Assembly: GCA_002386525.1 (NCBI GenBank)
Contig: DGIS01000004.1
Coordinates: 107,492 to 171,491, forward strand
Length of the DNA stretch: 64,000 nucleotides
Source of the DNA: Sphingobacterium sp. UBA4616
GTDB taxonomy: Bacteria; Bacteroidota; Bacteroidia; Sphingobacteriales; Sphingobacteriaceae
Reading direction: 5' to 3'
Shown: positions 1-64,000 of the stretch, piece by piece
Position numbering within the stretch: the stretch's first letter is position 1
Layout: the number at the start of each line of letters is the position of its first letter
The notes under the pieces: model-generated
Told to the model about the DNA's origin: nothing
The model's database searches: none
The model's input: the letters and a program-made list of their open reading frames with translations, nothing else
Translations under genes and position numbers: made by a program

Positions 1-653
1 ATGTCTTCGATTTGATCTTCCGATTTTGTTGGAATGATATTGGTAATATGTTCAAAAATACTCACGCTACAAGTTTCTTCAGGACATAGAGTCTCTTGCG
101 GATGATCGAATGATATGTTAGGGGCTAGCTCATTTATATCATTGATGTCAACTCTTAGGTGGTCCGAATTTTTGTCGTAAACTAATTCATCTCCGTTGTC
201 TTGGCTAGGAGGGTTAAAAGTATCATCGTGAATGTCAGCATCATCGATTGGAGCAGCACCATCTGTTTGGACTTCGTTACTATAATTAAATTCGTAGGGC
301 CGCGGTTGAAAATTAATCAGTACAGCGAGAAATTTTACGACATCTCTGTCTGGGCTGCGTTTTGTATCTCCAATGATAAAATTTCTTAAAGCCCTAAATT
401 TATCGGTATCCGAATCTTTAACTATTTCCCTGAGTGACTTACCAAGTTGCTTTTGTAACTTCTTTTCATCTTTTTCTCTAAAATAATCATTAAATACAAT
501 TTCATCCGCTTCAGAGAGCCCTTTCTCGAAACATTGTATAGACCAATTCTTAAGGTCTCCTGCTGAAGGCCATTCGCGGGAGAAATCAAGCTGTCTGTTT
601 TTCTTTAAATCTAGGTAGCTGTCTCTTACAGCTTTTTGAAAATTCTCAAACAT
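1..653 (-). CDS. Hypothetical protein, C-terminus cut by window edge
   Basis: An open minus-strand frame runs from ATG at 653-651 to the left edge without a stop, giving about 217 codons. It starts MFENFQKAVRDSYLDLKK. The first ~125 residues are charged and probably helical, with clusters such as REKDEKKLQKQLGK. From about residue 125 the protein becomes acidic and low in complexity (DDADIHDD), like a linker. I do not recognise a family. A perfect 14-bp palindrome shared with other genes of this region lies 35 bp upstream of the start. The start is chosen because it is the first ATG after the intergenic region. The uninterrupted length over 650 bp makes a real gene likely, but its function is unknown. 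Confidence 0.6.
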   Translation of the reverse strand, partial: MFENFQKAVRDSYLDLKKNRQLDFSREWPSAGDLKNWSIQCFEKGLSEADEIVFNDYFREKDEKKLQKQLGKSLREIVKDSDTDKFRALRNFIIGDTKRSPDRDVVKFLAVLINFQPRPYEFNYSNEVQTDGAAPIDDADIHDDTFNPPSQDNGDELVYDKNSDHLRVDINDINELAPNISFDHPQETLCPEETCSVSIFEHITNIIPTKSEDQIED

Positions 654-687
654 GATTCCAAAATTAATATCTATTCAATAATGAAAA

Positions 688-701
688 TACGGGAAACCGT
701 A
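688..701. promoter_or_regulatory. Palindromic operator-like motif, copy 1 (perfect)
   Basis: TACGGGAAACCGTA has arms TACGG and CCGTA around GAAA. It lies 35 bp upstream of the minus-strand gene at the left edge. The identical 14-mer occurs at 4582-4595 and its reverse complement at 2943-2956; near-copies are at 3729, 11591, 11662 and 14838. A role as a transcription-factor site is inferred from recurrence and promoter position. Confidence 0.5.
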
Positions 702-736
702 CGCTTGATAGCGCTATAATCATCTCGACCGTTTGG

Positions 737-765
737 AAAACTCTGGAAGACCTTCCAGAGTTTTT
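737..765. repeat. Strong inverted repeat, terminator-like
   Basis: The arms AAAACTCTGGAAG (737-749) and CTTCCAGAGTTTT (752-764) are perfectly complementary around 2 nt, and T's follow on the plus strand. It resembles an intrinsic terminator, but no plus-strand gene lies upstream in the window. It is part of a 400-bp gene-free stretch (654-1053) that is rich in hairpins and otherwise holds no convincing ORF. Confidence 0.5.
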
Positions 766-988
766 GAAACATTATGAAACATCATGAAATGTTGTGAAGT
801 ATTGGAAGCGTTTGATAAAAAGGGTTTTAACGGCTATAACTTTGTTCTCGAAGTCAGATGATAGATCGATTAAAATATAAACTAAGATACTAATCTGATT
901 TCACAATGAGAAGATCTCGCGGTAGTCTTTAGCCGGTTTGGGAAGCAGCTCCTGCCTCCCGCGATTGACACTCTTACTTCCCAAAAAA

Positions 989-1040
989 TTCAGAAGGCCT
1001 TCTGAAAACATTTGTAGCAATCCCGTGCATGGGGCACGGG
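989..1040. repeat. Two adjacent palindromes upstream of a small ORF
   Basis: TTCAGAAGGCCTTCTGAA (989-1006) is a perfect 18-bp palindrome. CCCGTGC (1022-1028) pairs with GCACGGG (1034-1040) around 5 nt. Both lie just before the small ORF at 1075 and could be a terminator, a leader structure or operators; the sequence does not decide. Confidence 0.4.
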
Positions 1041-1074
1041 ACCTACCAAGTTTTTGACTTTTAATTTTTTGAGT

Positions 1075-1239
1075 ATGTGGAGTTTGATATTATATTTTTT
1101 GTTTGGAATCGGTCAACCGTCTAATTCACAACCGAACACTGGCGCACCAACAGTGCAAACAGCAGATGCAACGCCTCCTGTAGATCCTGGTGACACTGGA
1201 GGTGAAACAGGTACCCCGAGACCTCCGAAAGGAAAATAA
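1075..1239 (+). CDS. Small membrane or secreted Pro/Gly/Thr-rich peptide
   Basis: This 54-aa ORF starts at ATG 1075; a TTG at 1054 would add 7 residues. It begins MWSLILYFLFGIG, a short hydrophobic segment without preceding Lys/Arg. A low-complexity hydrophilic tail follows, rich in Pro, Thr, Gly and Asn and ending PRPPKGK. There are no cysteines. A good intrinsic terminator starts 25 bp after the stop, which supports a real transcription unit. It sits directly upstream of a TPR histidine kinase on the same strand, so it could be a membrane micropeptide linked to that system, but this is only positional. I recognise no family. Confidence 0.45.
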   Translation: MWSLILYFLFGIGQPSNSQPNTGAPTVQTADATPPVDPGDTGGETGTPRPPKGK

Positions 1240-1263
1240 ACATATTGTAACGTTTGGATATAT

Positions 1264-1290
1264 AAAGGCAGCTCAGGCTGCCTTTTTTTG
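1264..1290 (+). terminator. Intrinsic terminator after the small peptide gene
   Basis: AAAGGCAGC (1264-1272) pairs with GCTGCCTTT (1277-1285) around a TCAG loop, and the stem runs into a T tract. It separates the 54-aa ORF from the kinase gene. Confidence 0.85.
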
Positions 1291-1347
1291 CTTTTAAAAT
1301 TTTATTGCTCTAAAATTGTAGATATATTAGTAAGAAATTAGGCAAAA

Positions 1348-3039
1348 TTGAAATATTATTTCTTATACCTTATTCCTATTTTAATTCCTTCTTGTAATAG
1401 AAATAGGGAACTTCAGTTAAAAAAAATTGAGAATATTGACTATGACAAAGCTTATGAATATGTCGATAACGGCAAACCCGATAGTTCATTTTTCTTTTTT
1501 GATAGAGCTAGACAGGTTTTCCTTGATAATGGTGATAGTCTAGGGGTCGCAAAATGTTTGGTCAATATGGCTATCACTCAAAAAGATCAAGGAGATTTTT
1601 ATGGAGCTCAGGAAACGGCTCTTCAAGCCCTCGATTTTATGAATAAAAATAATCTAAAACATCACATCTACTTAAGCACAAATTATAACAATTTGGGAGC
1701 AGCGACAGTTAATCTGAATGATTTAGAGAATGCAATATCTTTTTATAATCTGGCCATTCGATATTCGGATGATTCAATTAATACGGTTACATATAAAAAT
1801 AATCTGGCTCTATGTTATCAGAAACTCGAAAAATTTGAAAAAGCCATTGCAATTTATAATGAAATTGCAAATGTGGATTTTGTTAAAAGTAGTCCAGTAG
1901 AATATGCAAGGGTCTTATCTAATCTAGCGAGAACAAAATGGTTGCAAAATTCTAATTATAATGCTCTACCTGAACTTCATCAAGCTTTAAAAATAAGGCA
2001 ACAAGAAAATGATCTATGGGGGCAGAATGCAAGCCTATCTCACCTGTCAGATTTTTATGTGGCAACTAATCACAAAAAGTCCCTAGTCTATGCTGAAAGT
2101 ATGTACGAAATAGCGAGTAGGCTAAAAAGTTCAGCAAATAAGTTGCAAGCTCTTGAAAAATTGATAAAACTTGCACCATATGATCGGACTAAGAGATATT
2201 TTCAAGAGTATCAGCAGCTTAACGACAGCATCCAACAGGCCCGTTCTGCCGCTAAAAACCAATTCGCCCTGATCCGCTACGAAGTAGAAAAAAATAAAGC
2301 CGATAACCTGCGGCTGGAAAAAGAAAATGTCGAAAAGCAGAACCGACTGGTCAGACAACGTGCGATTACAGGTGCAAGTATTTTTTTACTCCTGTTGGCT
2401 GTCGGTGGGGGAACCCTCTGGTATAAACGACGCAAGCTGCGTCTTGAACTCGAAGCCGAGAACAAGGTTAAAGAAACGCAGCTTCATCTTTCAAAGAAGG
2501 TACATGATGTGGTGGCAAACGACATTTATCACGTGATGACGGAAGTTGAATATAGAGATGATCTGGATCGTGAAGTGCTGCTTGATAAATTAGAAATTAT
2601 TTACAACCAATCGCGGGACATTTCACATAACGTTGAGCAACGGTCTACCGTTGAAGTTCCATATAATGAGCAAATTTCTACATTGCTTAAACCCTACGGT
2701 ACAAGCGATCGTCGTATATCGATCGTTGGAATTGACGCCGAACAATGGGGTGATGTCAGTAAGCGCATTAAAGTAGAAATAAAACATGTACTACAGGAAC
2801 TGATGGTCAATATGAAGAAGCATAGTGCGGCCGAGCGGGTCGTCGTACGCATTGAAAAATCAGACCAAGAGCTTAAAATTTTTTATAAAGATAATGGTGT
2901 TGGCCTACCAGCAGAAAGACCTCAGGGAAAAGGTATGGCGAATACGGTTTCCCGTATTGAAAGTCTAGGTGGCGGAATTATCTTTGACAGTGAACCGGGA
3001 GAAGGGCTCAGCATTACTGTCAATATCCCATTAATATAA
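1348..3039 (+). CDS. TPR-containing lipoprotein sensor histidine kinase
   Basis: This 563-aa protein starts at TTG 1348. A TAG stop lies in frame 9 bp upstream, and starting here gives a lipoprotein signal ending LIPSC. Residues ~30-290 are TPR-like helical repeats, a periplasmic sensor arrangement common in Bacteroidota. A coiled coil and one membrane helix (about residues 340-360) follow. The dimerisation region reads KKVHDVVANDIYHVM, with His386 as the likely phospho-acceptor of a HisKA_3-like helix. The ATPase domain shows the N box (ELMVNMKKH), DNGVG and GKGMANT. The response-regulator gene follows after 13 bp, so the two form a pair. The signal sensed is unknown. A palindrome shared with nearby promoters occurs inside the ATPase-domain coding region. 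Confidence 0.88.
   Translation: MKYYFLYLIPILIPSCNRNRELQLKKIENIDYDKAYEYVDNGKPDSSFFFFDRARQVFLDNGDSLGVAKCLVNMAITQKDQGDFYGAQETALQALDFMNKNNLKHHIYLSTNYNNLGAATVNLNDLENAISFYNLAIRYSDDSINTVTYKNNLALCYQKLEKFEKAIAIYNEIANVDFVKSSPVEYARVLSNLARTKWLQNSNYNALPELHQALKIRQQENDLWGQNASLSHLSDFYVATNHKKSLVYAESMYEIASRLKSSANKLQALEKLIKLAPYDRTKRYFQEYQQLNDSIQQARSAAKNQFALIRYEVEKNKADNLRLEKENVEKQNRLVRQRAITGASIFLLLLAVGGGTLWYKRRKLRLELEAENKVKETQLHLSKKVHDVVANDIYHVMTEVEYRDDLDREVLLDKLEIIYNQSRDISHNVEQRSTVEVPYNEQISTLLKPYGTSDRRISIVGIDAEQWGDVSKRIKVEIKHVLQELMVNMKKHSAAERVVVRIEKSDQELKIFYKDNGVGLPAERPQGKGMANTVSRIESLGGGIIFDSEPGEGLSITVNIPLI
2943..2956. promoter_or_regulatory. Palindromic motif inside the kinase gene
   Basis: TACGGTTTCCCGTA is the exact reverse complement of the intergenic 14-mer at 688 and 4582. 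It lies in coding sequence (residues T-V-S-R), so it may be coincidental or an internal site. Confidence 0.25.
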
Positions 3040-3052
3040 AGATGATTGTTGT

Positions 3053-3718
3053 ATGTTTAAAAAAGTACTCATTGCCGAAGACCACGATACAGAAAATTTT
3101 GCAGTTCAAGTAACACTGCGTGACTTGGGAGTAGTTGATCCCGAATATGTTTATTATTGTGATCATGCCCTCGCTTGGATCAAGAATGCTATCCGTGCCG
3201 GAGATCCATATGACCTCCTTATTACCGATATTAATTTTAAGGATGATGGTTCTGATCAGGAGATTCAGGATGGACTTTCGCTGATTAAAGCAGTTAAATC
3301 TATTCAACCGAATATTAAAGTTGTTGTAATGACCGTGCAAGAGATCACGACCACAGTCCATGAAATGTTCAAGGAAAAACAAATTGATGGTTATGTTTTG
3401 AAGGCACGCCGCGGAAGAGAACATCTAAAAGAAGCCCTCCAGATGGTGTATCAAGGTAGAACATATCAATCTGCAGATAATAAGAAAATTGTCCAAGATC
3501 TAAATGCATTTGAATTCTCCCAGCTTGACTTACAGATCGTTAATTTATTATATCAAGGTATTCCACAATATCAGATGCCTGAAATACTCAAACAGTTAGG
3601 TGCTAAAGCTTCCAGCCTGAGCACAATTGAGAAGCGCCTTAATCTGATGAAAGAATCTTATGGTTTTACCAACAATGCCCAGCTAATTGCACACTGTAGA
3701 GATGCTGAGCTGATATAA
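3053..3718 (+). CDS. Response regulator, receiver domain plus divergent HTH output
   Basis: This 221-aa protein is the partner of the TPR kinase encoded 13 bp upstream. The receiver domain (residues 1-~130) shows the acidic pocket at Asp10, phospho-acceptor Asp59 (ITDINF), Thr94 and Lys117. The C-terminal ~75 residues (FSQLDLQIVNLLYQG onward) look like a divergent LuxR/GerE-type helix-turn-helix: position and length fit, but the classic LuxR signature is weak. It should act in the cytoplasm on promoters. The palindromes near neighbouring genes are candidate targets, which is inference only. A similar palindrome variant lies 10 bp after the stop codon. Confidence 0.85.
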   Translation: MFKKVLIAEDHDTENFAVQVTLRDLGVVDPEYVYYCDHALAWIKNAIRAGDPYDLLITDINFKDDGSDQEIQDGLSLIKAVKSIQPNIKVVVMTVQEITTTVHEMFKEKQIDGYVLKARRGREHLKEALQMVYQGRTYQSADNKKIVQDLNAFEFSQLDLQIVNLLYQGIPQYQMPEILKQLGAKASSLSTIEKRLNLMKESYGFTNNAQLIAHCRDAELI

Positions 3719-3728
3719 CTTTTTCCAT

Positions 3729-3742
3729 TACGGTTTTACGTA
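3729..3742. promoter_or_regulatory. Palindromic motif variant downstream of the response regulator
   Basis: TACGGTTTTACGTA retains TACGG and has one change in the second arm; with flanks it reads TTACG-GTTTTA-CGTAA. It lies 10 bp after the response-regulator stop and is weaker than the copies at 688 and 4582. Confidence 0.25.
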
Positions 3743-3874
3743 AAGACTCTTGTGACTATCGGGCTACTTTTGTGTATGCAGGGTAGGTAACGAGGTCGGG
3801 GAACTTGCTGAAAGTAAGATATCTCATGCATTCAAGATATTTAGTGCCATATTTTAATCAATTAAATGAAGAGC

Positions 3875-3910
3875 AAGGGCTATCCACCGATAGCCCTTAT
3901 TTGTTTTTAT
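3875..3910 (+). terminator. Terminator of the kinase/regulator operon
   Basis: AAGGGCTATC (3875-3884) and GATAGCCCTT (3889-3898) form a perfect 10-bp stem with a CACC loop, followed by a T-rich run. It lies between convergent genes. Confidence 0.85.
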
Positions 3911-3963
3911 AATCATTTGTAATGTTCAGACTTAGGATGGATCCAGAGCTGAATGCCCTATTT

Positions 3964-4452
3964 TTAATCAGCTTGATTTGAAAACGTATTGATGGTGTTT
4001 AGTGCATAATACGCGATTCCATTGTCAGGATATTCTTTCAGAATTTCTTCGTAGAGCGCTTTTGCTTGTTCGGCTTGCCCGATCTGCACATAACAGAATG
4101 CAATATTACAGCGTGCCATTTCGCGATAACACATTTTAGATGCGCTCAACATCGTCAATGCACGATATTTATCTACCCATGCGTTTCTAGTAAAAAAATC
4201 AAGACTCAGCTCAAAATGTTCTAAAGCCGCTTTGAAATCCTTCTGTTTGATAGCCTTCATTCCTTTGTTGTGGCTAGATGGAATGAGCTGCTGCAATAGA
4301 ATAAATAATGCAGAAAATAAAACAACACCTATGAAAATTCCATGTTTTTGGAATAAAATTGTAAAAAATGCTATAAAAACAGCCCATACCAAGATGATGA
4401 TTAGTATGGCAGACTGGGATACTTGCCGAACAATAGGAACATTTGCGCTCAT
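3964..4452 (-). CDS. Membrane-anchored TPR-like protein
   Basis: This 162-aa protein has two N-terminal membrane helices (about residues 14-34 and 38-56) joined by a short loop. A cytoplasmic or periplasmic helical region of ~100 residues follows, with TPR character (KQKDFKAALEHFELSLDFF; YVQIGQAEQAKALYEEILKEYPD). TPR domains mediate protein-protein contacts, so a scaffold role is likely, but the partner is unknown. It is transcribed divergently from the PLD-like operon, and a perfect copy of the shared palindrome lies in the divergent promoter region about 130 bp upstream of this start. The long plus-strand frame antisense to it (4232-4672) has no family-like features and is left out. Confidence 0.7.
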   Translation of the reverse strand: MSANVPIVRQVSQSAILIIILVWAVFIAFFTILFQKHGIFIGVVLFSALFILLQQLIPSSHNKGMKAIKQKDFKAALEHFELSLDFFTRNAWVDKYRALTMLSASKMCYREMARCNIAFCYVQIGQAEQAKALYEEILKEYPDNGIAYYALNTINTFSNQAD

Positions 4453-4581
4453 ACGGATGAATAAATTGTTGCTTGTTATTTTTCTAAATGTAGCAAATTT
4501 CTTAAAAATATCTCTTCTCCGTATTTCGATTACGTTAAGTTCTGAAGCTCTTGCTATCTATTTTGCCTATCAAGGAGTCTT

Positions 4582-4595
4582 TACGGGAAACCGTA
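4582..4595. promoter_or_regulatory. Palindromic operator-like motif, copy 2 (perfect)
   Basis: TACGGGAAACCGTA, identical to 688-701, lies between the divergent genes starting at 4452 (minus) and 4685 (plus). A half-site, TACGG, follows at 4605. The position suits control of one or both genes. Confidence 0.5.
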
Positions 4596-4684
4596 GAATC
4601 GCGGCTACGGTTTTTGATAGTTTTGAATCGATAAAGCAACAAATAGCAGAAAAGTCAATTAACCGTATTTAACTGAAAAACACT

Positions 4685-6805
4685 ATGAACACAGATCAAT
4701 TGATCCAAGATACACTCTCCGATAGCAGAGTCATCTACGAACGTGTTAGGCAAGAACTTTCTAAAGCTCGATCCGAAGTTCTGATAGCAATGGCCTGGTT
4801 TACCGACAATGAATTGTTTGCCACAGTTCAGGGATGTCTCGATCGACATGTAAAAGTTTCTATTATTATCTCCGATCAGCCCGATAACGAAAAGTTAGAT
4901 TTTTCACTTTTAGAAAAGCAGGGGGCTGATGTAACCAAGGTCAAAAACGTAGGCTGGGGTATTATGAATCAAAAATTCTGCGTGATCGATCAGAGCGTAG
5001 CCATAACAGGCTCCTATAATTGGAGCAACAACTCCAAAAGTAACAACCATGTAAGCGTCATCGTGACCAATTACCCGAAGACCATCTCGGAGCTTACCGA
5101 AACTTTTCATGGAATCCGCACGAGAGCTATACGAATCAATAATGGTGAATCTTTGGAAGACATCATCTCATCTGAAAAAATTGAAATGCCTATGCAGACG
5201 AAATTAGAAAGTCAAACCTCGAGATACAAGGTGTCATCGGGCAGTGATCTCAATTTTCAGCAGCAGTCCTTAAAAGAGTTTAAAGACGTGCTGGACAATA
5301 TTATAGCTTCGGAGGTCGGCGCTTTTGACAAAGATTTAGTCAAACAGAGCGGATATAACCGGGCCAAAGAAAACAACGGCGATCATCAGATACTTCATCA
5401 GGCGATGGACAGTCTTTACTCTAATTTTATCAATGAAATTGAAGTAATTGCCGAGAAGAAGGATCGCTTGAAAGTCCGTATTGACGAACAGCAAAAGGTG
5501 AGTACGACCAATATGGAATTTAAGACCGAACAGGAAGTCGAAAAGATCAAAACCAATACAGCCTTCGATCAGCAGAACCTGGATTCAGATATCAACATGT
5601 TGACGGCAAAAATTGAAGAGAAGCGTCTGCAGATCAGCTCCAACAATAATACCAAGATCCCTTTTATAGAAAGCAAAATTATAGCGCTAAAGCAAAAGAT
5701 TAGGGAGCTTGAAGTGGAGTTTGTAAAACCTAGTATCAATAAACCTGTGATGGCCATACTGATAGCAACTACATTGCTGCTAGCCCTCTATATCTTTGTA
5801 TTCTATTCTTCGGTAGCCTATATCTTTGTTTTTTCGAAAGAAGATATCAATAAAATGATTTTGATGGGAGCTGCAAATATTGAATCGCCCGAAGTATTCA
5901 ATCCACATGCGATCTCCAAAATAGGGCAGAAGGGATTGGGTGGTATACTATTCCTTTTTCTTTTTGTGGCAATTCCTCTGGCGTTGGGTATGTATAAGGT
6001 GTTTAAGGAGCTTTTTGATACTAACGATAAGCTGGGACTTGAAAGAGGTAACATGTGGCAAAAGTTGAAAGGTGGCTTTATTGACAATCTAGGAATTATC
6101 CTTATTATCATCGTCGATATCTTTATTGCCTATAAGGTATCAAAAAATATCAATGATATTGATCTGTTGACCAATGTGACAGAGCAGCATCTTACCTTGT
6201 CAACTGTATTCAAGGACAGTAATTTTTGGCTCGTATTCATTCTTGGAGCTTTGGGCGTTTTTCTATTTGGGTTCTTCTTTGAAAAACTGTTGGCTCAGAT
6301 CAACGAGCGTAATCTGTCTTTCCAACAACAGAAAACCAAACATATTGTACAGAGCCATCAGGCTGAAATCGAAGAATATCAAGAACAGATCAATAAAATC
6401 CAGCTCGAGAACGATGCATTGCAGTCCGAACTCTTTGCATTACAGGTCAACAAAGAAGAGAAGATAACACAGGTGCAGCAGCTGCCCATTCAACAGAACG
6501 AACGTGTAGGAAGCTTACAGCATCAATTATTGACCTTCAAGGAGCGCATCAGCAATATCGGACAGATTTATAAGAGCCAGGTTGACAATGATAAATTGCC
6601 TATCTCCAAAGCCGAGATGGAAAATAGGGTCAATATCTATATGGAAGGATGGAGCAAATATCTATATGAAGTATATGCGATCCTAAAAGCCGAAACCAAA
6701 ACCCGTGAAGCCGTTGGGGAATGTGAGGCATGGCTGTCGAATCTAGGATTGCAATCTGATATCAAACATGAACTTTTAGAAGACCTTACAGCTTTTAACA
6801 ACTAA
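4685..6805 (+). CDS. PLD-superfamily-like domain fused to coiled coils and membrane helices
   Basis: This 706-aa protein has a single phospholipase D-like/Nuc-type domain at residues ~1-150, seen in the block MNQKFCVID followed by ITGSYNWS. In this family the motif is HxKxxxxD. Here Lys97 and Asp102 are kept but the catalytic His position (95) is Asn (codon AAT at 4967-4969), so normal PLD or nuclease chemistry is doubtful. A coiled coil (~230-350) follows, then four membrane helices (~354-384, 417-437, 469-485, 513-533) and a second coiled coil (~540-650). It leads an operon with two lipoprotein genes at 11- and 5-bp spacing. The product may be a membrane scaffold or sensor rather than an enzyme. 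No close family is known to me. Confidence 0.7.
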   Translation: MNTDQLIQDTLSDSRVIYERVRQELSKARSEVLIAMAWFTDNELFATVQGCLDRHVKVSIIISDQPDNEKLDFSLLEKQGADVTKVKNVGWGIMNQKFCVIDQSVAITGSYNWSNNSKSNNHVSVIVTNYPKTISELTETFHGIRTRAIRINNGESLEDIISSEKIEMPMQTKLESQTSRYKVSSGSDLNFQQQSLKEFKDVLDNIIASEVGAFDKDLVKQSGYNRAKENNGDHQILHQAMDSLYSNFINEIEVIAEKKDRLKVRIDEQQKVSTTNMEFKTEQEVEKIKTNTAFDQQNLDSDINMLTAKIEEKRLQISSNNNTKIPFIESKIIALKQKIRELEVEFVKPSINKPVMAILIATTLLLALYIFVFYSSVAYIFVFSKEDINKMILMGAANIESPEVFNPHAISKIGQKGLGGILFLFLFVAIPLALGMYKVFKELFDTNDKLGLERGNMWQKLKGGFIDNLGIILIIIVDIFIAYKVSKNINDIDLLTNVTEQHLTLSTVFKDSNFWLVFILGALGVFLFGFFFEKLLAQINERNLSFQQQKTKHIVQSHQAEIEEYQEQINKIQLENDALQSELFALQVNKEEKITQVQQLPIQQNERVGSLQHQLLTFKERISNIGQIYKSQVDNDKLPISKAEMENRVNIYMEGWSKYLYEVYAILKAETKTREAVGECEAWLSNLGLQSDIKHELLEDLTAFNN

Positions 6806-6816
6806 TCCATCAACCA

Positions 6817-7788
6817 ATGAAAGTAACTAACATCTTGCCATTAGCCATCTTACCATTTTTTGTTGCTTGTATGAATGACGGTTCCTCCAAAAAGGAGGAG
6901 CAGTCGAATAATCAAGTGACGCTCAAAGACTATAATATTATTATTGCTCCAGATCTCTCCAATCGGATCAATATGGCACTTTATCCCAAACCGATCCATG
7001 ACACGGTTCTGATCAGCAGTTTAATTGGTCATAGCAGTGATCTGCTGACCTTGAATACACGTCGTTCAGGACAAGCCGATATTTATAAAATTGATTTTAT
7101 CAACCGTGGGATATTGAACGATACATCATTTGAGCCTAAGAAAATGACCATTGATTTTAATCGATTTGAAAACAACCAAATGGATCGGGTCAAATACATT
7201 CGCCAAGGATTGAAATCTGACGAACGGCAGTTTTCGGACGAAGTGAAACGGGTATATGATTATTCCTTAAAAAATCAGACGGGCGCCGATGTCTGGAATT
7301 ACTTTAATGAAACTGTTAAATTCTCTTTGGTAGATGCTTCCCCAAAGCGCATACAAAGTGGTGACAATATGCTTGTTGACAAAAAAAACAACAATGTCGT
7401 TTTGCTTTTGACTGATGGTTACCTTGAGAATGCCAATAAGGGTAAGGGATATCGCTTAGACCCTGCATTAATCGCTAAGATCCGCCAGGACTTTAAAGCA
7501 AGTGGCAAGTCTGATTTGGCTACTTTTATTAAATCAGATCCTAGCTATGCTATCAATAAGACAGATTTTAACTTAAAAGATGTCAATATATTTATAGCCG
7601 AGCTAGTTGATCGATCTTTGGATAAATATGGTGTTGCAAAGGAACAGCCTACAGATTTTCAAATTGTTAAGGTTGTTTGGGAAAAATGGCTGAAAGACAG
7701 CGGGTCGCCCAATGTTAAAGTTGTTCAGGCAGTCAACACCAAACAGGAGCTTTACCAAGAGTTTGAACAGTTTCTTAAAACACTATAG
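6817..7788 (+). CDS. Lipoprotein, possibly with a vWA-like fold
   Basis: This 323-aa protein has a lipoprotein signal (lipobox FFVAC, Cys18) and should sit in the envelope. The sequence IIIAPDLSNRIN resembles the metal-site strand of von Willebrand A domains (DxSxx), and VVLLLTDGYLE resembles the later strand with the conserved DG. The overall match is weak, so the vWA assignment is inference. It lies 11 bp after the PLD-like gene and 5 bp before a secreted nuclease-like gene, so the three are likely co-transcribed and may work together at the cell envelope. No enzymatic motif is visible. Confidence 0.6.
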   Translation: MKVTNILPLAILPFFVACMNDGSSKKEEQSNNQVTLKDYNIIIAPDLSNRINMALYPKPIHDTVLISSLIGHSSDLLTLNTRRSGQADIYKIDFINRGILNDTSFEPKKMTIDFNRFENNQMDRVKYIRQGLKSDERQFSDEVKRVYDYSLKNQTGADVWNYFNETVKFSLVDASPKRIQSGDNMLVDKKNNNVVLLLTDGYLENANKGKGYRLDPALIAKIRQDFKASGKSDLATFIKSDPSYAINKTDFNLKDVNIFIAELVDRSLDKYGVAKEQPTDFQIVKVVWEKWLKDSGSPNVKVVQAVNTKQELYQEFEQFLKTL

Positions 7789-7793
7789 GCCAC

Positions 7794-8354
7794 ATGAAAA
7801 AATGGGTAAATGTAATGATCAAACTGGGCGTAATTGCTCTGTTTTTTCTAATCGTGTTTTTGATGAGCTGTTCAAATGCTGAACACACGTTTAGATCAGT
7901 AGGTTTTTTTGAGAAGACCCACCTTCCGTATATTGAGGAAGTCAGGGCTTACAAAGTCGTAGATGGCGACACATTTTGGGTTAGGAACCGTCAGGGGAAT
8001 AAAATGAAAATTAGACTGATCGGTATAGACGCACCGGAGGATAGAAACGCCTTCTATAAAAAGAAACATCCATTTGGAATAGTCTCCAAAAGGTATCTAG
8101 ACAGTTTGATTCTCGATAAGAATATTCGATTGGAATATGATGTGGATTCACTTGATCGTTACGGGAGGACTTTGGCCTATGCCTATCTTAATAATGTTTT
8201 TATCAACGAGAATATGATCAAGAATGGCTATGCTTTATTGATGACTGTACCACCCAATGTAAAGTATGCTTCACAGTTTGTAGAAGGACAAAACCATGCA
8301 AGATTAAATCGATTAGGACTTTGGAATTCAGACGCTGTACCTAACTTCGATTAA
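7794..8354 (+). CDS. Thermonuclease (SNase)-family lipoprotein
   Basis: This 186-aa protein begins with a lipoprotein signal (lipobox FLMSC). From residue ~48 it carries a staphylococcal-nuclease-like OB-fold domain: VVDGDTFWV, then KIRLIGIDAPE and later DRYGRTLAYAYL. These supply the expected catalytic Arg, Glu and second Arg together with the calcium-binding Asp residues. Family members cut DNA and RNA in a Ca2+-dependent way; here the enzyme would be tethered to the envelope. It is the last gene of the PLD-like/lipoprotein operon and is followed by a bidirectional terminator. A complete active site contrasts with the altered PLD motif of the first gene. Confidence 0.88.
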   Translation: MKKWVNVMIKLGVIALFFLIVFLMSCSNAEHTFRSVGFFEKTHLPYIEEVRAYKVVDGDTFWVRNRQGNKMKIRLIGIDAPEDRNAFYKKKHPFGIVSKRYLDSLILDKNIRLEYDVDSLDRYGRTLAYAYLNNVFINENMIKNGYALLMTVPPNVKYASQFVEGQNHARLNRLGLWNSDAVPNFD

Positions 8355-8377
8355 TACGCTCCGACTGAAGATATAAT

Positions 8378-8412
8378 TTAAACGCCTGTTCTCGTGTTGG
8401 ACAGGCGTTTAA
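8378..8412. terminator. Bidirectional terminator between convergent genes
   Basis: TTAAACGCCTGT (8378-8389) and ACAGGCGTTTAA (8401-8412) form a perfect 12-bp stem with an 11-nt loop. It lies between the SNase gene (plus) and the PH-like gene (minus). Confidence 0.8.
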
Positions 8413-9426
8413 TTAGCTTGGCCAGTTTTGGCTTAGATATGCCTGCCATATCTTCTTCATCATAATTTCAAAGATGACTTGATCCTTTTTTGATGTAAGT
8501 TTTGGCTCTTTACCCTTGTGTTTTTTGATCAGTACATGATCGGGCAAAATATGGATATTGGAAATTTGGCCATAAGTTAGTTTCGAAACACCATCAGAAG
8601 AGAAAAAGTATAACTTTTTGTTGGTCATCACGATTGAACCGCGCTTGATCAATTTATAGCTCGAATATCCTTTCTCAGAGCGTAATTCAAACCATTTAAT
8701 GTCATTCTCCTCGTATAGGCATATTTCATTCTTAACGATCTCTTGATTTGTTCCCCACCTTTTAAGGGGTTCCATTTCCAATTGCCAGTAGGAAAGGTAT
8801 TTATTGAGCATTTTTTTTGTCGATTTAGACAAAACGATCTGACGTTTTTTTAATGAAGTTTCTAGTTCTGTCATTTCATTAAATGACATCCGTTTTTTTG
8901 CAATAAATGGTCTCACTAAAGCGTCCGTAAATTGCGTGTTCCGTTTGTTTTTAATCTCATTTAGAATCGTATCAGTAATCTCAAAGAATTGGACCAATTT
9001 ATTAAAATAAAGGAAATCAGTATCATCCATCACCTGGTCCTTAAGCAGTTTGATATATACACTATCAATCACATCAATGCCTAATTTTCGACGGTAATAT
9101 GTCGCAGTGTTGTTATCGATGAGTAACAAAGACTGTAAATGCCTTATATTATTCAGCTCTAATTCACTGATGATCCCATTTTTACAGCATTCATGGATAT
9201 AGGTGATATAAAATTCCTCCATATTCAATCCGAAGCTTTTGTATACGGTGGTACCATACTTTGATACGATCAGTTCCATGTCATGGATGCAGACCGATTC
9301 TATTGGTTTATTTGCAAAGAGGTTATTGATTTCTATCACACAATTCTCATCTGGCTCTTGCTTGAACCAACGTTGCAAAAGACTTTTCTTGATGAGCGGT
9401 TTCTTTTCAAATATTTCCTTATTCAT
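8413..9426 (-). CDS. Hypothetical protein with a C-terminal PH/GRAM-like region
   Basis: I place the start at ATG 9426-9424 (MNKEIFEKKPLIKK), giving 337 aa. The longer frame to 9525 merely reads the upstream gene's C-terminal region out of frame. The start overlaps the end of the upstream gene by 8 bp, implying translational coupling. The N-terminal two-thirds is helical and charged, without a recognised domain. The last ~90 residues (IKWFELRSEKGYSSYKLI; GSIVMTNKKLYFFS; KLTYGQISNIHIL) alternate beta strands in the pattern of bacterial PH/GRAM-like domains, ending in a helix (VIFEIMMKKIWQAYL). A peripheral membrane or protein-binding role is plausible but unproven. Confidence 0.65.
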   Translation of the reverse strand: MNKEIFEKKPLIKKSLLQRWFKQEPDENCVIEINNLFANKPIESVCIHDMELIVSKYGTTVYKSFGLNMEEFYITYIHECCKNGIISELELNNIRHLQSLLLIDNNTATYYRRKLGIDVIDSVYIKLLKDQVMDDTDFLYFNKLVQFFEITDTILNEIKNKRNTQFTDALVRPFIAKKRMSFNEMTELETSLKKRQIVLSKSTKKMLNKYLSYWQLEMEPLKRWGTNQEIVKNEICLYEENDIKWFELRSEKGYSSYKLIKRGSIVMTNKKLYFFSSDGVSKLTYGQISNIHILPDHVLIKKHKGKEPKLTSKKDQVIFEIMMKKIWQAYLSQNWPS

Positions 9427-10345
9427 ATTGTCTGTATTCTTGATATATGGGATCATTCCAGTTACATACACCACCATGCCAGGAGCAGGCACCCCGGCCC
9501 CGTGCGTTAGATGTGGTGCCGTCACAACATCTTGTCACGTAGCCGATAATCCTCTTTCTTAAGGGATTGATTGTATTATATAATCTTTGAGCTGCGGTCG
9601 ACCCAAGCTCTATCGCTATATTGAGGTCGTTGACAGCTTCCTGTGGCTGCCTTAGCTTTTGGTAGCATATCGCACGCCGATAGTAATGGTCAACATTTTT
9701 ATCTTGTGCTATTAGGTCATCCAATTTGCCTAAAGCATCTCTATAGTTTTTGTGTTTGATTAATAAGTCTATCTGCAGCGACCTTAAAGTATTGCGCTTA
9801 TTTGATAATTTATCTAGTTCATCGCTAAACTTGGCAAAAGTGTTTGCTCGATCAATTAAACGAAGGGATCTGTCGATATCTCTCGATGGAGTATCCAGCA
9901 GTTTCAAGTAATAATGAAGACTATCTTTTCGGATAGCTTCATTTTTTTCCTCCAGTTCTTTCTTGTGTTTTTCAGCCTGTGCCAATAATGCTCTTTCCTG
10001 TTCTTTTTGCAGCTGAAAGTGATGGCTCGCGATGCTAACTGGAATTGAAAAGATTATTAGAAGTCCAGTAATAAAGAGTTTTACTTTGGGAACCAGCTTG
10101 ACGCGAAGCAGATTTTCCCATCCTGATTCAGTCGCGGGAATAAAAAGCGTTGATATAGCGGCCAAGATCAATCCCGTTAATAGGTTATTAGCAAGCACGA
10201 AAGCGGATAGCATAATACCACTGGATAGCAGAATTTTCCACAAGGAGAATGTCTTTGTGTCTTTTTGGCTGCTTGATCCGTGGAAGATATCTTTAAATAT
10301 CTTTTTGCTAGGCGATATCAACCCACTTACATATCTTCTGTTCAT
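9419..10345 (-). CDS. Membrane TPR protein with Cys-rich DUF3761-like tail
   Basis: This 308-aa protein has hydrophobic helices at about residues 36-70 and 89-106. A coiled coil (~110-140) and a TPR-like helical region (~145-260; YRDALGKLDDLIAQDK; YYRRAICYQKLRQPQEAVNDL) follow. The C-terminal segment TRCCDGTTSNARGRGACSW continues to HGGVCNW. The CxDGT...GACSxHGGV pattern matches the short DUF3761 family as I know it, with four Cys that could bind metal or form disulfides. The stop overlaps the downstream PH-like gene by 8 bp, so the products are probably made together. The function of the pair is unknown. This is a single coding frame with no sign of damage. Confidence 0.68.
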   Translation of the reverse strand: MNRRYVSGLISPSKKIFKDIFHGSSSQKDTKTFSLWKILLSSGIMLSAFVLANNLLTGLILAAISTLFIPATESGWENLLRVKLVPKVKLFITGLLIIFSIPVSIASHHFQLQKEQERALLAQAEKHKKELEEKNEAIRKDSLHYYLKLLDTPSRDIDRSLRLIDRANTFAKFSDELDKLSNKRNTLRSLQIDLLIKHKNYRDALGKLDDLIAQDKNVDHYYRRAICYQKLRQPQEAVNDLNIAIELGSTAAQRLYNTINPLRKRIIGYVTRCCDGTTSNARGRGACSWHGGVCNWNDPIYQEYRQYE

Positions 10346-10392
10346 GATATTAAATATTTTCGGCGCGAAAAATAAATTAGCTAAGTTTATAG

Positions 10393-10427
10393 GAAAAAAT
10401 CGCTTAAGAAACCTTTTCTTAAGCGAT
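10393..10427 (-). terminator. Terminator of the HsdR-N-like gene
   Basis: ATCGCTTAAGAAA (10399-10411) pairs with TTTCTTAAGCGAT (10415-10427). Read on the minus strand the stem is followed by six T's, so it ends transcription from the gene at 10459-11538. Confidence 0.8.
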
Positions 10428-10458
10428 AACCAGATTATTGCGATAAATGAACTGTATT

Positions 10459-11538
10459 TTATTCATAGTTTTTTAGTGCATCCGCAATTTCCTGCCGATA
10501 ATTATAGATCTCGTCCAGAGAGGTTAAGAGCTTTTTGACTCCCTTATCTTTTCCTTCTGAAAATACCTCTAGATATTTATTTGTCGAATTGAAATGTAGA
10601 CGTGCTAGCGGCTTCCGATTATTATCATCGAGTAATATACCGAAGTAGGATTGTGTATCCCGGAAGGCGATGCGCGAAGAGGGGATATGTTCCCGCAAAA
10701 TTGCTTTGACGATTTGTGAACCTTCGATTTCTTCCTCCGTTGTAATGATTTTATTCTCGTTTCCAACGTTCTCATCTATGGGGTCAAGATCTGGAGCAAC
10801 TTTTGGCGGAATGGCATCATTGATGCTCAATGCAGTCTTCAGTCTTGAATTTATGGATTCATTGATCGATGATGAAAGTGCCTTTTGGGTATATTCTTTA
10901 AACGCTGCCATTCTTGAGGCAATAAGCGGTTTTTCGAAAAACCTGCTCACCAATAATTTCACAAGTTCATCAGATGGACCTTGTAATTCCTTTTCAAATT
11001 CTTTGCGTATAGCTTTAATGTATTTTAATCCCTCTGCGGAATCCAATATCCCTTCGAGATGATATCCATTTTTCGTGAACTTCTCTAGGATCTTGATATT
11101 GGAATCTTTGAGATTGGAGAGGTCTAAGGTGAAAAAAGGTTTTTCGTCCATGATATTTGGCTTCTCCAGATCAGCGTAAAAGTTATAGATATGTCCATTG
11201 GTCAATACGCCGAATCTGGCTTTAGAAACATGAAAATATCGATGCAACTGTGAATTGTGCGCATCCGCTGTTTCTTTCCAATGTTTACATTCGATGATCA
11301 GAATCGGTTCATTATCTTTCTTGATAACATAGTCTACCTTTTCTCCCTTTTTGGTACCAATATCACAGATAAATTCAGGGATAACTTCGGTGGGGTTGAA
11401 GATATCATAACCCAAAATCTGAATAAAGGGCATAACAAATGCATTTTTGGTTGCCTCTTCGGTACTTATTTGATCCTTAAGATTACCTACACGTTGATGT
11501 AGCTGCTCCAGTTTGAGTCGTAGATCGTTTTCCATCAT
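10459..11538 (-). CDS. HsdR N-terminal-like (PD-(D/E)xK) nuclease-domain protein
   Basis: This 359-aa protein matches the orphan family related to the N-terminal domain of type I restriction endonuclease R subunits. It begins with a coiled helix and TEEATKNAFVMPFIQILGYD. The nuclease core follows, with VDY (Asp69) and IIECKHW (Glu83-x-Lys85), the D...ExK signature. The C-terminal ~90 residues (SRIAFRDTQSYFGILLDD; KYLEVF) form a small beta-rich region seen in related proteins. There is no helicase motor and no modification or specificity subunit nearby, so it is not a full restriction system; such orphans are common in Bacteroidota. It is transcribed away from the DUF4236 gene, and a perfect palindrome of the shared type lies 52 bp upstream. 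Confidence 0.78.
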   Translation of the reverse strand: MMENDLRLKLEQLHQRVGNLKDQISTEEATKNAFVMPFIQILGYDIFNPTEVIPEFICDIGTKKGEKVDYVIKKDNEPILIIECKHWKETADAHNSQLHRYFHVSKARFGVLTNGHIYNFYADLEKPNIMDEKPFFTLDLSNLKDSNIKILEKFTKNGYHLEGILDSAEGLKYIKAIRKEFEKELQGPSDELVKLLVSRFFEKPLIASRMAAFKEYTQKALSSSINESINSRLKTALSINDAIPPKVAPDLDPIDENVGNENKIITTEEEIEGSQIVKAILREHIPSSRIAFRDTQSYFGILLDDNNRKPLARLHFNSTNKYLEVFSEGKDKGVKKLLTSLDEIYNYRQEIADALKNYE

Positions 11539-11589
11539 GTTAATAATATTTGATTACATCCAAATTTAAAGAGCGTTCCTATGAGATAG

Positions 11590-11605
11590 TTACGGGTTCC
11601 CGTAA
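11590..11605. promoter_or_regulatory. Palindromic operator-like motif, copy 3 (variant centre)
   Basis: TTACGGGTTCCCGTAA is a perfect palindrome with the same TACGG/CCGTA arms and a different centre. It lies 52 bp upstream of the minus-strand HsdR-N-like gene, in a divergent promoter region. Confidence 0.45.
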
Positions 11606-11661
11606 TGCTGAACCGCATGTTTTGAAATGATGTATCACTCTAACCGAGGTGAAGTTTCCTT

Positions 11662-11675
11662 TATGGGAAACCGTA
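11662..11675. promoter_or_regulatory. Palindromic operator-like motif, copy 4 (one mismatch)
   Basis: TATGGGAAACCGTA differs from the 688 copy at one base. It lies 70 bp upstream of the DUF4236 start on the plus strand. Confidence 0.42.
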
Positions 11676-11744
11676 AAAAAAGACTGCATATGGGCTATAA
11701 ATTTGTTTTCAATTATTAACTATAAACATCTTAAATACAAAACA

Positions 11745-12899
11745 ATGGCTTGGACTTTTAGAAGAAGAGTGAAGATCGTCCCCGGGGTACATCTAAACTT
11801 TAGTAAGAGCGGTATCTCTACATCAATTGGGGTAAAAGGGGCAAATATGACCTTTGGTACCAATGGTACTTATTTAAATACAGGAATACCGGTATTGGGA
11901 ATTTATAATAGGCAGAAAGTAAACGGGAACGGTTCACCATCTTCTTCTCCCGTAGTGCTGGATACTTCGCCTGCGACACTGCCATATGTAGCTCCGGTCG
12001 AAGCACAAAATCGAGGTAATATTTTTAGCGCCGATATTCATGAGATCACGAGCCAGGATATGGCGGGCATAAAAGAGGCAATTTTACTGGCTCGGGAGCA
12101 GCGTTTATCCTTAGAGAAAGATCTTGTTGAAATTAATGCAGCGATCAAATCCACGAAGAACAAAAAACTTATGAGCTACCTTTTGCTTTATGGATTGATC
12201 AAAAAATCAATACCGGCGCGGATGAATGAAGATCTTAATGCGCAGGAAGAAGCTATCAAGCAGACAAACGAGCAAATAGAGGCCTCTTTTGTTGATTTAC
12301 AAGTTGATTTTGACCTTGAGTTAAAGCAAAAATATGACGTCTTGGTCTCTAGTTTTATCAACTTGGCGAAAAGTCAGAAAATATGGGACGTGACAAGTGC
12401 TCATTATGAGGATCGTGCCATTACTCGATCGTCGGCCAGCACCGTTGTAAGCAGAACTGATGTTCGATTTGGATTGAAGTCGATCCCTGAATTTAAATCC
12501 GATATAAAAGCATTGTATTTCCAGAATGCAAATGGCGCAGATCTCTACATCTATCCAAGTTTTATCGTTATGTACAGCAGATCCAAAGAGTTTGCTATTA
12601 TCGGTTTGGACGAAATTAGCTTACAACAGCATGCGGTAAGATTTACAGAGACGCAGGGTGTTCCAGCAGATTCAAAGACTATTGATATGACGTGGGCTAA
12701 GGTTAATAAAGATGGGAGCAGGGATAAAAGGTTTACCGGTAATTATCAAATACCTGTAGTACGCTATGGCGAAATTAAATTAAGAACTGCCACTGGGGTT
12801 AATGAAGAATATGAGTTCAGTAATTATGAAGCAACCGAGGCATTTGCAAATGCTTTTACTGAATATCAGCGTTCGGTAAGTCAGCTCGTCCAATGCTAG
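11745..12899 (+). CDS. DUF4236 domain protein
   Basis: I start at ATG 11745 (MAWTFRRRVKIVPGVHLNF), giving 384 aa, because the DUF4236 domain begins exactly there; the frame to 11649 only adds upstream sequence. DUF4236 (residues ~1-55) is recognisable by NFSKSGISTSIGVKGANMTF and YLNTGIPVLGIY. A coiled-coil region (~105-190) follows. The C-terminal part contains a beta-rich, possibly PH-like module (DLYIYPSFIVMYSRSKEFAIIG). The molecular role of DUF4236 is not established. The next gene follows after 29 bp, so they may form an operon. Two palindromes lie in the divergent promoter region upstream. Confidence 0.8.
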   Translation: MAWTFRRRVKIVPGVHLNFSKSGISTSIGVKGANMTFGTNGTYLNTGIPVLGIYNRQKVNGNGSPSSSPVVLDTSPATLPYVAPVEAQNRGNIFSADIHEITSQDMAGIKEAILLAREQRLSLEKDLVEINAAIKSTKNKKLMSYLLLYGLIKKSIPARMNEDLNAQEEAIKQTNEQIEASFVDLQVDFDLELKQKYDVLVSSFINLAKSQKIWDVTSAHYEDRAITRSSASTVVSRTDVRFGLKSIPEFKSDIKALYFQNANGADLYIYPSFIVMYSRSKEFAIIGLDEISLQQHAVRFTETQGVPADSKTIDMTWAKVNKDGSRDKRFTGNYQIPVVRYGEIKLRTATGVNEEYEFSNYEATEAFANAFTEYQRSVSQLVQC

Positions 12900-12928
12900 G
12901 AAAATATAAACTTTAAAAAACTAACAAC

Positions 12929-13432
12929 ATGCAACAAGAACGACAACACGGCAATGCCGAGAGTTTCTCAAGGAAATCGGGAACTCTAATGAGCAAACAG
13001 TTTCTTCCCATTGGAGAAGTCAAATCTGTAAAGATCCAAGTCGTGCAGTACAAGGATTTAATTAATGAAAATAAGGAACAGGCGATTCGTTTTGAATACG
13101 AATACTACGATAGTTATTTAGATCAGATGGAAACCAAGCTAGGCTCATTGGATAAGGATGAACTAGAAGGACTTATAAAATCCATTAATATTATGAGAAC
13201 GGTCGTTTTTAATTCATTTCCTGAACACTATACTGAAGTAGGTTTTGTCAGTAGAACTGGATTTAAGGCTGGATGTTATTCTATGCCCGGAGATTGGAAA
13301 TTCTATTTGCAGTTAGATCAATATGATGACCGCTCTTACATTTGGCTCAATAAAGAGGATTCGGCGACAATTTTAAATATTTTAGATCAATCTAACGAAA
13401 GGTTACTAATGCTAGGTAACAACGTTGATTAG
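12929..13432 (+). CDS. Hypothetical protein, cytosolic paralogue of the 14235-14783 product
   Basis: This 167-aa protein has no signal peptide or membrane helix; it is probably cytosolic. It shares a layout with the exported protein encoded at 14235-14783. In both, a leading FEYEYYDSY/YFYQIEKQG strand is followed by a helix. A GF(K/Q)xGxY strand comes next (TGFKAGCYSM here, DGFQVGYYVS there), then WKFYLQLDQYDDRSYIWL here against WYIKLEQYGSDATLFI there. This shared pattern suggests one fold with two cell locations. No catalytic motif is visible. It lies 29 bp after the DUF4236 gene on the same strand and is followed by a strong terminator. Confidence 0.62.
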   Translation: MQQERQHGNAESFSRKSGTLMSKQFLPIGEVKSVKIQVVQYKDLINENKEQAIRFEYEYYDSYLDQMETKLGSLDKDELEGLIKSINIMRTVVFNSFPEHYTEVGFVSRTGFKAGCYSMPGDWKFYLQLDQYDDRSYIWLNKEDSATILNILDQSNERLLMLGNNVD

Positions 13433-13442
13433 TCATTGTTTT

Positions 13443-13480
13443 TTTCATACAGAGTTGATAACATGAAACTCTGTATGAAA
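13443..13480. terminator. Terminator between convergent genes
   Basis: TTTCATACAGAGTT (13443-13456) and AACTCTGTATGAAA (13467-13480) form a 14-bp stem. It separates the plus-strand gene ending at 13432 from the minus-strand gene ending at 13508. Confidence 0.75.
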
Positions 13481-13507
13481 CATTTTTATATGAGTGTTGG
13501 CCATCTT

Positions 13508-14185
13508 TTAGATATATTGGTTGATTTCATTGACTATCTCAATCAATGGAGATTTTATTCTTTTATTCCCTAACTGTGCATACGATAAAATATTGATCGT
13601 AGTGACGTCAAAAGCTATACAAAAATTGGTAGCCACTTCAAAACTGTCCGAATAGTTTAGCTCTAGATAACGGTACAATATGTCTGTAATCATTGACAGT
13701 TCATCTTGCGTAAAACCATCTAATTTGGCGACAAACCATATCGCGCCAATTTTTTTGACGCCATTATCTTCAAAAAGAAAAACGTGATTTGGTTTCGCGT
13801 ATAATGGTAATTTTTTTAATACAACAATAGATTGTTTTTTTGATCGCTTTTGAAATTGAAACTTTTTTGGCTTTAACTGGGCAAAGTCGAATTCTTCAAA
13901 TTTTTGAAGGATATGAATGTTTCTTTGAAACATGTTTTTGGTTATTTTAGCATCGCTGTTTTCAATTTTCTCTAGTAGTTCGTCAATCTTTTCACCTATT
14001 TCAATGTTGTTACCTACCTCAAATGCTCTGCTAATACAGCTTACCGCTGATATCCAATAGTCGCCACCACCCTCAGACTTTTCGGGTTTTATCTTAGGTT
14101 TTTTTAGTTTTTCTACTAATGTCCGGCGGCCTTTTGGGGTTTTTCTGTTAAACTCGACCAAATGGGAAATCGTTATTTTATCCAT
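13508..14185 (-). CDS. Hypothetical protein
   Basis: This 225-aa soluble protein is basic at its N-terminal part (KTPKGRRTLVEKLKKPKIKPEK), followed by a helical segment and a mixed C-terminal half. There is no signal peptide, membrane helix or catalytic signature I can name. The Lys/Arg-rich first 40 residues could contact nucleic acid, but this is not evidence of function. It is downstream of, and on the same strand as, the exported paralogue gene (49-bp gap), so co-transcription is possible. Confidence 0.6.
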   Translation of the reverse strand: MDKITISHLVEFNRKTPKGRRTLVEKLKKPKIKPEKSEGGGDYWISAVSCISRAFEVGNNIEIGEKIDELLEKIENSDAKITKNMFQRNIHILQKFEEFDFAQLKPKKFQFQKRSKKQSIVVLKKLPLYAKPNHVFLFEDNGVKKIGAIWFVAKLDGFTQDELSMITDILYRYLELNYSDSFEVATNFCIAFDVTTINILSYAQLGNKRIKSPLIEIVNEINQYI

Positions 14186-14234
14186 GAGTATTAGATTTTA
14201 ATTGTATGATCTGTTATTTTTTTTGTAGTCTCGT

Positions 14235-14783
14235 TTACTTTTTAAGTTCGTCCATTTTAGTTTTTGCATTCGCAAAAGCTGTTTCTATGGTCTCACTTTG
14301 ATCAATGAATAATGTAGCGTCAGATCCATATTGTTCAAGCTTAATATACCAAGTCGCTTTTCCTTTACTTACGTAATAGCCAACTTGAAATCCGTCGACG
14401 GTGATAAACTTATTTTCTAGATAATCTGGATTTGAAGCGATGTCATTGTCTACCTGGCCTTTTAATGCAGTAAGTGCTTTTAATATTTCAATTAGATCAC
14501 TGTATTCAATAGAGGCCACCTTGTCGCCATATTGTCCTTGTTTTTCGATCTGATAAAAGTATCCCATTGCGTTGCCACTTATTATCTTACGAATTTTTGT
14601 TTCACAAGAATTGTATGTCGTTTTTAGTTTTGGAAGTCTTGTCTCTACAAATTTGGTAATAGTGCCTGTTTTCGAGACAAAAAGATCCATTTTTGTTTTT
14701 TCGGCTTCTTTCTTTGTTTCTTGTGCCTGGCTCGTTGCTAACATGCTAACGAATGTAATAGGAATTAGTAATTGTTTAATCAT
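14235..14783 (-). CDS. Secreted hypothetical protein, exported paralogue of the 12929-13432 product
   Basis: I choose ATG 14783-14781 (MIKQLLIPITFVSML), giving 182 aa, because it starts a clear Sec signal peptide ending near TSQAQ; a start at 14810 would put nine extra residues before it. The mature protein contains the same ordered blocks as the cytosolic protein at 12929-13432: a YFYQIEKQ strand, an acidic helix, DGFQVGYYVS, and WYIKLEQYGSDATLFI, then a terminal helix. It is probably periplasmic. A near-perfect copy of the shared palindrome is 55 bp upstream. The function is unknown. Confidence 0.65.
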   Translation of the reverse strand: MIKQLLIPITFVSMLATSQAQETKKEAEKTKMDLFVSKTGTITKFVETRLPKLKTTYNSCETKIRKIISGNAMGYFYQIEKQGQYGDKVASIEYSDLIEILKALTALKGQVDNDIASNPDYLENKFITVDGFQVGYYVSKGKATWYIKLEQYGSDATLFIDQSETIETAFANAKTKMDELKK

Positions 14784-14837
14784 GAGTATCTTGAGTGTTT
14801 GACTGAACAAATTTACCGCGCATTTAAGTTGCTATGC

Positions 14838-14851
14838 TACGGGAAACCATA
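14838..14851. promoter_or_regulatory. Palindromic operator-like motif, copy 5 (one mismatch)
   Basis: TACGGGAAACCATA differs from the 688 copy at one base. It lies 55 bp upstream of the secreted minus-strand gene and just before the first NTF2-family leader. Confidence 0.42.
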
Positions 14852-14875
14852 ACCTAATTAAGAAATAGATAAATA

Positions 14876-15011
14876 TTTCACCTCCCCATTCCCGCCATTC
14901 ACCGAGTTTTCCCGATCGTTAGTCTAAAGCCGATAGGCTAGGAGCGTGTTGTGTCGTAGTTTTGAGTCAACAAATAAGAACAGATAAACTAACACTATAA
15001 AAAAAGACATT
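14876..15011 (+). repeat. NTF2-family 5' leader module, copy 1
   Basis: The block starts TTTCACCTCCCCATTCCCGC and includes GTCTAAAGCCGATAGGCTAG and GTAGTTTTGAGTCAACAAAT, ending GACATT immediately before ATG. Near-identical blocks precede the family copies at 16744, 31183, 33248 and 46012. It presumably contains the promoter and 5' UTR. AAAGCCGATAGGCTA can form a small hairpin. Confidence 0.75.
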
Positions 15012-15458
15012 ATGAAAACGCTAGTAAAAACATTCGCCGCAGCAGCCCTAATCGCAGTATCAACTTTCGCTATGGCAGCTGAAGGACCTGGAGCAAAAGC
15101 AACAAAAGCTAACGTTAACCTTTCTACAGCAGATTTCGCTTTAGAGCACTACGTTGCGGTAACCACAGAGGGAGAATCAGCAGGGGTAGAGCAGTTATTT
15201 GCTGAAGATTTCAGCCAAAAGATCCAAGCCTCCAACACCCAAAAACACAGCCGTAACGAAGTGGTTAAATCCTTGAAAAAACAAAAAGGCGAAAGGCTGA
15301 ACTGTGCAGTAAGCACTGATATCATCGAGGAATCGGCAGACTATATGGTGGCTAAAGTGACGTTGAAATTTGAAAACTTCACCAAGACTGATCTGGTTAC
15401 TTTTGAGCGTGTGAGCAATGACTGGAAAGTATCCCAATCGATCAATTCGTATAAATAG
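15012..15458 (+). CDS. Secreted NTF2-like protein, family copy 1 (intact)
   Basis: This 148-aa protein has a Sec signal peptide (MKTLVKTFAAAALIAVSTF, cleavage near AMA-AEG), so it is exported. The mature part fits an NTF2-like/SnoaL-type alpha+beta fold, with a helix (ADFALEHYVAVTTEG), LFAEDF, then strands MVAKVTLKFENFTKTDLVTF and a closing WKVSQSINSYK. No catalytic residues can be assigned; such small secreted NTF2-like proteins are common in Bacteroidota and poorly characterised. It is one of five related copies in the window (the others near 16.9, 31.4, 33.3 and 46.2 kb); only this one and the 31389 copy are complete. The same leader and 3' hairpins accompany the copies. Confidence 0.8.
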   Translation: MKTLVKTFAAAALIAVSTFAMAAEGPGAKATKANVNLSTADFALEHYVAVTTEGESAGVEQLFAEDFSQKIQASNTQKHSRNEVVKSLKKQKGERLNCAVSTDIIEESADYMVAKVTLKFENFTKTDLVTFERVSNDWKVSQSINSYK

Positions 15459-15467
15459 TATCCAATA

Positions 15468-15550
15468 ACTAGTGGTTTGTCAGTAATAAAAGACAAACCA
15501 CTAGTGGAATCATATGTTTATTAAGGCCACGTCGTGAGATGTGGCTTTTG
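15468..15550 (+). terminator. 3' hairpin plus GNRA-loop terminator of family copy 1
   Basis: ACTAGTGGTTTGTC (15468-15481) pairs perfectly with GACAAACCACTAGT (15492-15505). A second stem, GCCACGTC/GATGTGGC (15526-15545), encloses a GTGA tetraloop and runs into T's. The second stem recurs after the other family copies and acts as the terminator for both this gene and, roughly, the convergent Fic gene. Confidence 0.8.
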
Positions 15551-15554
15551 CAGT

Positions 15555-16640
15555 TTACTGATTTTCAAGGATTTTCAACAGTTTTTGATTTAAGTACAGT
15601 TTTTCCTTTCCGACTTTTACGGATTCAAGAATTCCATTCTGCTCCAACGCGATTAGATAATTTCCAACAGTTTTCGCATTTCCTAAATTGTCGTCAATCA
15701 AATTTTGACGTTTTGTATAAGGTAATCTAAATAATATCTCAACTAAATCTTTTGAATACATTTTAGGAAGTTTCGTTTTGATGTTAGTACTCATTTCCTC
15801 TATCGCCTGTGTGATTAGATATAATCGTTTGAGACCTTTTGATGCTGTTTGTTCGATCATATCTAACATATATAAGATGTAATCTTCCCAATTTTCATTT
15901 TCTGTTACTCCCCTGAGTTTGGTATAATAATCATTTTTATTCTGAATGATGTATTCGCTTAGATAAATTGCTGGAACTTCTAATAGTCCGGAAAGTTTTA
16001 AGTAGAGCAAAAGTAGAATTCTTCCAGTTCTACCATTTCCATCTACAAAAGGGTGGATTGCTTCAAACTGGTAATGTAATAATGCCATTTTGATCAATGG
16101 ATCAATGTTGCTTTCTTCATTGATGAATTTTTCTAAATTAGCGAGTTTCTCTCTAATAATTGTTTCTCCACTTGGCGGTGTGTAGATAATTTCACCACGA
16201 TTGTTGCTTAGCGTTGTTCCTGGTGTAACCCGAATGGATGCATTATTTTGTTTAATACATTGAACTATTTTAATGCAAAGGTTTGTAGTGATAAAAGGTT
16301 TAGCTTTGAGTTCTTCAAGACCTAGCCATAGCGCTTTTTTATAACTTAAAACTTCTTTTGTTGATAAATTTTCAATTTTCTTGTCAGCAACAAATGATCT
16401 GTATAATTCATCATTTGTTGTAATGATATTTTCAACTTCCGAACTTGCTTTTGCTTCTTGTAAGTAAATTGTATCAAGAAATAGCGTGGGATTTGGTAAA
16501 TTTAATAAAGTACCATTTAGTTGGGCCAGCACACGACCAGCAGAAATAGTTTTCCGCAAAATTTTTTTTGTTTCGATATCCTTGGTTGGTGGCAATAATG
16601 GTAAATCGTTATAGGGATATTTTCGGTCAAATTTATTCAT
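15555..16640 (-). CDS. Fic-domain protein with N-terminal inhibitory motif
   Basis: This 361-aa protein has the complete Fic motif HPFVDGNGRTGR (His196 to Arg207), which catalyses transfer of AMP or another nucleotide phosphate from ATP to hydroxyl side chains of target proteins. An N-terminal Fic_N-like region carries SSEVEN (residues 66-71), matching the (S/T)xxxE(G/N) inhibitory helix, with Glu70 expected to block ATP positioning; this makes it an autoinhibited class II Fic. The last ~70 residues look like a winged helix (RLPYTKRQNLIDDN; VGNYLIALEQNGIL). Its target is unknown. It lies between NTF2-family copies 1 and 2, as if inserted there. Confidence 0.9.
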   Translation of the reverse strand: MNKFDRKYPYNDLPLLPPTKDIETKKILRKTISAGRVLAQLNGTLLNLPNPTLFLDTIYLQEAKASSEVENIITTNDELYRSFVADKKIENLSTKEVLSYKKALWLGLEELKAKPFITTNLCIKIVQCIKQNNASIRVTPGTTLSNNRGEIIYTPPSGETIIREKLANLEKFINEESNIDPLIKMALLHYQFEAIHPFVDGNGRTGRILLLLYLKLSGLLEVPAIYLSEYIIQNKNDYYTKLRGVTENENWEDYILYMLDMIEQTASKGLKRLYLITQAIEEMSTNIKTKLPKMYSKDLVEILFRLPYTKRQNLIDDNLGNAKTVGNYLIALEQNGILESVKVGKEKLYLNQKLLKILENQ

Positions 16641-16645
16641 TTCTT

Positions 16646-16738
16646 CGAGTGTAAATTTTACTTCTGTGTGTGTTACGAGTGTAAAAATAGCAAAAAATTA
16701 CTCCTGTTTTTTTTGTTTAGGTGTAAAAAATGCTCTTA
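16646..16738. promoter_or_regulatory. Three GTGTAAA repeats upstream of the Fic gene
   Basis: GAGTGTAAA occurs at about 16648 and 16677, and AGGTGTAAAA at about 16729, all just upstream of the minus-strand Fic start at 16640. The first sits in the near-palindrome GTAAATTTTAC. They may be promoter elements or operators; the evidence is limited to their repetition. Confidence 0.3.
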
Positions 16739-16743
16739 TTTTA

Positions 16744-16883
16744 TTTCACCTCCCCATTCCCACCATTCACCGGGTTTTCCTGATCGTTGGTCTAAAGCTG
16801 ATAGGCTAGAGGCGTGTTGTGTTGTAGTTTTGAGTCAACAAATAAGAATAGAAAAAAAACTAACACAATAAAATAAAGACATT
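16744..16883 (+). repeat. NTF2-family 5' leader module, copy 2
   Basis: The same layout as 14876-15011, with scattered substitutions (for example GATCGTTGGTCTAAAGCTGA), ends in GACATT before ATG 16884. Unlike copies 3 and 5 it contains no mini-element; in this copy the element lies after the start codon. Confidence 0.72.
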
Positions 16884-17402
16884 ATGAACCATCATGAGTG
16901 TATTCAAAGGACACTCATGATAGCTTTATCTCAAATAAAAAACAAATAATTTCGATAAAAAACGCTAGTTAAAACATTCGCAGCAGCAGCTTTAATCGCA
17001 GTATCAACATTTGCTATGGCAGCTGAAGGACCAGGAGCAAAAGTAACAAAAGCAAATGTTAACTTATCAACAGCAGACTTTGCTTTAGCGCACTATGTTG
17101 CGGTTACCACGGAGGGCGAATCAGCAGGCGTAGAGCAATTGTTCGCCGATGATTTCAATCAAAAGATCCAAGCAACGAATGCACAGTCTCATAGCCGTAG
17201 TGCTGTAGTGAAACTATTGAAAAAACAACAAGGAGAGAGGTTGAACTGTACAGTAAGCACCGATATCATCGAGGAGTCGGCAGACTATATGGTTGCCAAA
17301 GTAACATTGAAATTTGAAAACTTTACCAAAACGGATTTGGTTACCTTGGAGCGTGTTGGTAATGATTGAAAAGTATCCAAATCAATCAATTCGTATAAAT
17401 AG
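16884..17402 (+). pseudogene. NTF2-family copy 2, broken
   Basis: This is homologous over its full length to the 148-aa gene at 15012, but it is disabled twice. The 72-bp mini-element after ATGAA keeps the frame but introduces TAA stops, so translation from the native ATG ends after about 21 codons. The conserved Trp codon near the end (TGG in the intact copies) is TGA at 17367-17369. An internal ATG at 17016 lies at the signal-peptide cleavage site and would give an unexported fragment. The rest of the sequence stays very similar to the intact copies, so the damage looks recent. Confidence 0.85.
16889..16960 (+). mobile_element. 72-bp two-hairpin mini-element inside a gene start
   Basis: Relative to copy 1, exactly 72 bp are inserted between ATGAA and AACGCTAG. 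The insert starts CCATCATGAGTGT, forms a CATGAGTGT/ACACTCATG hairpin, then contains ATAGCTTTAT with a weaker stem, and ends TTTCGATAAAA. Related sequences lie at 31291 and 46122 but in the 5' UTR, so the element occupies a different site. It carries in-frame TAA stops. Mobility is inferred from these alternative positions. Confidence 0.6.
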
Positions 17403-17404
17403 AC

Positions 17405-17700
17405 TTTTACAAGTGGTGGTTTGCCAGTCATAAAGACAAACCACTAGTGAATCATATGTTTATGAAAGCCACATCGGGAGATGTGGCTTTTTTACGTCAA
17501 AAGGGCCTGATTCTCATCAGACCCTTTCTCTTAGCGCTTATTTGTACAGTAATTTTTATGTTTCTTATCGTTTCCTCTTTTTTGTTTCTTCATCCAATGT
17601 TTTTGAAGACTATTGGATTTTCACTGTACGTCGCCAATTTTTATGTTGAACCTTTCTTGAAAGGTAGCTTATAGCCGTTTTTGTATTATAAGAACAAGGG
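17405..17700 (+). terminator. 3' module of family copy 2 with two terminator hairpins
   Basis: A GTGGTTTG...CAAACCAC hairpin lies at about 17413-17444. AAAGCCACATC/GATGTGGCTTT (17465-17490) has a GGGA loop and T's, and a second stem lies at 17500-17527. A further 150 bp resemble sequence after copies 3 and 4, including CATCCAATGTTTTT. A 75-aa frame at 17447-17674 overlaps these hairpins and is most likely not a gene. Nothing else is seen up to 17832. Confidence 0.65.
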
Positions 17701-17832
17701 CCAATTTGAAATAGTTTTATTGGAGTAGATTATTTTTGTCTTGCTAACTGCCTTGTTTTCTTTTAATTATTGTTGTACTTTTGGTGCCTCACATCGAACT
17801 GTTTTGCCGTAACGAGATAAAACGAGGCGAAA

Positions 17833-18405
17833 ATGAAAAACAACTATAGTTCACTCGAAAATTTAACTTTGCAAAAGTTAATACGGGCTGGAGACCAAGA
17901 AGCATTTAGGATAATCTATGAAAGGTACTGGGACAAAATATTTGTGATTTGTAATAACCGGATGCCACAAAAGGATATTGCGGAAGATCTTTTACAGGAT
18001 ATTTTCATTTCACTTTGGAATAACCCCAAACTCGAAGAGATTCAAAATCTTGAAGCTTATTTATTTCAGGCAGCCAAGTTTTCTATCATCAAATATATAA
18101 ATAGATCTTCAAGAGTGGATTTTGTTGATCCCAATTCCTATGGATTATTGGATCGTGTGGAAGAATTGGAATTGGACGAAGTATTAAACATTAAAGAACT
18201 TCAGCAACTTATTTTCCAAGAGGTAGAACGCCTACCAGAGAAAGCAAAGATTATCTTTAATTATTCCCGTATAGATAATTTGGACAGTAGAGAAATTGCC
18301 GAAAAACTAAATATCTCACATCGAACTGTTGAAAATCAAATCAGCAAAAGCCTCAAACATTTAAGGATTTTTATAAATAATTTGAAAACGTTATTATTTT
18401 TTTAA
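17833..18405 (+). CDS. ECF RNA polymerase sigma factor, FecI-like
   Basis: This 190-aa protein has sigma region 2 (FRIIYERYWDKIFVICNNR; DIAEDLLQDIFISLW) and region 4 with helix-turn-helix (LDSREIAEKLNISHRTVENQ). It belongs to the Bacteroidota sigma-70 family that partners FecR anti-sigma factors. The FecR gene follows after 61 bp, then a SusC-like receptor with an STN domain, the standard layout for transmembrane induction by substrate binding at the outer membrane. It probably directs polymerase to the downstream operon. The ORF is intact. Confidence 0.92.
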   Translation: MKNNYSSLENLTLQKLIRAGDQEAFRIIYERYWDKIFVICNNRMPQKDIAEDLLQDIFISLWNNPKLEEIQNLEAYLFQAAKFSIIKYINRSSRVDFVDPNSYGLLDRVEELELDEVLNIKELQQLIFQEVERLPEKAKIIFNYSRIDNLDSREIAEKLNISHRTVENQISKSLKHLRIFINNLKTLLFF

Positions 18406-18466
18406 TTTTCGGCGTGCGTTACTCAGCACTTGTGGTACTTCTATATAGACCACAATTGTTAATCGT

Positions 18467-19525
18467 ATGAAGACGCAACAAGAAATTAAAGAAATCATTT
18501 CCCGTATCAACCAGGGAATAGCCTCTGAGGAAGATATTATACAATTTCATCTTTGGTACAATAGTTTTGACGATAGTGAAACAATACTCGATAGTAATCT
18601 CTCGGCTGTCGAATTTAAAGATAAAAACTGGGCAGAGATTAACCGACGTATTGCCCCTTACAAAATATCGAGGTTGAAATGGGTATGGCGAGTTGCCGCT
18701 GCACTACTTTTTCTCTCTGCTGCTGCAGTGTGGATCTGGTCAATTCAGCAAAAGGGAAATAATAATGAAATTTTTAGATCAGCGGCATGGATTACAGACA
18801 GTTCAGGCCAAACTGAAGAAATTAGTAGCAGTTTGCATGATTTTTTAGATTCGACAGGATATGTAGATCTCAAAGAACACCATAATTTAAGAACCTTGGC
18901 AACAGCAGCAGGGGAGTTTACCAAAGTTATTCTCCCAGATGGCACTAAAGTTTCACTGAACGTCGGATCGAAGATCGTCTTGTCTCCAGATTACGCCAAG
19001 GCGGCACAAAGGACAATTTCATTGGAAGGAGAGGCGTATTTTGAGGTCGTATCGATACCTGGACGCAGCTTTGTCGTAAAAACAGTAGATCAGCAGATCA
19101 AAGTTCTCGGTACAAAATTTAATGTCAGCGCTTATCCTAATTTTAATAAAACAATTACCACACTACACGAGGGGAAAATTGAGCTAAGCAATCGAAACCA
19201 AAATGTCATATTGCAACCCAATAATATAGCCGTAAACAAAGATGGAGTTTTGTCTCTTCAACGGATGGAGAAGCTAGAGAAAGAGGCATGGCGCAAACTA
19301 GATTTTGAATTTGATAATGAATCTATTAAGGCTGTACTTCATCAACTTAGCCAGTGGTATGGTTTTGAGCTATCTTATCAGTCCGCTGTTCCTAACCAGC
19401 ATATCTCTGGTAAAATAGTAAATGGCACAAAAACCTCAGATGTGCTTGAGATTATGAAAAACTTAACGAACGGGAATTTTCAGATGAAAGGCAAGGTCCT
19501 CTATGTAAATTTCGGAAATAATTAA
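18467..19525 (+). CDS. FecR-family anti-sigma factor
   Basis: This 352-aa protein has a short cytoplasmic sigma-binding region. One membrane helix is at about residues 67-87 (WVWRVAAALLFLSAAAVWIW). The FecR periplasmic domain follows (TKVILPDGTKVSLNVGSKI; LEGEAYFEVV). A C-terminal DUF4974-type domain (IKAVLHQLSQWYGFELSY) probably contacts the STN domain of the SusC receptor encoded 10 bp downstream. It should hold the upstream ECF sigma factor inactive until substrate is bound. Confidence 0.92.
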   Translation: MKTQQEIKEIISRINQGIASEEDIIQFHLWYNSFDDSETILDSNLSAVEFKDKNWAEINRRIAPYKISRLKWVWRVAAALLFLSAAAVWIWSIQQKGNNNEIFRSAAWITDSSGQTEEISSSLHDFLDSTGYVDLKEHHNLRTLATAAGEFTKVILPDGTKVSLNVGSKIVLSPDYAKAAQRTISLEGEAYFEVVSIPGRSFVVKTVDQQIKVLGTKFNVSAYPNFNKTITTLHEGKIELSNRNQNVILQPNNIAVNKDGVLSLQRMEKLEKEAWRKLDFEFDNESIKAVLHQLSQWYGFELSYQSAVPNQHISGKIVNGTKTSDVLEIMKNLTNGNFQMKGKVLYVNFGNN

Positions 19526-19535
19526 CCTTAATACA

Positions 19536-22500
19536 ATGAATGAAAAATTCTTTAAACGAAGCCCGGCTTTTTTAAATCCGGAATTGCTTTCGGTTAAACT
19601 AACCACCTTAATGACAATTGGGCTATTGTCTTGTAGCATACAGCAAAGTTTCGCACAGCGAATTCATATCGATACAACTAAAAAGCCACTTAAAACAGTA
19701 TTAAAGCAGATAGAAGAGCAGTCAGGTTATTCTTTTGTTTATGACACAGGTATTGTAGAAAACGCTGCTATGATTCAGATTTCACTTGATGAAGATGGGA
19801 TACAAGCTGCATTGTCGAAATTAGCAAGAGCGCTTAATGTTGACTATAAGATTGTTAATAAAACGATTACATTAACTCGAATGAAAGAAAAGGAGGGAAC
19901 AATCTTGTTGAAAGGACGTGTGTCCATCGATGATCAGGATGGTAAATCTCCTTCATATCAAGCTGGTGTCAGTGTCGCGATCAAAGGAACTAATAAAGTT
20001 ACCAGTACTAATAATATCGGCGAATTTAGTTTGGAAGTACCTATGGAGGCGACTATTGTGGTCAGTTACATCGGTTATAAATCCAGAGAAATTCCCGCTA
20101 AAGATATTAGAAAAAACTTAGTGATCGTGCTCCAAAAAAGTATGGATTATTTGGATGAGGTCATTGTAACAGCATATGGTACCAAAGAAGCCAGAGAGAA
20201 CCAAACAGGATCGGCTTTTACGATTACAAGAAAGGACCTGGATAATAGGCCTGCGCTCCGATTGGATGCTTTACTGGAAGGTGTCGTTCCCGGGGTAGAA
20301 TTTAATTCACAGGATGGTGGAACAAACGCTTCTGCAAGATCACGCTATAGCACTAGAATACGTGGCGAAGCATCTACCGTTGGCGGTACAACGTCAAATG
20401 AGCCATTATGGGTCGTGGATGGTGTGCCTTTGTATACTGGCGGAACGACTAATTCAATTCCTGGGATGCAAAATTCGATCAGTCCGTTGACATACATAAA
20501 TCCGAATGATATTGAAAGTGTCACCGTACTTAAGGATGCCAGTGCAACGACAATTTATGGTGCAAATGGATCCAATGGTGTTATCCTGATAACAACCAAA
20601 CGAGGAAAAGGAGCTCCAAAACTTTCTTATTCATTTCGTACGGGGATAAATAGAAGACCATCAAGTCATCTCAACCAACTGAACGGGCATCAATATTTAA
20701 ATCTGGTCAAAGACATGGGTATGGTCGATCAGTTGGGGAAAATCGATACCAGCCAGGATACGCGTTGGGCAGATGTATATAATCGTACTGGTTTTACTAA
20801 TCTCCACAGCTTAGGACTGTCGGGTTCAACAGATGCTGTTCATTATTTCCTCTCAGCCAATATCTATGATGAAAAACAGACGATTATCGGTAATTCTACA
20901 AAACGTTATGATGTGCGTTCAAACGTAAGCGGGAATATCGGCAAACGCTTGGTTTTGAACAGCACACTTGCTGCTTCTTATTCTAAAGATGATATGTTCA
21001 ATCCGGGCAATGCTTATTTTCAGTACAGCCCATTGATTAGCCCATTTGGTCCAAATGGTGAGTATATTGAGCGCGATCCAAATGGCGGGCTTTTGCAGGG
21101 TATGCCGGGTTTGATCGATCAAAATGAACAAAAACAAGCAACCGCACATGTTTTGGGAACCTTAGGATTTACTTATCAACTATGGGATGGATTAGTCTTT
21201 ACAAACCTCAATGGTGCAGATTTTACCAGCGCCAATGAAGATCAGTATCTTTCTATGTATAATTATACGGGCTCTTCCAGCAACGGTGAGGCCTACCGAG
21301 GACAATCACAGGTTTTAAACTTAATCAGTACAAATACCCTAGCATTTAAACGTACTATTTTTAAAGGTGACTTTGATGTTGTACTGGGAACCGAAGCACG
21401 AAAAGAAGAACGTAGATCTGTTTCTGCCACGGGAACTAATTTTCCAAATGATTATATCCGAGAAGTCGGCTTTGTATCCACTGATAATCGTCTTGGCACA
21501 ACTAGTCGCGATAAACAAACTTTACTTTCCTATTTTGGGCGTGCCGGCTACGTATATGATAAACGTTATGCAATAAACTATACCTATCGAAAAGATGGCA
21601 GTTCCAATTTTGGTAAAGATGTAAAATGGGGAACCTTTAGTTCTGTCGGTGCGGCCTGGACCGTAAGCAATGAGGCTTTTTGGCCAAAAAATAAGATTGT
21701 TGATTTCTTGAAATTTAAGGCATCCTACGGTAATAATGGTAACTCTCGATTTAATTCAGCTTATGCCAGTGGTATTTACAAATACGATTCCAATTATAGC
21801 TACGGAGGTAGTTCTGGAACGACGATGTCGAGAGGTGTGAATGACGGACTGAAATGGGAAACAACAAAAATGCTCAATACAGGGATAGATTTTAGATTGT
21901 TCGGTAGGTTTAATGTAGCGGCCGAATACTACCGAAATGTCACCCATGATATGATTGATAATGCCTATGTGTCTATGGTAAGTGGATTTAGACGTACTTA
22001 TCAAAACGTCGGAAAAATGCAAAATGCAGGTGTAGAGCTGAGTGTCAATGGAGCAATACTACAAAAGGAAAACTTTAATTGGAATGCAACGTTCATTTTA
22101 TCTTCAAATAGAAACAAAGTGTTGCAGTTGAATGAAGATATTGACCGTGTTTCGGGCAATACGATCATGAGAAAAGGATATAATTCCCGCTCTTACTACC
22201 TTGTGCGTTGGGCAGGTGTGGATCCTTCTACAGGAGATCCAATGTGGTATGATTTGGACGGCAATGTAACTAAAGTATATAATACAGAAAATCGTGTACT
22301 TGTTGGGAATTCAACCCCGCAATATTATGGAGGACTAACGAATTATGTTAATTATAAAAACTGGAATTTTTCAATTTTCTTCAAATATTCAAAAGGAGGC
22401 TATTATTTTGATCAGGCAACTAGAAATAATGGATTGGATGGTCTTAATATTTTGAGTGGCAATCAATCTATTGATATGCTGAATTCTTGGTATTTTCCGG

Positions 22501-22859
22501 GGCAGCTGGCAACTTCTCCACGACTTTCGAATACAAGTACCTCATCTATTATGAACTCCACCCGCTTTTTATTGGACAAAACATACCTCGAGTTAGATAA
22601 TATCAGTGTAGGATATACTTTTAATAGCGGTCTAATTAGTCGATTAAAATTAGATCATATTTCCGTTACGGCTATGGCAAGTAATATCGCGATGTGGACT
22701 CCATATTCATCGAAAAAAGGATCAATAAAAAATTATGAATCCTTAGCTAAACAGTTTGGCGTAACAAGTGGAAGCGTAGTTGACAATACCTATGCAAATA
22801 TGCTTTCAGAATCTAGTCGCGTGCTTAATTATTCATTGGGTATCAATATTGGTTTTTAA
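19536..22859 (+). CDS. SusC/RagA-type TonB-dependent receptor with STN domain
   Basis: This 1107-aa outer-membrane protein has a signal region ending QQSFAQ. The STN signalling domain follows (about 35-120; PLKTVLKQIEEQSGYSFVY), then a carboxypeptidase-like regulatory domain (~125-205) ending VVSYIGYKSREI. The TonB plug includes DEVIVTAYGT and DIESVTVLKDASATTIYGAN. The remainder is a 22-strand-type barrel ending in aromatic residues (LGINIGF). It works with the SusD-like protein encoded 12 bp downstream to import oligomeric nutrients. The STN domain and the upstream ECF/FecR pair indicate substrate-induced expression. The substrate is not determined; the adjacent M16 peptidase favours peptides. 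Confidence 0.93.
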   Translation: MNEKFFKRSPAFLNPELLSVKLTTLMTIGLLSCSIQQSFAQRIHIDTTKKPLKTVLKQIEEQSGYSFVYDTGIVENAAMIQISLDEDGIQAALSKLARALNVDYKIVNKTITLTRMKEKEGTILLKGRVSIDDQDGKSPSYQAGVSVAIKGTNKVTSTNNIGEFSLEVPMEATIVVSYIGYKSREIPAKDIRKNLVIVLQKSMDYLDEVIVTAYGTKEARENQTGSAFTITRKDLDNRPALRLDALLEGVVPGVEFNSQDGGTNASARSRYSTRIRGEASTVGGTTSNEPLWVVDGVPLYTGGTTNSIPGMQNSISPLTYINPNDIESVTVLKDASATTIYGANGSNGVILITTKRGKGAPKLSYSFRTGINRRPSSHLNQLNGHQYLNLVKDMGMVDQLGKIDTSQDTRWADVYNRTGFTNLHSLGLSGSTDAVHYFLSANIYDEKQTIIGNSTKRYDVRSNVSGNIGKRLVLNSTLAASYSKDDMFNPGNAYFQYSPLISPFGPNGEYIERDPNGGLLQGMPGLIDQNEQKQATAHVLGTLGFTYQLWDGLVFTNLNGADFTSANEDQYLSMYNYTGSSSNGEAYRGQSQVLNLISTNTLAFKRTIFKGDFDVVLGTEARKEERRSVSATGTNFPNDYIREVGFVSTDNRLGTTSRDKQTLLSYFGRAGYVYDKRYAINYTYRKDGSSNFGKDVKWGTFSSVGAAWTVSNEAFWPKNKIVDFLKFKASYGNNGNSRFNSAYASGIYKYDSNYSYGGSSGTTMSRGVNDGLKWETTKMLNTGIDFRLFGRFNVAAEYYRNVTHDMIDNAYVSMVSGFRRTYQNVGKMQNAGVELSVNGAILQKENFNWNATFILSSNRNKVLQLNEDIDRVSGNTIMRKGYNSRSYYLVRWAGVDPSTGDPMWYDLDGNVTKVYNTENRVLVGNSTPQYYGGLTNYVNYKNWNFSIFFKYSKGGYYFDQATRNNGLDGLNILSGNQSIDMLNSWYFPGQLATSPRLSNTSTSSIMNSTRFLLDKTYLELDNISVGYTFNSGLISRLKLDHISVTAMASNIAMWTPYSSKKGSIKNYESLAKQFGVTSGSVVDNTYANMLSESSRVLNYSLGINIGF

Positions 22860-22871
22860 TCAGAATTTAAT

Positions 22872-24326
22872 ATGAAATTATTTAAATATACAGTAATTGC
22901 ATTATCATTGACGCTGGCAAGTTGCGGTAAATCATTTTTGGAGGTTGAACCCATAGGGCAACTCGGCAAAGAGCAACTATTTTCTGATCTGAATGGTATG
23001 CGGGATGCACTTGTCGGTAGTTATAACCTGACCTCGCGTTTTTTTCAGTCACAATATGGGATATATGGCGATTTACGTGGCGATGATGTACAACGCATCA
23101 CAAATGGTACGCAAAATTATATGCTAACGGACTATAACTATACTTTTGATGAAGAAGATGGAACCGGTGGGACTTTAGCCATATGGTCAACAGGCTATGA
23201 GGCCATTAATAATATCAATAATATTATTAACTCTGCTGAAACGGTGCGTAAATCACTAAATGGCAGGTCTGACGATTTTAATAGCTATATGGGACAGAGC
23301 CATGTTTTGCGCGGACTACTATTTTTTGCGTTGGCAAATGTTTATGCACAGCATTATACGTATACAGCGGATGGAAGTCATCCGGGAATTCCTATTCCTA
23401 CAGTAACACCATTACCGAGTGACCGCGTGCCCAGGGCAAGTATGAAAGATACCTATGCGCAAATCATAGCTGATTTAGAACAAGGAATTACCTTTTTGGA
23501 AAATTCCACAGCAAAGACTAAGATATATGCTTCAGCAGATGCCGCACGGGCTCTTTTGTCCAGGATATATCTATACATGGGGCGTTATGAAGATGTGATT
23601 AAGTACTCATCGTCAATATTGACCGATGGAAAGTACAAATTGGTGAATGCCGAAGATTATAAAAATATGTTCATTTCGGATAGCCAACTTTCAGATTTTA
23701 ACAGTATTAAATCTGAAGTAATCTGGCAGCTGAATCTGAATATTAGGTCTTCAAATTTTATTTCAAGCTTCTATTCGGATAGAGTTACTTTTTTAGCCTA
23801 TCCTTCAGACCGTTTTTTTAATTTATTCACGAAAGATGATGTTCGGCAATCAATGTTTGAACTACAGTCAAGCCCGGAGAGATATATGTCTCTTAAGAAT
23901 GGGAAGTATTCAACAACAAGTGATCTGAATTGGCCGGTCAACTTTAAAGTGATCCGGTCTGCCGAACTCTATTTAAATAGGGCGGAAGCATATTTTCATA
24001 CCCAACAATACAATTTAGCGATTGAAGACTTAAAAACCATTAGAGCGAGGGCGCTAGGTAAAAATACTGCAGACATTGTTGTCGAATATAGTACTCCGAA
24101 TGAATTGTTGGAATTAATAAAATTGGAAAGACGCAAGGAATTGGCTTTTGAAGGCCAACGTATCTACGATATCATGCGTTATAAAGAATCAATGGATCGT
24201 GGGGCTGGATGTAACTCGGCAAACTGTTTGGTAAAATATCCAAATGATTTGTTTATTCTTCCTATTCCCAAATCAGAATTAGATGCCAATAAATCCATTA
24301 CTCCCAATCCCACTGTAAATAAATAA
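22872..24326 (+). CDS. SusD/RagB-family lipoprotein
   Basis: This 484-aa protein has a lipoprotein signal (LTLASC, Cys19) and the usual SusD start FLEVEPIGQLGKEQLF. The helical TPR-like scaffold includes QSHVLRGLLFFALANVYAQ, and the C-terminal signature reads ELIKLERRKELAFEGQRIYDI. It forms the surface lid of the SusC transporter encoded 12 bp upstream and binds substrate outside the cell. At 484 aa it is of ordinary length. A small lipoprotein gene follows after 2 bp. Confidence 0.93.
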   Translation: MKLFKYTVIALSLTLASCGKSFLEVEPIGQLGKEQLFSDLNGMRDALVGSYNLTSRFFQSQYGIYGDLRGDDVQRITNGTQNYMLTDYNYTFDEEDGTGGTLAIWSTGYEAINNINNIINSAETVRKSLNGRSDDFNSYMGQSHVLRGLLFFALANVYAQHYTYTADGSHPGIPIPTVTPLPSDRVPRASMKDTYAQIIADLEQGITFLENSTAKTKIYASADAARALLSRIYLYMGRYEDVIKYSSSILTDGKYKLVNAEDYKNMFISDSQLSDFNSIKSEVIWQLNLNIRSSNFISSFYSDRVTFLAYPSDRFFNLFTKDDVRQSMFELQSSPERYMSLKNGKYSTTSDLNWPVNFKVIRSAELYLNRAEAYFHTQQYNLAIEDLKTIRARALGKNTADIVVEYSTPNELLELIKLERRKELAFEGQRIYDIMRYKESMDRGAGCNSANCLVKYPNDLFILPIPKSELDANKSITPNPTVNK

Positions 24327-24328
24327 AA

Positions 24329-24784
24329 ATGAAAAATATCCTATTTTTAATGAGTGTCATCTCCCTGCTATTTTTAGCTTGTAATAAAGAATTAGAAACT
24401 CCATATGATCATCCTTTTTTCTATATCCACCAAAATAACGTTTCGGAAATAACGGTGCAGGCAAACAGAAATGAGTCGGTTGACTATAAAGTTTATTTCA
24501 GTACAAAAACACAGTTTGAAGCCATAGAAGTGGATTATGAAGTGGTAGCGGGCGAAGGGCTTAAAGCTGGCGTAGATTTCGAAGTTGTTAATACTGGCTC
24601 GTCGCTTTTGTTTAAGCCAGGTGTCGTAGAAATGCCTATAAAAATACGCTGGATTAATCATCCGGTAGAAGAAGGTAAAGACAACACATTGACTATTCGT
24701 CTGCTCAGAAATGATAAGAATATTACGCTTGGGCTACCCGGCCCTGATCATAAACAATCTAGTCTGAAAATTACTAAAATATAG
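24329..24784 (+). CDS. Small Ig-like lipoprotein (DUF4843/Calx-beta-like)
   Basis: This 151-aa protein has a lipoprotein signal (LLFLAC, Cys18) and a single beta-sandwich-like domain. VDYKVYFSTKTQFEAIEVDY and GVDFEVVNTGSSLLFKPG, followed by MPIKIRWINHPVEEGKDNTL, resemble Calx-beta/DUF4843-type surface proteins found next to SusCD pairs. It is probably a surface-exposed accessory binding protein. It lies 2 bp after the SusD-like gene and 5 bp before the M16 peptidase gene. The exact DUF is uncertain. Confidence 0.65.
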   Translation: MKNILFLMSVISLLFLACNKELETPYDHPFFYIHQNNVSEITVQANRNESVDYKVYFSTKTQFEAIEVDYEVVAGEGLKAGVDFEVVNTGSSLLFKPGVVEMPIKIRWINHPVEEGKDNTLTIRLLRNDKNITLGLPGPDHKQSSLKITKI

Positions 24785-24789
24785 GACAT

Positions 24790-27597
24790 ATGGATATTCT
24801 GAAAAAGACAATAAGGATATTTAGTGTTCTTCTTGTATCATTCATACAGTTGAAAGCTCAGGACCTTAAACAGGATCCAAAACTGGTGCGCGGAAAATTA
24901 AAAAACGGTTTTCAGTATTTTATCTATCCTAATAATACGAATAATCAGCAGACTGCTATACAGCTTTTTGTCAATGCCGGCAGTCTACAGGAGGAGGACG
25001 ATCAGTTGGGATTAGCGCATTTTGTAGAACACATGGCTTTTAATGGCAGCAAGCACTACCCCAAAAATGAAGTGATCACCTACTTGGAGTCTTTGGGCGT
25101 AAAATTTGGGGCTGATTTAAATGCACACACCTCCTATGATGAAACGGTTTATAAAATTACGATCAATAGCAAGTCGAAGGAAAACTTAGAGAAAGCTCTT
25201 GATATCGTTAGTGACTGGGCATTCAATCTTAGTTTCGATTCTTTGGAAATCGAAAAGGAACGTGGCATCATCATAGAAGAATGGCGGACCAAGGAAGGTC
25301 TTTCTGCCCGCCTGAGCGATCAGACGCTGCCTTTGATTTTTTCTCATTCCCGTTACGGCATCCGTAAACCGATTGGTACGCTGGATATATTGCGTAATTT
25401 TCGTCGACCGACACTAGTAGATTTTTATCAAAAATGGTATAGGCCAAACTTAATGGGGTTGGCTGTCGTAACAAATCAAGATCCAAAAGCAGTTGAAAAG
25501 ATGATCAAAAAGCTTTTTGGAAAAGCTAAAAACAGAAAACCCGAAGCAAAGCGCGTTTCATATAGCTTGGCAAATCATACCGATACACTTTTTAATATCT
25601 ATACCGATAAAGAGGCCAATAGTATTGACTTTAGTTATATTGGGATTTTGCCAGCCAGCAACACTGTTAAGACCGAAGCCGATTTTTTTGAAAATTTAAA
25701 ACGTACAGCAGTCAATGCACTCTTAAAGAAAAGATTTGATCGAATTGCCCAGTTGGACGACAGTTATAAAAGTGCTTCCATGTCGGTCTCCGATCTCTTA
25801 TTGAACAATGGGCTTTCTGTTGGTGGAGCTACCTTATACGAGGGGCAGATCAAATCTGGAATTTCTAAATATTTGAAAGAACGCGAACGTATTTTGCGCT
25901 ACGGATTTACCTCTTCGGAACTGTCTGATTATAGAGAGCAATATAAAAGACAGCTTCAACGCGCGCCAGAGAGCAAAGAACTAAATGCTAATATGATGTT
26001 GAGTCAATTAAAAGATGTCTTTTTTACTGGCCAAATATTAATGGATAAGGAAGCCCGTAATGGGCAGCTATTGCGTGACCTGGATCGACTGGATTCTTTA
26101 AACCTCCTGCATCATCTCCAAGGTTATTTTAAACCAGGAAATACAGCTGTGATGCTAACTGCTCCTGAACGGTTAATTGCAGATCTACCCAAAGAAAGTG
26201 TTTTGCGCCAGTTGTTCGCAGAGTCTGCTCAGGCAGATTTGAAGAAATGGACAGATCATATTGAAATTCCCCAGCAATTGCTGAGCGATCTACCTATATC
26301 CGGTAAAGTGATACAAAGGAAGCTGATCAACGAGGTCGGTGTGACTGAATGGCAACTTTCCAATGGCGCTAGATTTTTTCTCAAGAAAAATGATAGCAGA
26401 AAAAATCATATTCAACTAACAGCCTTTAGAAAAGGCGGCTTTATTGCTGTGGACAGCTCCGATTATGTCAATGCCGTGTATGCCAAAAATATAATTGGAG
26501 CCAGTGGTGCGGGGGCATTTACTCGGGCGGCATTAACAAAATTTTTAAATGGGAACTCAGCATCGGCCACATTTATGATAGCGCCAAATCGAGAAGGACT
26601 GTCAGCTTCAGCTAATCAAAAGAATATTAAGTCTATGTTTGAGCTGATCTACCTAAAATGGACTCAGCCTCGTGTCGATGAGAAAATTTTTGGAAGCATC
26701 AAAAAGCAAGGGTTAGATGCCGCCAGGAATAAAAAATTCAATGTGATGGATGCCTATAACCAAGCAATCAACAAAGCTATAGGAGCACACGATTTGGATG
26801 AAAATACACTTTCGGTCGAACGCATTGAAAAGGATCTACAGATCGATCGTATTGTACCAGTATTCAAAGAACGTTTCCATTCAGCTAAAGATTTTGATTT
26901 TGTGCTCGTCGGTGATTTTGATATAGATAGTATTCAAGCTTTTGTAGAACAGTATATAGCAGCACTTCCCACAGGATATTACCGCAGTGAGCAGCGGATC
27001 CCTGCTTATAAACAGCGCAAAGATCAAGAAATTGTCCAATATGCTGGCCAGGCCGAAAAGGCCACGGTTAACTTGTTCTATCAGACCACTTCTACACATT
27101 ATGATTATCCTGAGATATTAAAAAATGAACTTTTGGAAAATGTGCTCAAGGTCAAACTCCGAAAGAATCTGCGAGAAGAGCAGTCAGGCGTATATGGCGT
27201 AGGCGTCAGTATCAGTGCAACTTCTGAACCGACCGATTTGATGCGCACACGTATTAATTTTACCTGCGAACCTTCAAGAGCAGAGTTTTTGATCGGACAA
27301 GTGCAGGTTGAGCTTGATAAAATCATAAAAGATCCGTCGTACTTTGTTGAAGAACTCAATAATGCTAAAGTGCAGATGCACCAGGTATACAACAAACAAT
27401 TTGGAAAAGATACATTTTGGAGTGCAGAACTGCGCAACCATATTTATTATGGTTTTGGAAACTGGTCATTTTTTACCAGTTATAAGCAAATGCTTGATGA
27501 GATAAAAGCTGCAGACATTGCCGATTACGCTAAACAGAAGCTCAATAAAGCCTACAAAGTAAAGGCGGTATTATTACCGGAAAATTTAAAGAAATAA
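24790..27597 (+). CDS. M16 (pitrilysin/insulinase) family zinc peptidase
   Basis: This 935-aa exported protein has a signal peptide ending near LKAQ. The N-terminal M16 domain carries the inverted zinc motif HFVEH (His77, Glu80, His81) with a downstream acidic helix (EKERGIIIEEW) supplying the third ligand. A second, inactive M16-like half follows, including the R/Y-type block EEQSGVYGVGVSI. Such two-domain enzymes degrade peptides within a closed chamber. Its place in the SusCD operon suggests that it processes peptides captured or imported by that transporter. The reading frame is complete. Confidence 0.92.
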   Translation: MDILKKTIRIFSVLLVSFIQLKAQDLKQDPKLVRGKLKNGFQYFIYPNNTNNQQTAIQLFVNAGSLQEEDDQLGLAHFVEHMAFNGSKHYPKNEVITYLESLGVKFGADLNAHTSYDETVYKITINSKSKENLEKALDIVSDWAFNLSFDSLEIEKERGIIIEEWRTKEGLSARLSDQTLPLIFSHSRYGIRKPIGTLDILRNFRRPTLVDFYQKWYRPNLMGLAVVTNQDPKAVEKMIKKLFGKAKNRKPEAKRVSYSLANHTDTLFNIYTDKEANSIDFSYIGILPASNTVKTEADFFENLKRTAVNALLKKRFDRIAQLDDSYKSASMSVSDLLLNNGLSVGGATLYEGQIKSGISKYLKERERILRYGFTSSELSDYREQYKRQLQRAPESKELNANMMLSQLKDVFFTGQILMDKEARNGQLLRDLDRLDSLNLLHHLQGYFKPGNTAVMLTAPERLIADLPKESVLRQLFAESAQADLKKWTDHIEIPQQLLSDLPISGKVIQRKLINEVGVTEWQLSNGARFFLKKNDSRKNHIQLTAFRKGGFIAVDSSDYVNAVYAKNIIGASGAGAFTRAALTKFLNGNSASATFMIAPNREGLSASANQKNIKSMFELIYLKWTQPRVDEKIFGSIKKQGLDAARNKKFNVMDAYNQAINKAIGAHDLDENTLSVERIEKDLQIDRIVPVFKERFHSAKDFDFVLVGDFDIDSIQAFVEQYIAALPTGYYRSEQRIPAYKQRKDQEIVQYAGQAEKATVNLFYQTTSTHYDYPEILKNELLENVLKVKLRKNLREEQSGVYGVGVSISATSEPTDLMRTRINFTCEPSRAEFLIGQVQVELDKIIKDPSYFVEELNNAKVQMHQVYNKQFGKDTFWSAELRNHIYYGFGNWSFFTSYKQMLDEIKAADIADYAKQKLNKAYKVKAVLLPENLKK

Positions 27598-27681
27598 TTC
27601 ATACAGATGAAATGGTCAGCGACATATCAGCCAAGTCTGATAACGATAAGACCTAAGCTTCATCATCATAAAAATATAGGG

Positions 27682-29454
27682 ATGAAAAAACACTATTGTT
27701 TAATATTGATCACAATGATCTTTAGTCTGTTTCTTCTCGGATGCAAACAGGATGCATTACTAGCAGATAATGTACAGTTGCAATCCTTTTCTTTTGACCC
27801 TTCAAGCAATCCGGGCCTTAAAGATGCAGTATATGGTACCATCGAAGGACAGCATATTTCTATTCGTGTACCCAATTCGGTCGATATCACAAAAGCAGTA
27901 CCTTCATTTAAGGTTGCTTCGGAGAAATTGGTTGCATATGTTGGGAAAAATATTCAGGAATCTGGGGTTACGGCTGTCGATCTTTCCAAAGCAACTGTCT
28001 ACCGTTTTGTGACACCAAACGGCATGTCGGAATATAGCGTTTCGGCACAAAAGTCGGGATCTATTCTTTCCTTTGGTTTCTATGCCGCTGATAATCCAGA
28101 TTATTTGTTTCGCGATTATCCCGCTACAATAAGCAAACTTGATATCAAAGTAGATCTACCTGTAGACGCCGATATCACCAAGTTGGTTGCCCGATATACT
28201 GTCAACGACGGCACAGTACTGAAGTCCAATGGTGCCGATTTTAAAAGCAAGGAAACCATTTTAGATTATTCCAATCCCCAAACCCTGACATTGCAGGATT
28301 TGGAAAGTGGGACATCTGAAAATTTTGTTGTTCAGGTAGGCAGGCTGACGGCGCCTGTGTGGACAGTGATGCAGCTTCCAGACTTTTTACAAATCAACAA
28401 TGTTGCGGAGGCAGGGCTTGAAATTAATCCAATAAATAATCAGCCGTATGTATCCGTTCAATTTTCCGGCAGTACAGATGATTTACGAAAAGGGCTTATT
28501 ACCGCGTTCAATAATGAAAGCAAACAGTGGGAGACTTTAGGGAATGAAGCTGGTTTTACGCCAACAAGAGCCGATTATATTTCGTTAGATTTTTCGAAAC
28601 AAGGAATTCCATATGTTGCATTTAGAGATTATACGCCAGGAACTAATGCACAATATGCATCATTAATGAAGTATGAGAACAATGCCTGGTCATTTGTAGG
28701 CGAGCAGCAGGGATCTTTCAATAGGGTAAATTATTTAACGTTAAAGTTGGATGAAAATGATTTACCTTATCTAGGATATGTGTTCTCACGTGCATCTTCT
28801 CCTTACCCTAGCCGTGGTACATATGCGGAATCGTTACGTAATGGGAAGTGGACGGGGCAGTCCTTTGCACAGTCAACTACAGGATGGTTTTCAAAAATGT
28901 TTAAAGGACGGGATAATAAATTGTATTATGTCGTTATGGATTTAACAAGCGGTACAGCAAGCCGTAAACCTTCTGTATATCGATTAGAAAATGGTGCCTG
29001 GAATTTGGTCGGAAATGTTAATGTCGGACCTGCAGAGTCAAATTCCGGAGGTATCAATATTGATCTTGACGTGAAAGAAGACGGTCAAATTTATATGGTT
29101 TACCAGTCCAATTCACCTGCTTATAAAACATTTGTTATGCACTGGAATGGTAGCAGTTGGAAACAGTTGGGTGACGGTATCAGCCAAACGACCAGTAGCT
29201 CCGCAAACCGCGACAATGTGGCGATCCGTATACACCCCGATGGTCGAATTTTCTTGGCATACGGAGACGCAATCAATGGAATAAAGGTCTGCACCTACAA
29301 TGAAGCTACAGGAAACTGGAATACTGCTGTGCAGGTTTCACCAGAAAATGGAAATAAATTTGTGATGCAGATAAGTGATCAAGGAATACCTTATTTGATC
29401 ACAGTGATAAACAGCAAAGCTGCCCTTTTCAAATACGATATTCCAGGATTATAA
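27682..29454 (+). CDS. Lipoprotein with DUF5018-like repeats and a propeller-like domain
   Basis: I start at ATG 27682 (MKKHYCLILITMIFSLFLLGC), giving 590 aa with a clear lipobox; the frame from 27607 has a non-signal extension. Two related Ig-like modules follow (~20-120, ~120-205). Each has a core like SVDITKAVPSFKVAS...GVTAVDLSKATVYRFV, as in DUF5018-type domains. The rest is built from repeating Y(V/L)...F/Y...W strands (YISLDFSKQGIPYVAF; YLTLKLDENDLPYLGY), suggesting a beta-propeller. It is probably surface-exposed and binds substrate for this operon. No catalytic residues are evident. Confidence 0.75.
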   Translation: MKKHYCLILITMIFSLFLLGCKQDALLADNVQLQSFSFDPSSNPGLKDAVYGTIEGQHISIRVPNSVDITKAVPSFKVASEKLVAYVGKNIQESGVTAVDLSKATVYRFVTPNGMSEYSVSAQKSGSILSFGFYAADNPDYLFRDYPATISKLDIKVDLPVDADITKLVARYTVNDGTVLKSNGADFKSKETILDYSNPQTLTLQDLESGTSENFVVQVGRLTAPVWTVMQLPDFLQINNVAEAGLEINPINNQPYVSVQFSGSTDDLRKGLITAFNNESKQWETLGNEAGFTPTRADYISLDFSKQGIPYVAFRDYTPGTNAQYASLMKYENNAWSFVGEQQGSFNRVNYLTLKLDENDLPYLGYVFSRASSPYPSRGTYAESLRNGKWTGQSFAQSTTGWFSKMFKGRDNKLYYVVMDLTSGTASRKPSVYRLENGAWNLVGNVNVGPAESNSGGINIDLDVKEDGQIYMVYQSNSPAYKTFVMHWNGSSWKQLGDGISQTTSSSANRDNVAIRIHPDGRIFLAYGDAINGIKVCTYNEATGNWNTAVQVSPENGNKFVMQISDQGIPYLITVINSKAALFKYDIPGL

Positions 29455-29463
29455 CATCGTTCA

Positions 29464-29500
29464 GGTCACGGTCGGATGTATAAAATTATCTGACCGTGAC
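29464..29500. repeat. Inverted repeat between two operon genes
   Basis: GTCACGGTC (29464-29472) pairs with GACCGTGAC (29492-29500) around an AT-rich loop. It overlaps a possible GTG start at 29496 of the next gene, so the downstream ATG is preferred. It may be an intra-operon processing or attenuation hairpin. Confidence 0.5.
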
Positions 29501-29513
29501 TTATCTATCAGCA

Positions 29514-31004
29514 ATGAACAATATGATTAAAAAAATAAGCATTATCTGGATCTTGGGATTACTTTTTGTAATAAAGGTCACAGCCCAAGTAGCAGTAGCT
29601 AAGAAAGTCTTGATTGAAGGACATGCTTTTGAAGACAAAAATAACAATGGCCTTTTGGATAAAGGAGAGAAAAGGCTTTCCAAAATACGGGTATCAAATG
29701 GTATTGATGTGATAAGCACCGATAAAACCGGAGCATATAGCTTTGAAGCTAAGATTGGTCAATCCATTTTTTCTATCACTCCATCTGAATATGTATGGGC
29801 AAAGGAAAAGAAAATAGGAAATGCAAATGCATATTACCTCAATCCTAATCATACTATTCCCGATACTTTGGTGTTTGATATACCATTAAGAAAGAGGAAA
29901 AATATCCCTCTCGAATTCAATATTGCCGCCATTGGAGATGTGCAGGTGAGCGATCAGGAGGAATTGGGATTTGCGGGCAAAAGTATATTTTCCGAACTTA
30001 TAGAAAGGAAGGATATTGATTTTAATCTTGTTCTGGGAGATTTAGTCAACAATAATATGGAGATTCTGCCTGATGTGGGGAAAATGATCGATGCGCTGCC
30101 GATGTCATCCTACACAATGGTCGGCAACCATGATCGGAACGTTGCCAATCCGGATTATATGAACGACCGTTTCAATGCAGTTTTTGGAGCTGATAATTAT
30201 GCTTTCAATTATGGTAATGTACATTTTATCGTGTTAAACAATGTCTTTGCTACAGGCAAAAATTCTTATGAAGGAAGATTAACTGATGAGCAGTTGACAT
30301 TTTTGAAAAATGATCTTTCTTATATTCCAAAAGATGCTTTAGTAGTACTTAGTCAGCATATTCCTATGGCTTTTACACGAAATAGGACGGACGTACTTCA
30401 ACTGTTGGCTGATTATAAAAATGTATTGATTTTGTCTGGACATACTCATCAGGTGGATCGTTATTTTTTTAATAATAAAGCGATACAGGAATTGGGTGCT
30501 GGTGCTACCTGTGGTAACTGGTGGCGTGGTGAGAAGGATGCCAAAGGGGTTCCGGAAGCCAGGATGCTTTGCGGTAGCCCAAGGGGGTATTTTGTGATTA
30601 ATATTAAAAAGAATAGCTATTCGTTTCAGTTCAAAGCCGTAGATCAGGATGCCAAAAAACAAATGCATATCGCTGTTCGAGCGGACGTATTGCTAGCCAA
30701 TGTTTTTGGAGCGGCAGATAGTACGAGTGTCATGGTACAGATAAATGATGGAGAATGGGTCCAGATGCGGAAAAGTAAAAGTGTAGATCCCTTTGTATCC
30801 GATATCATCGAAAAAAATAATCAAAAAATCTATCCCACTTTAGGTAGCACGGCGAATCCTTTACGAAAGCGGGCCTCAGGTCATCTTTGGGAATTTCCGC
30901 TGCAAAACCTAAATGGTGATCGCATAAAAGTGATCCGAATTAAAGCGGAGGATAACTATGGCTTTTCAGTTCAAAATGAATTTACCGAATTTTTTTCGCA
31001 GTAA
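29514..31004 (+). CDS. Secreted calcineurin-like metallophosphoesterase
   Basis: I start at ATG 29514 (MNNMIKKISIIWILG), giving 496 aa; GTG 29496 and ATG 29523 are alternatives. A signal peptide is followed by an N-terminal beta-sandwich (GHAFEDKNNNGLLDKGEKRL, ~30-120). The two-metal phosphoesterase core shows GDVQ, GDLVNN, GNHD, SQHIP and GHTHQ. The first motif has Gln where many relatives have His, as is usual in this Bacteroidota branch. A C-terminal beta domain closes the protein. It would remove phosphate from exported or captured substrates in the periplasm. It is the last gene of the operon. Confidence 0.88.
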   Translation: MNNMIKKISIIWILGLLFVIKVTAQVAVAKKVLIEGHAFEDKNNNGLLDKGEKRLSKIRVSNGIDVISTDKTGAYSFEAKIGQSIFSITPSEYVWAKEKKIGNANAYYLNPNHTIPDTLVFDIPLRKRKNIPLEFNIAAIGDVQVSDQEELGFAGKSIFSELIERKDIDFNLVLGDLVNNNMEILPDVGKMIDALPMSSYTMVGNHDRNVANPDYMNDRFNAVFGADNYAFNYGNVHFIVLNNVFATGKNSYEGRLTDEQLTFLKNDLSYIPKDALVVLSQHIPMAFTRNRTDVLQLLADYKNVLILSGHTHQVDRYFFNNKAIQELGAGATCGNWWRGEKDAKGVPEARMLCGSPRGYFVINIKKNSYSFQFKAVDQDAKKQMHIAVRADVLLANVFGAADSTSVMVQINDGEWVQMRKSKSVDPFVSDIIEKNNQKIYPTLGSTANPLRKRASGHLWEFPLQNLNGDRIKVIRIKAEDNYGFSVQNEFTEFFSQ

Positions 31005-31080
31005 TTATACAAATTATTCTTGCTATATGTCCATAGCTTATGTAAAAAGGTAGGCTTGACGATAGAAGAATACTATAGAT

Positions 31081-31134
31081 TTCATATGTTTTAAGTTTAG
31101 TTTAGAAGCCACGTCGTGAGATGTGGCTTTTTTG
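31081..31134 (+). terminator. Solitary family-type 3' module
   Basis: TTTAAGTTTAGTTTAGAAGCC is followed by the stem AAGCCACGTC/GATGTGGCTT (31106-31129) with a GTGA tetraloop and T's. It closely matches the sequence after the broken copy at 33.5 kb, but there is no NTF2-family gene before it. It serves as terminator of the preceding operon and looks like the remnant of a lost copy. Confidence 0.7.
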
Positions 31135-31182
31135 CATCAATATGGTCGAATGTTTTAAATTATTGTTGACACGAATCAGACT

Positions 31183-31388
31183 TACCTCCCCATTCCCGTC
31201 ATTCACCGAGTTTTCCCGATCGTTGGTCTAAAGCCCGTAGGCTAGGGACGTATTGTGTCGTAGTTTTGAGTCAACAAATAAGAACAAAAACCATCATGAT
31301 CATAGATGGAAAATGCTCATGATAGCTTCATCACAAATGAAGAACAAATTATTTAGATGAAAAACTAACACAATAAAATAAAGACATT
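31183..31388 (+). repeat. NTF2-family 5' leader, copy 3, containing a mini-element
   Basis: The leader (31183-31290) matches copy 1, including CACCGAGTTTTCCCGATCGT. At 31291-31360 the ~70-bp mini-element starts CCATCATGATCATAGATGG, forms CATGA-type and CTTCAT/ATGAAG hairpins, and ends TTTAGATGA. The remaining leader continues AAAACTAACACAATAAAATA to the start codon. Here the element is in the 5' UTR, unlike copy 2. Confidence 0.7.
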
Positions 31389-31835
31389 ATGAGAACTTTA
31401 GTAAAAACATTCGCAGCAGCAGCTTTAATCGCAGTATCAACTTTCGCTATGGCAGCTGAAGGACCAGGATCAAAAGCAACAAAAACAACCGTTAACCTTT
31501 CCACAGCAGACTTTGCTTTAGCGCACTATGTTGCGGTAACGACGGAGGGCGAATCAGCAGGAATAGAGCAATTATTCGCGGAAGATTTCAATCAAAAGAT
31601 CCAAGCCTCCAATGCACAAAATCATAGCCTTAGCGAAGTGGTTAAATCCTTGAAAAAGCAAAAAGGCGAAAAGCTGAACTGTACAATAAACACCGATATC
31701 ATCGATGAATCCGCAGACTATATGGTCGCTAAAGTGACGTTGAAATTTGAAAACTTCACGAAAACGGATCTGGTTACCTTAGAGCGTGTGGGTAATGACT
31801 GGAAAGTATCCAAATCGATCAATTCGTATAAATAA
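31389..31835 (+). CDS. Secreted NTF2-like protein, family copy 3 (intact)
   Basis: This 148-aa protein is very similar to the 15012 product. It has a Sec signal peptide (MRTLVKTFAAAALIAVSTF) and the same mature NTF2-like layout ending WKVSKSINSYK. Substitutions are concentrated in the mid-region (NAQNHSLSEVV; INTDIIDES). The 5' UTR carries the two-hairpin mini-element, which may alter translation or mRNA stability relative to copy 1. Two terminator hairpins follow. Its function is unknown. Confidence 0.8.
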   Translation: MRTLVKTFAAAALIAVSTFAMAAEGPGSKATKTTVNLSTADFALAHYVAVTTEGESAGIEQLFAEDFNQKIQASNAQNHSLSEVVKSLKKQKGEKLNCTINTDIIDESADYMVAKVTLKFENFTKTDLVTLERVGNDWKVSKSINSYK

Positions 31836-31869
31836 GAGCCATTCCTTACAAATATATAAATGTTGTAAA

Positions 31870-31929
31870 GCCATATCGTGAGATGTGGTTTTTTTACCTC
31901 CAAAGGGGCTGATGAAAATCAGCCCCTTT
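31870..31929 (+). terminator. Double terminator of family copy 3
   Basis: A degenerate GCCATATC/GATGTGGT stem with GTGA loop and T7 is followed by AAAGGGGCTGAT (31902-31913) pairing perfectly with ATCAGCCCCTTT (31918-31929) around GAAA. Confidence 0.8.
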
Positions 31930-32062
31930 CTCTTAGCGTTTAGTTGTAAAAATTAATTTTTATGCTTCCTATCATTTCCTCTTTTTTGTTTCGTCATCCA
32001 ATGTTTTTAACGAATATTGGACTTCCAAGGTGCAACGTCAATGAAACATTGGGTATTCCTAG

Positions 32063-33106
32063 CTATAATATCGTTTTCAAATTTGTGTTGTCCAAACCTT
32101 TGTCTTTAAAAAAATCTTTGAGTGGTATTCCATTTATTTTCTTTGTTTTATACCAAAGGTTCAGTTTCCTATTGAGCTGTTTATCGGGCATATAAGTTAA
32201 CTTGGCTTTTTTAAAATAGTCCAAAAAATTACCGTTTAATATTCCATTGTCCCAATAGAACTCAAAATCTCCAATCCCTTCTACTGCACACCAGTCGTTA
32301 CCTTTATTTAGTCCTGCACTTTTTGTAAAAGGAATGTAAGCTTCATTTGTCCAAAATCTATCTATCACTATAGTTCGGCCTTGATTATTTAAATATAAGG
32401 TAGTATCTTTTATAATTCCCCCTTTTAGCATATTTAACCTTTCAGTAGAGAGATAACTTTGTTTTGAAAAATTCCTACTCTGCGGATATATTCCCGCTGC
32501 ATTAATTCTATATGGTTCTATATTGCCTTTACCTATAAAATAGGACTCGGTTAAGGTCTCGTTGTCGACTAGGAAATATTCATTTTTCCGCTTTATTACG
32601 ATTTTATAATCCGTTCTTTTCAAATTGAGTAATGGCGTCTCTGAAAAAATACCTAAAGGAGCATAAGTTGCATAAAATATATCTTTTGCAGCGGTTCTTA
32701 GCAGGCTGTCCGAAGAAATTAATTTTATATCATTATTAACAATGGCATTCGAGATATTTTTTACCTCAAATTTAGACCTTGTCAGCGGCGTTATTGTAAC
32801 TAAGATATCAACGGGCAAATTTTTCCCATCGCGCTCAAAGCTTATAAAATTCTGAAATACTTTTTGATTTGAATCGTCAGTAATTATGCTTTTTTTGAAC
32901 AGAAAATTATAAATAGTCAAATTTGGGAAATTGGTACTGTCGGATCCGATTTCTGCATATGTTCTTTTGCACAATAAATGCTCATCCAATGAATCGGTTA
33001 GTATGTCTTGATCAAATACAACATATTTGATTTGAGCAAAGCAGCTACCAATAAGTTGAAAGGCTGATACGGCTAAGAAAGTAAATATGGTTATTATTTT
33101 GCGCAT
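32063..33106 (-). CDS. Secreted hypothetical protein
   Basis: This 347-aa protein has a Sec signal peptide (MRKIITIFTFLAVSAFQL, cleavage near CFAQ). The mature chain is beta-rich with no repeats, membrane helix or catalytic signature I can identify; two cysteines lie in the signal-peptide and middle regions. It is alone on the minus strand between NTF2-family copies 3 and 4, with its 3' end facing copy 3's terminators. As with the Fic gene, this position suggests acquisition between repeats. I do not recognise the family. Confidence 0.65.
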   Translation of the reverse strand: MRKIITIFTFLAVSAFQLIGSCFAQIKYVVFDQDILTDSLDEHLLCKRTYAEIGSDSTNFPNLTIYNFLFKKSIITDDSNQKVFQNFISFERDGKNLPVDILVTITPLTRSKFEVKNISNAIVNNDIKLISSDSLLRTAAKDIFYATYAPLGIFSETPLLNLKRTDYKIVIKRKNEYFLVDNETLTESYFIGKGNIEPYRINAAGIYPQSRNFSKQSYLSTERLNMLKGGIIKDTTLYLNNQGRTIVIDRFWTNEAYIPFTKSAGLNKGNDWCAVEGIGDFEFYWDNGILNGNFLDYFKKAKLTYMPDKQLNRKLNLWYKTKKINGIPLKDFFKDKGLDNTNLKTIL

Positions 33107-33247
33107 GATATTTTTTTATTATTTAATGGTCCAAATGGTCAGCAGATAAGGAGTTATTAAAAATATACCTCTCGTTTTATGCTTCACTGACCTTTGTAAT
33201 TTTCTATTTAAATATAGCTGAATTGAAGGGATTTTTCGAATGATAAC

Positions 33248-33534
33248 TTTCACCGCCCCATTCCCGCCACTCACCGAGTTTTCCGGTGTGTTAGTCTAAA
33301 GCCTGTAGGCTAGCGGCAAACCACAGCCGTAACGAAGTGGTTAGATCCTTGAAAAAGCAAAAAGGCGAAAAGCTGAACTGTACAATAAACACCGATATCA
33401 TCGATGAATCCGCAGACTATATGGTCGCTAAAGTGACGTTGAAATTTGAAAACTTCACGAAAACGGATCTGGTTACCTTAGAGCGTATGGGCAATGACTG
33501 GAAAGTATCCAAATCAGTCAATTCGTATAAGTAG
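33248..33534 (+). pseudogene. NTF2-family copy 4, leader fused to 3' half of gene
   Basis: The leader (33248-33317) runs to GTAGGCTAGCGGC and then joins directly to the middle of the coding sequence (CACAGCCGTAACGAAGTGG). The rest of the leader, the start codon, the signal peptide and about half of the gene are missing. The remaining frame encodes VVRSLKKQKGEKLN to SVNSYK without stops. A GTG at 33337 could only start an unexported fragment. The deletion looks clean. The lanthipeptide locus begins about 550 bp downstream. Confidence 0.85.
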
Positions 33535-33543
33535 TATTTAATA

Positions 33544-33680
33544 ACTAGTTGTCTGCTCGGTCAGATCGGCAGAAGACAACTAGTGAATCATATGTTTAAG
33601 TTTAGTTTAGAAGCCGCGTCGTAAGATGTGGCTTTTTTACGTCAAAAGGGCCTGATTCTCATCAGACACCTTCTCTCAGC
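33544..33680 (+). terminator. 3' module of family copy 4
   Basis: ACTAGTTGTCT (33544-33554) pairs with AGACAACTAGT (33574-33584); both arms differ from copy 1 yet stay complementary. The GCCGCGTC/GATGTGGC-type terminator with T6 follows at about 33612-33636, then an imperfect second stem near 33646. Confidence 0.7.
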
Positions 33681-33870
33681 GTTTATTTGTATAGTAACTT
33701 TTATGTTTCCTATCTTTTTCCCTTTTTTGTTTCGTCATCCAATGTTTTTTAATACAATTGGATCTTCAATGTACGACGCCAATTTTTATATTGAACCTTT
33801 CTTTCGGAAGGCAGCTTGTGTTCATTTTTATGTTAAGAATGGCTCTCTATTTATTCCAGTAATATTTTAA

Positions 33871-34076
33871 ATGTCATTGTGCGTACATGTTGTAGCGGGC
33901 CTCTGTTTATCGGAGAAACTTCACCTCCCGATTGGCTTAGCTTTCCAAATCGCTGGTCTTTAATGAAAGATATTAATTTCTTTAAACGCTGGTTTTATCA
34001 GCGCATATTCGGGTTTAGTGTAAAAAATAATGTACAATTTTTCTAAGCTACTACATTCGTATATCAAAATTATTGC
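33871..34076. other. AT-rich intergenic region before the lanthipeptide precursors
   Basis: There is no ORF. TTCACCTCCCGATTGGCTTA near 33918 weakly resembles the start of the NTF2-family leader, with CGCTGGTCTTTAATG after it. CGCTGGTTTTATCAGCG (about 33987) is a small inverted repeat. GGGTTTAGTGTAAAAAAT near 34012 resembles GGGTTTGGTGTAAAAAAA at 43543, after the LytTR gene. The precursor promoter is probably here, but no element can be fixed. Confidence 0.4.
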
Positions 34077-34126
34077 GGGACCCGAAAAGCAGTTAGAGTA
34101 GGGACACATTTATAAATCAAATTATC

Positions 34127-34282
34127 ATGAATTCAAAAAAATTAAAAATCAACAAGAAAAATGTAGCGAAGCTTAATGAAAGTATCTTAGACCAAATTCA
34201 GGGCGGACAAGCTGCGGCAGGTGATGTATGTGTATTCAAATCATCATCATGTACTATTAAAGAAAAAGAGGCTCTTTCCTAG
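34127..34282 (+). CDS. Class I lanthipeptide precursor 1
   Basis: This 51-aa peptide has a leader MNSKKLKINKKNVAKLNESI ending DQIQGG at residues 22-27, the GG-type leader of Bacteroidota natural-product precursors. Cleavage after GG by the C39 peptidase would release a 24-residue core. The core contains Cys35 and Cys42, the Ser39-Ser41 run, Thr43 and Ser51. LanB is expected to dehydrate Ser/Thr and LanC to add Cys thiols. Core-specific residues are Val34, Val36 and Ala49. It is the first of three tandem copies and too short for ordinary gene calling. Confidence 0.88.
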   Translation: MNSKKLKINKKNVAKLNESILDQIQGGQAAAGDVCVFKSSSCTIKEKEALS

Positions 34283-34384
34283 TGTTATACAAAAACATAA
34301 GGAGACTGATTCTTAAAAAGGAAGAAAAATAAGCGGAACCCGAAAAGCAGTTAGAGTAGGGACATATTTATAAATCAAATTATC

Positions 34385-34540
34385 ATGAATTCAAAAAAAT
34401 TAAAAATCAACAAGAAAAATGTAGCGAAGCTGAATGAAAGTATCTTAGACCAAATTCAGGGCGGACAAGCTGCGGCAGGTGATTTATGTGTATTCAAATC
34501 ATCATCATGTACTATTAAGGAAAAAGAGACTCTTTCCTAG
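34385..34540 (+). CDS. Class I lanthipeptide precursor 2
   Basis: This 51-aa peptide has a leader identical to copies 1 and 3. The core keeps Cys35, Ser39-41, Cys42, Thr43 and Ser51 but has Leu34 (Val in copies 1 and 3), Val36 and Thr49. Thr49 adds a possible dehydration site not present in precursor 1. It lies exactly 258 bp after copy 1 with the same upstream block. Confidence 0.88.
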   Translation: MNSKKLKINKKNVAKLNESILDQIQGGQAAAGDLCVFKSSSCTIKEKETLS

Positions 34541-34642
34541 TGTTATACAAAAACATAAGAAGACTGATTCTTAAAAAGGAAGAAAAATAAGCGGAACCCG
34601 AAAAGCAGTTAGAGTAGGGACATAATTATAAATCAAATTGTC

Positions 34643-34798
34643 ATGAATTCAAAAAAATTAAAAATCAACAAGAAAAATGTAGCGAAGCTTAATGAAAGTA
34701 TCTTAGACCAAATTCAGGGCGGACAAGCTGCGGCCGGTGATGTATGTATATTCAAATCATCATCGTGTACTATTAAAGAAAAAGAAACTCTTTCCTAG
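34643..34798 (+). CDS. Class I lanthipeptide precursor 3
   Basis: This 51-aa peptide has the same leader as copies 1 and 2. The core has Val34, Ile36 and Thr49 with the conserved SSSCT block. Silent changes occur (for example TCG for Ser41 and GCC for Ala31). Downstream sequence leaves the repeat pattern and leads to a hairpin before the modification genes. Confidence 0.88.
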   Translation: MNSKKLKINKKNVAKLNESILDQIQGGQAAAGDVCIFKSSSCTIKEKETLS

Positions 34799-34961
34799 TA
34801 CTATACAAAAAAACGTAAAGACGCTGATTTCTTAAATCAATGTTTAACAGTAGTATCAATGGCAAATCCTTGAACTCAAAGGAGGTTAAGGGGAGTAACT
34901 TGAGGAGGAATACTTCAAAATTTCTCTATGTCCAGTGAATGCAATCGTTTAATATACCAAT

Positions 34962-34987
34962 AAAGCACCTCATATCGGGGTGCTTTA
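34962..34987 (+). promoter_or_regulatory. Hairpin between precursors and modification genes
   Basis: AAAGCACC (34962-34969) and GGTGCTTT (34979-34986) form a stem around 9 nt; there is no T tract, so it is not a full terminator. In lanthipeptide operons such as nisin, a hairpin here partly blocks read-through and yields more precursor than enzyme; that role is inferred. Confidence 0.6.
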
Positions 34988-35002
34988 CCAAAGAAAAAAA
35001 TT

Positions 35003-35158
35003 ATGAAAAAAATCCAACTTCTTATCAGAAAATACCCAATACTTCGTGAAAACGAATCTCAATTTGTAGCGGCAGGGAATTCAAGAATGAATGACTTTGG
35101 TACTATTCCAACAATGTTGACCACAGCGCTAGAGCAGGACGTGACAAAAAACTACTAA
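35003..35158 (+). CDS. 51-aa Cys-free peptide upstream of LanC
   Basis: This ORF encodes MKKIQLLIRKYPILRENESQ followed by a stretch rich in Thr, Met and Asn, ending DVTKNY; it has no Cys. Its stop lies 1 bp before the LanC start, so it is probably translated with it. It has the same length as the precursors but no GG motif (the only near-match is AAGN). It could be a leaderless or regulatory peptide, an immunity factor or a helper of modification; I cannot decide. A basic, hydrophobic first half could be an amphipathic helix. Confidence 0.55.
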   Translation: MKKIQLLIRKYPILRENESQFVAAGNSRMNDFGTIPTMLTTALEQDVTKNY

Positions 35159-35159
35159 T

Positions 35160-36260
35160 ATGTTGTTAGAGAAATTGTTTAGAGGATTAGATAGAAGCCA
35201 ATCAGAAAATCTTGGACTCGATGGCGAAGGAGGATACTTTTTATTATCTTGCCTTCTATACTTGAAGGGTTATACTTTTATCAAAAGGGAAGATCTAACG
35301 TCTCTGAACAACTCTCTGATCCATAGCATAGAACATAAAGATCCCTTAATCCTAAATTATATAGATGGCCTAGCTGGAGTATATGCAATTTATGGATATT
35401 TGTCAAATAAAAAAGAGCTCTCATTTCTTCAATTTCCTGATTTTGATGAAGCCATTGATACACTTGCCGAAGAGCTGTTATATTTAGCAAATAGAAATAT
35501 TTGGGACAATTTATACGGTGCAGGAGGAATGCTTGCAGCTTTTTCTGTAGGTTCAGTGAATAGCCAATTGCTCGAAAGCGCATTGATTCAATTAAACGAA
35601 AAAACAAAAGACAATCAAATAAATGATTTAATTATAAATCCATTGATAGGTAAGTCTACCGTTGATTTTGGTATAGCTCATGGTTATGCCGGTTTAGGTA
35701 ATATATTGATCAACTTATTAGAAAAAGGATTGTTTACAGACCTTATCAATAATATTTTAGTCGACTTTTTAAAGCTTTTTGAAGATCAGCAATTAAATCT
35801 TGCAGATGAGAGAGCAAATGTTTTTCCAATAAAGTATGATATGGAAACTAGAAGCTATGATTATTCAGCAATAAATGGCTGGTGTTATGGAGACCTTGGC
35901 ATAGCGAATTTTGTTTTAAAATGTTCAGCATTGACAGATTTAAATCTTAAATACCCGAATTTGAAAAATGCTATTCAATCAATTGCGGAAAGACCGCTGC
36001 TTGACGATCAGAAAAATATTTTTCTTTGCCACGGTTTATCATCTAAATTTCTCATTCGTCAAGCGGTGAAGCACACCAATTTAAATACTATTAGTCTGGA
36101 TCAATCGTATAGTATCTCAGTTGAAAATTTTTTAAGTAGCAATAGTAGTGCAGAACTGAAGCAAAAATCTCTCCTAAATGGTGGTACAGGAGTTTGTCTT
36201 ACTTTAGCTATGATAGAAAGAGAACCCCATAATGATTTTTTAAAATTATTTTTTTTATGA
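35160..36260 (+). CDS. lanC: Lanthionine synthetase C family cyclase
   Basis: This 366-aa LanC-like protein keeps the family landmarks: FGIAHGYAGLGN, GWCYGDLG with zinc ligand Cys242, and LCHGLSSKF with Cys290 and His291. Zn activates substrate cysteines for Michael addition to dehydrated Ser/Thr, closing lanthionine rings. The protein is cytoplasmic. It starts 1 bp after the 51-aa Cys-free ORF, and its last codons overlap the LanB start by 4 bp (ATGA), so translation is coupled. The length is near normal for LanC. Confidence 0.9.
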   Translation: MLLEKLFRGLDRSQSENLGLDGEGGYFLLSCLLYLKGYTFIKREDLTSLNNSLIHSIEHKDPLILNYIDGLAGVYAIYGYLSNKKELSFLQFPDFDEAIDTLAEELLYLANRNIWDNLYGAGGMLAAFSVGSVNSQLLESALIQLNEKTKDNQINDLIINPLIGKSTVDFGIAHGYAGLGNILINLLEKGLFTDLINNILVDFLKLFEDQQLNLADERANVFPIKYDMETRSYDYSAINGWCYGDLGIANFVLKCSALTDLNLKYPNLKNAIQSIAERPLLDDQKNIFLCHGLSSKFLIRQAVKHTNLNTISLDQSYSISVENFLSSNSSAELKQKSLLNGGTGVCLTLAMIEREPHNDFLKLFFL

Positions 36261-39232
36261 AAGATTATCAAGTACAAAAAGATAGCCTGTTGGTCAGAAC
36301 TCCTTCTTTTACATATATCAATTCATTAACCGAAGATGATTTATCTAAATTCACAAATGACAAACAGTTTCTAGAAAGCCTTTATCTAGCCTCTGCAGAT
36401 TTGTATAGTGAACTCGAAAAACTTGAGTTTAACTATGATACTATTAGGAGGAATAGAAGATTAGTACAAAAATTAGCTAAATATATACTTAGGGCATCCA
36501 CCAGATCGACACCATTCGGGAAATTCTCTTCTGTAACATTAGGGCCAAATTTGCCAAATGAGTCAGAAAAGATAGTTTTAGGCGAGTTAAAACAGAAAAC
36601 TAGACTGGATATGGATGTTCTTTGCGAACTAAAAGAGCTGATATTATCAAAAGATGGGGTCAGAGAAAAACTAAGGTTTACCTTAAATTCGACATCTTAT
36701 GTATTAAGAGGTAGTTTAAGATACTATGAAGGAAAAATATCTGGGTTTAGGAAGAAATTTAATATTTCATCTGTCGAACTGGACGAATACCTGAAAGCTG
36801 TATATAATCTTTGTAGAAATACTTTTGTTGATTATGTAGATATCAGGGCAACTATCCAAAATTTCGGGTTTTCAGTCGAGGAAACTGATGATTACATAAA
36901 TAGTTTAATTTCTTCACAAATTATTGTAAGTGAACTTGAGCCGAGAATAATTGGAGGGAATTTTCTGTATGATCTGCTAGACATCCTAAGCAAGAAGGAA
37001 TCATTAAAATCTACATTAACAATTATTAAATCGTCTCTGACCCGAGTTATTCAGTTAATAGAAGATATAGATTATGAAAACAAACAGGAGAATATTTCAA
37101 AATATAAGGAAGTAGAGACTATTCTTATCGAACTTGGACTTGATCTAACCAAAAAAAAATTGTTTCAGGTTGATAGCTATCGTGAGTTGGAATCTGGTGG
37201 ACTGTCGCCAAAAACTATAGAAGAAATAGAAAAAATTCTACCTGTTTTCTGTCGATTATCCAAGCCTATTTATCGCGGAAAAATGCAATCTTTTGCCAGG
37301 AAGTTTTTCCAAAAATTTGAAACTAGAGAGGTGCCTTTATTGGAAGTGCTGGATCCTGAACTAGGAATTGGATATAATTTTGAAAATAACATTTCCAATG
37401 AAACAGAATGTTTTATCGAAGATTTTCTATTAAAAAAGTTAGTTGACGCTCATGTAAACAACAAATATGAAATAGAGTTAAAAGAAAGTGATATCAACGA
37501 TTTTCCTCTACACAAGTATGCATATCCAACTACCTCTACGTTAGTGGTTAAGGCCTTAAATCATGATGGTAAAAATCTTCTTATCGAGAGTTTTGGAGGC
37601 ATGAGCGCAGGGAATATTCTAGGAAGATTTTCTCATTTAGGAAGTCAGTTCAAGGAGGAACTTAAAAATATTGCAGACTTTGAAAAAGAGAGAAATCCCG
37701 ATCTACTTTTTTGCGATCTTTCACATCTTCCTGACAATAGGGTCGCTAACATTTTAAACAGAGATTTTTCGTTGGATTATGAGATTCCATTTTTATCAAA
37801 TTCATATAAGAATCCGGCGTATACGATTCCATTAGATGATATTATGGTTTCTGTTATCGATGATTTTGTTTATTTAAGGAGTAAAAAAATGGGTAGATTT
37901 CTAAGTCCTAAGATTATTTCTGCCCACAACACCAGTTATAATACACTTAAATTGTATGAATTTCTAGTTGATGTACAGACACAACACAATAACTTAGGAG
38001 CATACTTCTACTGGGGCAAATTTTCAAAGAACTTCGAGTTTCTTCCAAGGGTGGTTTTAAAAAATGTAATTGTTTTCCCGGCTACCTGGAAATTATCTAC
38101 TCAACAGATTTTAGAATTGTCAAACGACCAGGATGTGCATGTCCTAAGGCAGAAATACCTATTACCCCAATTCGTCGAATTGAAAGAGAATGACAATGAC
38201 CTTGTTATTGACTTAAATAATGAAATTTCCATTGCGATCCTTAAAGAATCGATAAAGAAAATGGAAAAAGTAATACTAAGGGAGCATCTGCGGCCAGAAT
38301 TGAATATAATTTCTCAGTCAAATAATGGAACATTCGTCCCCGTATCAAATCAATATGTACTGAAAGTTGAAAACTCAAAGGTCAGAAAAATACCAAGAAA
38401 CGAAAGGTTCAGTGAAAATGGAAATGTAAAAAGAAAGTTTGAGCTAAGTTCAGAGTGGCTATATTATAAAATTTACATGTCTGAAAGTAATTTTGATACT
38501 TATCTGGTAAAAATAGTGAAGCCAATCATATCTGAACTGCGAAAAAGCGGAATGTTAGAAAAATTCTTTTTCATTAAATATGAAGATTCAGATACCCATA
38601 TCAGGTTGCGGATTTGCCTAAAAAGTTTAGATGAAGTATGGAAATGTCGTTACATGATTGCTGAGAAGCTTTCCAATAAAGAGATTCTGCGCCTGTCAAT
38701 CGAAGAGTATGACCGTGAAATAGAAAGATATGGTGAGCACAATATCGAATCAATAGAGAACATATTTTATGAAGATAGTCTTTATTTTTTAGATAATAAT
38801 AATGATGATTACAACGATGAATTAAATGATGAGCTAAAAGCAGTAGCTATCCGCGTTAATACCATTATGGACTCTTTTGCTTATGCTTGGGAAGAGAAAT
38901 TTGATTTTTTTGAGCGGTTGATATATGACATTGGATATTTCGGTAAAAAGGAAAACCGTGTTAGTGGAGATTTGATCTTTAGGGAATTAGGGAAGGACCT
39001 TATTCGTTCTTTACATTTAAATTCGGAAGAAGATAGCAAGTTTTCCATCCATGCCAAGATTCTAAAAGAAAATAATTCTCCTACTGCATTTGAAAACTTA
39101 ATGCGTTCAATTGTTCATATGACGGTGAACAGATATCTTGCTAAGTTCGATAGAACTAAAGAATATATGATTTACTATTTGTTGAAGAAAGGCTATACAT
39201 CCTTAATAAAAATAAATAATTATGTTGTTTAG
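36257..39232 (+). CDS. lanB: Full-length class I lanthipeptide dehydratase
   Basis: This 991-aa protein has an N-terminal glutamylation domain (about residues 20-700; LRASTRSTPFGKFSSVTLGP, the usual lantibiotic dehydratase start) and a C-terminal elimination domain of the SpaB_C type (about 735-985; WLYYKIYMSE; RLRICLK; YDREIERYG). The two-domain enzyme uses glutamyl-tRNA to activate Ser/Thr and then eliminates glutamate. Unlike pinensin-type Bacteroidota clusters, where this function is split as I recall, it is one polypeptide here. It overlaps LanC by 4 bp and the transporter by 11 bp. Confidence 0.9.
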   Translation: MKDYQVQKDSLLVRTPSFTYINSLTEDDLSKFTNDKQFLESLYLASADLYSELEKLEFNYDTIRRNRRLVQKLAKYILRASTRSTPFGKFSSVTLGPNLPNESEKIVLGELKQKTRLDMDVLCELKELILSKDGVREKLRFTLNSTSYVLRGSLRYYEGKISGFRKKFNISSVELDEYLKAVYNLCRNTFVDYVDIRATIQNFGFSVEETDDYINSLISSQIIVSELEPRIIGGNFLYDLLDILSKKESLKSTLTIIKSSLTRVIQLIEDIDYENKQENISKYKEVETILIELGLDLTKKKLFQVDSYRELESGGLSPKTIEEIEKILPVFCRLSKPIYRGKMQSFARKFFQKFETREVPLLEVLDPELGIGYNFENNISNETECFIEDFLLKKLVDAHVNNKYEIELKESDINDFPLHKYAYPTTSTLVVKALNHDGKNLLIESFGGMSAGNILGRFSHLGSQFKEELKNIADFEKERNPDLLFCDLSHLPDNRVANILNRDFSLDYEIPFLSNSYKNPAYTIPLDDIMVSVIDDFVYLRSKKMGRFLSPKIISAHNTSYNTLKLYEFLVDVQTQHNNLGAYFYWGKFSKNFEFLPRVVLKNVIVFPATWKLSTQQILELSNDQDVHVLRQKYLLPQFVELKENDNDLVIDLNNEISIAILKESIKKMEKVILREHLRPELNIISQSNNGTFVPVSNQYVLKVENSKVRKIPRNERFSENGNVKRKFELSSEWLYYKIYMSESNFDTYLVKIVKPIISELRKSGMLEKFFFIKYEDSDTHIRLRICLKSLDEVWKCRYMIAEKLSNKEILRLSIEEYDREIERYGEHNIESIENIFYEDSLYFLDNNNDDYNDELNDELKAVAIRVNTIMDSFAYAWEEKFDFFERLIYDIGYFGKKENRVSGDLIFRELGKDLIRSLHLNSEEDSKFSIHAKILKENNSPTAFENLMRSIVHMTVNRYLAKFDRTKEYMIYYLLKKGYTSLIKINNYVV

Positions 39233-41399
39233 GCAGTTCCCACATTTTATTCAGAAAGATGTGATGGATTGTGGTCCAACATGTCTAAAAATTATAGCTT
39301 ATTTCTATGGAAAAAAGATGGACATCAATTACTTAAGAGATGTCTCAGGAACCAATCGTATGGGTAGCACAATCGGTGGACTAAGGAATGCTGCCATCAA
39401 AATCGGTTTTGAGTCTGATGCCATTAAGATTAGTTTCCAGGATCTAATAACAGAAGATTTAGTTCCATGTATAATATATTGGCAACAAAAGCATTTTGTG
39501 GTGCTATATAAGATCACTTCAAAATATATGTATATATCTGATCCAGCAGCAGGTCTGATCAGGTATAAACATGAGGAATTTAAAAGATATTTCAGTGATG
39601 AAGGCGAAGGAATCTTACTCTTATTAGAGCCGAATGAGAACTTTAAAGATCTCACTGAAGGGCTCGAAACTAAAAGTTCTGTCAGTTTCGACCATGTATT
39701 TGATACCCTTTTTCAGTATAAGAAGACAATATTCGTATTGATTTTGGCGCTGGTACTTACAAGTTTGATGCAAATGACGCTGCCCTTTATTAATCAGAAA
39801 ATAATTGATATAGGGATCATCGGAAAGTCTTTTTCTTTTATTTACTTGATGCTTCTGGGGCAGATTTTTCTATTTTTCGGAAAGACCCTTATAGAGGTCA
39901 TACGGACTAGAGTACTTATTCATCTCAGTACAAGAGTCAACCTAAATCTTATTTCGACCTTTTTCTACAAATTGACGAAATTACCGCTAAAGTTTTTCGA
40001 TTCGAAATTAGCGGGTGATATTCTTCAACGAATATTAGATCATCAAAGGGTGGATAGTTTTATTACGAGTGGATTACTAAATATTGTATTTACACTATTA
40101 GCCTTTTTTATTTTTGGAGGAGTTCTATTTTACTATAATCCTATTATATTTCTAATTTTTCTTGTTGGAAGCGTCTTGCATTTTTCATGGATCAGTCTTT
40201 TTATTAAAAAACGGGCATTAATAGATTATAAAAGATTTAACCAGCTATCAACAAATCAGGATAAAAATATTGAGCTAATTTATGGAATGCAGGAAATTAA
40301 GCTTCACAATGCCGAAAACTGCAAGATTTCTCAGTGGCAGAAATTGCAGGTTGAATTATTCAAAATTAATTTAAATAGCATAGAACTAAAACAGCATCAG
40401 ATCACCGGTGCTGCCCTGATCAATGAGCTTAAAAATATCTTTATTACTTTCATGGCTGCCCGATTGGTTTTGAACCAGGAACTGACATTGGGAATTATGC
40501 TGTCAATTTCTTTTATTATAGGTCAATTAAATGGAGCAGTCGTACAGATTGTTGAGTTTATTCAAAGTTATCAAGAAGCTAAAATGAGTATGGATAGAAT
40601 TAATGATATACATCATTACGAGGATGAAAGCCAATTGGAATCCGATAATGTCAACATAGTGAAAGCGAATGATATCATACTTAAAGATGTCTCATTCTCT
40701 TACGATGGCAAAAAAAATGTATTGAATAGGATAAACTTAACCATACCTTCAAATAAGATTACTGCAATCGTTGGTACTAGTGGGAGTGGAAAAACAACGC
40801 TCTTAAAACTCCTGTTGAAATTTTATAAGCCCACTAGCGGCACAATCGTGATCGAAGATATAGATATCAATTCTATATCAAATCACTCATGGAGGAAAAT
40901 ATGTGGGACTGTAATGCAAGAAGGGTTTATTTTTACAGATACCATTAGAAATAATATCGTTGTCCATGAAGCAGAGATAGATTACCAAAGATTGGAAAAT
41001 GCTGTGAAAATCGCTAATATTTATGATTTTATCTATTCATTACCAATGGGGTACGAGACTATTTTAGGGACAAATGGAATTGGGATCAGCACAGGACAGA
41101 AACAGCGCATTCTAATAGCGAGAGCTGTTTACAAAAATCCAGACTATCTTTTTTTTGATGAGGCAACAAGTGCTCTTGATGCTAATAATGAGAAAAAGAT
41201 CACCGAAAATTTAGATCATTATTTCGAAGGGAAGACGGTACTTGTTATTGCACATAGATTAAGTACAGTAAAAAATGCTGATCAGATTATTGTTATGAAG
41301 GATGGCTATATTGTCGAAACTGGCACACACCAAGAACTTACCAAACAAAAAACTGAATATTTTCAGTTAGTAAAAAATCAATTAGAACTAGGTGCATAA
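39222..41399 (+). CDS. lanT: C39-peptidase ABC transporter for the lanthipeptide
   Basis: This 725-aa protein has an N-terminal C39 peptidase domain with Gln11, catalytic Cys17 (MDCGPTC), His91 (QKHFVVLY) and Asp107 (ISDP), which cleaves leaders after GG. A six-helix membrane domain (~165-455) follows, then an ATPase domain with Walker A GTSGSGKTT, signature STGQKQR, Walker B YLFFDEATSALD and H-loop AHRLS. It removes leaders and exports the peptides across the inner membrane. It overlaps lanB by 11 bp and shares one base with the following gene. Confidence 0.92.
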   Translation: MLFRQFPHFIQKDVMDCGPTCLKIIAYFYGKKMDINYLRDVSGTNRMGSTIGGLRNAAIKIGFESDAIKISFQDLITEDLVPCIIYWQQKHFVVLYKITSKYMYISDPAAGLIRYKHEEFKRYFSDEGEGILLLLEPNENFKDLTEGLETKSSVSFDHVFDTLFQYKKTIFVLILALVLTSLMQMTLPFINQKIIDIGIIGKSFSFIYLMLLGQIFLFFGKTLIEVIRTRVLIHLSTRVNLNLISTFFYKLTKLPLKFFDSKLAGDILQRILDHQRVDSFITSGLLNIVFTLLAFFIFGGVLFYYNPIIFLIFLVGSVLHFSWISLFIKKRALIDYKRFNQLSTNQDKNIELIYGMQEIKLHNAENCKISQWQKLQVELFKINLNSIELKQHQITGAALINELKNIFITFMAARLVLNQELTLGIMLSISFIIGQLNGAVVQIVEFIQSYQEAKMSMDRINDIHHYEDESQLESDNVNIVKANDIILKDVSFSYDGKKNVLNRINLTIPSNKITAIVGTSGSGKTTLLKLLLKFYKPTSGTIVIEDIDINSISNHSWRKICGTVMQEGFIFTDTIRNNIVVHEAEIDYQRLENAVKIANIYDFIYSLPMGYETILGTNGIGISTGQKQRILIARAVYKNPDYLFFDEATSALDANNEKKITENLDHYFEGKTVLVIAHRLSTVKNADQIIVMKDGYIVETGTHQELTKQKTEYFQLVKNQLELGA

Positions 41400-41761
41400 T
41401 GGAAAAAAAAGAGTTAGATAGAAGTCTTGGAAGAATCCCTCTAGTCCCCTTAATAGCCGTACTTATCGCCGTATTCTTTATGAGTGGTATCGTGTACGAA
41501 ATGATCTATAATAGAAAGGATAGCATACTTCAAATGGACAGGTTCAAAATTCAATATGTTAATCGGGAATTTGGATTTATAATTATCAGTCAGGAAAATG
41601 GGAAGGATTTATCAAAGAGCCGAACCCCAGAACGTGCCCACATTGAAGGATACCCCGTGAAAATTCTGCGACTTAATGATAGCATCCTATGTATAATTCC
41701 ACAAAACAAAAATCTTACTCAATTCTCAAATAAAAAAACGATTATATTTGATGAGTATTGA
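41399..41761 (+). CDS. Small membrane protein of the lanthipeptide operon
   Basis: This 120-aa protein has one membrane helix (about residues 13-33; IPLVPLIAVLIAVFF) followed by an ~85-residue extracytoplasmic beta-rich domain. It starts within the transporter stop codon and overlaps the kinase start, so it belongs to the operon. In many C39-ABC loci a HlyD-type adaptor of ~400 aa sits here. This one is far shorter and lacks the coiled coil, so it is not a normal adaptor. It may be an immunity or accessory protein. I recognise no family. Confidence 0.65.
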   Translation: MEKKELDRSLGRIPLVPLIAVLIAVFFMSGIVYEMIYNRKDSILQMDRFKIQYVNREFGFIIISQENGKDLSKSRTPERAHIEGYPVKILRLNDSILCIIPQNKNLTQFSNKKTIIFDEY

Positions 41762-42812
41762 TAAATTTTTAATGAAAAAACAATTTGAACCGATCAAAGT
41801 TCAATTAATTCTTTGGACTTTATATTTTTTATTGAAATTAGTGTTATTATATATTCTTGAGAGTGATTTTTATTTTATTGATTTTTTTCTATCACATGTA
41901 CTCTTGGCAGTGTTTTTCTATATAAATTCTGTTCATGTCCTTAAATATTGTAAAGTAAATTTATTCAAAACAGTTTATCTATCTATTGTCTGTTTAGCTT
42001 TATATTTAATCTTGCGTTATCTAATTAAAATTCCTTTTATTAACATTTTATATGATATTAAACAGGAATTTCAATTAAAACTATTTCTTATCGAATCAGG
42101 ATATCTGTATTTTCAGTTGTATCTCGTCTCTTTTGGATACTGGACTATTAAAAGGAGTGCCACCATACTACAAAAAGTGGAAAAAGAAAAAACTGAGATT
42201 CTCATTGAAAAGCAGAGTAAGGAGATTCTAACGGCAAGGATGGAACTCGATTTTCTTAAAGCCCAAATTAATCCACATTTTCTTTATAATACTTTAAGCT
42301 TCCTATATGGTAAATCGGTAAACAATTCGCCTGAACTTGCTGAGGCAATTTATTTGCTTTCTAATATCATGCGTTATTCGTTATCAACCACTGAAGGGGA
42401 AAATCATTATGTGCGGTTATCAAAAGAACTTGAACATATCGAAAATTTGATTAAAATTTATAAAATCAGATTCAACAACCAGATTTATGTAAAATTGAGT
42501 TATGACCCATTATTAAAAGATTTTGAAGTTATTCCTTTAATTTTCATTACTGTAATAGAAAATGCTTTTAAGTATGGTATACTGCATGATCCAAAAAAAC
42601 CTATTACTATATCTTTTAAAATAGAAGAAAATTATTTATATTTCACTTGTATTAACCATGTTCCGGTTACACCCAGAAAATATAATGAAAGTTCGGGAAT
42701 AGGATTAAAGAATACGATTCGAAGACTTACCATATATTACAAAGACAGGTTTGAGCATAAAAATTATGTGGACGGCGACAGGTATATTTTTGAAGTATTA
42801 TTAAGGATTTGA
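41751..42812 (+). CDS. LytS-like membrane histidine kinase
   Basis: I use ATG 41751 (353 aa); TTG 41748 precedes it and ATG 41772 follows. About four membrane helices occupy residues ~17-135, and a coiled linker follows. The His_kinase domain carries the family motif KAQINPHFLYNTL (His acceptor), and the ATPase region includes ENAFKYG and SGIGLKNTIRRL. The response-regulator gene starts 2 bp after its stop. It may sense the mature peptide or cell-envelope state and control the locus. The first codons overlap the small membrane protein gene. Confidence 0.9.
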   Translation: MSIDKFLMKKQFEPIKVQLILWTLYFLLKLVLLYILESDFYFIDFFLSHVLLAVFFYINSVHVLKYCKVNLFKTVYLSIVCLALYLILRYLIKIPFINILYDIKQEFQLKLFLIESGYLYFQLYLVSFGYWTIKRSATILQKVEKEKTEILIEKQSKEILTARMELDFLKAQINPHFLYNTLSFLYGKSVNNSPELAEAIYLLSNIMRYSLSTTEGENHYVRLSKELEHIENLIKIYKIRFNNQIYVKLSYDPLLKDFEVIPLIFITVIENAFKYGILHDPKKPITISFKIEENYLYFTCINHVPVTPRKYNESSGIGLKNTIRRLTIYYKDRFEHKNYVDGDRYIFEVLLRI

Positions 42813-42814
42813 TA

Positions 42815-43522
42815 ATGAATGCTTGTATTATAATTGATGATGAACATCATATTGTTGAATTACTAACTGGTTATGTTAATAAGACAGCCCAACTTGAACT
42901 GAAGAAAACCTTTAACAATCCTTTACAGGCACTGGAATACCTGGATAAACATGAAGACATCGATTTGGTGTTTATAGATATCAATATGGAGGAGTTGTCG
43001 GGGCTAGAGTTTGTCAGGATAAAAAACGGAAAGCATAAATTTATTATGGTCACTGCATTTGAAGAGTATGCGGTTCAAGGGTATGAAAATGATATCGTGG
43101 ATTATCTGTTGAAGCCGGTTACCTTTGAAAGATTTATGACTGCTGTGGGCAAATTCAATAGAAGGAATAATGTCGGCAGCACAAGTACTCCAAAACTGGT
43201 TAAAGACTTTTTGTTTGTCAAAGGAGATCAGAAAGGCAAGTATCTAAAAGTAAAGCTCAATGAGGTGCTTTATATAGAAGGATTAAAAAATTATGTGTCA
43301 ATATCTTTTTTAAACAACAAATTGACGACATTGATGAATATGAAAGATCTTGAGCTTACTTTAATGAATTCAGGTTTTATCAGAATTCACCGTTCCTTTA
43401 TTGTTTCAATCTCCAAGATAGCAGCATTCAATGGCGGGCATCTGAAATTGGAAGGATCAGATCGCCTGTTCCCTATCGGGGAATCCTATAAAGAACACCT
43501 GATGAAAGTTCTCGAAATTTAG
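42815..43522 (+). CDS. LytTR-family response regulator
   Basis: I start at ATG 42815 (MNACIIIDDEHHI), giving 235 aa. The receiver domain has Asp8/Asp9 and phospho-acceptor Asp55 (VFIDIN), with the conserved Lys in DYLLKPV. The C-terminal LytTR DNA-binding domain is seen in YLKVKLNEVLYIEGLKNYVSI and GFIRIHRSFIVSI. With the adjacent kinase it forms a cognate pair likely to regulate the lanthipeptide genes. LytTR sites usually are direct repeats upstream of promoters; I could not find a convincing pair in front of the precursors. A strong terminator follows. Confidence 0.9.
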   Translation: MNACIIIDDEHHIVELLTGYVNKTAQLELKKTFNNPLQALEYLDKHEDIDLVFIDINMEELSGLEFVRIKNGKHKFIMVTAFEEYAVQGYENDIVDYLLKPVTFERFMTAVGKFNRRNNVGSTSTPKLVKDFLFVKGDQKGKYLKVKLNEVLYIEGLKNYVSISFLNNKLTTLMNMKDLELTLMNSGFIRIHRSFIVSISKIAAFNGGHLKLEGSDRLFPIGESYKEHLMKVLEI

Positions 43523-43552
43523 TATTCGTCCTTAAAAAATAGGGTTTGGTGT

Positions 43553-43589
43553 AAAAAAAGACTTGATTTAAATTTCAAGTCTTTTTTTT
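43553..43589 (+). terminator. Strong terminator at the end of the regulator operon
   Basis: AAAAAAAGACTTGA (43553-43566) pairs with TCAAGTC plus T8 (43575-43589), leaving an AT loop. It separates the modification/export/regulation operon from the barrel gene, so the latter needs its own promoter or read-through. Confidence 0.85.
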
Positions 43590-43611
43590 GTTGAAATTAA
43601 CACGTATAACA

Positions 43612-45966
43612 ATGAGGACACTGTTACTGCTAACTATTTGCTTTATATCACTACATGCTAAAAGCCAAAACTTATATTCTGGTACTATTGTAGATCAAAA
43701 ATCATTACAAGGTTTAGAAGGAGTATCTATAAAGATTATCGGCCCTGCCGAAAATCAGTCAAGTAAAGTGTTGATATCTGCTAGTGATGGTTCATTTGTG
43801 CTTAAAGATATTCATGCTGGAGGGTATAAAATGGTACTAACAGCGATAGGGTACAAAAGTTCTGAACGTGAAATTGTTATTCCCAGCATTTCCTCTAAAG
43901 TTGACACGACTTTTCTAATTAAGAATGAGCTCATCCTTGATGAAGTTCAGGTGACTGGGACGAAAAAATTGATAAATTATAAAACGGATCGTGTCGTACT
44001 TAATCTGGACGGGGCTGATATAGCTCAGGGTAATGATGTCATGGCTATATTGGGCATGAGTCCTTATGTACAGGTTGTTAATAATCAAATTAAGGTTCAA
44101 GGTAAAAATAATATAGCTGTTTTCCTTGATAAGCAACGTATACCCGAAACTTCTTTGCAAATGGTATTGTCTACATTGTCAGGTGATAAAATTGAAAGAA
44201 TAGAAATCATCACTGCACCTTCATCTAAATATGATGGAAATACTTCGGCTGTTATTGAGATCTTTACCAAAAAGAAAAAGACGAAAGGTATTATTGGTTC
44301 AATAGAAGGAAGTTTATTTAAAGGCGTAAAAGCTGGGGGAAGTGGAGGTTTAACTGCTAGCGTAAATCTTGGGAAAATTTATTTTGACGCCGATGCAAAT
44401 CATAACACAAAAAAAATGATTGAAAAAGGTTATCAAAATAGATCACTTATAAAACATTCGGAAGAAATCGGAGCGTTAAATCAAGATATAGACTTTTCAG
44501 ACAATAATTATAATTCCGGATCATATTCAGCTGGTGTGGGCTATCAGCCATCTAACAATGACAAATTGGCGATTACTTTTAGAAGAAATTACAATAAATA
44601 CGATGGTATTGGGAATGTTTTCATTACTAAAACCGAAAATGGAAATTTATCGAAAATACATAGCAGGAATGATATCAGATATGATATCAACAATTATACA
44701 TTTGGTACCAATTATATTCGAACGCTAGACACTTTGGATTCACGGATTCAGTTTTCAGGAGATGTATTAGTATATGAAAATGAAAAAAATCAGAAACTGG
44801 AAGAAATTATCGAAGGCAAAAAACAGTATACTTTTAATAATACATATTCCAAATTTAATGCAAAGACATTTGCAATAGATTTTGATAAGAACTATAACAC
44901 TCTTAAGTATAGCGTCGGAACGAAATATGTTCACACGCAGAGTGATAATACACAGTTGTTTAATCACACTGATCAAACTGATAGCTTGGAAAGCCGTTTT
45001 AAAGAATCTATTTTTGCACTTTATCTTTCTGGCGAATATAAATTTTCTGAAAAAGCCAATCTCAGCTTAGGGTTTAGGGGTGAAAATACTGATTATCAGC
45101 TTTCTATTCAGCAGGAACTCAAAAAGAACTATTTCCATTTTTTACCTAAAGTGAGATTTGATTATTTGTTCAATGAAAGTTATACTTTCTCTGTAGGTTA
45201 TGCAAGAAACATAAATAGACCTTCATACGGCAAATTGATACCATACGAATTTATCATAGACAATTACACGGTTAGTCGTGGGAATTCAAAATTAATTCCG
45301 GAAGTTAATCATGAGCTTTTTATAAATGCCGGTCTGAAGGAAACTAACCTCACTTTAAACTATATCATAACAAACAATAGTTTGAACGATTATTATCTAT
45401 ATAACCCTGAAACATATAAATATACGCTTACTACAGACAATTTCTACAATAAATATCAATGGACTCTGAGTGCTTCTCGTTCTTTCAATTTTGTGAAATT
45501 TTGGAATTCCAATCTATATTTAGAAGGTAACCATCTAAAATTTAGTTATCCGGGACTGCAGGACGGGGAGATCAAAAGTAAGTCTAAGTATTATGGGAAT
45601 CTAAGTTTCTATAACAGTTTCGCGATAGCAAACGGATGGAATGTAGAAGCAGCGTTTTTTGGTAGTACTGCATTTTTGGACGGACTTTACAGTATTGGCG
45701 CTTTTTCAAACACTACCTTGGGCGTCCGGAAATCTCTTTTTGGAAAAAAGGCATTTATAAAACTTTCTATATCAGATCTTTTTTATGATGCTAATATGAA
45801 AGTAAAAACAGAAGACCTGCCAGCGATATCTCAGAGTTATCTTAAAAGGGATACGAGAAAAATTACGCTCAGTTTTAAATACAATTTTTCTGCAGGAGCT
45901 AAATCAAAGATTAAAAGTTTGGAAAATGATGGAAATAAAACCTTGAAGGAGAGACTTGGAATGTAG
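43612..45966 (+). CDS. Outer-membrane beta-barrel protein with carboxypeptidase-like regulatory domain
   Basis: I start at ATG 43612 (MRTLLLLTICFISL), giving 784 aa; the longer frame begins in the terminator. A signal peptide ends near AKSQ. A carboxypeptidase-like regulatory domain (~20-105; GTIVDQKSLQGLEGVSIKII) and a plug-like region (LNLDGADIAQGNDVMAIL; DKIERIEIITAPSSKYDGN) follow, then a TonB-receptor-type barrel of the OMP_b-brl_3 kind. It lies after the regulator terminator but on the same strand and in the same AT-rich block. It may carry the lanthipeptide across the outer membrane or give immunity; that is inference. Confidence 0.85.
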   Translation: MRTLLLLTICFISLHAKSQNLYSGTIVDQKSLQGLEGVSIKIIGPAENQSSKVLISASDGSFVLKDIHAGGYKMVLTAIGYKSSEREIVIPSISSKVDTTFLIKNELILDEVQVTGTKKLINYKTDRVVLNLDGADIAQGNDVMAILGMSPYVQVVNNQIKVQGKNNIAVFLDKQRIPETSLQMVLSTLSGDKIERIEIITAPSSKYDGNTSAVIEIFTKKKKTKGIIGSIEGSLFKGVKAGGSGGLTASVNLGKIYFDADANHNTKKMIEKGYQNRSLIKHSEEIGALNQDIDFSDNNYNSGSYSAGVGYQPSNNDKLAITFRRNYNKYDGIGNVFITKTENGNLSKIHSRNDIRYDINNYTFGTNYIRTLDTLDSRIQFSGDVLVYENEKNQKLEEIIEGKKQYTFNNTYSKFNAKTFAIDFDKNYNTLKYSVGTKYVHTQSDNTQLFNHTDQTDSLESRFKESIFALYLSGEYKFSEKANLSLGFRGENTDYQLSIQQELKKNYFHFLPKVRFDYLFNESYTFSVGYARNINRPSYGKLIPYEFIIDNYTVSRGNSKLIPEVNHELFINAGLKETNLTLNYIITNNSLNDYYLYNPETYKYTLTTDNFYNKYQWTLSASRSFNFVKFWNSNLYLEGNHLKFSYPGLQDGEIKSKSKYYGNLSFYNSFAIANGWNVEAAFFGSTAFLDGLYSIGAFSNTTLGVRKSLFGKKAFIKLSISDLFYDANMKVKTEDLPAISQSYLKRDTRKITLSFKYNFSAGAKSKIKSLENDGNKTLKERLGM

Positions 45967-46011
45967 ATGTAGGATGTGGCTTTGCTTTGTTATGATGCAC
46001 TGAAAAATAAC

Positions 46012-46220
46012 TTTCACCTCCCATTCCCTTCATTCACCTATTATTCCTGAACGTTAGTCTAAAGCCCATAGGCTAGGGGCCTATTGTGTCGTAGTTTTGA
46101 GTCAACAAATAAGAACAAAAACCATCATGAGCATAGATGGAAAATGTTCATGATAGCTTCATCACAAATGAAGAACAAAATATTTAGATGAAAAAACTAA
46201 CACTATAAAATAAAGACATT
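46012..46220 (+). repeat. NTF2-family 5' leader, copy 5, containing a mini-element
   Basis: The leader (46012-46121) matches copies 1-4. A mini-element at 46122-46193 (CCATCATGAGCATAGATGG...TTTAGATGAAAA) sits at the same UTR position as in copy 3. Its first hairpin reads CATGAGCAT/ATGTTCATG. Confidence 0.7.
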
Positions 46221-46439
46221 ATGAGAACTTTCGTAAAAACAATCGCAGCAGCAGCTTTAATCGCAGTATCAACATTTACTATGGCAGCTGAAGGATCTGG
46301 GCGAAAGGCTACAAAAACCAACTTTAACCTGTCCAGAGCAGACTTTGCTTTAGCGCACTATGTTGCGGTAACGACGGAGGGAGAATCAGCAGGAATAGAG
46401 CAATTATTCGCGGAAGTAATCATCAGTTTTAGACATTGA
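46221..46439 (+). pseudogene. NTF2-family copy 5, 3'-truncated
   Basis: The frame starts with the family signal peptide (MRTFVKTIAAAALIAVSTF) and follows the family to EQLFAE. It then runs into unrelated sequence (VIISFRH) and stops just before the minus-strand metallopeptidase-like gene at 46447. About half of the mature domain is missing. Extra substitutions in the retained part (ALTMAAEGSGRK-type changes) suggest relaxed constraint. A remnant of the family 3' end is seen at 49420, beyond three minus-strand genes. Confidence 0.8.
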
Positions 46440-46446
46440 AGGACAT

Positions 46447-47358
46447 TCATTCATAAAATACCTTCAGCTGCTCCAGCCTCTTTTTTACCAGCTTATTCTT
46501 CATCGGTTCAAAACTCATTATTTCGTCGCTGTTCTGTTTTACGGATACCCGAAAAGGCTGGTTTAGCTTTGCTGTTAAATGATAGATAGCCACCAGCTCA
46601 GCGAAGTCTTCAAACCATGCGGCTGTACTGTAAAGTGAAGAAAAAGGCGTTTTTTGAAGATCTTCGTAAATTTTCTGCGCATCAGATATCGGTACCTGCT
46701 TTCCGCTCCGGAAGCGTGTGGTTGCCAGCAAAGGGCTGATGAACGCTTTCTCGGGTACGTTTGCGGTATGCCAGATACCTCGGGTAAATGCTGAAGGTGA
46801 TGCCTCCGTATCGACCTCGACAGAATGAGGTGTAAGACCCAGTACCGCATCCACAACATGTGTTGCCTCGTGAAGCAATACGTACACCATAGCGTCCAGC
46901 TCGCCGGCATCTATCGTTACCTTCAGTCCGATGTCTTCAGGAAATGTGTAGTATGAATTCTCCTTCCATGTGGCCCATTGGGAAACAGTTTCGTTAAAAA
47001 TTTCTGCACGAAAAGTAATGTTGAATTTTTGGCTTGAATCGGCTGTTTCAACCGGGGATGTAAGTGCCGTATTGGGCATATTATCCATGAAACTTATACT
47101 GTGCAGATGTTGCTTCAGAATTTTACTATGCAGCGGCGACAGCATAGTAAAAGCCTTTGCGACCTGGTCTTTTTCTTTGGCTGTCAGTACATGATCCAGT
47201 GGCCGCATCCCTGCGTCGCGAAATTTGATGAAAACTTCATCCGGTGCCGGTTGTATTCGTTCTGCCAATGCCGACGAGGATTGGCTTTCCCAAGTTTGGG
47301 CGTGAAGATTCATTGGGATAAAAAAAGAAAAAAATAAGTAAGAAAAGAATCTGCGCAT
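46447..47358 (-). CDS. Secreted HExxH metallopeptidase-like protein
   Basis: This 303-aa protein has a Sec signal peptide (MRRFFSYLFFSFFIPMNL, cleavage near HAQ). The segment VYVLLHEATHVVDAVLG contains a zinc-type HExxH motif, and AWFEDFAELVAIYHL ~90 residues later could supply a third Glu ligand, fitting a gluzincin-like fold. I cannot name the family, and substrate and activity are unproven. It lies downstream of an AraC regulator on the same strand, with a 37-bp gap, and its 3' end abuts the truncated NTF2-family copy. Confidence 0.72.
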   Translation of the reverse strand: MRRFFSYLFFSFFIPMNLHAQTWESQSSSALAERIQPAPDEVFIKFRDAGMRPLDHVLTAKEKDQVAKAFTMLSPLHSKILKQHLHSISFMDNMPNTALTSPVETADSSQKFNITFRAEIFNETVSQWATWKENSYYTFPEDIGLKVTIDAGELDAMVYVLLHEATHVVDAVLGLTPHSVEVDTEASPSAFTRGIWHTANVPEKAFISPLLATTRFRSGKQVPISDAQKIYEDLQKTPFSSLYSTAAWFEDFAELVAIYHLTAKLNQPFRVSVKQNSDEIMSFEPMKNKLVKKRLEQLKVFYE

Positions 47359-47395
47359 CTTTTTGAAATTTATATTGAAATAACAACGACTGAAT

Positions 47396-48253
47396 TTAAT
47401 TTATGGCAAGAAATTTTGACCTGAATGCTGACGGCGTTTCACCTGATTTCTGTACAAATAGCCTGCTGAAGTATGCCGGGTCTTCATATCCCAATTCATA
47501 GCCAACCTCTTTTGCAGTCAGATTGGTATGTACCAGCAGTCGTTTTGCTTCTAACAGAATCCTGTTTTTAATCACATCGTTAGGCTGAGGCAGATTGAGC
47601 CTTTTAAATTTATGGCTAATCGTTTTTGGAGCCATAAACAAGAGTTCAGCATAATCGGCAACATGATGCTTTTCCTTATAATGTTCGTCAACCAACAAGG
47701 TAAACTTCCTGAAAAAATCCAGGTCGCTGTTCTGTTCAGTAAGTTCTTTATCAAGATTTTGTTGTTTCCACAACCGTGTGGATTTGATGAACAATTGTTT
47801 AAGATAGGTACGAAGCATCTCTTCCAGCGAGGTATCGTTCAATCCGAACTCATCCGTCATCTGTCCGAAAATATAGCTAAAGAAGGGAATTTCGTTTTTG
47901 TTGAGTTCCACCATCGGCATATTGTAGATGTTGCTGAAAAGCAATCCGTTACAGGCTACTTCCTCATCATGTATCTGGATACAATAAAAGTCGCGGTTGT
48001 AAAAAATGAAGTGTCCGTCTTCTTTTCCGAGCTTTTTTATATGCAGATGCTGATTGGGGCTTACAAAGAACAGGGAGGGCTGTTTTACGGAATATTCAAC
48101 AAGATCAACCTGTAATTCAGCTCCCTTTGAAAGAAGCAGTACTTTTATGTATTGCTTATAACCCGCGCTATTAATGGAATCGACATTATCTTCATGCACC
48201 GATATAAGCCCTATGGTTTTTAGGTCGTTTCGAAATACTTTTTCACTTGCCAT
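47396..48253 (-). CDS. AraC-family transcriptional regulator
   Basis: This 285-aa protein has an N-terminal cupin-like sensing region (AELQVDLVEYSVKQPSLFFV) and a C-terminal AraC domain with two helix-turn-helix units (YAELLFMAPKTISHKFKRL; LTAKEVGYELGYEDPAYFSRLF; ending KSGETPSAFRSKF). It lies on the same strand between the metallopeptidase-like gene (37 bp downstream) and the hydrolase gene (90 bp upstream), so it may regulate one or both. Confidence 0.92.
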   Translation of the reverse strand: MASEKVFRNDLKTIGLISVHEDNVDSINSAGYKQYIKVLLLSKGAELQVDLVEYSVKQPSLFFVSPNQHLHIKKLGKEDGHFIFYNRDFYCIQIHDEEVACNGLLFSNIYNMPMVELNKNEIPFFSYIFGQMTDEFGLNDTSLEEMLRTYLKQLFIKSTRLWKQQNLDKELTEQNSDLDFFRKFTLLVDEHYKEKHHVADYAELLFMAPKTISHKFKRLNLPQPNDVIKNRILLEAKRLLVHTNLTAKEVGYELGYEDPAYFSRLFVQKSGETPSAFRSKFLAIN

Positions 48254-48343
48254 ATTGGTAAACTAATGGAGTTAAAAATACAAATCTCCGTTCAAATAGA
48301 AACAGGAGAACACAATATTCTTGCTCTCCCGTTTTGCAATTCA

Positions 48344-49249
48344 TCATGATTTTGCAAATTTCTCCAGCTCGGTATTGAATTTTTCCATTTCTTCGACGAA
48401 CAAGGCATGACCGCTGTTTTCAAAGCGGATAAGCGTTGAATTTTTTATGCCTTTCTGTAATTGTTCTGCCCAAACAAGCGGACAGTTTTTATCATACACT
48501 CCCTGAAATATGGTTACAGGAATATTGATTTTTGAAAGCTGGGAGCGTAGGTCCAAATCGCTGAGTGCGGTGATCGATTCTGTCATGGCATAAGGAGAGG
48601 CCTGCAAGTTAATATTCTCCAACCATTTTTCTACGTTTTTAGAGATATTACCTTCTTTCGCCACGAAGCCTGCACCGAAACTTGCGATCAGATCCTGTCT
48701 TTGTGTTTTGGTTGCGTTTATCAATTCTTGTACCACTTGATCCGGCAATCCGTCAGGAAAACCTTCACGCTGTTTCCACGATGGTGCCGCCGCCCCAAAC
48801 AGCGCTAGCTTACTTATATGGGCGGAGTTATATTTTGTTACATAATGTAGCACCACTGCACCACCGAGCGAAAACCCCCCAAGTGTAGCATTTTGTATGT
48901 CCAATTTTTCCAGAACCACTTTTATATCATCGGAAAAAACATCAAAGTCATACTTTCCGTAAGGTTTATCTGATTTTCCAAAACCACGAAGTGTAATTCC
49001 AATCACTCTGAATCCGCTTCGGGATAGATATTGGTATTGGTACTCGTACATTTCATCGCTCAATGGCCATCCGTGAATCAATACGATAGGTTTACCTTCG
49101 CCAAGGTCGGTTACATGGAGCTTTACTCCCTTTTCTACTTCGATGTATTCTGCTCTTCCGGCAGAAGCTGGTACTCTTTTCCCTTGGGCAAAAAGAGAAA
49201 CGCTCAATAAAGTCATCACTAAGCTGATTGTTGCAATAATTGTTTTCAT
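48344..49249 (-). CDS. Secreted alpha/beta hydrolase
   Basis: This 301-aa protein has a Sec signal peptide (MKTIIATISLVMTLLSVSL, cleavage near FAQ). The alpha/beta hydrolase core has the oxyanion loop HGWPLSDEM, the nucleophile elbow GFSLGG (Ser), Asp in GVYDKNCP and His in ENSGHALFVEE. The pattern is like chloroperoxidase-type or esterase members; the substrate is unknown. It is divergent from the 49.4-kb region and upstream of an AraC gene on the same strand, a common regulator/hydrolase arrangement. Confidence 0.9.
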   Translation of the reverse strand: MKTIIATISLVMTLLSVSLFAQGKRVPASAGRAEYIEVEKGVKLHVTDLGEGKPIVLIHGWPLSDEMYEYQYQYLSRSGFRVIGITLRGFGKSDKPYGKYDFDVFSDDIKVVLEKLDIQNATLGGFSLGGAVVLHYVTKYNSAHISKLALFGAAAPSWKQREGFPDGLPDQVVQELINATKTQRQDLIASFGAGFVAKEGNISKNVEKWLENINLQASPYAMTESITALSDLDLRSQLSKINIPVTIFQGVYDKNCPLVWAEQLQKGIKNSTLIRFENSGHALFVEEMEKFNTELEKFAKS

Positions 49250-49424
49250 TTTTTTAATGTTTAAATTGTTTTAAAGTTATGATACAAAGATATAATCAGC
49301 TTGATTCGAATGGAATGGATAATGGTGGATATGTATTGTACTTTTTTCCCTATTGAAGAATTTATGGTAATAGCCGCGAATCCAAAAAAATGTTGAAATT
49401 AGAGCTATTACCAACGCTGATCTC

Positions 49425-49820
49425 GTGAATCATCTATTTATTAAGGCCTCGCTGATAAGTGTTGATGTGCTTTCGGTTATTTCTCTGATGGGAAAAAAAC
49501 CTAATCCTCAATCCAAGCTCCAACAGAAATTAATAAAGGAAGAGGAAGAGCGGTATCTTGATAGTACCTTTTCAAAACGTATGGTTCAAAATTTGACGGG
49601 CCTTAGAAGGGACTCTCTACAAACTTTCATGCAGTTGTACCGTCCGAATATTGATACAGCGAAATACATGTCCGACTATGATATTATCCTGCACATCAAA
49701 AAGAGTTATCAAGAATATATCAAACCTCAAGTTAGCCAAACCAGCAGAGCATGGAGAGTACTACTTTTTTATAAGGCGACTGAGCTCGTAATTATGGATA
49801 TTAATGTTAATTTTATATGA
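49425..49820 (+). CDS. Chimeric small ORF: family 3'-end remnant joined to a C-terminal fragment
   Basis: This 131-aa frame starts MNHLFIKASLISVDV in sequence (AATCAT...TTTATTAAGGCC) that resembles the 3' end of the NTF2-family modules. It then continues with a hydrophilic region ending in NLTGLRRDSLQTFMQLYRP and YDIILHIKKSY. That last block resembles the C-terminus of larger carboxypeptidase-like-regulatory-domain proteins of Sphingobacteriaceae, as I recall them. It is probably a truncated gene remnant with an accidental start rather than an intact protein. Confidence 0.4.
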   Translation: MNHLFIKASLISVDVLSVISLMGKKPNPQSKLQQKLIKEEEERYLDSTFSKRMVQNLTGLRRDSLQTFMQLYRPNIDTAKYMSDYDIILHIKKSYQEYIKPQVSQTSRAWRVLLFYKATELVIMDINVNFI

Positions 49821-49868
49821 AATTAACATCTGTTAGGTTAATTTGCATCAATTAAACACACCGAATTC

Positions 49869-50444
49869 ATGATCGTTGGACTGAAACATATTTCCATATC
49901 AATGGACGATTTTCTCTTATTACAATCTGGAGATCAGTGTGTTTTTAATATTGTGTTCAATTATTATCAGCCGATTATTTATTTTAAAGTCAGACAACTC
50001 TGCAAAAGTGACAGTGATGCGGAGGAGATCACACAGGAAGTTTTCATTGAATTTTATTTAAAAAGAATGCAGCTTTCCGGTCCGGAAGCCATTTTTCCTT
50101 TTCTATTTGCTATTTCAAAGAGAATGGCCATATCTAATTTCCGTAAATCGCTAGTCCGGTCCAACTATCTGCAGTCTCTTCAGCACAGTTGGCCTGAAAG
50201 TTTTTTTTCGCTCCAGGATGAATTGGATGGCAAAGAGCTACAGGTCATCTTAGAATCTATTATTGCACAATTGCCTCCACAGCAGCAGGCAATTTACCGG
50301 CGGAGCAAGTTTGAAGATCAATCTTATCAGGAAATTGCCGATCAAGAAGGACTCTCCAAAAATACGGTACGCAATCACCTCAGTCTCGCCTCAAAATTTG
50401 TCCGGTTCAAGTTGGACAAAATCCTTTCCATCTTTTTTTTCTAA
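49869..50444 (+). CDS. ECF RNA polymerase sigma factor, FecI-like
   Basis: This 191-aa protein (or 180 aa from Met12) has sigma region 2 (FNIVFNYYQPIIYFKVRQL; DAEEITQEVFIEFYL) and region 4 (LPPQQQAIYRRSKFEDQSYQ; IADQEGLSKNTVRNHLSLA). It precedes a FecR gene by about 150 bp and an STN-type SusC gene, mirroring the locus at 17.8 kb. It likely activates the downstream SusCD and enzyme genes on substrate contact. Confidence 0.9.
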   Translation: MIVGLKHISISMDDFLLLQSGDQCVFNIVFNYYQPIIYFKVRQLCKSDSDAEEITQEVFIEFYLKRMQLSGPEAIFPFLFAISKRMAISNFRKSLVRSNYLQSLQHSWPESFFSLQDELDGKELQVILESIIAQLPPQQQAIYRRSKFEDQSYQEIADQEGLSKNTVRNHLSLASKFVRFKLDKILSIFFF

Positions 50445-50596
50445 GCAGCCCGCGTTGTGCGTCGACTTTTATCTGGTCGATTTAGCCATCCTATGGGCTA
50501 AGGAGCGGGTCATCTACTATCCATAAAAAAAAATATTTTTCAATTGGTACTTTTTCTAGGTTCGCGCGATTATGTAGTTGAAATCGATCCAAAGGA

Positions 50597-51808
50597 ATGA
50601 ACCAAATTGAACAATACAGCCAATTAATACGTAAATATCTTGCTGATCAAGCCAGCAAAGAAGAACAGGAATTGCTTGTAGGATTAATGGATGATCCCGT
50701 ATTTTTTCAGGCTTGGGAGAAAGTCTGGCGGGAGAACTCGTACCCTGCAAAGCCTGCAACATACCCCGATCCACATCGGATGATGGAAAATATATTGGCC
50801 GATCCCCGAATTACGACAGCGGCATCTACTCCCCAAAAGATTACAGATGGTCATTTTAATTTCAGAAGAAGTTGGTGGCAGGTGGCGGCAATCTTTCTTG
50901 CGTTCTGCGGAGCCGTGCTATGGGGCTACTACAACTTTTATACCGTGGATATCCAGCCTAAAGAGCAGCTTTCTAAGGTGTCGATCGTACCAGGTTCTGA
51001 TAAAGCCATAATCATCCTTGAAAATGGAAAACAGATCGACCTCAGTTTGCTGCATGCGGATACGGTACTTGACCAGGGGGAATATTTGATTACCAAAGAC
51101 GATAAAGGTCAAATCAGTTATAAGCTCAAAGACAAGTTGTCAACAACAAATAACATCGTCTACAATACGGTCGTAACCCCTATAGGGGGAGAATATACGT
51201 TAAAGATGGCCGACGGAAGTCTTGTGCAGCTCAATGCAGGCAGTAAGATCACATATCCTGTAAGATTTGATGCGAAGTTTCGGTCGGTGCAGCTCGAAGG
51301 GGAAGCCTATTTTGAAGTGGCTAAAATGGACAATAAAGGAAAGCGGGTACCTTTTATCGTGCAAAGTGGAGCACAGACACTCGAGGTTCTTGGAACACAT
51401 TTTAACATCAGGAGTTTTGGGGATCAAATCGTTACCACGTTAGTAGAAGGAAAAGTCAAGCTCTCTTTTGCAGATGCTGCCTTGCACGAACAGGTTCTAG
51501 CGCCCAATGATCAGGTAGTCTTCAATAAAAGCCGCAAGAGCGTGAAAAAGGAGCAAGTAGATCCGTTTTATAGTCTTGCCTGGAAAAATGGAAATTTTGC
51601 TTTTGATAATGCATCCATTCAAACGGTCATGGACGAAGTAGCACGCTGGTATGATGTCGAGATCAGTTACCAAGATCAGCTGCAGGGACAGCACTTCTCC
51701 GGGACAATCTCCCGCTATGAGAATATCGATAAACTATTGAAAACAATTTCTTTCGCCGGCGGCGTACATTTCGAACGTAAAGGAAGGAGGATATATGTGC
51801 TAAACTAA
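50597..51808 (+). CDS. FecR-family anti-sigma factor
   Basis: This 403-aa protein has an N-terminal cytoplasmic domain and one membrane helix (about residues 94-112; WWQVAAIFLAFCGAVLWGYY). The FecR domain (GEYTLKMADGSLVQLNAGSKI; LEGEAYFEVA) and a C-terminal DUF4974-like domain (IQTVMDEVARWYDVEISY) follow. It is slightly longer than the FecR at 18467. It should relay substrate occupancy of the SusC protein encoded 80 bp downstream to the sigma factor. Confidence 0.92.
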   Translation: MNQIEQYSQLIRKYLADQASKEEQELLVGLMDDPVFFQAWEKVWRENSYPAKPATYPDPHRMMENILADPRITTAASTPQKITDGHFNFRRSWWQVAAIFLAFCGAVLWGYYNFYTVDIQPKEQLSKVSIVPGSDKAIIILENGKQIDLSLLHADTVLDQGEYLITKDDKGQISYKLKDKLSTTNNIVYNTVVTPIGGEYTLKMADGSLVQLNAGSKITYPVRFDAKFRSVQLEGEAYFEVAKMDNKGKRVPFIVQSGAQTLEVLGTHFNIRSFGDQIVTTLVEGKVKLSFADAALHEQVLAPNDQVVFNKSRKSVKKEQVDPFYSLAWKNGNFAFDNASIQTVMDEVARWYDVEISYQDQLQGQHFSGTISRYENIDKLLKTISFAGGVHFERKGRRIYVLN

Positions 51809-51887
51809 CGCTGATGAGAAGGGAAGCATATATAACAATCAGGAGCGCGCCAACGCCCCTGAAAGTTTTGTCTTTTTCTCGACATGG

Positions 51888-54800
51888 ATGAATAGTAAAA
51901 CCGTTAAATTTTATCTCAACCGAATGCAATTTAATAAAAAAAAATTGATCGGACCGACCCAATTATGTCGGGTAAGATCCCAGAAAATACCAATTTCTAT
52001 GAAATTGTCATTAGCAATTCCTCTCTTATTCGCAGCCAATTTTCAGCTGCATGCATTTTCTTTTGGACAGACCGTCAATCTGAAGCGGAACAATGTGAAA
52101 GTGAGTGCTGTCTTGAAAGAACTGCAGAAGCAAAGCGGATACAATATTTTTTACAACGAATCGCTGATCGCAAAAGACGACCGTATCAGCGTGAGCTACC
52201 ACAATATCTCTTTTGAAGAAGCCTTGAAAGATCTATTGGCCCAGTTGAAGTTATCGTATGTCAAAGCGGATAAAAATATTGTCTTGAATAAACAAGTGGA
52301 TCAGTCCGTTCGCCAGGTATCGGCTACGAAGGCTCCCCAACTGTACCCGGTCAAAGGATTTGTCAAAGACGATCAGGGCCGACCGTTGGACAATGTTACT
52401 ATCAGTGAAAAAGGCAAAAAAGAGAAAGCACTCAGTCGCGAGGATGGCAGCTTTCAGATTCAGGTCAGCAGCCCAGATGCCATACTTCTATTTACGATGG
52501 TTGGCTATCAGCCGCTGGAAATAGCGCTTCCACAGCAGTCGACAATGCATGTGACCATGAAGCCGGCTATCAATGCAATGGAAGAAGTGGTCGTCGTGGG
52601 CTATGGTGTACAGAAAAAAGCTAACCTGACGGGGGCCGTGTCGCAAGTTAATGCGGATGATATCGCACTACGTCCAAGTGCGAATATTGCAGGTACGCTC
52701 CAGGGACTTATGCCGGGCTTAAATATCCAGCTCAACAATGGCGATCCATCCAAGACACCAGACATCAATGTGCGGGGATTCAATTCCATTAATGAGGGCG
52801 GCCCGCTGGTATTGATCGATGGGATCGAAGGGAATATCACACGGGTCAACCCCAATGATATTGAAAGTGTTTCTGTCCTGAAAGATGCCGCTTCGGCGGC
52901 CATTTATGGAGCCCGTGGTGCTTTTGGAGTCATCTTGGTCACCACCAAAAAAGGAAAGGCAGGAACAGTTAAGGTCGATTATGTCAATAATTTTGCCTGG
53001 ACTACACCCGCCTCCCGTACCGATTATATTTCCGATCCCTATGTTTATGGGAAAACAGTAGATGCCGCACTGTACGGTTATAACGGCAGTTCCTATACAC
53101 GTTACAATCCAATGGACTGGGAAGCAATCAAAATGGTGGCTGCAGGTGAGATTGCGCCCTTTCATGAGAAGCAGGCAGACGGAACCTATAAATTTTTCTA
53201 TAAAACCAATTGGTGGGATTACTTATTTAAAAAATATCAGCCCTCCAACTTCCATAATATCGCCATTTCAGGTGGCAGTGAAAAGTTGAAAGCCTATCTC
53301 TCCGGACGTGTATTCAAACGGGAGACGATCAATAATATCAATGACGATGCGAATATGGACCGCCAGAATATGAAATCCAATTTGGTATTCACACCCAACA
53401 GCTGGCTGGAAATTTCGAACAATACACAGTTTATCAGCGAAAAGGACAAAGAATATGGGGGGTACAGCAATGGTCTGGGGGGACTTTGGAGTACGACGAC
53501 CTGGTATAATCTGATGCCTTTTTACCCCAATTTTGTTGATGGGATTCCAACGGATATTGGTGTAGGTACTGGTGGTCAGGGAGCGAATGCAGGACTGGAG
53601 TCGGGAAAGAGCTGGGAGCTGCGCAATAGTGAAGAATTTACCAATACATTCCGTGTCCTGCTCAAGCCATTGAAAGGTCTACAGGTAAATTTTGATTATA
53701 GCAACCGTATCGAAAACTTTTCACGGAGCACACGCCTCAACCCCTTCAGTTACTATTCGGGCAACAAACTCAATTATACGACAGCAGGGCTCAACCGTCT
53801 GACAGAATACCGCTGGAAAGACAAGTATAACGCGATGAACCTGTTTGCGACCTACGAAAAAAATGTGGCGCAAAAACATCAGTTCAAATTATTGGTGGGC
53901 TACAATCAGGAATCCTTTGACCGCGACCGTATCGCTGGTGCCATGGACGACCTGCTAATCGAAGATCTATCCAACCTGGCGCTGGGGACTTCCATGTATA
54001 GCCTGAGCGGAACAGCAGAAAATTGGGCTATTCAAGGTGTATTTGGCCGTTTTAATTATGCTTACGACAATAAATACCTGCTGGAAATAAATTCGCGGTA
54101 TGATGGTTCGTCACGCTTTCCAAGCGGGAGCCGATGGGGATTTTTTCCCTCCGTTTCATTAGGCTGGCAGCTGGATCGTGAGCACTTTTGGGAATCGATC
54201 AAAGGCAGTATACCTACCTTAAAACTCAGAGCTTCTTATGGCAAACTCGGCAACCAGACTGTAGGTGTCAATACCTTTAAAGAATTGATGACAGTGCAGC
54301 AGTTGGCTTGGCTAAATGGGGGCTCCCGTCTTATCGGGGCGAGTACACCAGCACCGTTGCCGAACGTTGTCACCTGGGAACGCACCAAAAGCATTGACTT
54401 CGGTGTTGATCTTGGACTGATCCAGAATAAGTTAAATGTTAATTTTGACTGGTATCAGAAGGATGTTGAAGGAATGTATCTTCCGGGGCAGCCCCTTCCA
54501 GCGGTATTTGGAGCTAATGAACCGCGTGAAAACTATGCTGCTTTGCGCAATAAAGGTTTTGAAGTGGGGGTAAGCTACCAGGACAAGTTTGACCTTGCCG
54601 GCTCACCCTTCCGTTTCCACATCGCCGTGAATACCACCAATTTTAAAGGGATCGTTACGAAATATAATAATCCACAGGGCTTGTTGAGCTCCTATTACGA
54701 AGGACAGGTGCTGGGGCAGATCTGGGGATACCATATCGACGGACAGTTTCAGTCCGATGCGGAGGCATTGAGCTACCAGAATAGTTTCCAGGATCCACAA

Positions 54801-55541
54801 TTGTCCCTCTCCAAAGTATATAATGATATTCTGAGTGTATCGCAAAATAGTGAGTGGAATATGTTGCGCGGCGGCGATGTGAAATACGTGGATCTCAATG
54901 GTGATGGACGTATCGACAAAGGTGACAACACGCTTGCCAACCACGGTGATATTAAACCCATTGGTAACGCCATGCCGAAATTTCCATTTGGTATCAATAT
55001 GAGTGCTTCCTGGAATAATTTTGATCTCTCGACAGCCTTTGCTGGTGTTGCCAAACAGGACTGGTACCCGACCGGGGATTTATACTGGGGATCCTATCAG
55101 CGGCCTTATCTTTCCTTTGTACGTAAAGACCTGGTGGATAATGCCTGGACACCGGACAATAAGGGAAACAGGTATCCGCAGATCTATCGGGGATACTCCT
55201 CCTTGCAGAGCGGAAGGTCACTGTACGAATTGAACGATTATTATCTGACCAACGTCGGGTTTCTGCGGATGAAAAATTTTACGTTGGGTTATACCTTGCC
55301 ACAGCAATGGACACGGCGGTATAAAGTTGAAAAACTACGGTTTTATTTCAGCGGCGAGAATCTGTTTACCTTGAACTTTGGCAATCTGACGAAGTATATA
55401 GATCCCGAACAGGCAGGTGCAATGATCAATTATAATTCGCCTGCGAGTGCCAATGATCCTGCAGATTCCTCGGAGCGGGGCCTGCTACGTGACTATCCCA
55501 TGGGTAAAACCTATTCTTTTGGTTTAATGCTTACGCTTTAA
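51888..55541 (+). CDS. SusC/RagA-type TonB-dependent receptor with STN domain
   Basis: This 1217-aa protein has a long N-region with signal peptide (AIPLLFAANFQLHAFSFGQ) and an STN domain (KVSAVLKELQKQSGYNIFY). A carboxypeptidase-like regulatory domain (VKGFVKDDQGRPLDNVTI), a TonB plug (EVVVVGYGVQKKANLTGAV; DIESVSVLKDAASAAIYG) and a large barrel ending YSFGLMLTL follow. It is the transporter of a glycan-type utilisation locus, paired with the SusD protein encoded 15 bp downstream. The STN domain couples it to the upstream FecR/ECF pair. Base composition here is clearly richer in GC than in the lanthipeptide block. Confidence 0.93.
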   Translation: MNSKTVKFYLNRMQFNKKKLIGPTQLCRVRSQKIPISMKLSLAIPLLFAANFQLHAFSFGQTVNLKRNNVKVSAVLKELQKQSGYNIFYNESLIAKDDRISVSYHNISFEEALKDLLAQLKLSYVKADKNIVLNKQVDQSVRQVSATKAPQLYPVKGFVKDDQGRPLDNVTISEKGKKEKALSREDGSFQIQVSSPDAILLFTMVGYQPLEIALPQQSTMHVTMKPAINAMEEVVVVGYGVQKKANLTGAVSQVNADDIALRPSANIAGTLQGLMPGLNIQLNNGDPSKTPDINVRGFNSINEGGPLVLIDGIEGNITRVNPNDIESVSVLKDAASAAIYGARGAFGVILVTTKKGKAGTVKVDYVNNFAWTTPASRTDYISDPYVYGKTVDAALYGYNGSSYTRYNPMDWEAIKMVAAGEIAPFHEKQADGTYKFFYKTNWWDYLFKKYQPSNFHNIAISGGSEKLKAYLSGRVFKRETINNINDDANMDRQNMKSNLVFTPNSWLEISNNTQFISEKDKEYGGYSNGLGGLWSTTTWYNLMPFYPNFVDGIPTDIGVGTGGQGANAGLESGKSWELRNSEEFTNTFRVLLKPLKGLQVNFDYSNRIENFSRSTRLNPFSYYSGNKLNYTTAGLNRLTEYRWKDKYNAMNLFATYEKNVAQKHQFKLLVGYNQESFDRDRIAGAMDDLLIEDLSNLALGTSMYSLSGTAENWAIQGVFGRFNYAYDNKYLLEINSRYDGSSRFPSGSRWGFFPSVSLGWQLDREHFWESIKGSIPTLKLRASYGKLGNQTVGVNTFKELMTVQQLAWLNGGSRLIGASTPAPLPNVVTWERTKSIDFGVDLGLIQNKLNVNFDWYQKDVEGMYLPGQPLPAVFGANEPRENYAALRNKGFEVGVSYQDKFDLAGSPFRFHIAVNTTNFKGIVTKYNNPQGLLSSYYEGQVLGQIWGYHIDGQFQSDAEALSYQNSFQDPQLSLSKVYNDILSVSQNSEWNMLRGGDVKYVDLNGDGRIDKGDNTLANHGDIKPIGNAMPKFPFGINMSASWNNFDLSTAFAGVAKQDWYPTGDLYWGSYQRPYLSFVRKDLVDNAWTPDNKGNRYPQIYRGYSSLQSGRSLYELNDYYLTNVGFLRMKNFTLGYTLPQQWTRRYKVEKLRFYFSGENLFTLNFGNLTKYIDPEQAGAMINYNSPASANDPADSSERGLLRDYPMGKTYSFGLMLTL

Positions 55542-55555
55542 TACTTGACAACGCA

Positions 55556-57343
55556 ATGATAATGAAACTTACAACAAACAGCTATAAACTACTCGGTCTG
55601 TTGATCTTACTATCGCTGGCAGCTTGTCAGAAAGATTATTTGGACCGTCCTTCGGAAGACCAGGTAGAAGCACCCTATTTTTTCAATACAGCAAAGGATC
55701 TAGAGGTTGCCACCAATGATTTTTACACCTTTCTGCCCAATGAATCCTGGTATACAAACGATGGTAGTTCGGACAATATGATCCCCCTTACGGTTGCCGA
55801 TCGGATTAAGGGCAATCGAACTGTCCCTGTGGGAAGCGGTTCGGGAGGTTGGTCCTGGAGCCAGTTGCGCAAGATCAATTATTTTCTGGCCAACTACCAT
55901 AAAGTGCCCGACGCCGCAGCACAAAAGAAATACGGCGGCATAGCCCGTTTTTTTAGAGCGCATTTTTATTACGATAAGGTAAAAACTTTCGGTGACGTGC
56001 CCTGGTATGGAAAGGTGCTGAGCGCCAAAGATGAAGATCTTTTCAAAGCGAGGGACTCACGGCAGCTGGTGATGGATTCCATTATGGCTGATCTGGACTA
56101 TGCTATTGCAAATATCCCAGCGGAAAAACAGCTTAATTTGATCACCAAATACACGGCACTGCTGCTGAAAGCGAGGGTAGCACTCTTTGAAGGGACATTT
56201 AGAAAATACCATCAGATCGCAGGACATGAAAAGTTCCTGAATGAGGCTGTTAGTGCATCGGCCGAACTGATGAATGCTGGGGTATATACCTTATATAGCC
56301 AGGGCGGGGCGGATCAAGCCTATCGGAATCTGTTCGCCCGCAATAATCAAGATCAGGTGGAGACTATCCTTGCCATTGATTTTGAATTGGGTATGCGTGT
56401 GCATGGCCTTGGCTATTCCTTTACCTCAGCGACTTCGGGAGCCTATGGTATCGCCAAAGATATGATCAATAGCTATCTGATGAAGGATGGAAGCCGCTTT
56501 ACCGATAGATCAGGTTACAAGACCATGGAATTCTATCAGGAAATGCAGAATAGAGATCCAAGGCTTACACAGACAACGGCGGGGCCTGAGTTCCGTGCCA
56601 ATGGCGAGACAGCCAATGAGCCTGTCAACTTGACGATCACCACGACAGGCTACCGTCTGATCAAGGCCTTGCCTGATAAATTGCAATGGGGCGTATCGGC
56701 CTCCTATTTTGATGTCATCTTATTCCGTTATGCAGAGGCACTGCTGATCAATGCCGAAGCAAAAGCCGAACTTGGGACGATCAGCCAAAGCGACCTTGAC
56801 CTGACAGTCAATAAGCTGCGTAGCCGGGTGGGAATGCCGATGCTATCCCTCGCTGAAGCGAATGCCAATCCTGATCCTTACTTGCTGGCCATGTATCCGA
56901 ACATCGACGGAGGCGCATTTAAGGGAGTACTTTTGGAAATCAGGCGCGAAAGAAGGATCGAGTTGTTCAACGAAGGACAGCGCTGGGACGACTTAATGCG
57001 TTGGAAATCCGGATCAAAACTCAATCAGCCTATTGTCGGCGTTTACTTTTCTGGTGTCGGCGCGTATGATTTTACCGGCGATGGCAAGGCGGATGTGTAT
57101 GTCCATACAGGCAACACATCGGGGGCACCGGGTACCGTAACCACATTGATCAATATCAATCAGCGGACACTTTGGGATCCGGTTTCAAACACACAGAATG
57201 CCAATAAAGGGTCATTGGATCCATTTTATCAACGGGGTAAGTTTGATGAAAAACGTGATTACTATGCACCGATCCCCATCGAAGATATCAAGTTAAACCC
57301 AAATCTGAAACAAAATCCTGAATGGGAGAAATTATACAGATAA
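55556..57343 (+). CDS. SusD/RagB-family lipoprotein
   Basis: The 595-aa frame begins MIMKLTTNSYKLLGLLILLS; ATG 55562 is an equally good start. The lipobox is LSLAAC. It shows SusD landmarks: DYLDRPSEDQVEAPYFF, KYGGIARFFRAHFYYDKVKTFGD and the C-terminal LEIRRERRIELFNEGQRWDDL. It is somewhat longer than the SusD at 22872. It captures substrate at the cell surface with the SusC protein. The isomerase-like gene starts 1 bp after its stop. Confidence 0.93.
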   Translation: MIMKLTTNSYKLLGLLILLSLAACQKDYLDRPSEDQVEAPYFFNTAKDLEVATNDFYTFLPNESWYTNDGSSDNMIPLTVADRIKGNRTVPVGSGSGGWSWSQLRKINYFLANYHKVPDAAAQKKYGGIARFFRAHFYYDKVKTFGDVPWYGKVLSAKDEDLFKARDSRQLVMDSIMADLDYAIANIPAEKQLNLITKYTALLLKARVALFEGTFRKYHQIAGHEKFLNEAVSASAELMNAGVYTLYSQGGADQAYRNLFARNNQDQVETILAIDFELGMRVHGLGYSFTSATSGAYGIAKDMINSYLMKDGSRFTDRSGYKTMEFYQEMQNRDPRLTQTTAGPEFRANGETANEPVNLTITTTGYRLIKALPDKLQWGVSASYFDVILFRYAEALLINAEAKAELGTISQSDLDLTVNKLRSRVGMPMLSLAEANANPDPYLLAMYPNIDGGAFKGVLLEIRRERRIELFNEGQRWDDLMRWKSGSKLNQPIVGVYFSGVGAYDFTGDGKADVYVHTGNTSGAPGTVTTLININQRTLWDPVSNTQNANKGSLDPFYQRGKFDEKRDYYAPIPIEDIKLNPNLKQNPEWEKLYR

Positions 57344-57344
57344 C

Positions 57345-58271
57345 ATGAAACAGCTTTTTTTTATTGCGATCCTCTGTTATCTATTGATCCCCGGATATGC
57401 CTACTGCCAGAAAAAGGATCGGCCTGATTATGCCGTTGGCTACTCGCTTGATATCCGGAAAGTAACATTGGAAAAGCTAAAGGCAGATAAGGCAATTGGT
57501 ATGGATTATATTGAAATTGCGGGTCTCGGAAGCTTTGTCAATGCAGACCTCAGTTTAAACATTCCACAGGATGAATGGTTGCTTAAATGCGATTCGCTGG
57601 CCATTGTGCTGAAAAAAGCAGAGGTAAAGGTATGGTCTATCCATATGCCCTTTTCCGCCAAAATAGATATCTCTACGCTGGACGAACAGCAGCGGCAGCA
57701 GGTGATCCGTATGCATTTGCAGCTGCTGGAAGGCCTTTACCGTCTTCATCCGAAGGTAATTCTGTTTCATCCTTCCTATTACCTCGAGCCCAACATAAGG
57801 GAGGCCCGCAAGGATCAGCTGGTGCGTTCTGTAAACGAGTTGTACAGCGCGGTGTCTGGGGCGGGGCGGCAGCTCGTCATCGAAAATATGCTCGGGCCCT
57901 CGCTGACGGTAGGGGAGCGGGAACGACCCCTACTGCGGAACGTGGAAGAATGTCAGGAACTTTTCGCCCGCTTTCCTCATCAGGTCGGCATTGCAGTGGA
58001 TATGAACCATATTGCACATCCCGAGCGGCTGCTTTTGGCTTTTGGACCACGCGTCAAGACGCTGCATGTCGCGGATGGGGATGGAACGAAGGAAAGTCAC
58101 TACCTGCCTTGTAATGGTAAAGGGCAGAATGACTGGAATACCATATTGGCCGCACTGGAAAAAATTAAATATAAAGGTGTATTCATGTTTGAGTGTCATT
58201 ATGAAACCACAGCCCAGCTGATTGAATGTTACCGTCAGCTGCATCAGAATTATAGCAACACAAAACAATAA
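57345..58271 (+). CDS. Secreted sugar phosphate isomerase/epimerase-like TIM-barrel protein
   Basis: This 308-aa protein has a signal peptide (ending AYCQ). A xylose-isomerase-like (AP endonuclease 2 family) barrel follows, with VKVWSIHMPF, KVILFHPSYY, LVIENMLGP, VGIAVDMNHIAH, KTLHVADGDG and FMFECHYE. The His, Glu and Asp residues at strand ends are typical metal ligands of this fold. The actual reaction cannot be inferred; secreted members occur in Bacteroidota carbohydrate loci. It starts 1 bp after the SusD-like gene. Confidence 0.82.
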   Translation: MKQLFFIAILCYLLIPGYAYCQKKDRPDYAVGYSLDIRKVTLEKLKADKAIGMDYIEIAGLGSFVNADLSLNIPQDEWLLKCDSLAIVLKKAEVKVWSIHMPFSAKIDISTLDEQQRQQVIRMHLQLLEGLYRLHPKVILFHPSYYLEPNIREARKDQLVRSVNELYSAVSGAGRQLVIENMLGPSLTVGERERPLLRNVEECQELFARFPHQVGIAVDMNHIAHPERLLLAFGPRVKTLHVADGDGTKESHYLPCNGKGQNDWNTILAALEKIKYKGVFMFECHYETTAQLIECYRQLHQNYSNTKQ

Positions 58272-58296
58272 GTAGGTTCAAAAAATATTGATTATA

Positions 58297-59994
58297 ATGA
58301 AAAAATCGTTATATATTTTTATAGTTCTTTTATTTGCCTTAGGCATACAGAGCTGTAAAAAAGATGAAATCGAAAGTGAGCAGCGGCTCCTGGTCGATCG
58401 GGATTATATGGAAGTCGGCAGTAGGGCCGATTCCTATCAGTTGGACATCTTGGCGAATGCAACGATTACCGTAAGTAGCGACAAAGACTGGATCAAACTG
58501 GATAGTACGGTGTATCCCAAAGGGAAAAATAAAATTCGGTTTTCTGTTTCTAAGAATTCGGAAGACGAACGTTCGGCGACTTTGCTGCTCAGGCTGAACG
58601 ATAATCTATCGCAGGAGATCTTGGTCTTGCAAGAATCCGGAAAAGTGCCCGTTTTTTATGTGAGTCCCGCAGGTAAGGGAGATGGCAGTTCGTGGAGTAG
58701 CGCGACAGATCTCGACCAGGCGCTCGAAAAAGCAACGACAGGTAGTACCCTGTTCCTGACCGAGGGAACCTATGTTCCAACGAGGACCATCCGCAATGGC
58801 GATGTGAATGAGGAATCCGATAAAACCATAGAGATCGCAAAGAATGTCAGCCTGATCGGCGGATACGCGTCCAATGCCAAACCTGGAGATCAGCCCAATC
58901 CGGCCTTGTATAAAACCATCTTTCAGGGGAAGCTTTCCAGTGGAAAATCGGTGTTTCACACAGTCACAGTGACGGCGACTCCGGATCCTGAAAATCAGGT
59001 TATGCTGGAAAATATCAGCATCAAAGGGGGAAATGCCACCGACCGTAGTGCCAGTACAACGATCGACAATGTCAAATTCAGCCGTGGCCAAGGCGGCGGT
59101 ATGTTGATTGGCATGGCTAGGGTCCTGCTCAAAAATGTGGATGTGGTTGACAACAAAGCGACCGCAGATAAGGGAACTGCAGGTTTTGCTGCCGGCATCT
59201 ATGCTTTTTCAGGTGCCCAGCTCAGGTTGGAAAACTGCCGCATCAACAATAATAACAACAGCGGAAATAACGGTGGCGGACTATGGATTGCCGATGGGTC
59301 GCTGGTCGCCTACGATAGCCAGTTTAATCACAATAGTGCCAAAGGCACCGCAGGGGGCGTACACGCCTATCCCAATGCAGCTATTACACTCTATAATTGT
59401 GAGGTTGTCGGCAATTCAAATACGTCTTATGGAGCAGGTGTTTATCTGCGTGAAAAATCAAAAGGCATATTTGTTAACTGCTTACTGGCTGAAAATTCGA
59501 GCACATCAGCCAATGGCGGCGGCGGACTGATGCTGTATGATAACTGTGAGGCAGACGTGATCAGTACATCCATTACCAAGAATACCGTTGTTGGTCCCGG
59601 AGGTGGGGTCTATCGCCGCAACAATGTTAACAACCTGACCTTGATCAATTCGATCGTATCAGGCAATACCCAGGCGGGAAGTTCTACCGATTTGGATGCC
59701 TATTCAGATAACATTGCTGTCGTTCCACGGATACAACACTCGGTTGCTGCGAAAGCGGTGTATGGTGCTGATGGAAGCATTATTCCAAAGGTAAGCTTTG
59801 AACCTGCGGCCATGCTGAATTCCGATTACCTGCCCATCGGTGCCGAAAATCCGTCCATGAGCTATGGTTTAAGCTCAACGGGCTTGCTGGAGCTTGCTAA
59901 GAAATATAAGCCGGTATTAGACGATAGCCGCATGCAACAAGATATCAATAATAACCCCCGCTCTTCCAGCTGGATGGGTGCAAAAGTGAAATAA
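58297..59994 (+). CDS. Lipoprotein with BACON-like domain and right-handed beta-helix
   Basis: I start at ATG 58297 (MKKSLYIFIVLLFALGIQSC), giving 565 aa; the TTG at 58288 is less likely. After the lipobox comes a BACON-like Ig domain (~35-115; ITVSSDKDWIKLDS), often a glycan- or mucin-surface spacer. A parallel beta-helix of pectate-lyase/polymorphic-repeat style (~120-520) follows, with recurrent VDVVDNKAT, LENCRINNNNNSGNNGGGLW and FVNCLLAENSS units. The beta-helix could be a polysaccharide lyase, hydrolase or binding surface. No certain catalytic triad is seen. Confidence 0.8.
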   Translation: MKKSLYIFIVLLFALGIQSCKKDEIESEQRLLVDRDYMEVGSRADSYQLDILANATITVSSDKDWIKLDSTVYPKGKNKIRFSVSKNSEDERSATLLLRLNDNLSQEILVLQESGKVPVFYVSPAGKGDGSSWSSATDLDQALEKATTGSTLFLTEGTYVPTRTIRNGDVNEESDKTIEIAKNVSLIGGYASNAKPGDQPNPALYKTIFQGKLSSGKSVFHTVTVTATPDPENQVMLENISIKGGNATDRSASTTIDNVKFSRGQGGGMLIGMARVLLKNVDVVDNKATADKGTAGFAAGIYAFSGAQLRLENCRINNNNNSGNNGGGLWIADGSLVAYDSQFNHNSAKGTAGGVHAYPNAAITLYNCEVVGNSNTSYGAGVYLREKSKGIFVNCLLAENSSTSANGGGGLMLYDNCEADVISTSITKNTVVGPGGGVYRRNNVNNLTLINSIVSGNTQAGSSTDLDAYSDNIAVVPRIQHSVAAKAVYGADGSIIPKVSFEPAAMLNSDYLPIGAENPSMSYGLSSTGLLELAKKYKPVLDDSRMQQDINNNPRSSSWMGAKVK

Positions 59995-59995
59995 G

Positions 59996-61144
59996 ATGAA
60001 ACAATTAAGCTGTCTATTTATCCTTATCCTTCTTTTATTGGGCAACAGCTGGGCTGCTGAGCATAAAAACGTCTTGCTGTTATTGGGTTCAGCCGATCCT
60101 GAGGTATTGGCCCGGCGGGTTGATGTTGCTGCGCAGCTCTACCGTATCCGGCCGATGGATGCTATTGTGGTGTCTGGCGGCTGTGGTGCACACGGTTCCA
60201 AGATTTGTGAAGCTTCGTCCATGGCGCTGCAATTGGTCAGTAAAGGAGTGCCTGCGGCATTGATCTTCAAGGAGGAAAACTCCAAAACCACGGTGCAAAA
60301 TTATATTTTTAGCAGGCGGCTCAAAAATAACGCTGGTGAACGAATTATCCAGCCTGGAGATACAGTGTATGTCGTTTCGAACCACTGGCATGCGATCGCT
60401 GTTGCCGCCCGCCTGGAAAAATACGATGGGGTGAAAGCGAAGTTTTTTATTGAAGGTGCCATACAGCCCAAAAAGGAAGACCGTCTTGATTATGGCGGAA
60501 TATTTAACGCTTACGATGACAATCATCTTTTTACGTTAAAAGGCACCTGGCTGACACCTGAAGCGGTATGGACAAAAAAAGACAGTACCTATTATCTCAC
60601 GCAAGATATGGTCTACACAACGGATGCAGGTAACAGCAGTTATAACTTCAGTCCCGTCGAGAAGCTGTTTCCTTTTCTAAAAGGTAGTTCAGAGTTTAAT
60701 ACGCCAGTATATATTGATGACCCGGCTGCATGGTATGTCCTCTTTGACGGCTATTGTCGTAAAGTTTCAAAAAAAGATTACAAGGTACTGGAAGAACAGC
60801 CTATTCAGGAATGGCTGCCGTTGCCAGAAACATTGAACTGGAGCCAAATAAATACAGGGTATATCCGGGGAAAATCCCTGGTATTGATCGGAAAGGACAA
60901 GGTACTACTGGCGGAGCGAAAAGGGAAGGCCTTTCAGTATGTCCGGGCAACTGTGCCACAACACTATTTTGTCAACTGGCCGTACAGCTGGGGGGCGGGT
61001 AATGTCAGTGCGGCAAGATTGCTGCCAGGAGAAAATAAGGTCATCTTGTATCGCAATATGGAGTCGGCGGTATGTACTATTGAGCAGAAAACAATTGAAA
61101 AAGCGGTTCCATTAAAGTTAAAATGGATCGGCGAAATAAAGTAA
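59996..61144 (+). CDS. Secreted DUF218 (YdcF/SanA-like) protein with extra C-terminal domain
   Basis: This 382-aa protein has a signal peptide (ending SWAAEH). The DUF218 core (~25-180) has KNVLLLLGSADPEVLARRVD, AIVVSGGCGAHGS, CEASSMALQLVSKGVP, ENSKTTVQNYIFS and VYVVSNHWHAIAVAARL. Typical YdcF-like proteins stop soon after this. Here about 190 residues follow (VEKLFPFLKGSSEFNTPVY; YIRGKSLVLIGKDKVLL), a beta-rich region I do not recognise, possibly propeller-like. DUF218 proteins act on envelope polymers in a way not fully defined. It starts 1 bp after the beta-helix gene. Confidence 0.8.
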   Translation: MKQLSCLFILILLLLGNSWAAEHKNVLLLLGSADPEVLARRVDVAAQLYRIRPMDAIVVSGGCGAHGSKICEASSMALQLVSKGVPAALIFKEENSKTTVQNYIFSRRLKNNAGERIIQPGDTVYVVSNHWHAIAVAARLEKYDGVKAKFFIEGAIQPKKEDRLDYGGIFNAYDDNHLFTLKGTWLTPEAVWTKKDSTYYLTQDMVYTTDAGNSSYNFSPVEKLFPFLKGSSEFNTPVYIDDPAAWYVLFDGYCRKVSKKDYKVLEEQPIQEWLPLPETLNWSQINTGYIRGKSLVLIGKDKVLLAERKGKAFQYVRATVPQHYFVNWPYSWGAGNVSAARLLPGENKVILYRNMESAVCTIEQKTIEKAVPLKLKWIGEIK

Positions 61145-61151
61145 AAAACAG

Positions 61152-62024
61152 ATGAAAAGAAATTTTATATATAGCTTAATGCTGCTTTTTCTTGTTATTT
61201 CATGCAAGAAAAATGAGGGTGGCACGCAGCTGCCCTATGATTACAGTATTCCCCAGGAAGAGAACTTGGCGGAGATTATCAATAAGACCGTTTGGAATAC
61301 AAAAACTGTTGCGGATGGTGTTGTGTGGAAATATTACCAATTTCCGCGGATCTTTGATTCCAAACAATATATCAATGTATTTGAGATCGATCTGAAGAAA
61401 GGCATGCAGCTGGAAATTCCCTATGTCAAGACCGGATTTCTAAAAACAAGTGCTGCCGCTACGGCGAAGGGCGCTTTGGTTGCATTTAACGGCAGTTACT
61501 TTAATACCAGTACAGGCGGATCAACCGTGTTTTTCAAATACGATGGCCAGGTGGTCAACCAGACAGTAAATGGATTTAATAGCTACCGTGAAAATGGGGC
61601 ATTTACCTTTACCGGTCAGAGCTATCAGATTGTGCCAAAGCCGGCGGGAGGCTGGGGTGCGGTGAGCGCTACAGCTGCGCTGGCTGGCGGTCCGCTATTG
61701 ATGCAGAACGGTCAGGTGCTGGAGCAGTTGAACGTAGATTTTAATACCAGCAGACATCCCCGTACAGCAGTGGGGCTTACCAAGGAAAATAAACTGATTG
61801 TAGCTGTTATCGATGGCCGTTCGTCGCAGTCGCAAGGCCTGACGATACCCCAGCTGGGCGAGTTAATGGCTGCCTTGGGCTGCACTTCCGCGTTAAACTA
61901 TGATGGTGGCGGTTCCTCCACAGCCTGGGTGAAGGGCGAAGGAGTGGTTAACTATCCATCAGATAATGGAAAGTTTGACCATGAAGGTGAACGCGCTGTA
62001 GCCACGGTATTTACAGTGAAATAA
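61152..62024 (+). CDS. Phosphodiester glycosidase (NAGPA-like) lipoprotein
   Basis: This 290-aa protein has a lipobox (LFLVISC) and the phosphodiester-glycosidase fold shared with the human uncovering enzyme: VAFNGSYFNTSTGGSTVFFK, ALAGGPLLMQNG, SRHPRTAVGLT, VIDGRSSQSQGLTIPQLGEL and ALNYDGGGSSTAW. Family members cut the bond between a sugar and a phosphate in sugar-1-phosphodiesters. As the last gene of the locus, it points to a substrate with phosphodiester-linked sugar, such as a phosphorylated surface polymer. The catalytic assignment is by family similarity. Confidence 0.88.
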   Translation: MKRNFIYSLMLLFLVISCKKNEGGTQLPYDYSIPQEENLAEIINKTVWNTKTVADGVVWKYYQFPRIFDSKQYINVFEIDLKKGMQLEIPYVKTGFLKTSAAATAKGALVAFNGSYFNTSTGGSTVFFKYDGQVVNQTVNGFNSYRENGAFTFTGQSYQIVPKPAGGWGAVSATAALAGGPLLMQNGQVLEQLNVDFNTSRHPRTAVGLTKENKLIVAVIDGRSSQSQGLTIPQLGELMAALGCTSALNYDGGGSSTAWVKGEGVVNYPSDNGKFDHEGERAVATVFTVK

Positions 62025-62043
62025 ATTCGATACCTTTATACGT

Positions 62044-62078
62044 AGATGGCCATCTTATGAATACTATGAGATGGCCAC
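62044..62078 (+). terminator. Stem-loop after the glycosidase gene
   Basis: TGGCCATCTTAT (62047-62058) pairs with ATGAGATGGCCA (62066-62077), with one G-T pair and a 7-nt loop. There is no T tract, so it is terminator-like only. The stretch to 62351 otherwise holds no gene. Confidence 0.55.
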
Positions 62079-62165
62079 TATTCAATTAAAATCATCAATG
62101 ATAATGATAACCAGTTTTTAATTCTGTATATGCCCGAAGATCTGAACTGTAAATGACAGGAACTT

Positions 62166-62222
62166 CAAGTTAGGAAAGAGATTAGGGAAAGAAATAGGGA
62201 AAAGATTAGGGAATGAAATAGT
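62166..62222. repeat. Short tandem direct repeats
   Basis: AGATTAGGGAAAGAAATAGG and AGATTAGGGAATGAAATAG occur in tandem with about 28-bp spacing, preceded by the related AGGAAAGAG. They lie in the gap before the toxin-antitoxin locus. The function is unknown. Confidence 0.6.
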
Positions 62223-62351
62223 CATAGATGGTTGCTTGGAATTTCCGACATACCACTTAGTTTGGCGCAATTAAAGCTTAATACGATACGATAGATTGTT
62301 TTTTTTTGTAATAAATATTTGCTAAATTTGTTACAGATTAAATGATTTTTA

Positions 62352-62954
62352 ATGTCAGAAACATCTAGAAATAAGATAGAAAAAAAGATTTTTAAGTCTT
62401 CTCGCGGCGAATTTTTTTTTGCAGATGACTTTAAGAATTATGGGACACCAGAGAATATCAGGTTGACACTTTTCCGCCTGGAGAATGATGGACTTATTGA
62501 AAGATTGGCTCATGGTATTTATATAAAACCTAAAAAGGACCCTTTATTGGGTACAATATATCCTAGTATTGAAGAAATTGCTAAAAAAATTGCGAGGCGA
62601 GACAAAGCTCGTATTGCTCCGACAGGTGTATTAGCGTTGTATTTATTAGGGCTGACTACGCAAGTGCCTCTAAAATCCGTTTATCTAACAGATGGTTCAC
62701 AGCGGGATATTAAAATAGGTAACCGTACAATCAAATTTAAACGTACTGTACCTAAAAGCTTTGCGATAAAAGATGATTTATTACAGTTGGTTGTTTTAGC
62801 TTTTAAAGAACAAGGTCAAGAGGAACTTTCTGAAGAATTCTTAAACAAGATCAAACATTCAGTCAAAAGGATAGAAAAACAAGTTCTTGATTCTCAGTTG
62901 AAATATGCTCCAGTATGGATCCAGAAAGAAATAACTAAGCTTTACCAATCCTAA
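62352..62954 (+). CDS. AbiEi-like/DUF6088 antitoxin
   Basis: This 200-aa protein matches the DUF6088/AbiEi antitoxin type. It has an N-terminal winged helix (EFFFADDFKNYGTPENIRLTL; LENDGLIERLAHGIYI) for DNA binding and autoregulation, then a C-terminal domain (ARIAPTGVLALYLLGLTTQV; RTIKFKRTVPKSFAIKDDLL). It is immediately upstream (4 bp) of an AbiEii-type toxin gene that is broken, so it appears to be an orphaned antitoxin. It could still repress its promoter. The ORF is intact. Confidence 0.8.
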   Translation: MSETSRNKIEKKIFKSSRGEFFFADDFKNYGTPENIRLTLFRLENDGLIERLAHGIYIKPKKDPLLGTIYPSIEEIAKKIARRDKARIAPTGVLALYLLGLTTQVPLKSVYLTDGSQRDIKIGNRTIKFKRTVPKSFAIKDDLLQLVVLAFKEQGQEELSEEFLNKIKHSVKRIEKQVLDSQLKYAPVWIQKEITKLYQS

Positions 62955-62958
62955 AATC

Positions 62959-63820
62959 ATGTGGTTAAATCTTAAGACAGAACAAAAGAGACTTGTATTA
63001 GATCAATTGAGCAATATAATGGGATTGCCCGCTTTTGTTATTGAAAAGGATTGGTCGATCGACATCTCTTGGGTTTCGACGATCTAGATTCAAAATCTCA
63101 AATCAAAAGGCTGAGAAAAGCTTCCGGAGGTTTTATTATTAATGAGTTTAGAGAGGAATTGATCATCCAATTGGAAAAATTGGGAGTTCCTAAGGATTCC
63201 TATGAAATTCGTTATAATACCCATGTAGACGATACGAGCGATCCTAATACGCTGGAAATTTATTACCACTCGATAACACCAGTCGGTCACACATATATCC
63301 AACAAAGAGTACTGCTGGAAATGGGCGCAGATCGCTAACTGAACCGTTCGAAATACAGTCGGTCCTATCTTTTATAGATGAGCATTATAAAGATACAGGA
63401 TTTGCTGAGCCACCTTTTAATGTTAAAGTTGTAATTCCTACACGGACCTTTATAGAAAAAGTTCTCTTATTACATGAAGAGTTCTCTAAGCCGATTGATA
63501 AAATCAGGACCGATAGGCTAACTAGGCACTTCTATGATATAGATAAGATTATGGATACTGATTTTGGAGCAAAAGCCATTGAGGACGAAGAATTATTTAA
63601 CACAATAGTCCAACACCGCAAAACAGTCACTCCAATACGAGGAATTGACTATTCCAACCATCGAAAAGGGAGATTAAGTATCCTTCCGCCTGACGAGGTA
63701 ATAAAAGAGTGGGGGGCGGATTATAAAACCATGCGTGAAAATATGATAGTGGGAGAAAGTCTAACATGGGAGGAACTTCTAATAAGTATCAGAAAAATTC
63801 AAGATAGCATGAATCGTTAA
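62959..63820 (+). pseudogene. AbiEii-type nucleotidyltransferase toxin, inactivated
   Basis: The start (MWLNLKTEQKRLVLDQLSN...VIEKDW) matches AbiEii/AbiGii toxins up to EKDW, then stops at TAG 63085. The next matching segment (DRHLLGFDDLDSKSQIKRLR) begins in another frame. The stretch that should contain the GGTSLSK and SEDID catalytic motifs is absent, consistent with a deletion that also shifts the frame. A second frameshift near 63330 (GGCGCAGATC, one base missing) separates it from the C-terminal part (LTEPFEIQSVLSF to DSMNR, ending 63820). The toxin cannot be active. Confidence 0.85.
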
Positions 63821-64000
63821 ATGGCAAAATAACGAAATATTCTAAGCGATTAAGAAAATATAGTCACGATAAAATAACCTTTACAGATTCCAATAATCTA
63901 TATTATTCTACTAAATTTTTAGGCACTTTTGATATTATAACTGGTAAAATATACAATAAATCATACTAAGATTAAATGCTGCATGGCAAATTATAGCGCC

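Follow-up and report, generated by a model that had tools for sequence, protein, structure and literature searches.

The window analysed here, a 64 000-nucleotide stretch of a Sphingobacterium-like genome, contains an intact locus that runs from three tandem precursor genes through a response-regulator gene (34127–43522) and is followed by a gene for an outer-membrane β-barrel protein (Table 1). All of the named genes lie on the + strand with reading frames open over their full length in the ORF listing, as expected from a first-pass annotation that had described a complete one-strand class I lanthipeptide locus. The genes had also been called overlapping or abutting. This holds for LanC–LanB–LanT–p120–kinase–regulator (successive overlaps of 4, 11, 1, 14 and 4 bp if each gene begins where the ORF tool places its start codon) and likewise for the small ORF, which ends one base 5′ of the LanC gene; it does not hold for the precursor genes, which are spaced 102 bp apart and separated from the small ORF by a gap of 204 bp, or for the barrel gene. 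The small ORF and the p120 gene had been omitted from the annotation.

Table 1. Features of the lanthipeptide locus (positions in the window).
Feature	Position	Strand	Evidence and remarks
Three 258 bp tandem units, one precursor gene each	34075–34848	+	Repeat search
LanA1, core QAAAGDVCVFKSSSCTIKEKEALS	34127–34282	+	NF038153 match
LanA2, core QAAAGDLCVFKSSSCTIKEKETLS	34385–34540	+	96% identical to LanA1
LanA3, core QAAAGDVCIFKSSSCTIKEKETLS	34643–34798	+	96% identical to LanA1
RNA hairpin, 11 bp, no U-run	34961–34987	+	Between precursor array and biosynthetic genes; coordinates counted by reading the sequence
Small ORF, 51 codons, no Cys, putative gene	35003–35158	+	ORF listing
LanC cyclase, 366 aa	35160–36260	+	PF05147 (E = 4.5e-17)
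LanB dehydratase, both domains, 991 aa	36257–39232	+	PF04738 (E = 8.8e-117), PF14028 (E = 5.2e-41)
LanT, C39-peptidase ABC exporter, 725 aa	39222–41399	+	PF03412 (E = 4.2e-31), PF00664, PF00005
p120, 120 aa, predicted long N-terminal hydrophobic helix and small β-domain	41399–41761	+	
LytS-type sensor kinase	41751–42812	+	PF06580 (E = 5.1e-22); ORF listed from 41748
LytTR response regulator	42815–43522	+	PF00072 (E = 2.2e-17), PF04397 (E = 7.4e-16); ORF listed from 42809
Terminator-like hairpin and T-run	about 43558–43589	+	Read from printed sequence
Outer-membrane β-barrel protein, TonB-receptor-like, 784 aa from likely ATG	43612–45966	+	PF14905 (E = 1.8e-55), PF00593 (E = 8e-12), PF13715 (E = 1.5e-9); ORF listed from 43588

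The 11 bp hairpin in the gap behind the precursor array is a candidate attenuator or processing/stabilizing element; a minimum free energy of −44.7 kcal/mol (z = −3.16) was obtained for the whole folded stretch 34799–35010 that includes it. The small ORF gave no family match in profile searches and had no counterpart in 12 compared loci. At the other end, the barrel gene is probably a transcription unit separate from the lanthipeptide genes, because a terminator-like hairpin with a T-run stands upstream of it; this hairpin was not called by the terminator scan. Translation of the barrel likely starts at the tabulated ATG rather than at the TTG (43588) chosen by the ORF tool.

Units 2 and 3 of the tandem array are 97 and 86% identical in DNA sequence to unit 1 (repeat search), and the array is not a product of chance. 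The synonymous share of the codon differences between precursor copies is 2/4, 3/5 and 5/7. The calculated mass of the LanA1 core is 2471.204 Da, and one to five dehydrations would give [M+H]+ values from 2454.200 to 2382.158; the LanA2 and LanA3 cores have the same mass, 2515.230 Da. An N-terminal pyroglutamate may form in addition. The leader of LanA1 matched NF038153 (‘class I lanthipeptide’, NCBIfam) with 25.4 bits (E = 1.2e-5), above the cut-off of 22 bits, and its sequence LKINKKNVAKL, with GG further on, conforms to the LxLxKx5L motif except that Ile replaces the second Leu. The three GG-leader precursors of the earlier annotation are present; near-identical copies would provide both a higher dose and sequence variants of the product.

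The full-length, two-domain LanB was confirmed, with PF04738 and PF14028, the pair for glutamylation and elimination, both above cut-off, and with an alignment to NisB (chain 6m7y) in which RxxxRSTPFG, RLD, QxD, GRFS, HIRLRI, ExERYG and a late HxxxNR are kept; these conserved motifs we take to be the catalytic positions. The peptidase part of LanT matched PDB entry 4ry2 (E = 5e-22), and alignment with PCAT1-type proteases located Cys17 and the HFVVLY and ISDP motifs, so that the Cys/His/Asp set is intact, as had been stated. In LanC the zinc ligands Cys242, Cys290 and His291 were found at the positions given previously, together with the catalytic His174; the roles of these residues are described in PMC9889658 and PMC9934072. 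A phmmer search against PDB chains gave no match for LanC at E ≤ 1. MadC carries Arg294, which lies four residues N-terminal to its first zinc Cys and is proposed to be essential for acid/base chemistry (PMC9889658); the corresponding residue here, read from the alignment in our own register, is Ile238. Such an Arg is present in four of six LanC-like proteins compared, and the other two also lack the zinc Cys residues. Although proposed to be important, this Arg does not define the class.

Both the LytS-type kinase and the LytTR regulator of the earlier annotation are encoded; the kinase contains an NPHFLYN motif, with His176 counted from the ATG at 41751, and the pair probably controls the cluster. 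The outer-membrane barrel gene, likewise confirmed on the + strand, encodes a protein that shares 25% identity with the barrel encoded on a lanthipeptide plasmid from Chryseobacterium (alignment of 808 columns), and it probably handles the peptide at the outer membrane or acts as its receptor. No family match was obtained for p120 in profile searches. In ColV-type double-membrane export the C39 exporter works with a membrane-fusion protein; p120, whose gene follows that of LanT, gave a BLASTP alignment of 25 columns (E = 0.011) with an HlyD-family protein of Spirosoma, and its model is of low confidence (mean pLDDT 67.6). The five relatives found, one of them from Sphingobacterium siyangense, are 71–98% identical. 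p120 is a candidate for a role in immunity or in passing the peptide on. The ten proteins and four flanking genes that were scanned yielded no recognizable immunity transporter, membrane-fusion protein or TolC; of the flanking genes, two are without a family, one encodes an AraC-type regulator and one an α/β-hydrolase.

A two-domain LanB, a LanC that has its zinc ligands and its catalytic His, cores containing Ser/Thr and Cys, an LxLxKx5L-like leader ending in GG and a C39 exporter in the same cluster place the locus, with a probability of about 0.88, among class I lanthipeptide clusters of the Bacteroidota GG-leader subgroup, with the following steps. LanB would glutamylate Ser/Thr residues of the 24-residue cores using Glu-tRNA and then eliminate glutamate to give Dha/Dhb, LanC would add both Cys residues to Dha/Dhb, and the C39 domain of LanT would cleave after Gly-Gly during export across the inner membrane to release a presumably bioactive peptide. 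Judged from sequence, class I modification with GG cleavage at export, as first suggested, is supported by the family models, the active-site residues and near-identical relatives. Among these, Sphingobacterium sp. Lzh-3 has a precursor (named ‘class I lanthipeptide’ by NCBI) and a LanB that are 96 and 92% identical to the proteins here; its core starts with Lys, whereas those here start with Gln. The best protein relatives with a name are the basis for calling the genome Sphingobacterium-like. That the cluster is decaying or silent is highly improbable, since all genes are open end to end and the precursor, LanB and p120 have such close relatives, even though the cluster is flanked by two truncated copies of a repeated gene and its G+C content is below that of its surroundings.

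The cyclase distinguishes the locus from a system in the same bacterial family: the Pedobacter lusitanus NL19 peptides attributed to Bothwell (2021) are reportedly class I, and the cyclase of this PedA15 type is said to be without the usual zinc ligands. This type was ruled out as LanC here has all three. The Pedobacter peptides are cited as published, and PedA15.2 was cleaved with the GG protease LahT150 according to a citing paper. Walker 2020 (PMC7268733) describes Bacteroidetes class I LanAs whose leaders carry LxLxKx5L and in many cases terminate in GG, frequently with a C39 protease encoded in the same cluster; that group is like the present locus in leader motif, GG end, clustered C39 protease, LanB and LanC, but differs in core sequence and in having Leu where the second motif position is Ile here. 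Pinensins, the only isolated Bacteroidetes class I lanthipeptides as of that paper, share phylum and class but have a split LanB (PMC7268733), and the single 991-residue LanB here rules out this type. Class I peptides from Chryseobacterium and Runella have since been produced in modified form in E. coli (Lee 2023; PMC9993889), so that the earlier remark that few Gram-negative class I lanthipeptides are characterized is out of date. The ChmABC (Chryseobacterium sp. OV715) and RuiABC (Runella limosa) systems have the phylum and class I LanA/B/C in common with this locus, but their peptides are given there with seven dehydrations and three rings, as against 5–6 Ser/Thr and two Cys per core here. 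The Chryseobacterium sp. G0186 plasmid (NZ_CP033919.1) likewise combines a precursor array, LanC, LanB, C39 exporter, sensor kinase/LytTR and barrel, but has 14 annotated precursors, two LanCs, two LanBs and an LLM flavin oxidoreductase; p120 had no match on it. Word searches of open-licence PMC found no paper on the present product, in agreement with the earlier suggestion that it may be undescribed; a lanthipeptide cluster called by antiSMASH in Sphingobacterium nripensae DR205 is named without a sequence in PMC12844086.

The core motif GD[VL]C[VI]FK[ST]SSCTI occurs in all seven precursors compared, none of which has Ser/Thr between GG and Cys8. Among 40 other sampled cores, three lack a dehydratable residue before the first Cys, all from one genome. 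With nothing dehydratable upstream, a ring at Cys8, if formed, must close backwards, and ring formation by both Cys residues is not assured. It is conceivable, though less likely than not, that the conserved core is a new lanthipeptide scaffold in which the Cys8 ring closes backwards onto a downstream Dha, either next to a normal SSSC ring or overlapping with it. A class I cyclase that retains zinc but lacks the usual Arg of the active site would make this scaffold, and a narrowly distributed 120-residue inner-membrane protein would help to deliver it. It is also conceivable, if not what we would expect, that LanB dehydrates the core while Cys8 stays outside any thioether, being free or in a disulfide with Cys15, or that only Cys15 is cyclized onto an upstream Dha. 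The Ile in place of Arg in LanC, like the seven precursors, points that way, but neither a zinc ligand nor the catalytic His is missing from LanC, and PMC9993889 reports all Cys in rings for the Chryseobacterium peptide and three thioether rings for that of Runella. The cores contain neither SxxxCTP(G/S)C, the mark of nisin-like lipid II binders, nor TxTxEC, both given as lipid II motifs in PMC7268733.

With enzymes and chemistry unchanged, the product might instead serve mainly as an autoinducer or signal for the clustered LytS/LytTR pair rather than as an antibiotic, which we consider unlikely. The genes for this pair are joined to the export operon by overlaps, relatives of both occur in four of the 12 compared lanthipeptide loci, and the missing lipid II motifs and the lack of recognized immunity genes in the proteins scanned would fit such a role. 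However, clusters with a two-component pair can yield an antibiotic that is its own inducer. Nisin, whose cluster contains such a pair, is an example. Three precursor copies suit a secreted effector equally well, and the peptide is only a putative ligand of a LytS-type sensor.

Bacteroidota are already known for clusters of this kind, and what is new here is another example with a conserved core. Gram-negative class I lanthipeptide clusters gain from this locus an example that is compact, complete and open to testing, and in which a small, narrowly distributed protein sits fixed between exporter and sensor kinase. Its strongly conserved two-Cys core forces either a backward thioether or an unused Cys, and either outcome would be informative on how LanC chooses ring direction.

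The genes of the complete class I lanthipeptide locus claimed in the first-pass annotation (34077–45966) were all found, with corrections to their arrangement. On the forward strand three GG-leader precursors (LanA1–3) are followed by a 51-codon ORF, the cyclase LanC, the dehydratase LanB, the C39-peptidase ABC exporter (LanT), a 120-residue protein (p120), a LytS-type kinase and a LytTR regulator, with a barrel gene downstream. The description of these genes as overlapping or abutting held from LanC to the regulator, six genes that are likely to form a single operon because neighbours overlap by 1–14 bp; it did not hold for the precursors, which form tandem 258 bp units with gaps of 102 bp between genes and stand 204 bp before the 51-codon ORF. 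This 204 bp spacer contains an 11 bp hairpin without a U-run, by which precursor RNA could exceed enzyme RNA. A terminator-like hairpin with a T-run was read from the sequence upstream of the barrel gene, where the terminator scan made no call.

Features of the lanthipeptide locus and its surroundings (window positions)
Feature	Position	Strand	Remark
Lumazine-binding-like module copy	14880–15457		PF12893
Lumazine-binding-like module copy	16748–17623		PF12893
Lumazine-binding-like module copy	31184–31834		PF12893
Lumazine-binding-like module copy, truncated, C-terminal half kept	33252–33783		Left of cluster
Lanthipeptide gene run, precursors to LytTR regulator	34127–43522	+	ORF calls and family searches
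51-codon ORF	35003–35158	+	Stop one base before LanC; no Cys
TonB-receptor-like barrel gene	43612–45966	+	Downstream of regulator
Lumazine-binding-like module copy, truncated, N-terminal half kept	46016–46416		Right of cluster

Both dehydratase domains of LanB were matched over their length in the family search, and residues 31–981 of 991 were aligned with the NisB chain 6m7y; the motifs that are catalytic in NisB are retained in this alignment. The Cys, His and Asp motifs of the C39 domain are intact, and alignments of the domain were obtained with PCAT1 and with the AMS/PCAT protease domain 6mpz. In LanC all three ligands of the zinc ion are present, as is the catalytic His; their roles are described in excerpts of PMC9889658 and PMC9934072. 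In MadC an Arg stands four residues before the first zinc Cys (PMC9889658, excerpt); Ile238 takes its place in the window LanC. This Arg was found in four of six compared LanC-like proteins (in the alignment register read here), and the two without it were also without the zinc Cys.

The leader scored 25.4 bits against the class I lanthipeptide family NF038153 (curated cut-off 22). Matches over the cut-off were obtained in 9/395 genomes of the phylum (an even draw, centre genome included) versus 0/14 control genomes. The layout given for Bacteroidota class I systems in an excerpt of PMC7268733 comprises an LxLxKx5L leader, a GG end and a clustered C39 protease; in the window leader (LKINKKNVAKL) Ile replaces the second Leu.

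Nine window proteins were compared by tblastn (E ≤ 1e-3) with 12 fetched loci, two of which are overlapping pieces of one plasmid. Matches were obtained for LanB in 11 loci, the full-length C39 exporter in seven, LanC in five, the kinase and LytTR regulator together in four and the barrel, at least partially, in five. LanA, the 51-codon ORF and p120 were matched in none, a weak absence given that the loci are cut pieces in which short queries are easily missed; the ORF also gave no match in the family searches. Plasmids of Chryseobacterium sp. G0186 and Spirosoma oryzicola carry the same kinds of genes as the window, with 14 and six annotated precursors of their own, respectively, and each with two LanCs and an LLM oxidoreductase. 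In two Hymenobacter plasmids (L019, NZ_CP110137.1; L022, NZ_CP141187.1) LanB adjoins an opposed kinase/LytTR pair, with no annotated LanC or precursor gene within ∼9 kb.

A precursor search of ∼5.8 billion proteins yielded four hits from four candidates: a Sphingobacterium sp. Lzh-3 protein at 96% and three others at 55–65%. Judged by sequence, LanB forms its own branch because two relatives stand at 92% (one from Lzh-3) and the remainder of 46 hits at no more than 32%, with scoring confined to the 7992 candidates sharing most words. A second, distant LanB also exists in Sphingobacterium (P0041, 27%). Five relatives of p120 were found (71–98%), with an organism, S. siyangense, named for one. 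All close relatives bearing an organism name are Sphingobacterium.

The p120 model, built from six sequences (mean pLDDT 67.6), is predicted to have a single long N-terminal helix and a small β domain; structure comparison returned common small-barrel matches only. At a guess, p120 is most likely an immunity or export-adaptor protein. Family searches of the ten locus proteins and four flanking genes detected neither immunity genes of a known type nor a fusion protein.

The G+C content of the locus (34075–45966) is 32.8% versus 36.6–46.0% across 58 equally long sliding windows, none overlapping it, which fits a lateral origin. The five whole or partial lumazine-binding-like copies scattered in the window are ∼78–93% alike in their main segments and may mark a recombination-prone region; the truncated ones flank the cluster on both sides.

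Word searches of open-licence PMC, in which sequence is not searchable, found no paper recognisably on the product. A lanthipeptide cluster was reported by antiSMASH in Sphingobacterium nripensae DR205, its sequence being absent from the passage (PMC12844086); the excerpt of PMC9100364 contains nothing on the window cluster.

The core pattern G-D-[VL]-C-[VI]-F-K-[ST]-S-S-C-T-I is common to 7/7 precursors, in none of which a Ser or Thr lies between GG and the first Cys (Cys8). Any use of Cys8 would therefore require an acceptor downstream of it. Backward rings occur in the class II peptide cinnamycin, and a Pedobacter study is said to describe an 'unusual ring pattern'. For comparison, a leader-pattern search of 52 fetched loci plus the window, limited to GG leaders with a Cys-bearing core, gave 45 distinct candidates; three were the window's own and two (L021, L022), clearly non-precursors, were dropped, leaving 40 cores that are not mutually independent. 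The first Cys had no preceding Ser/Thr in three of these, all from one genome (G001) and each with at least four Cys. The closest other cores, of the AAAGSCVLLSCN type (genome G291), have Ser and Cys adjacent. Between cores 2 and 3 (34385–34798) Leu/Val and Val/Ile are exchanged; the two are isobaric and therefore indistinguishable by intact mass.

The window cluster is a further example of an already known kind of system, in which the core and the LanC substitution are the features that might surprise a specialist.
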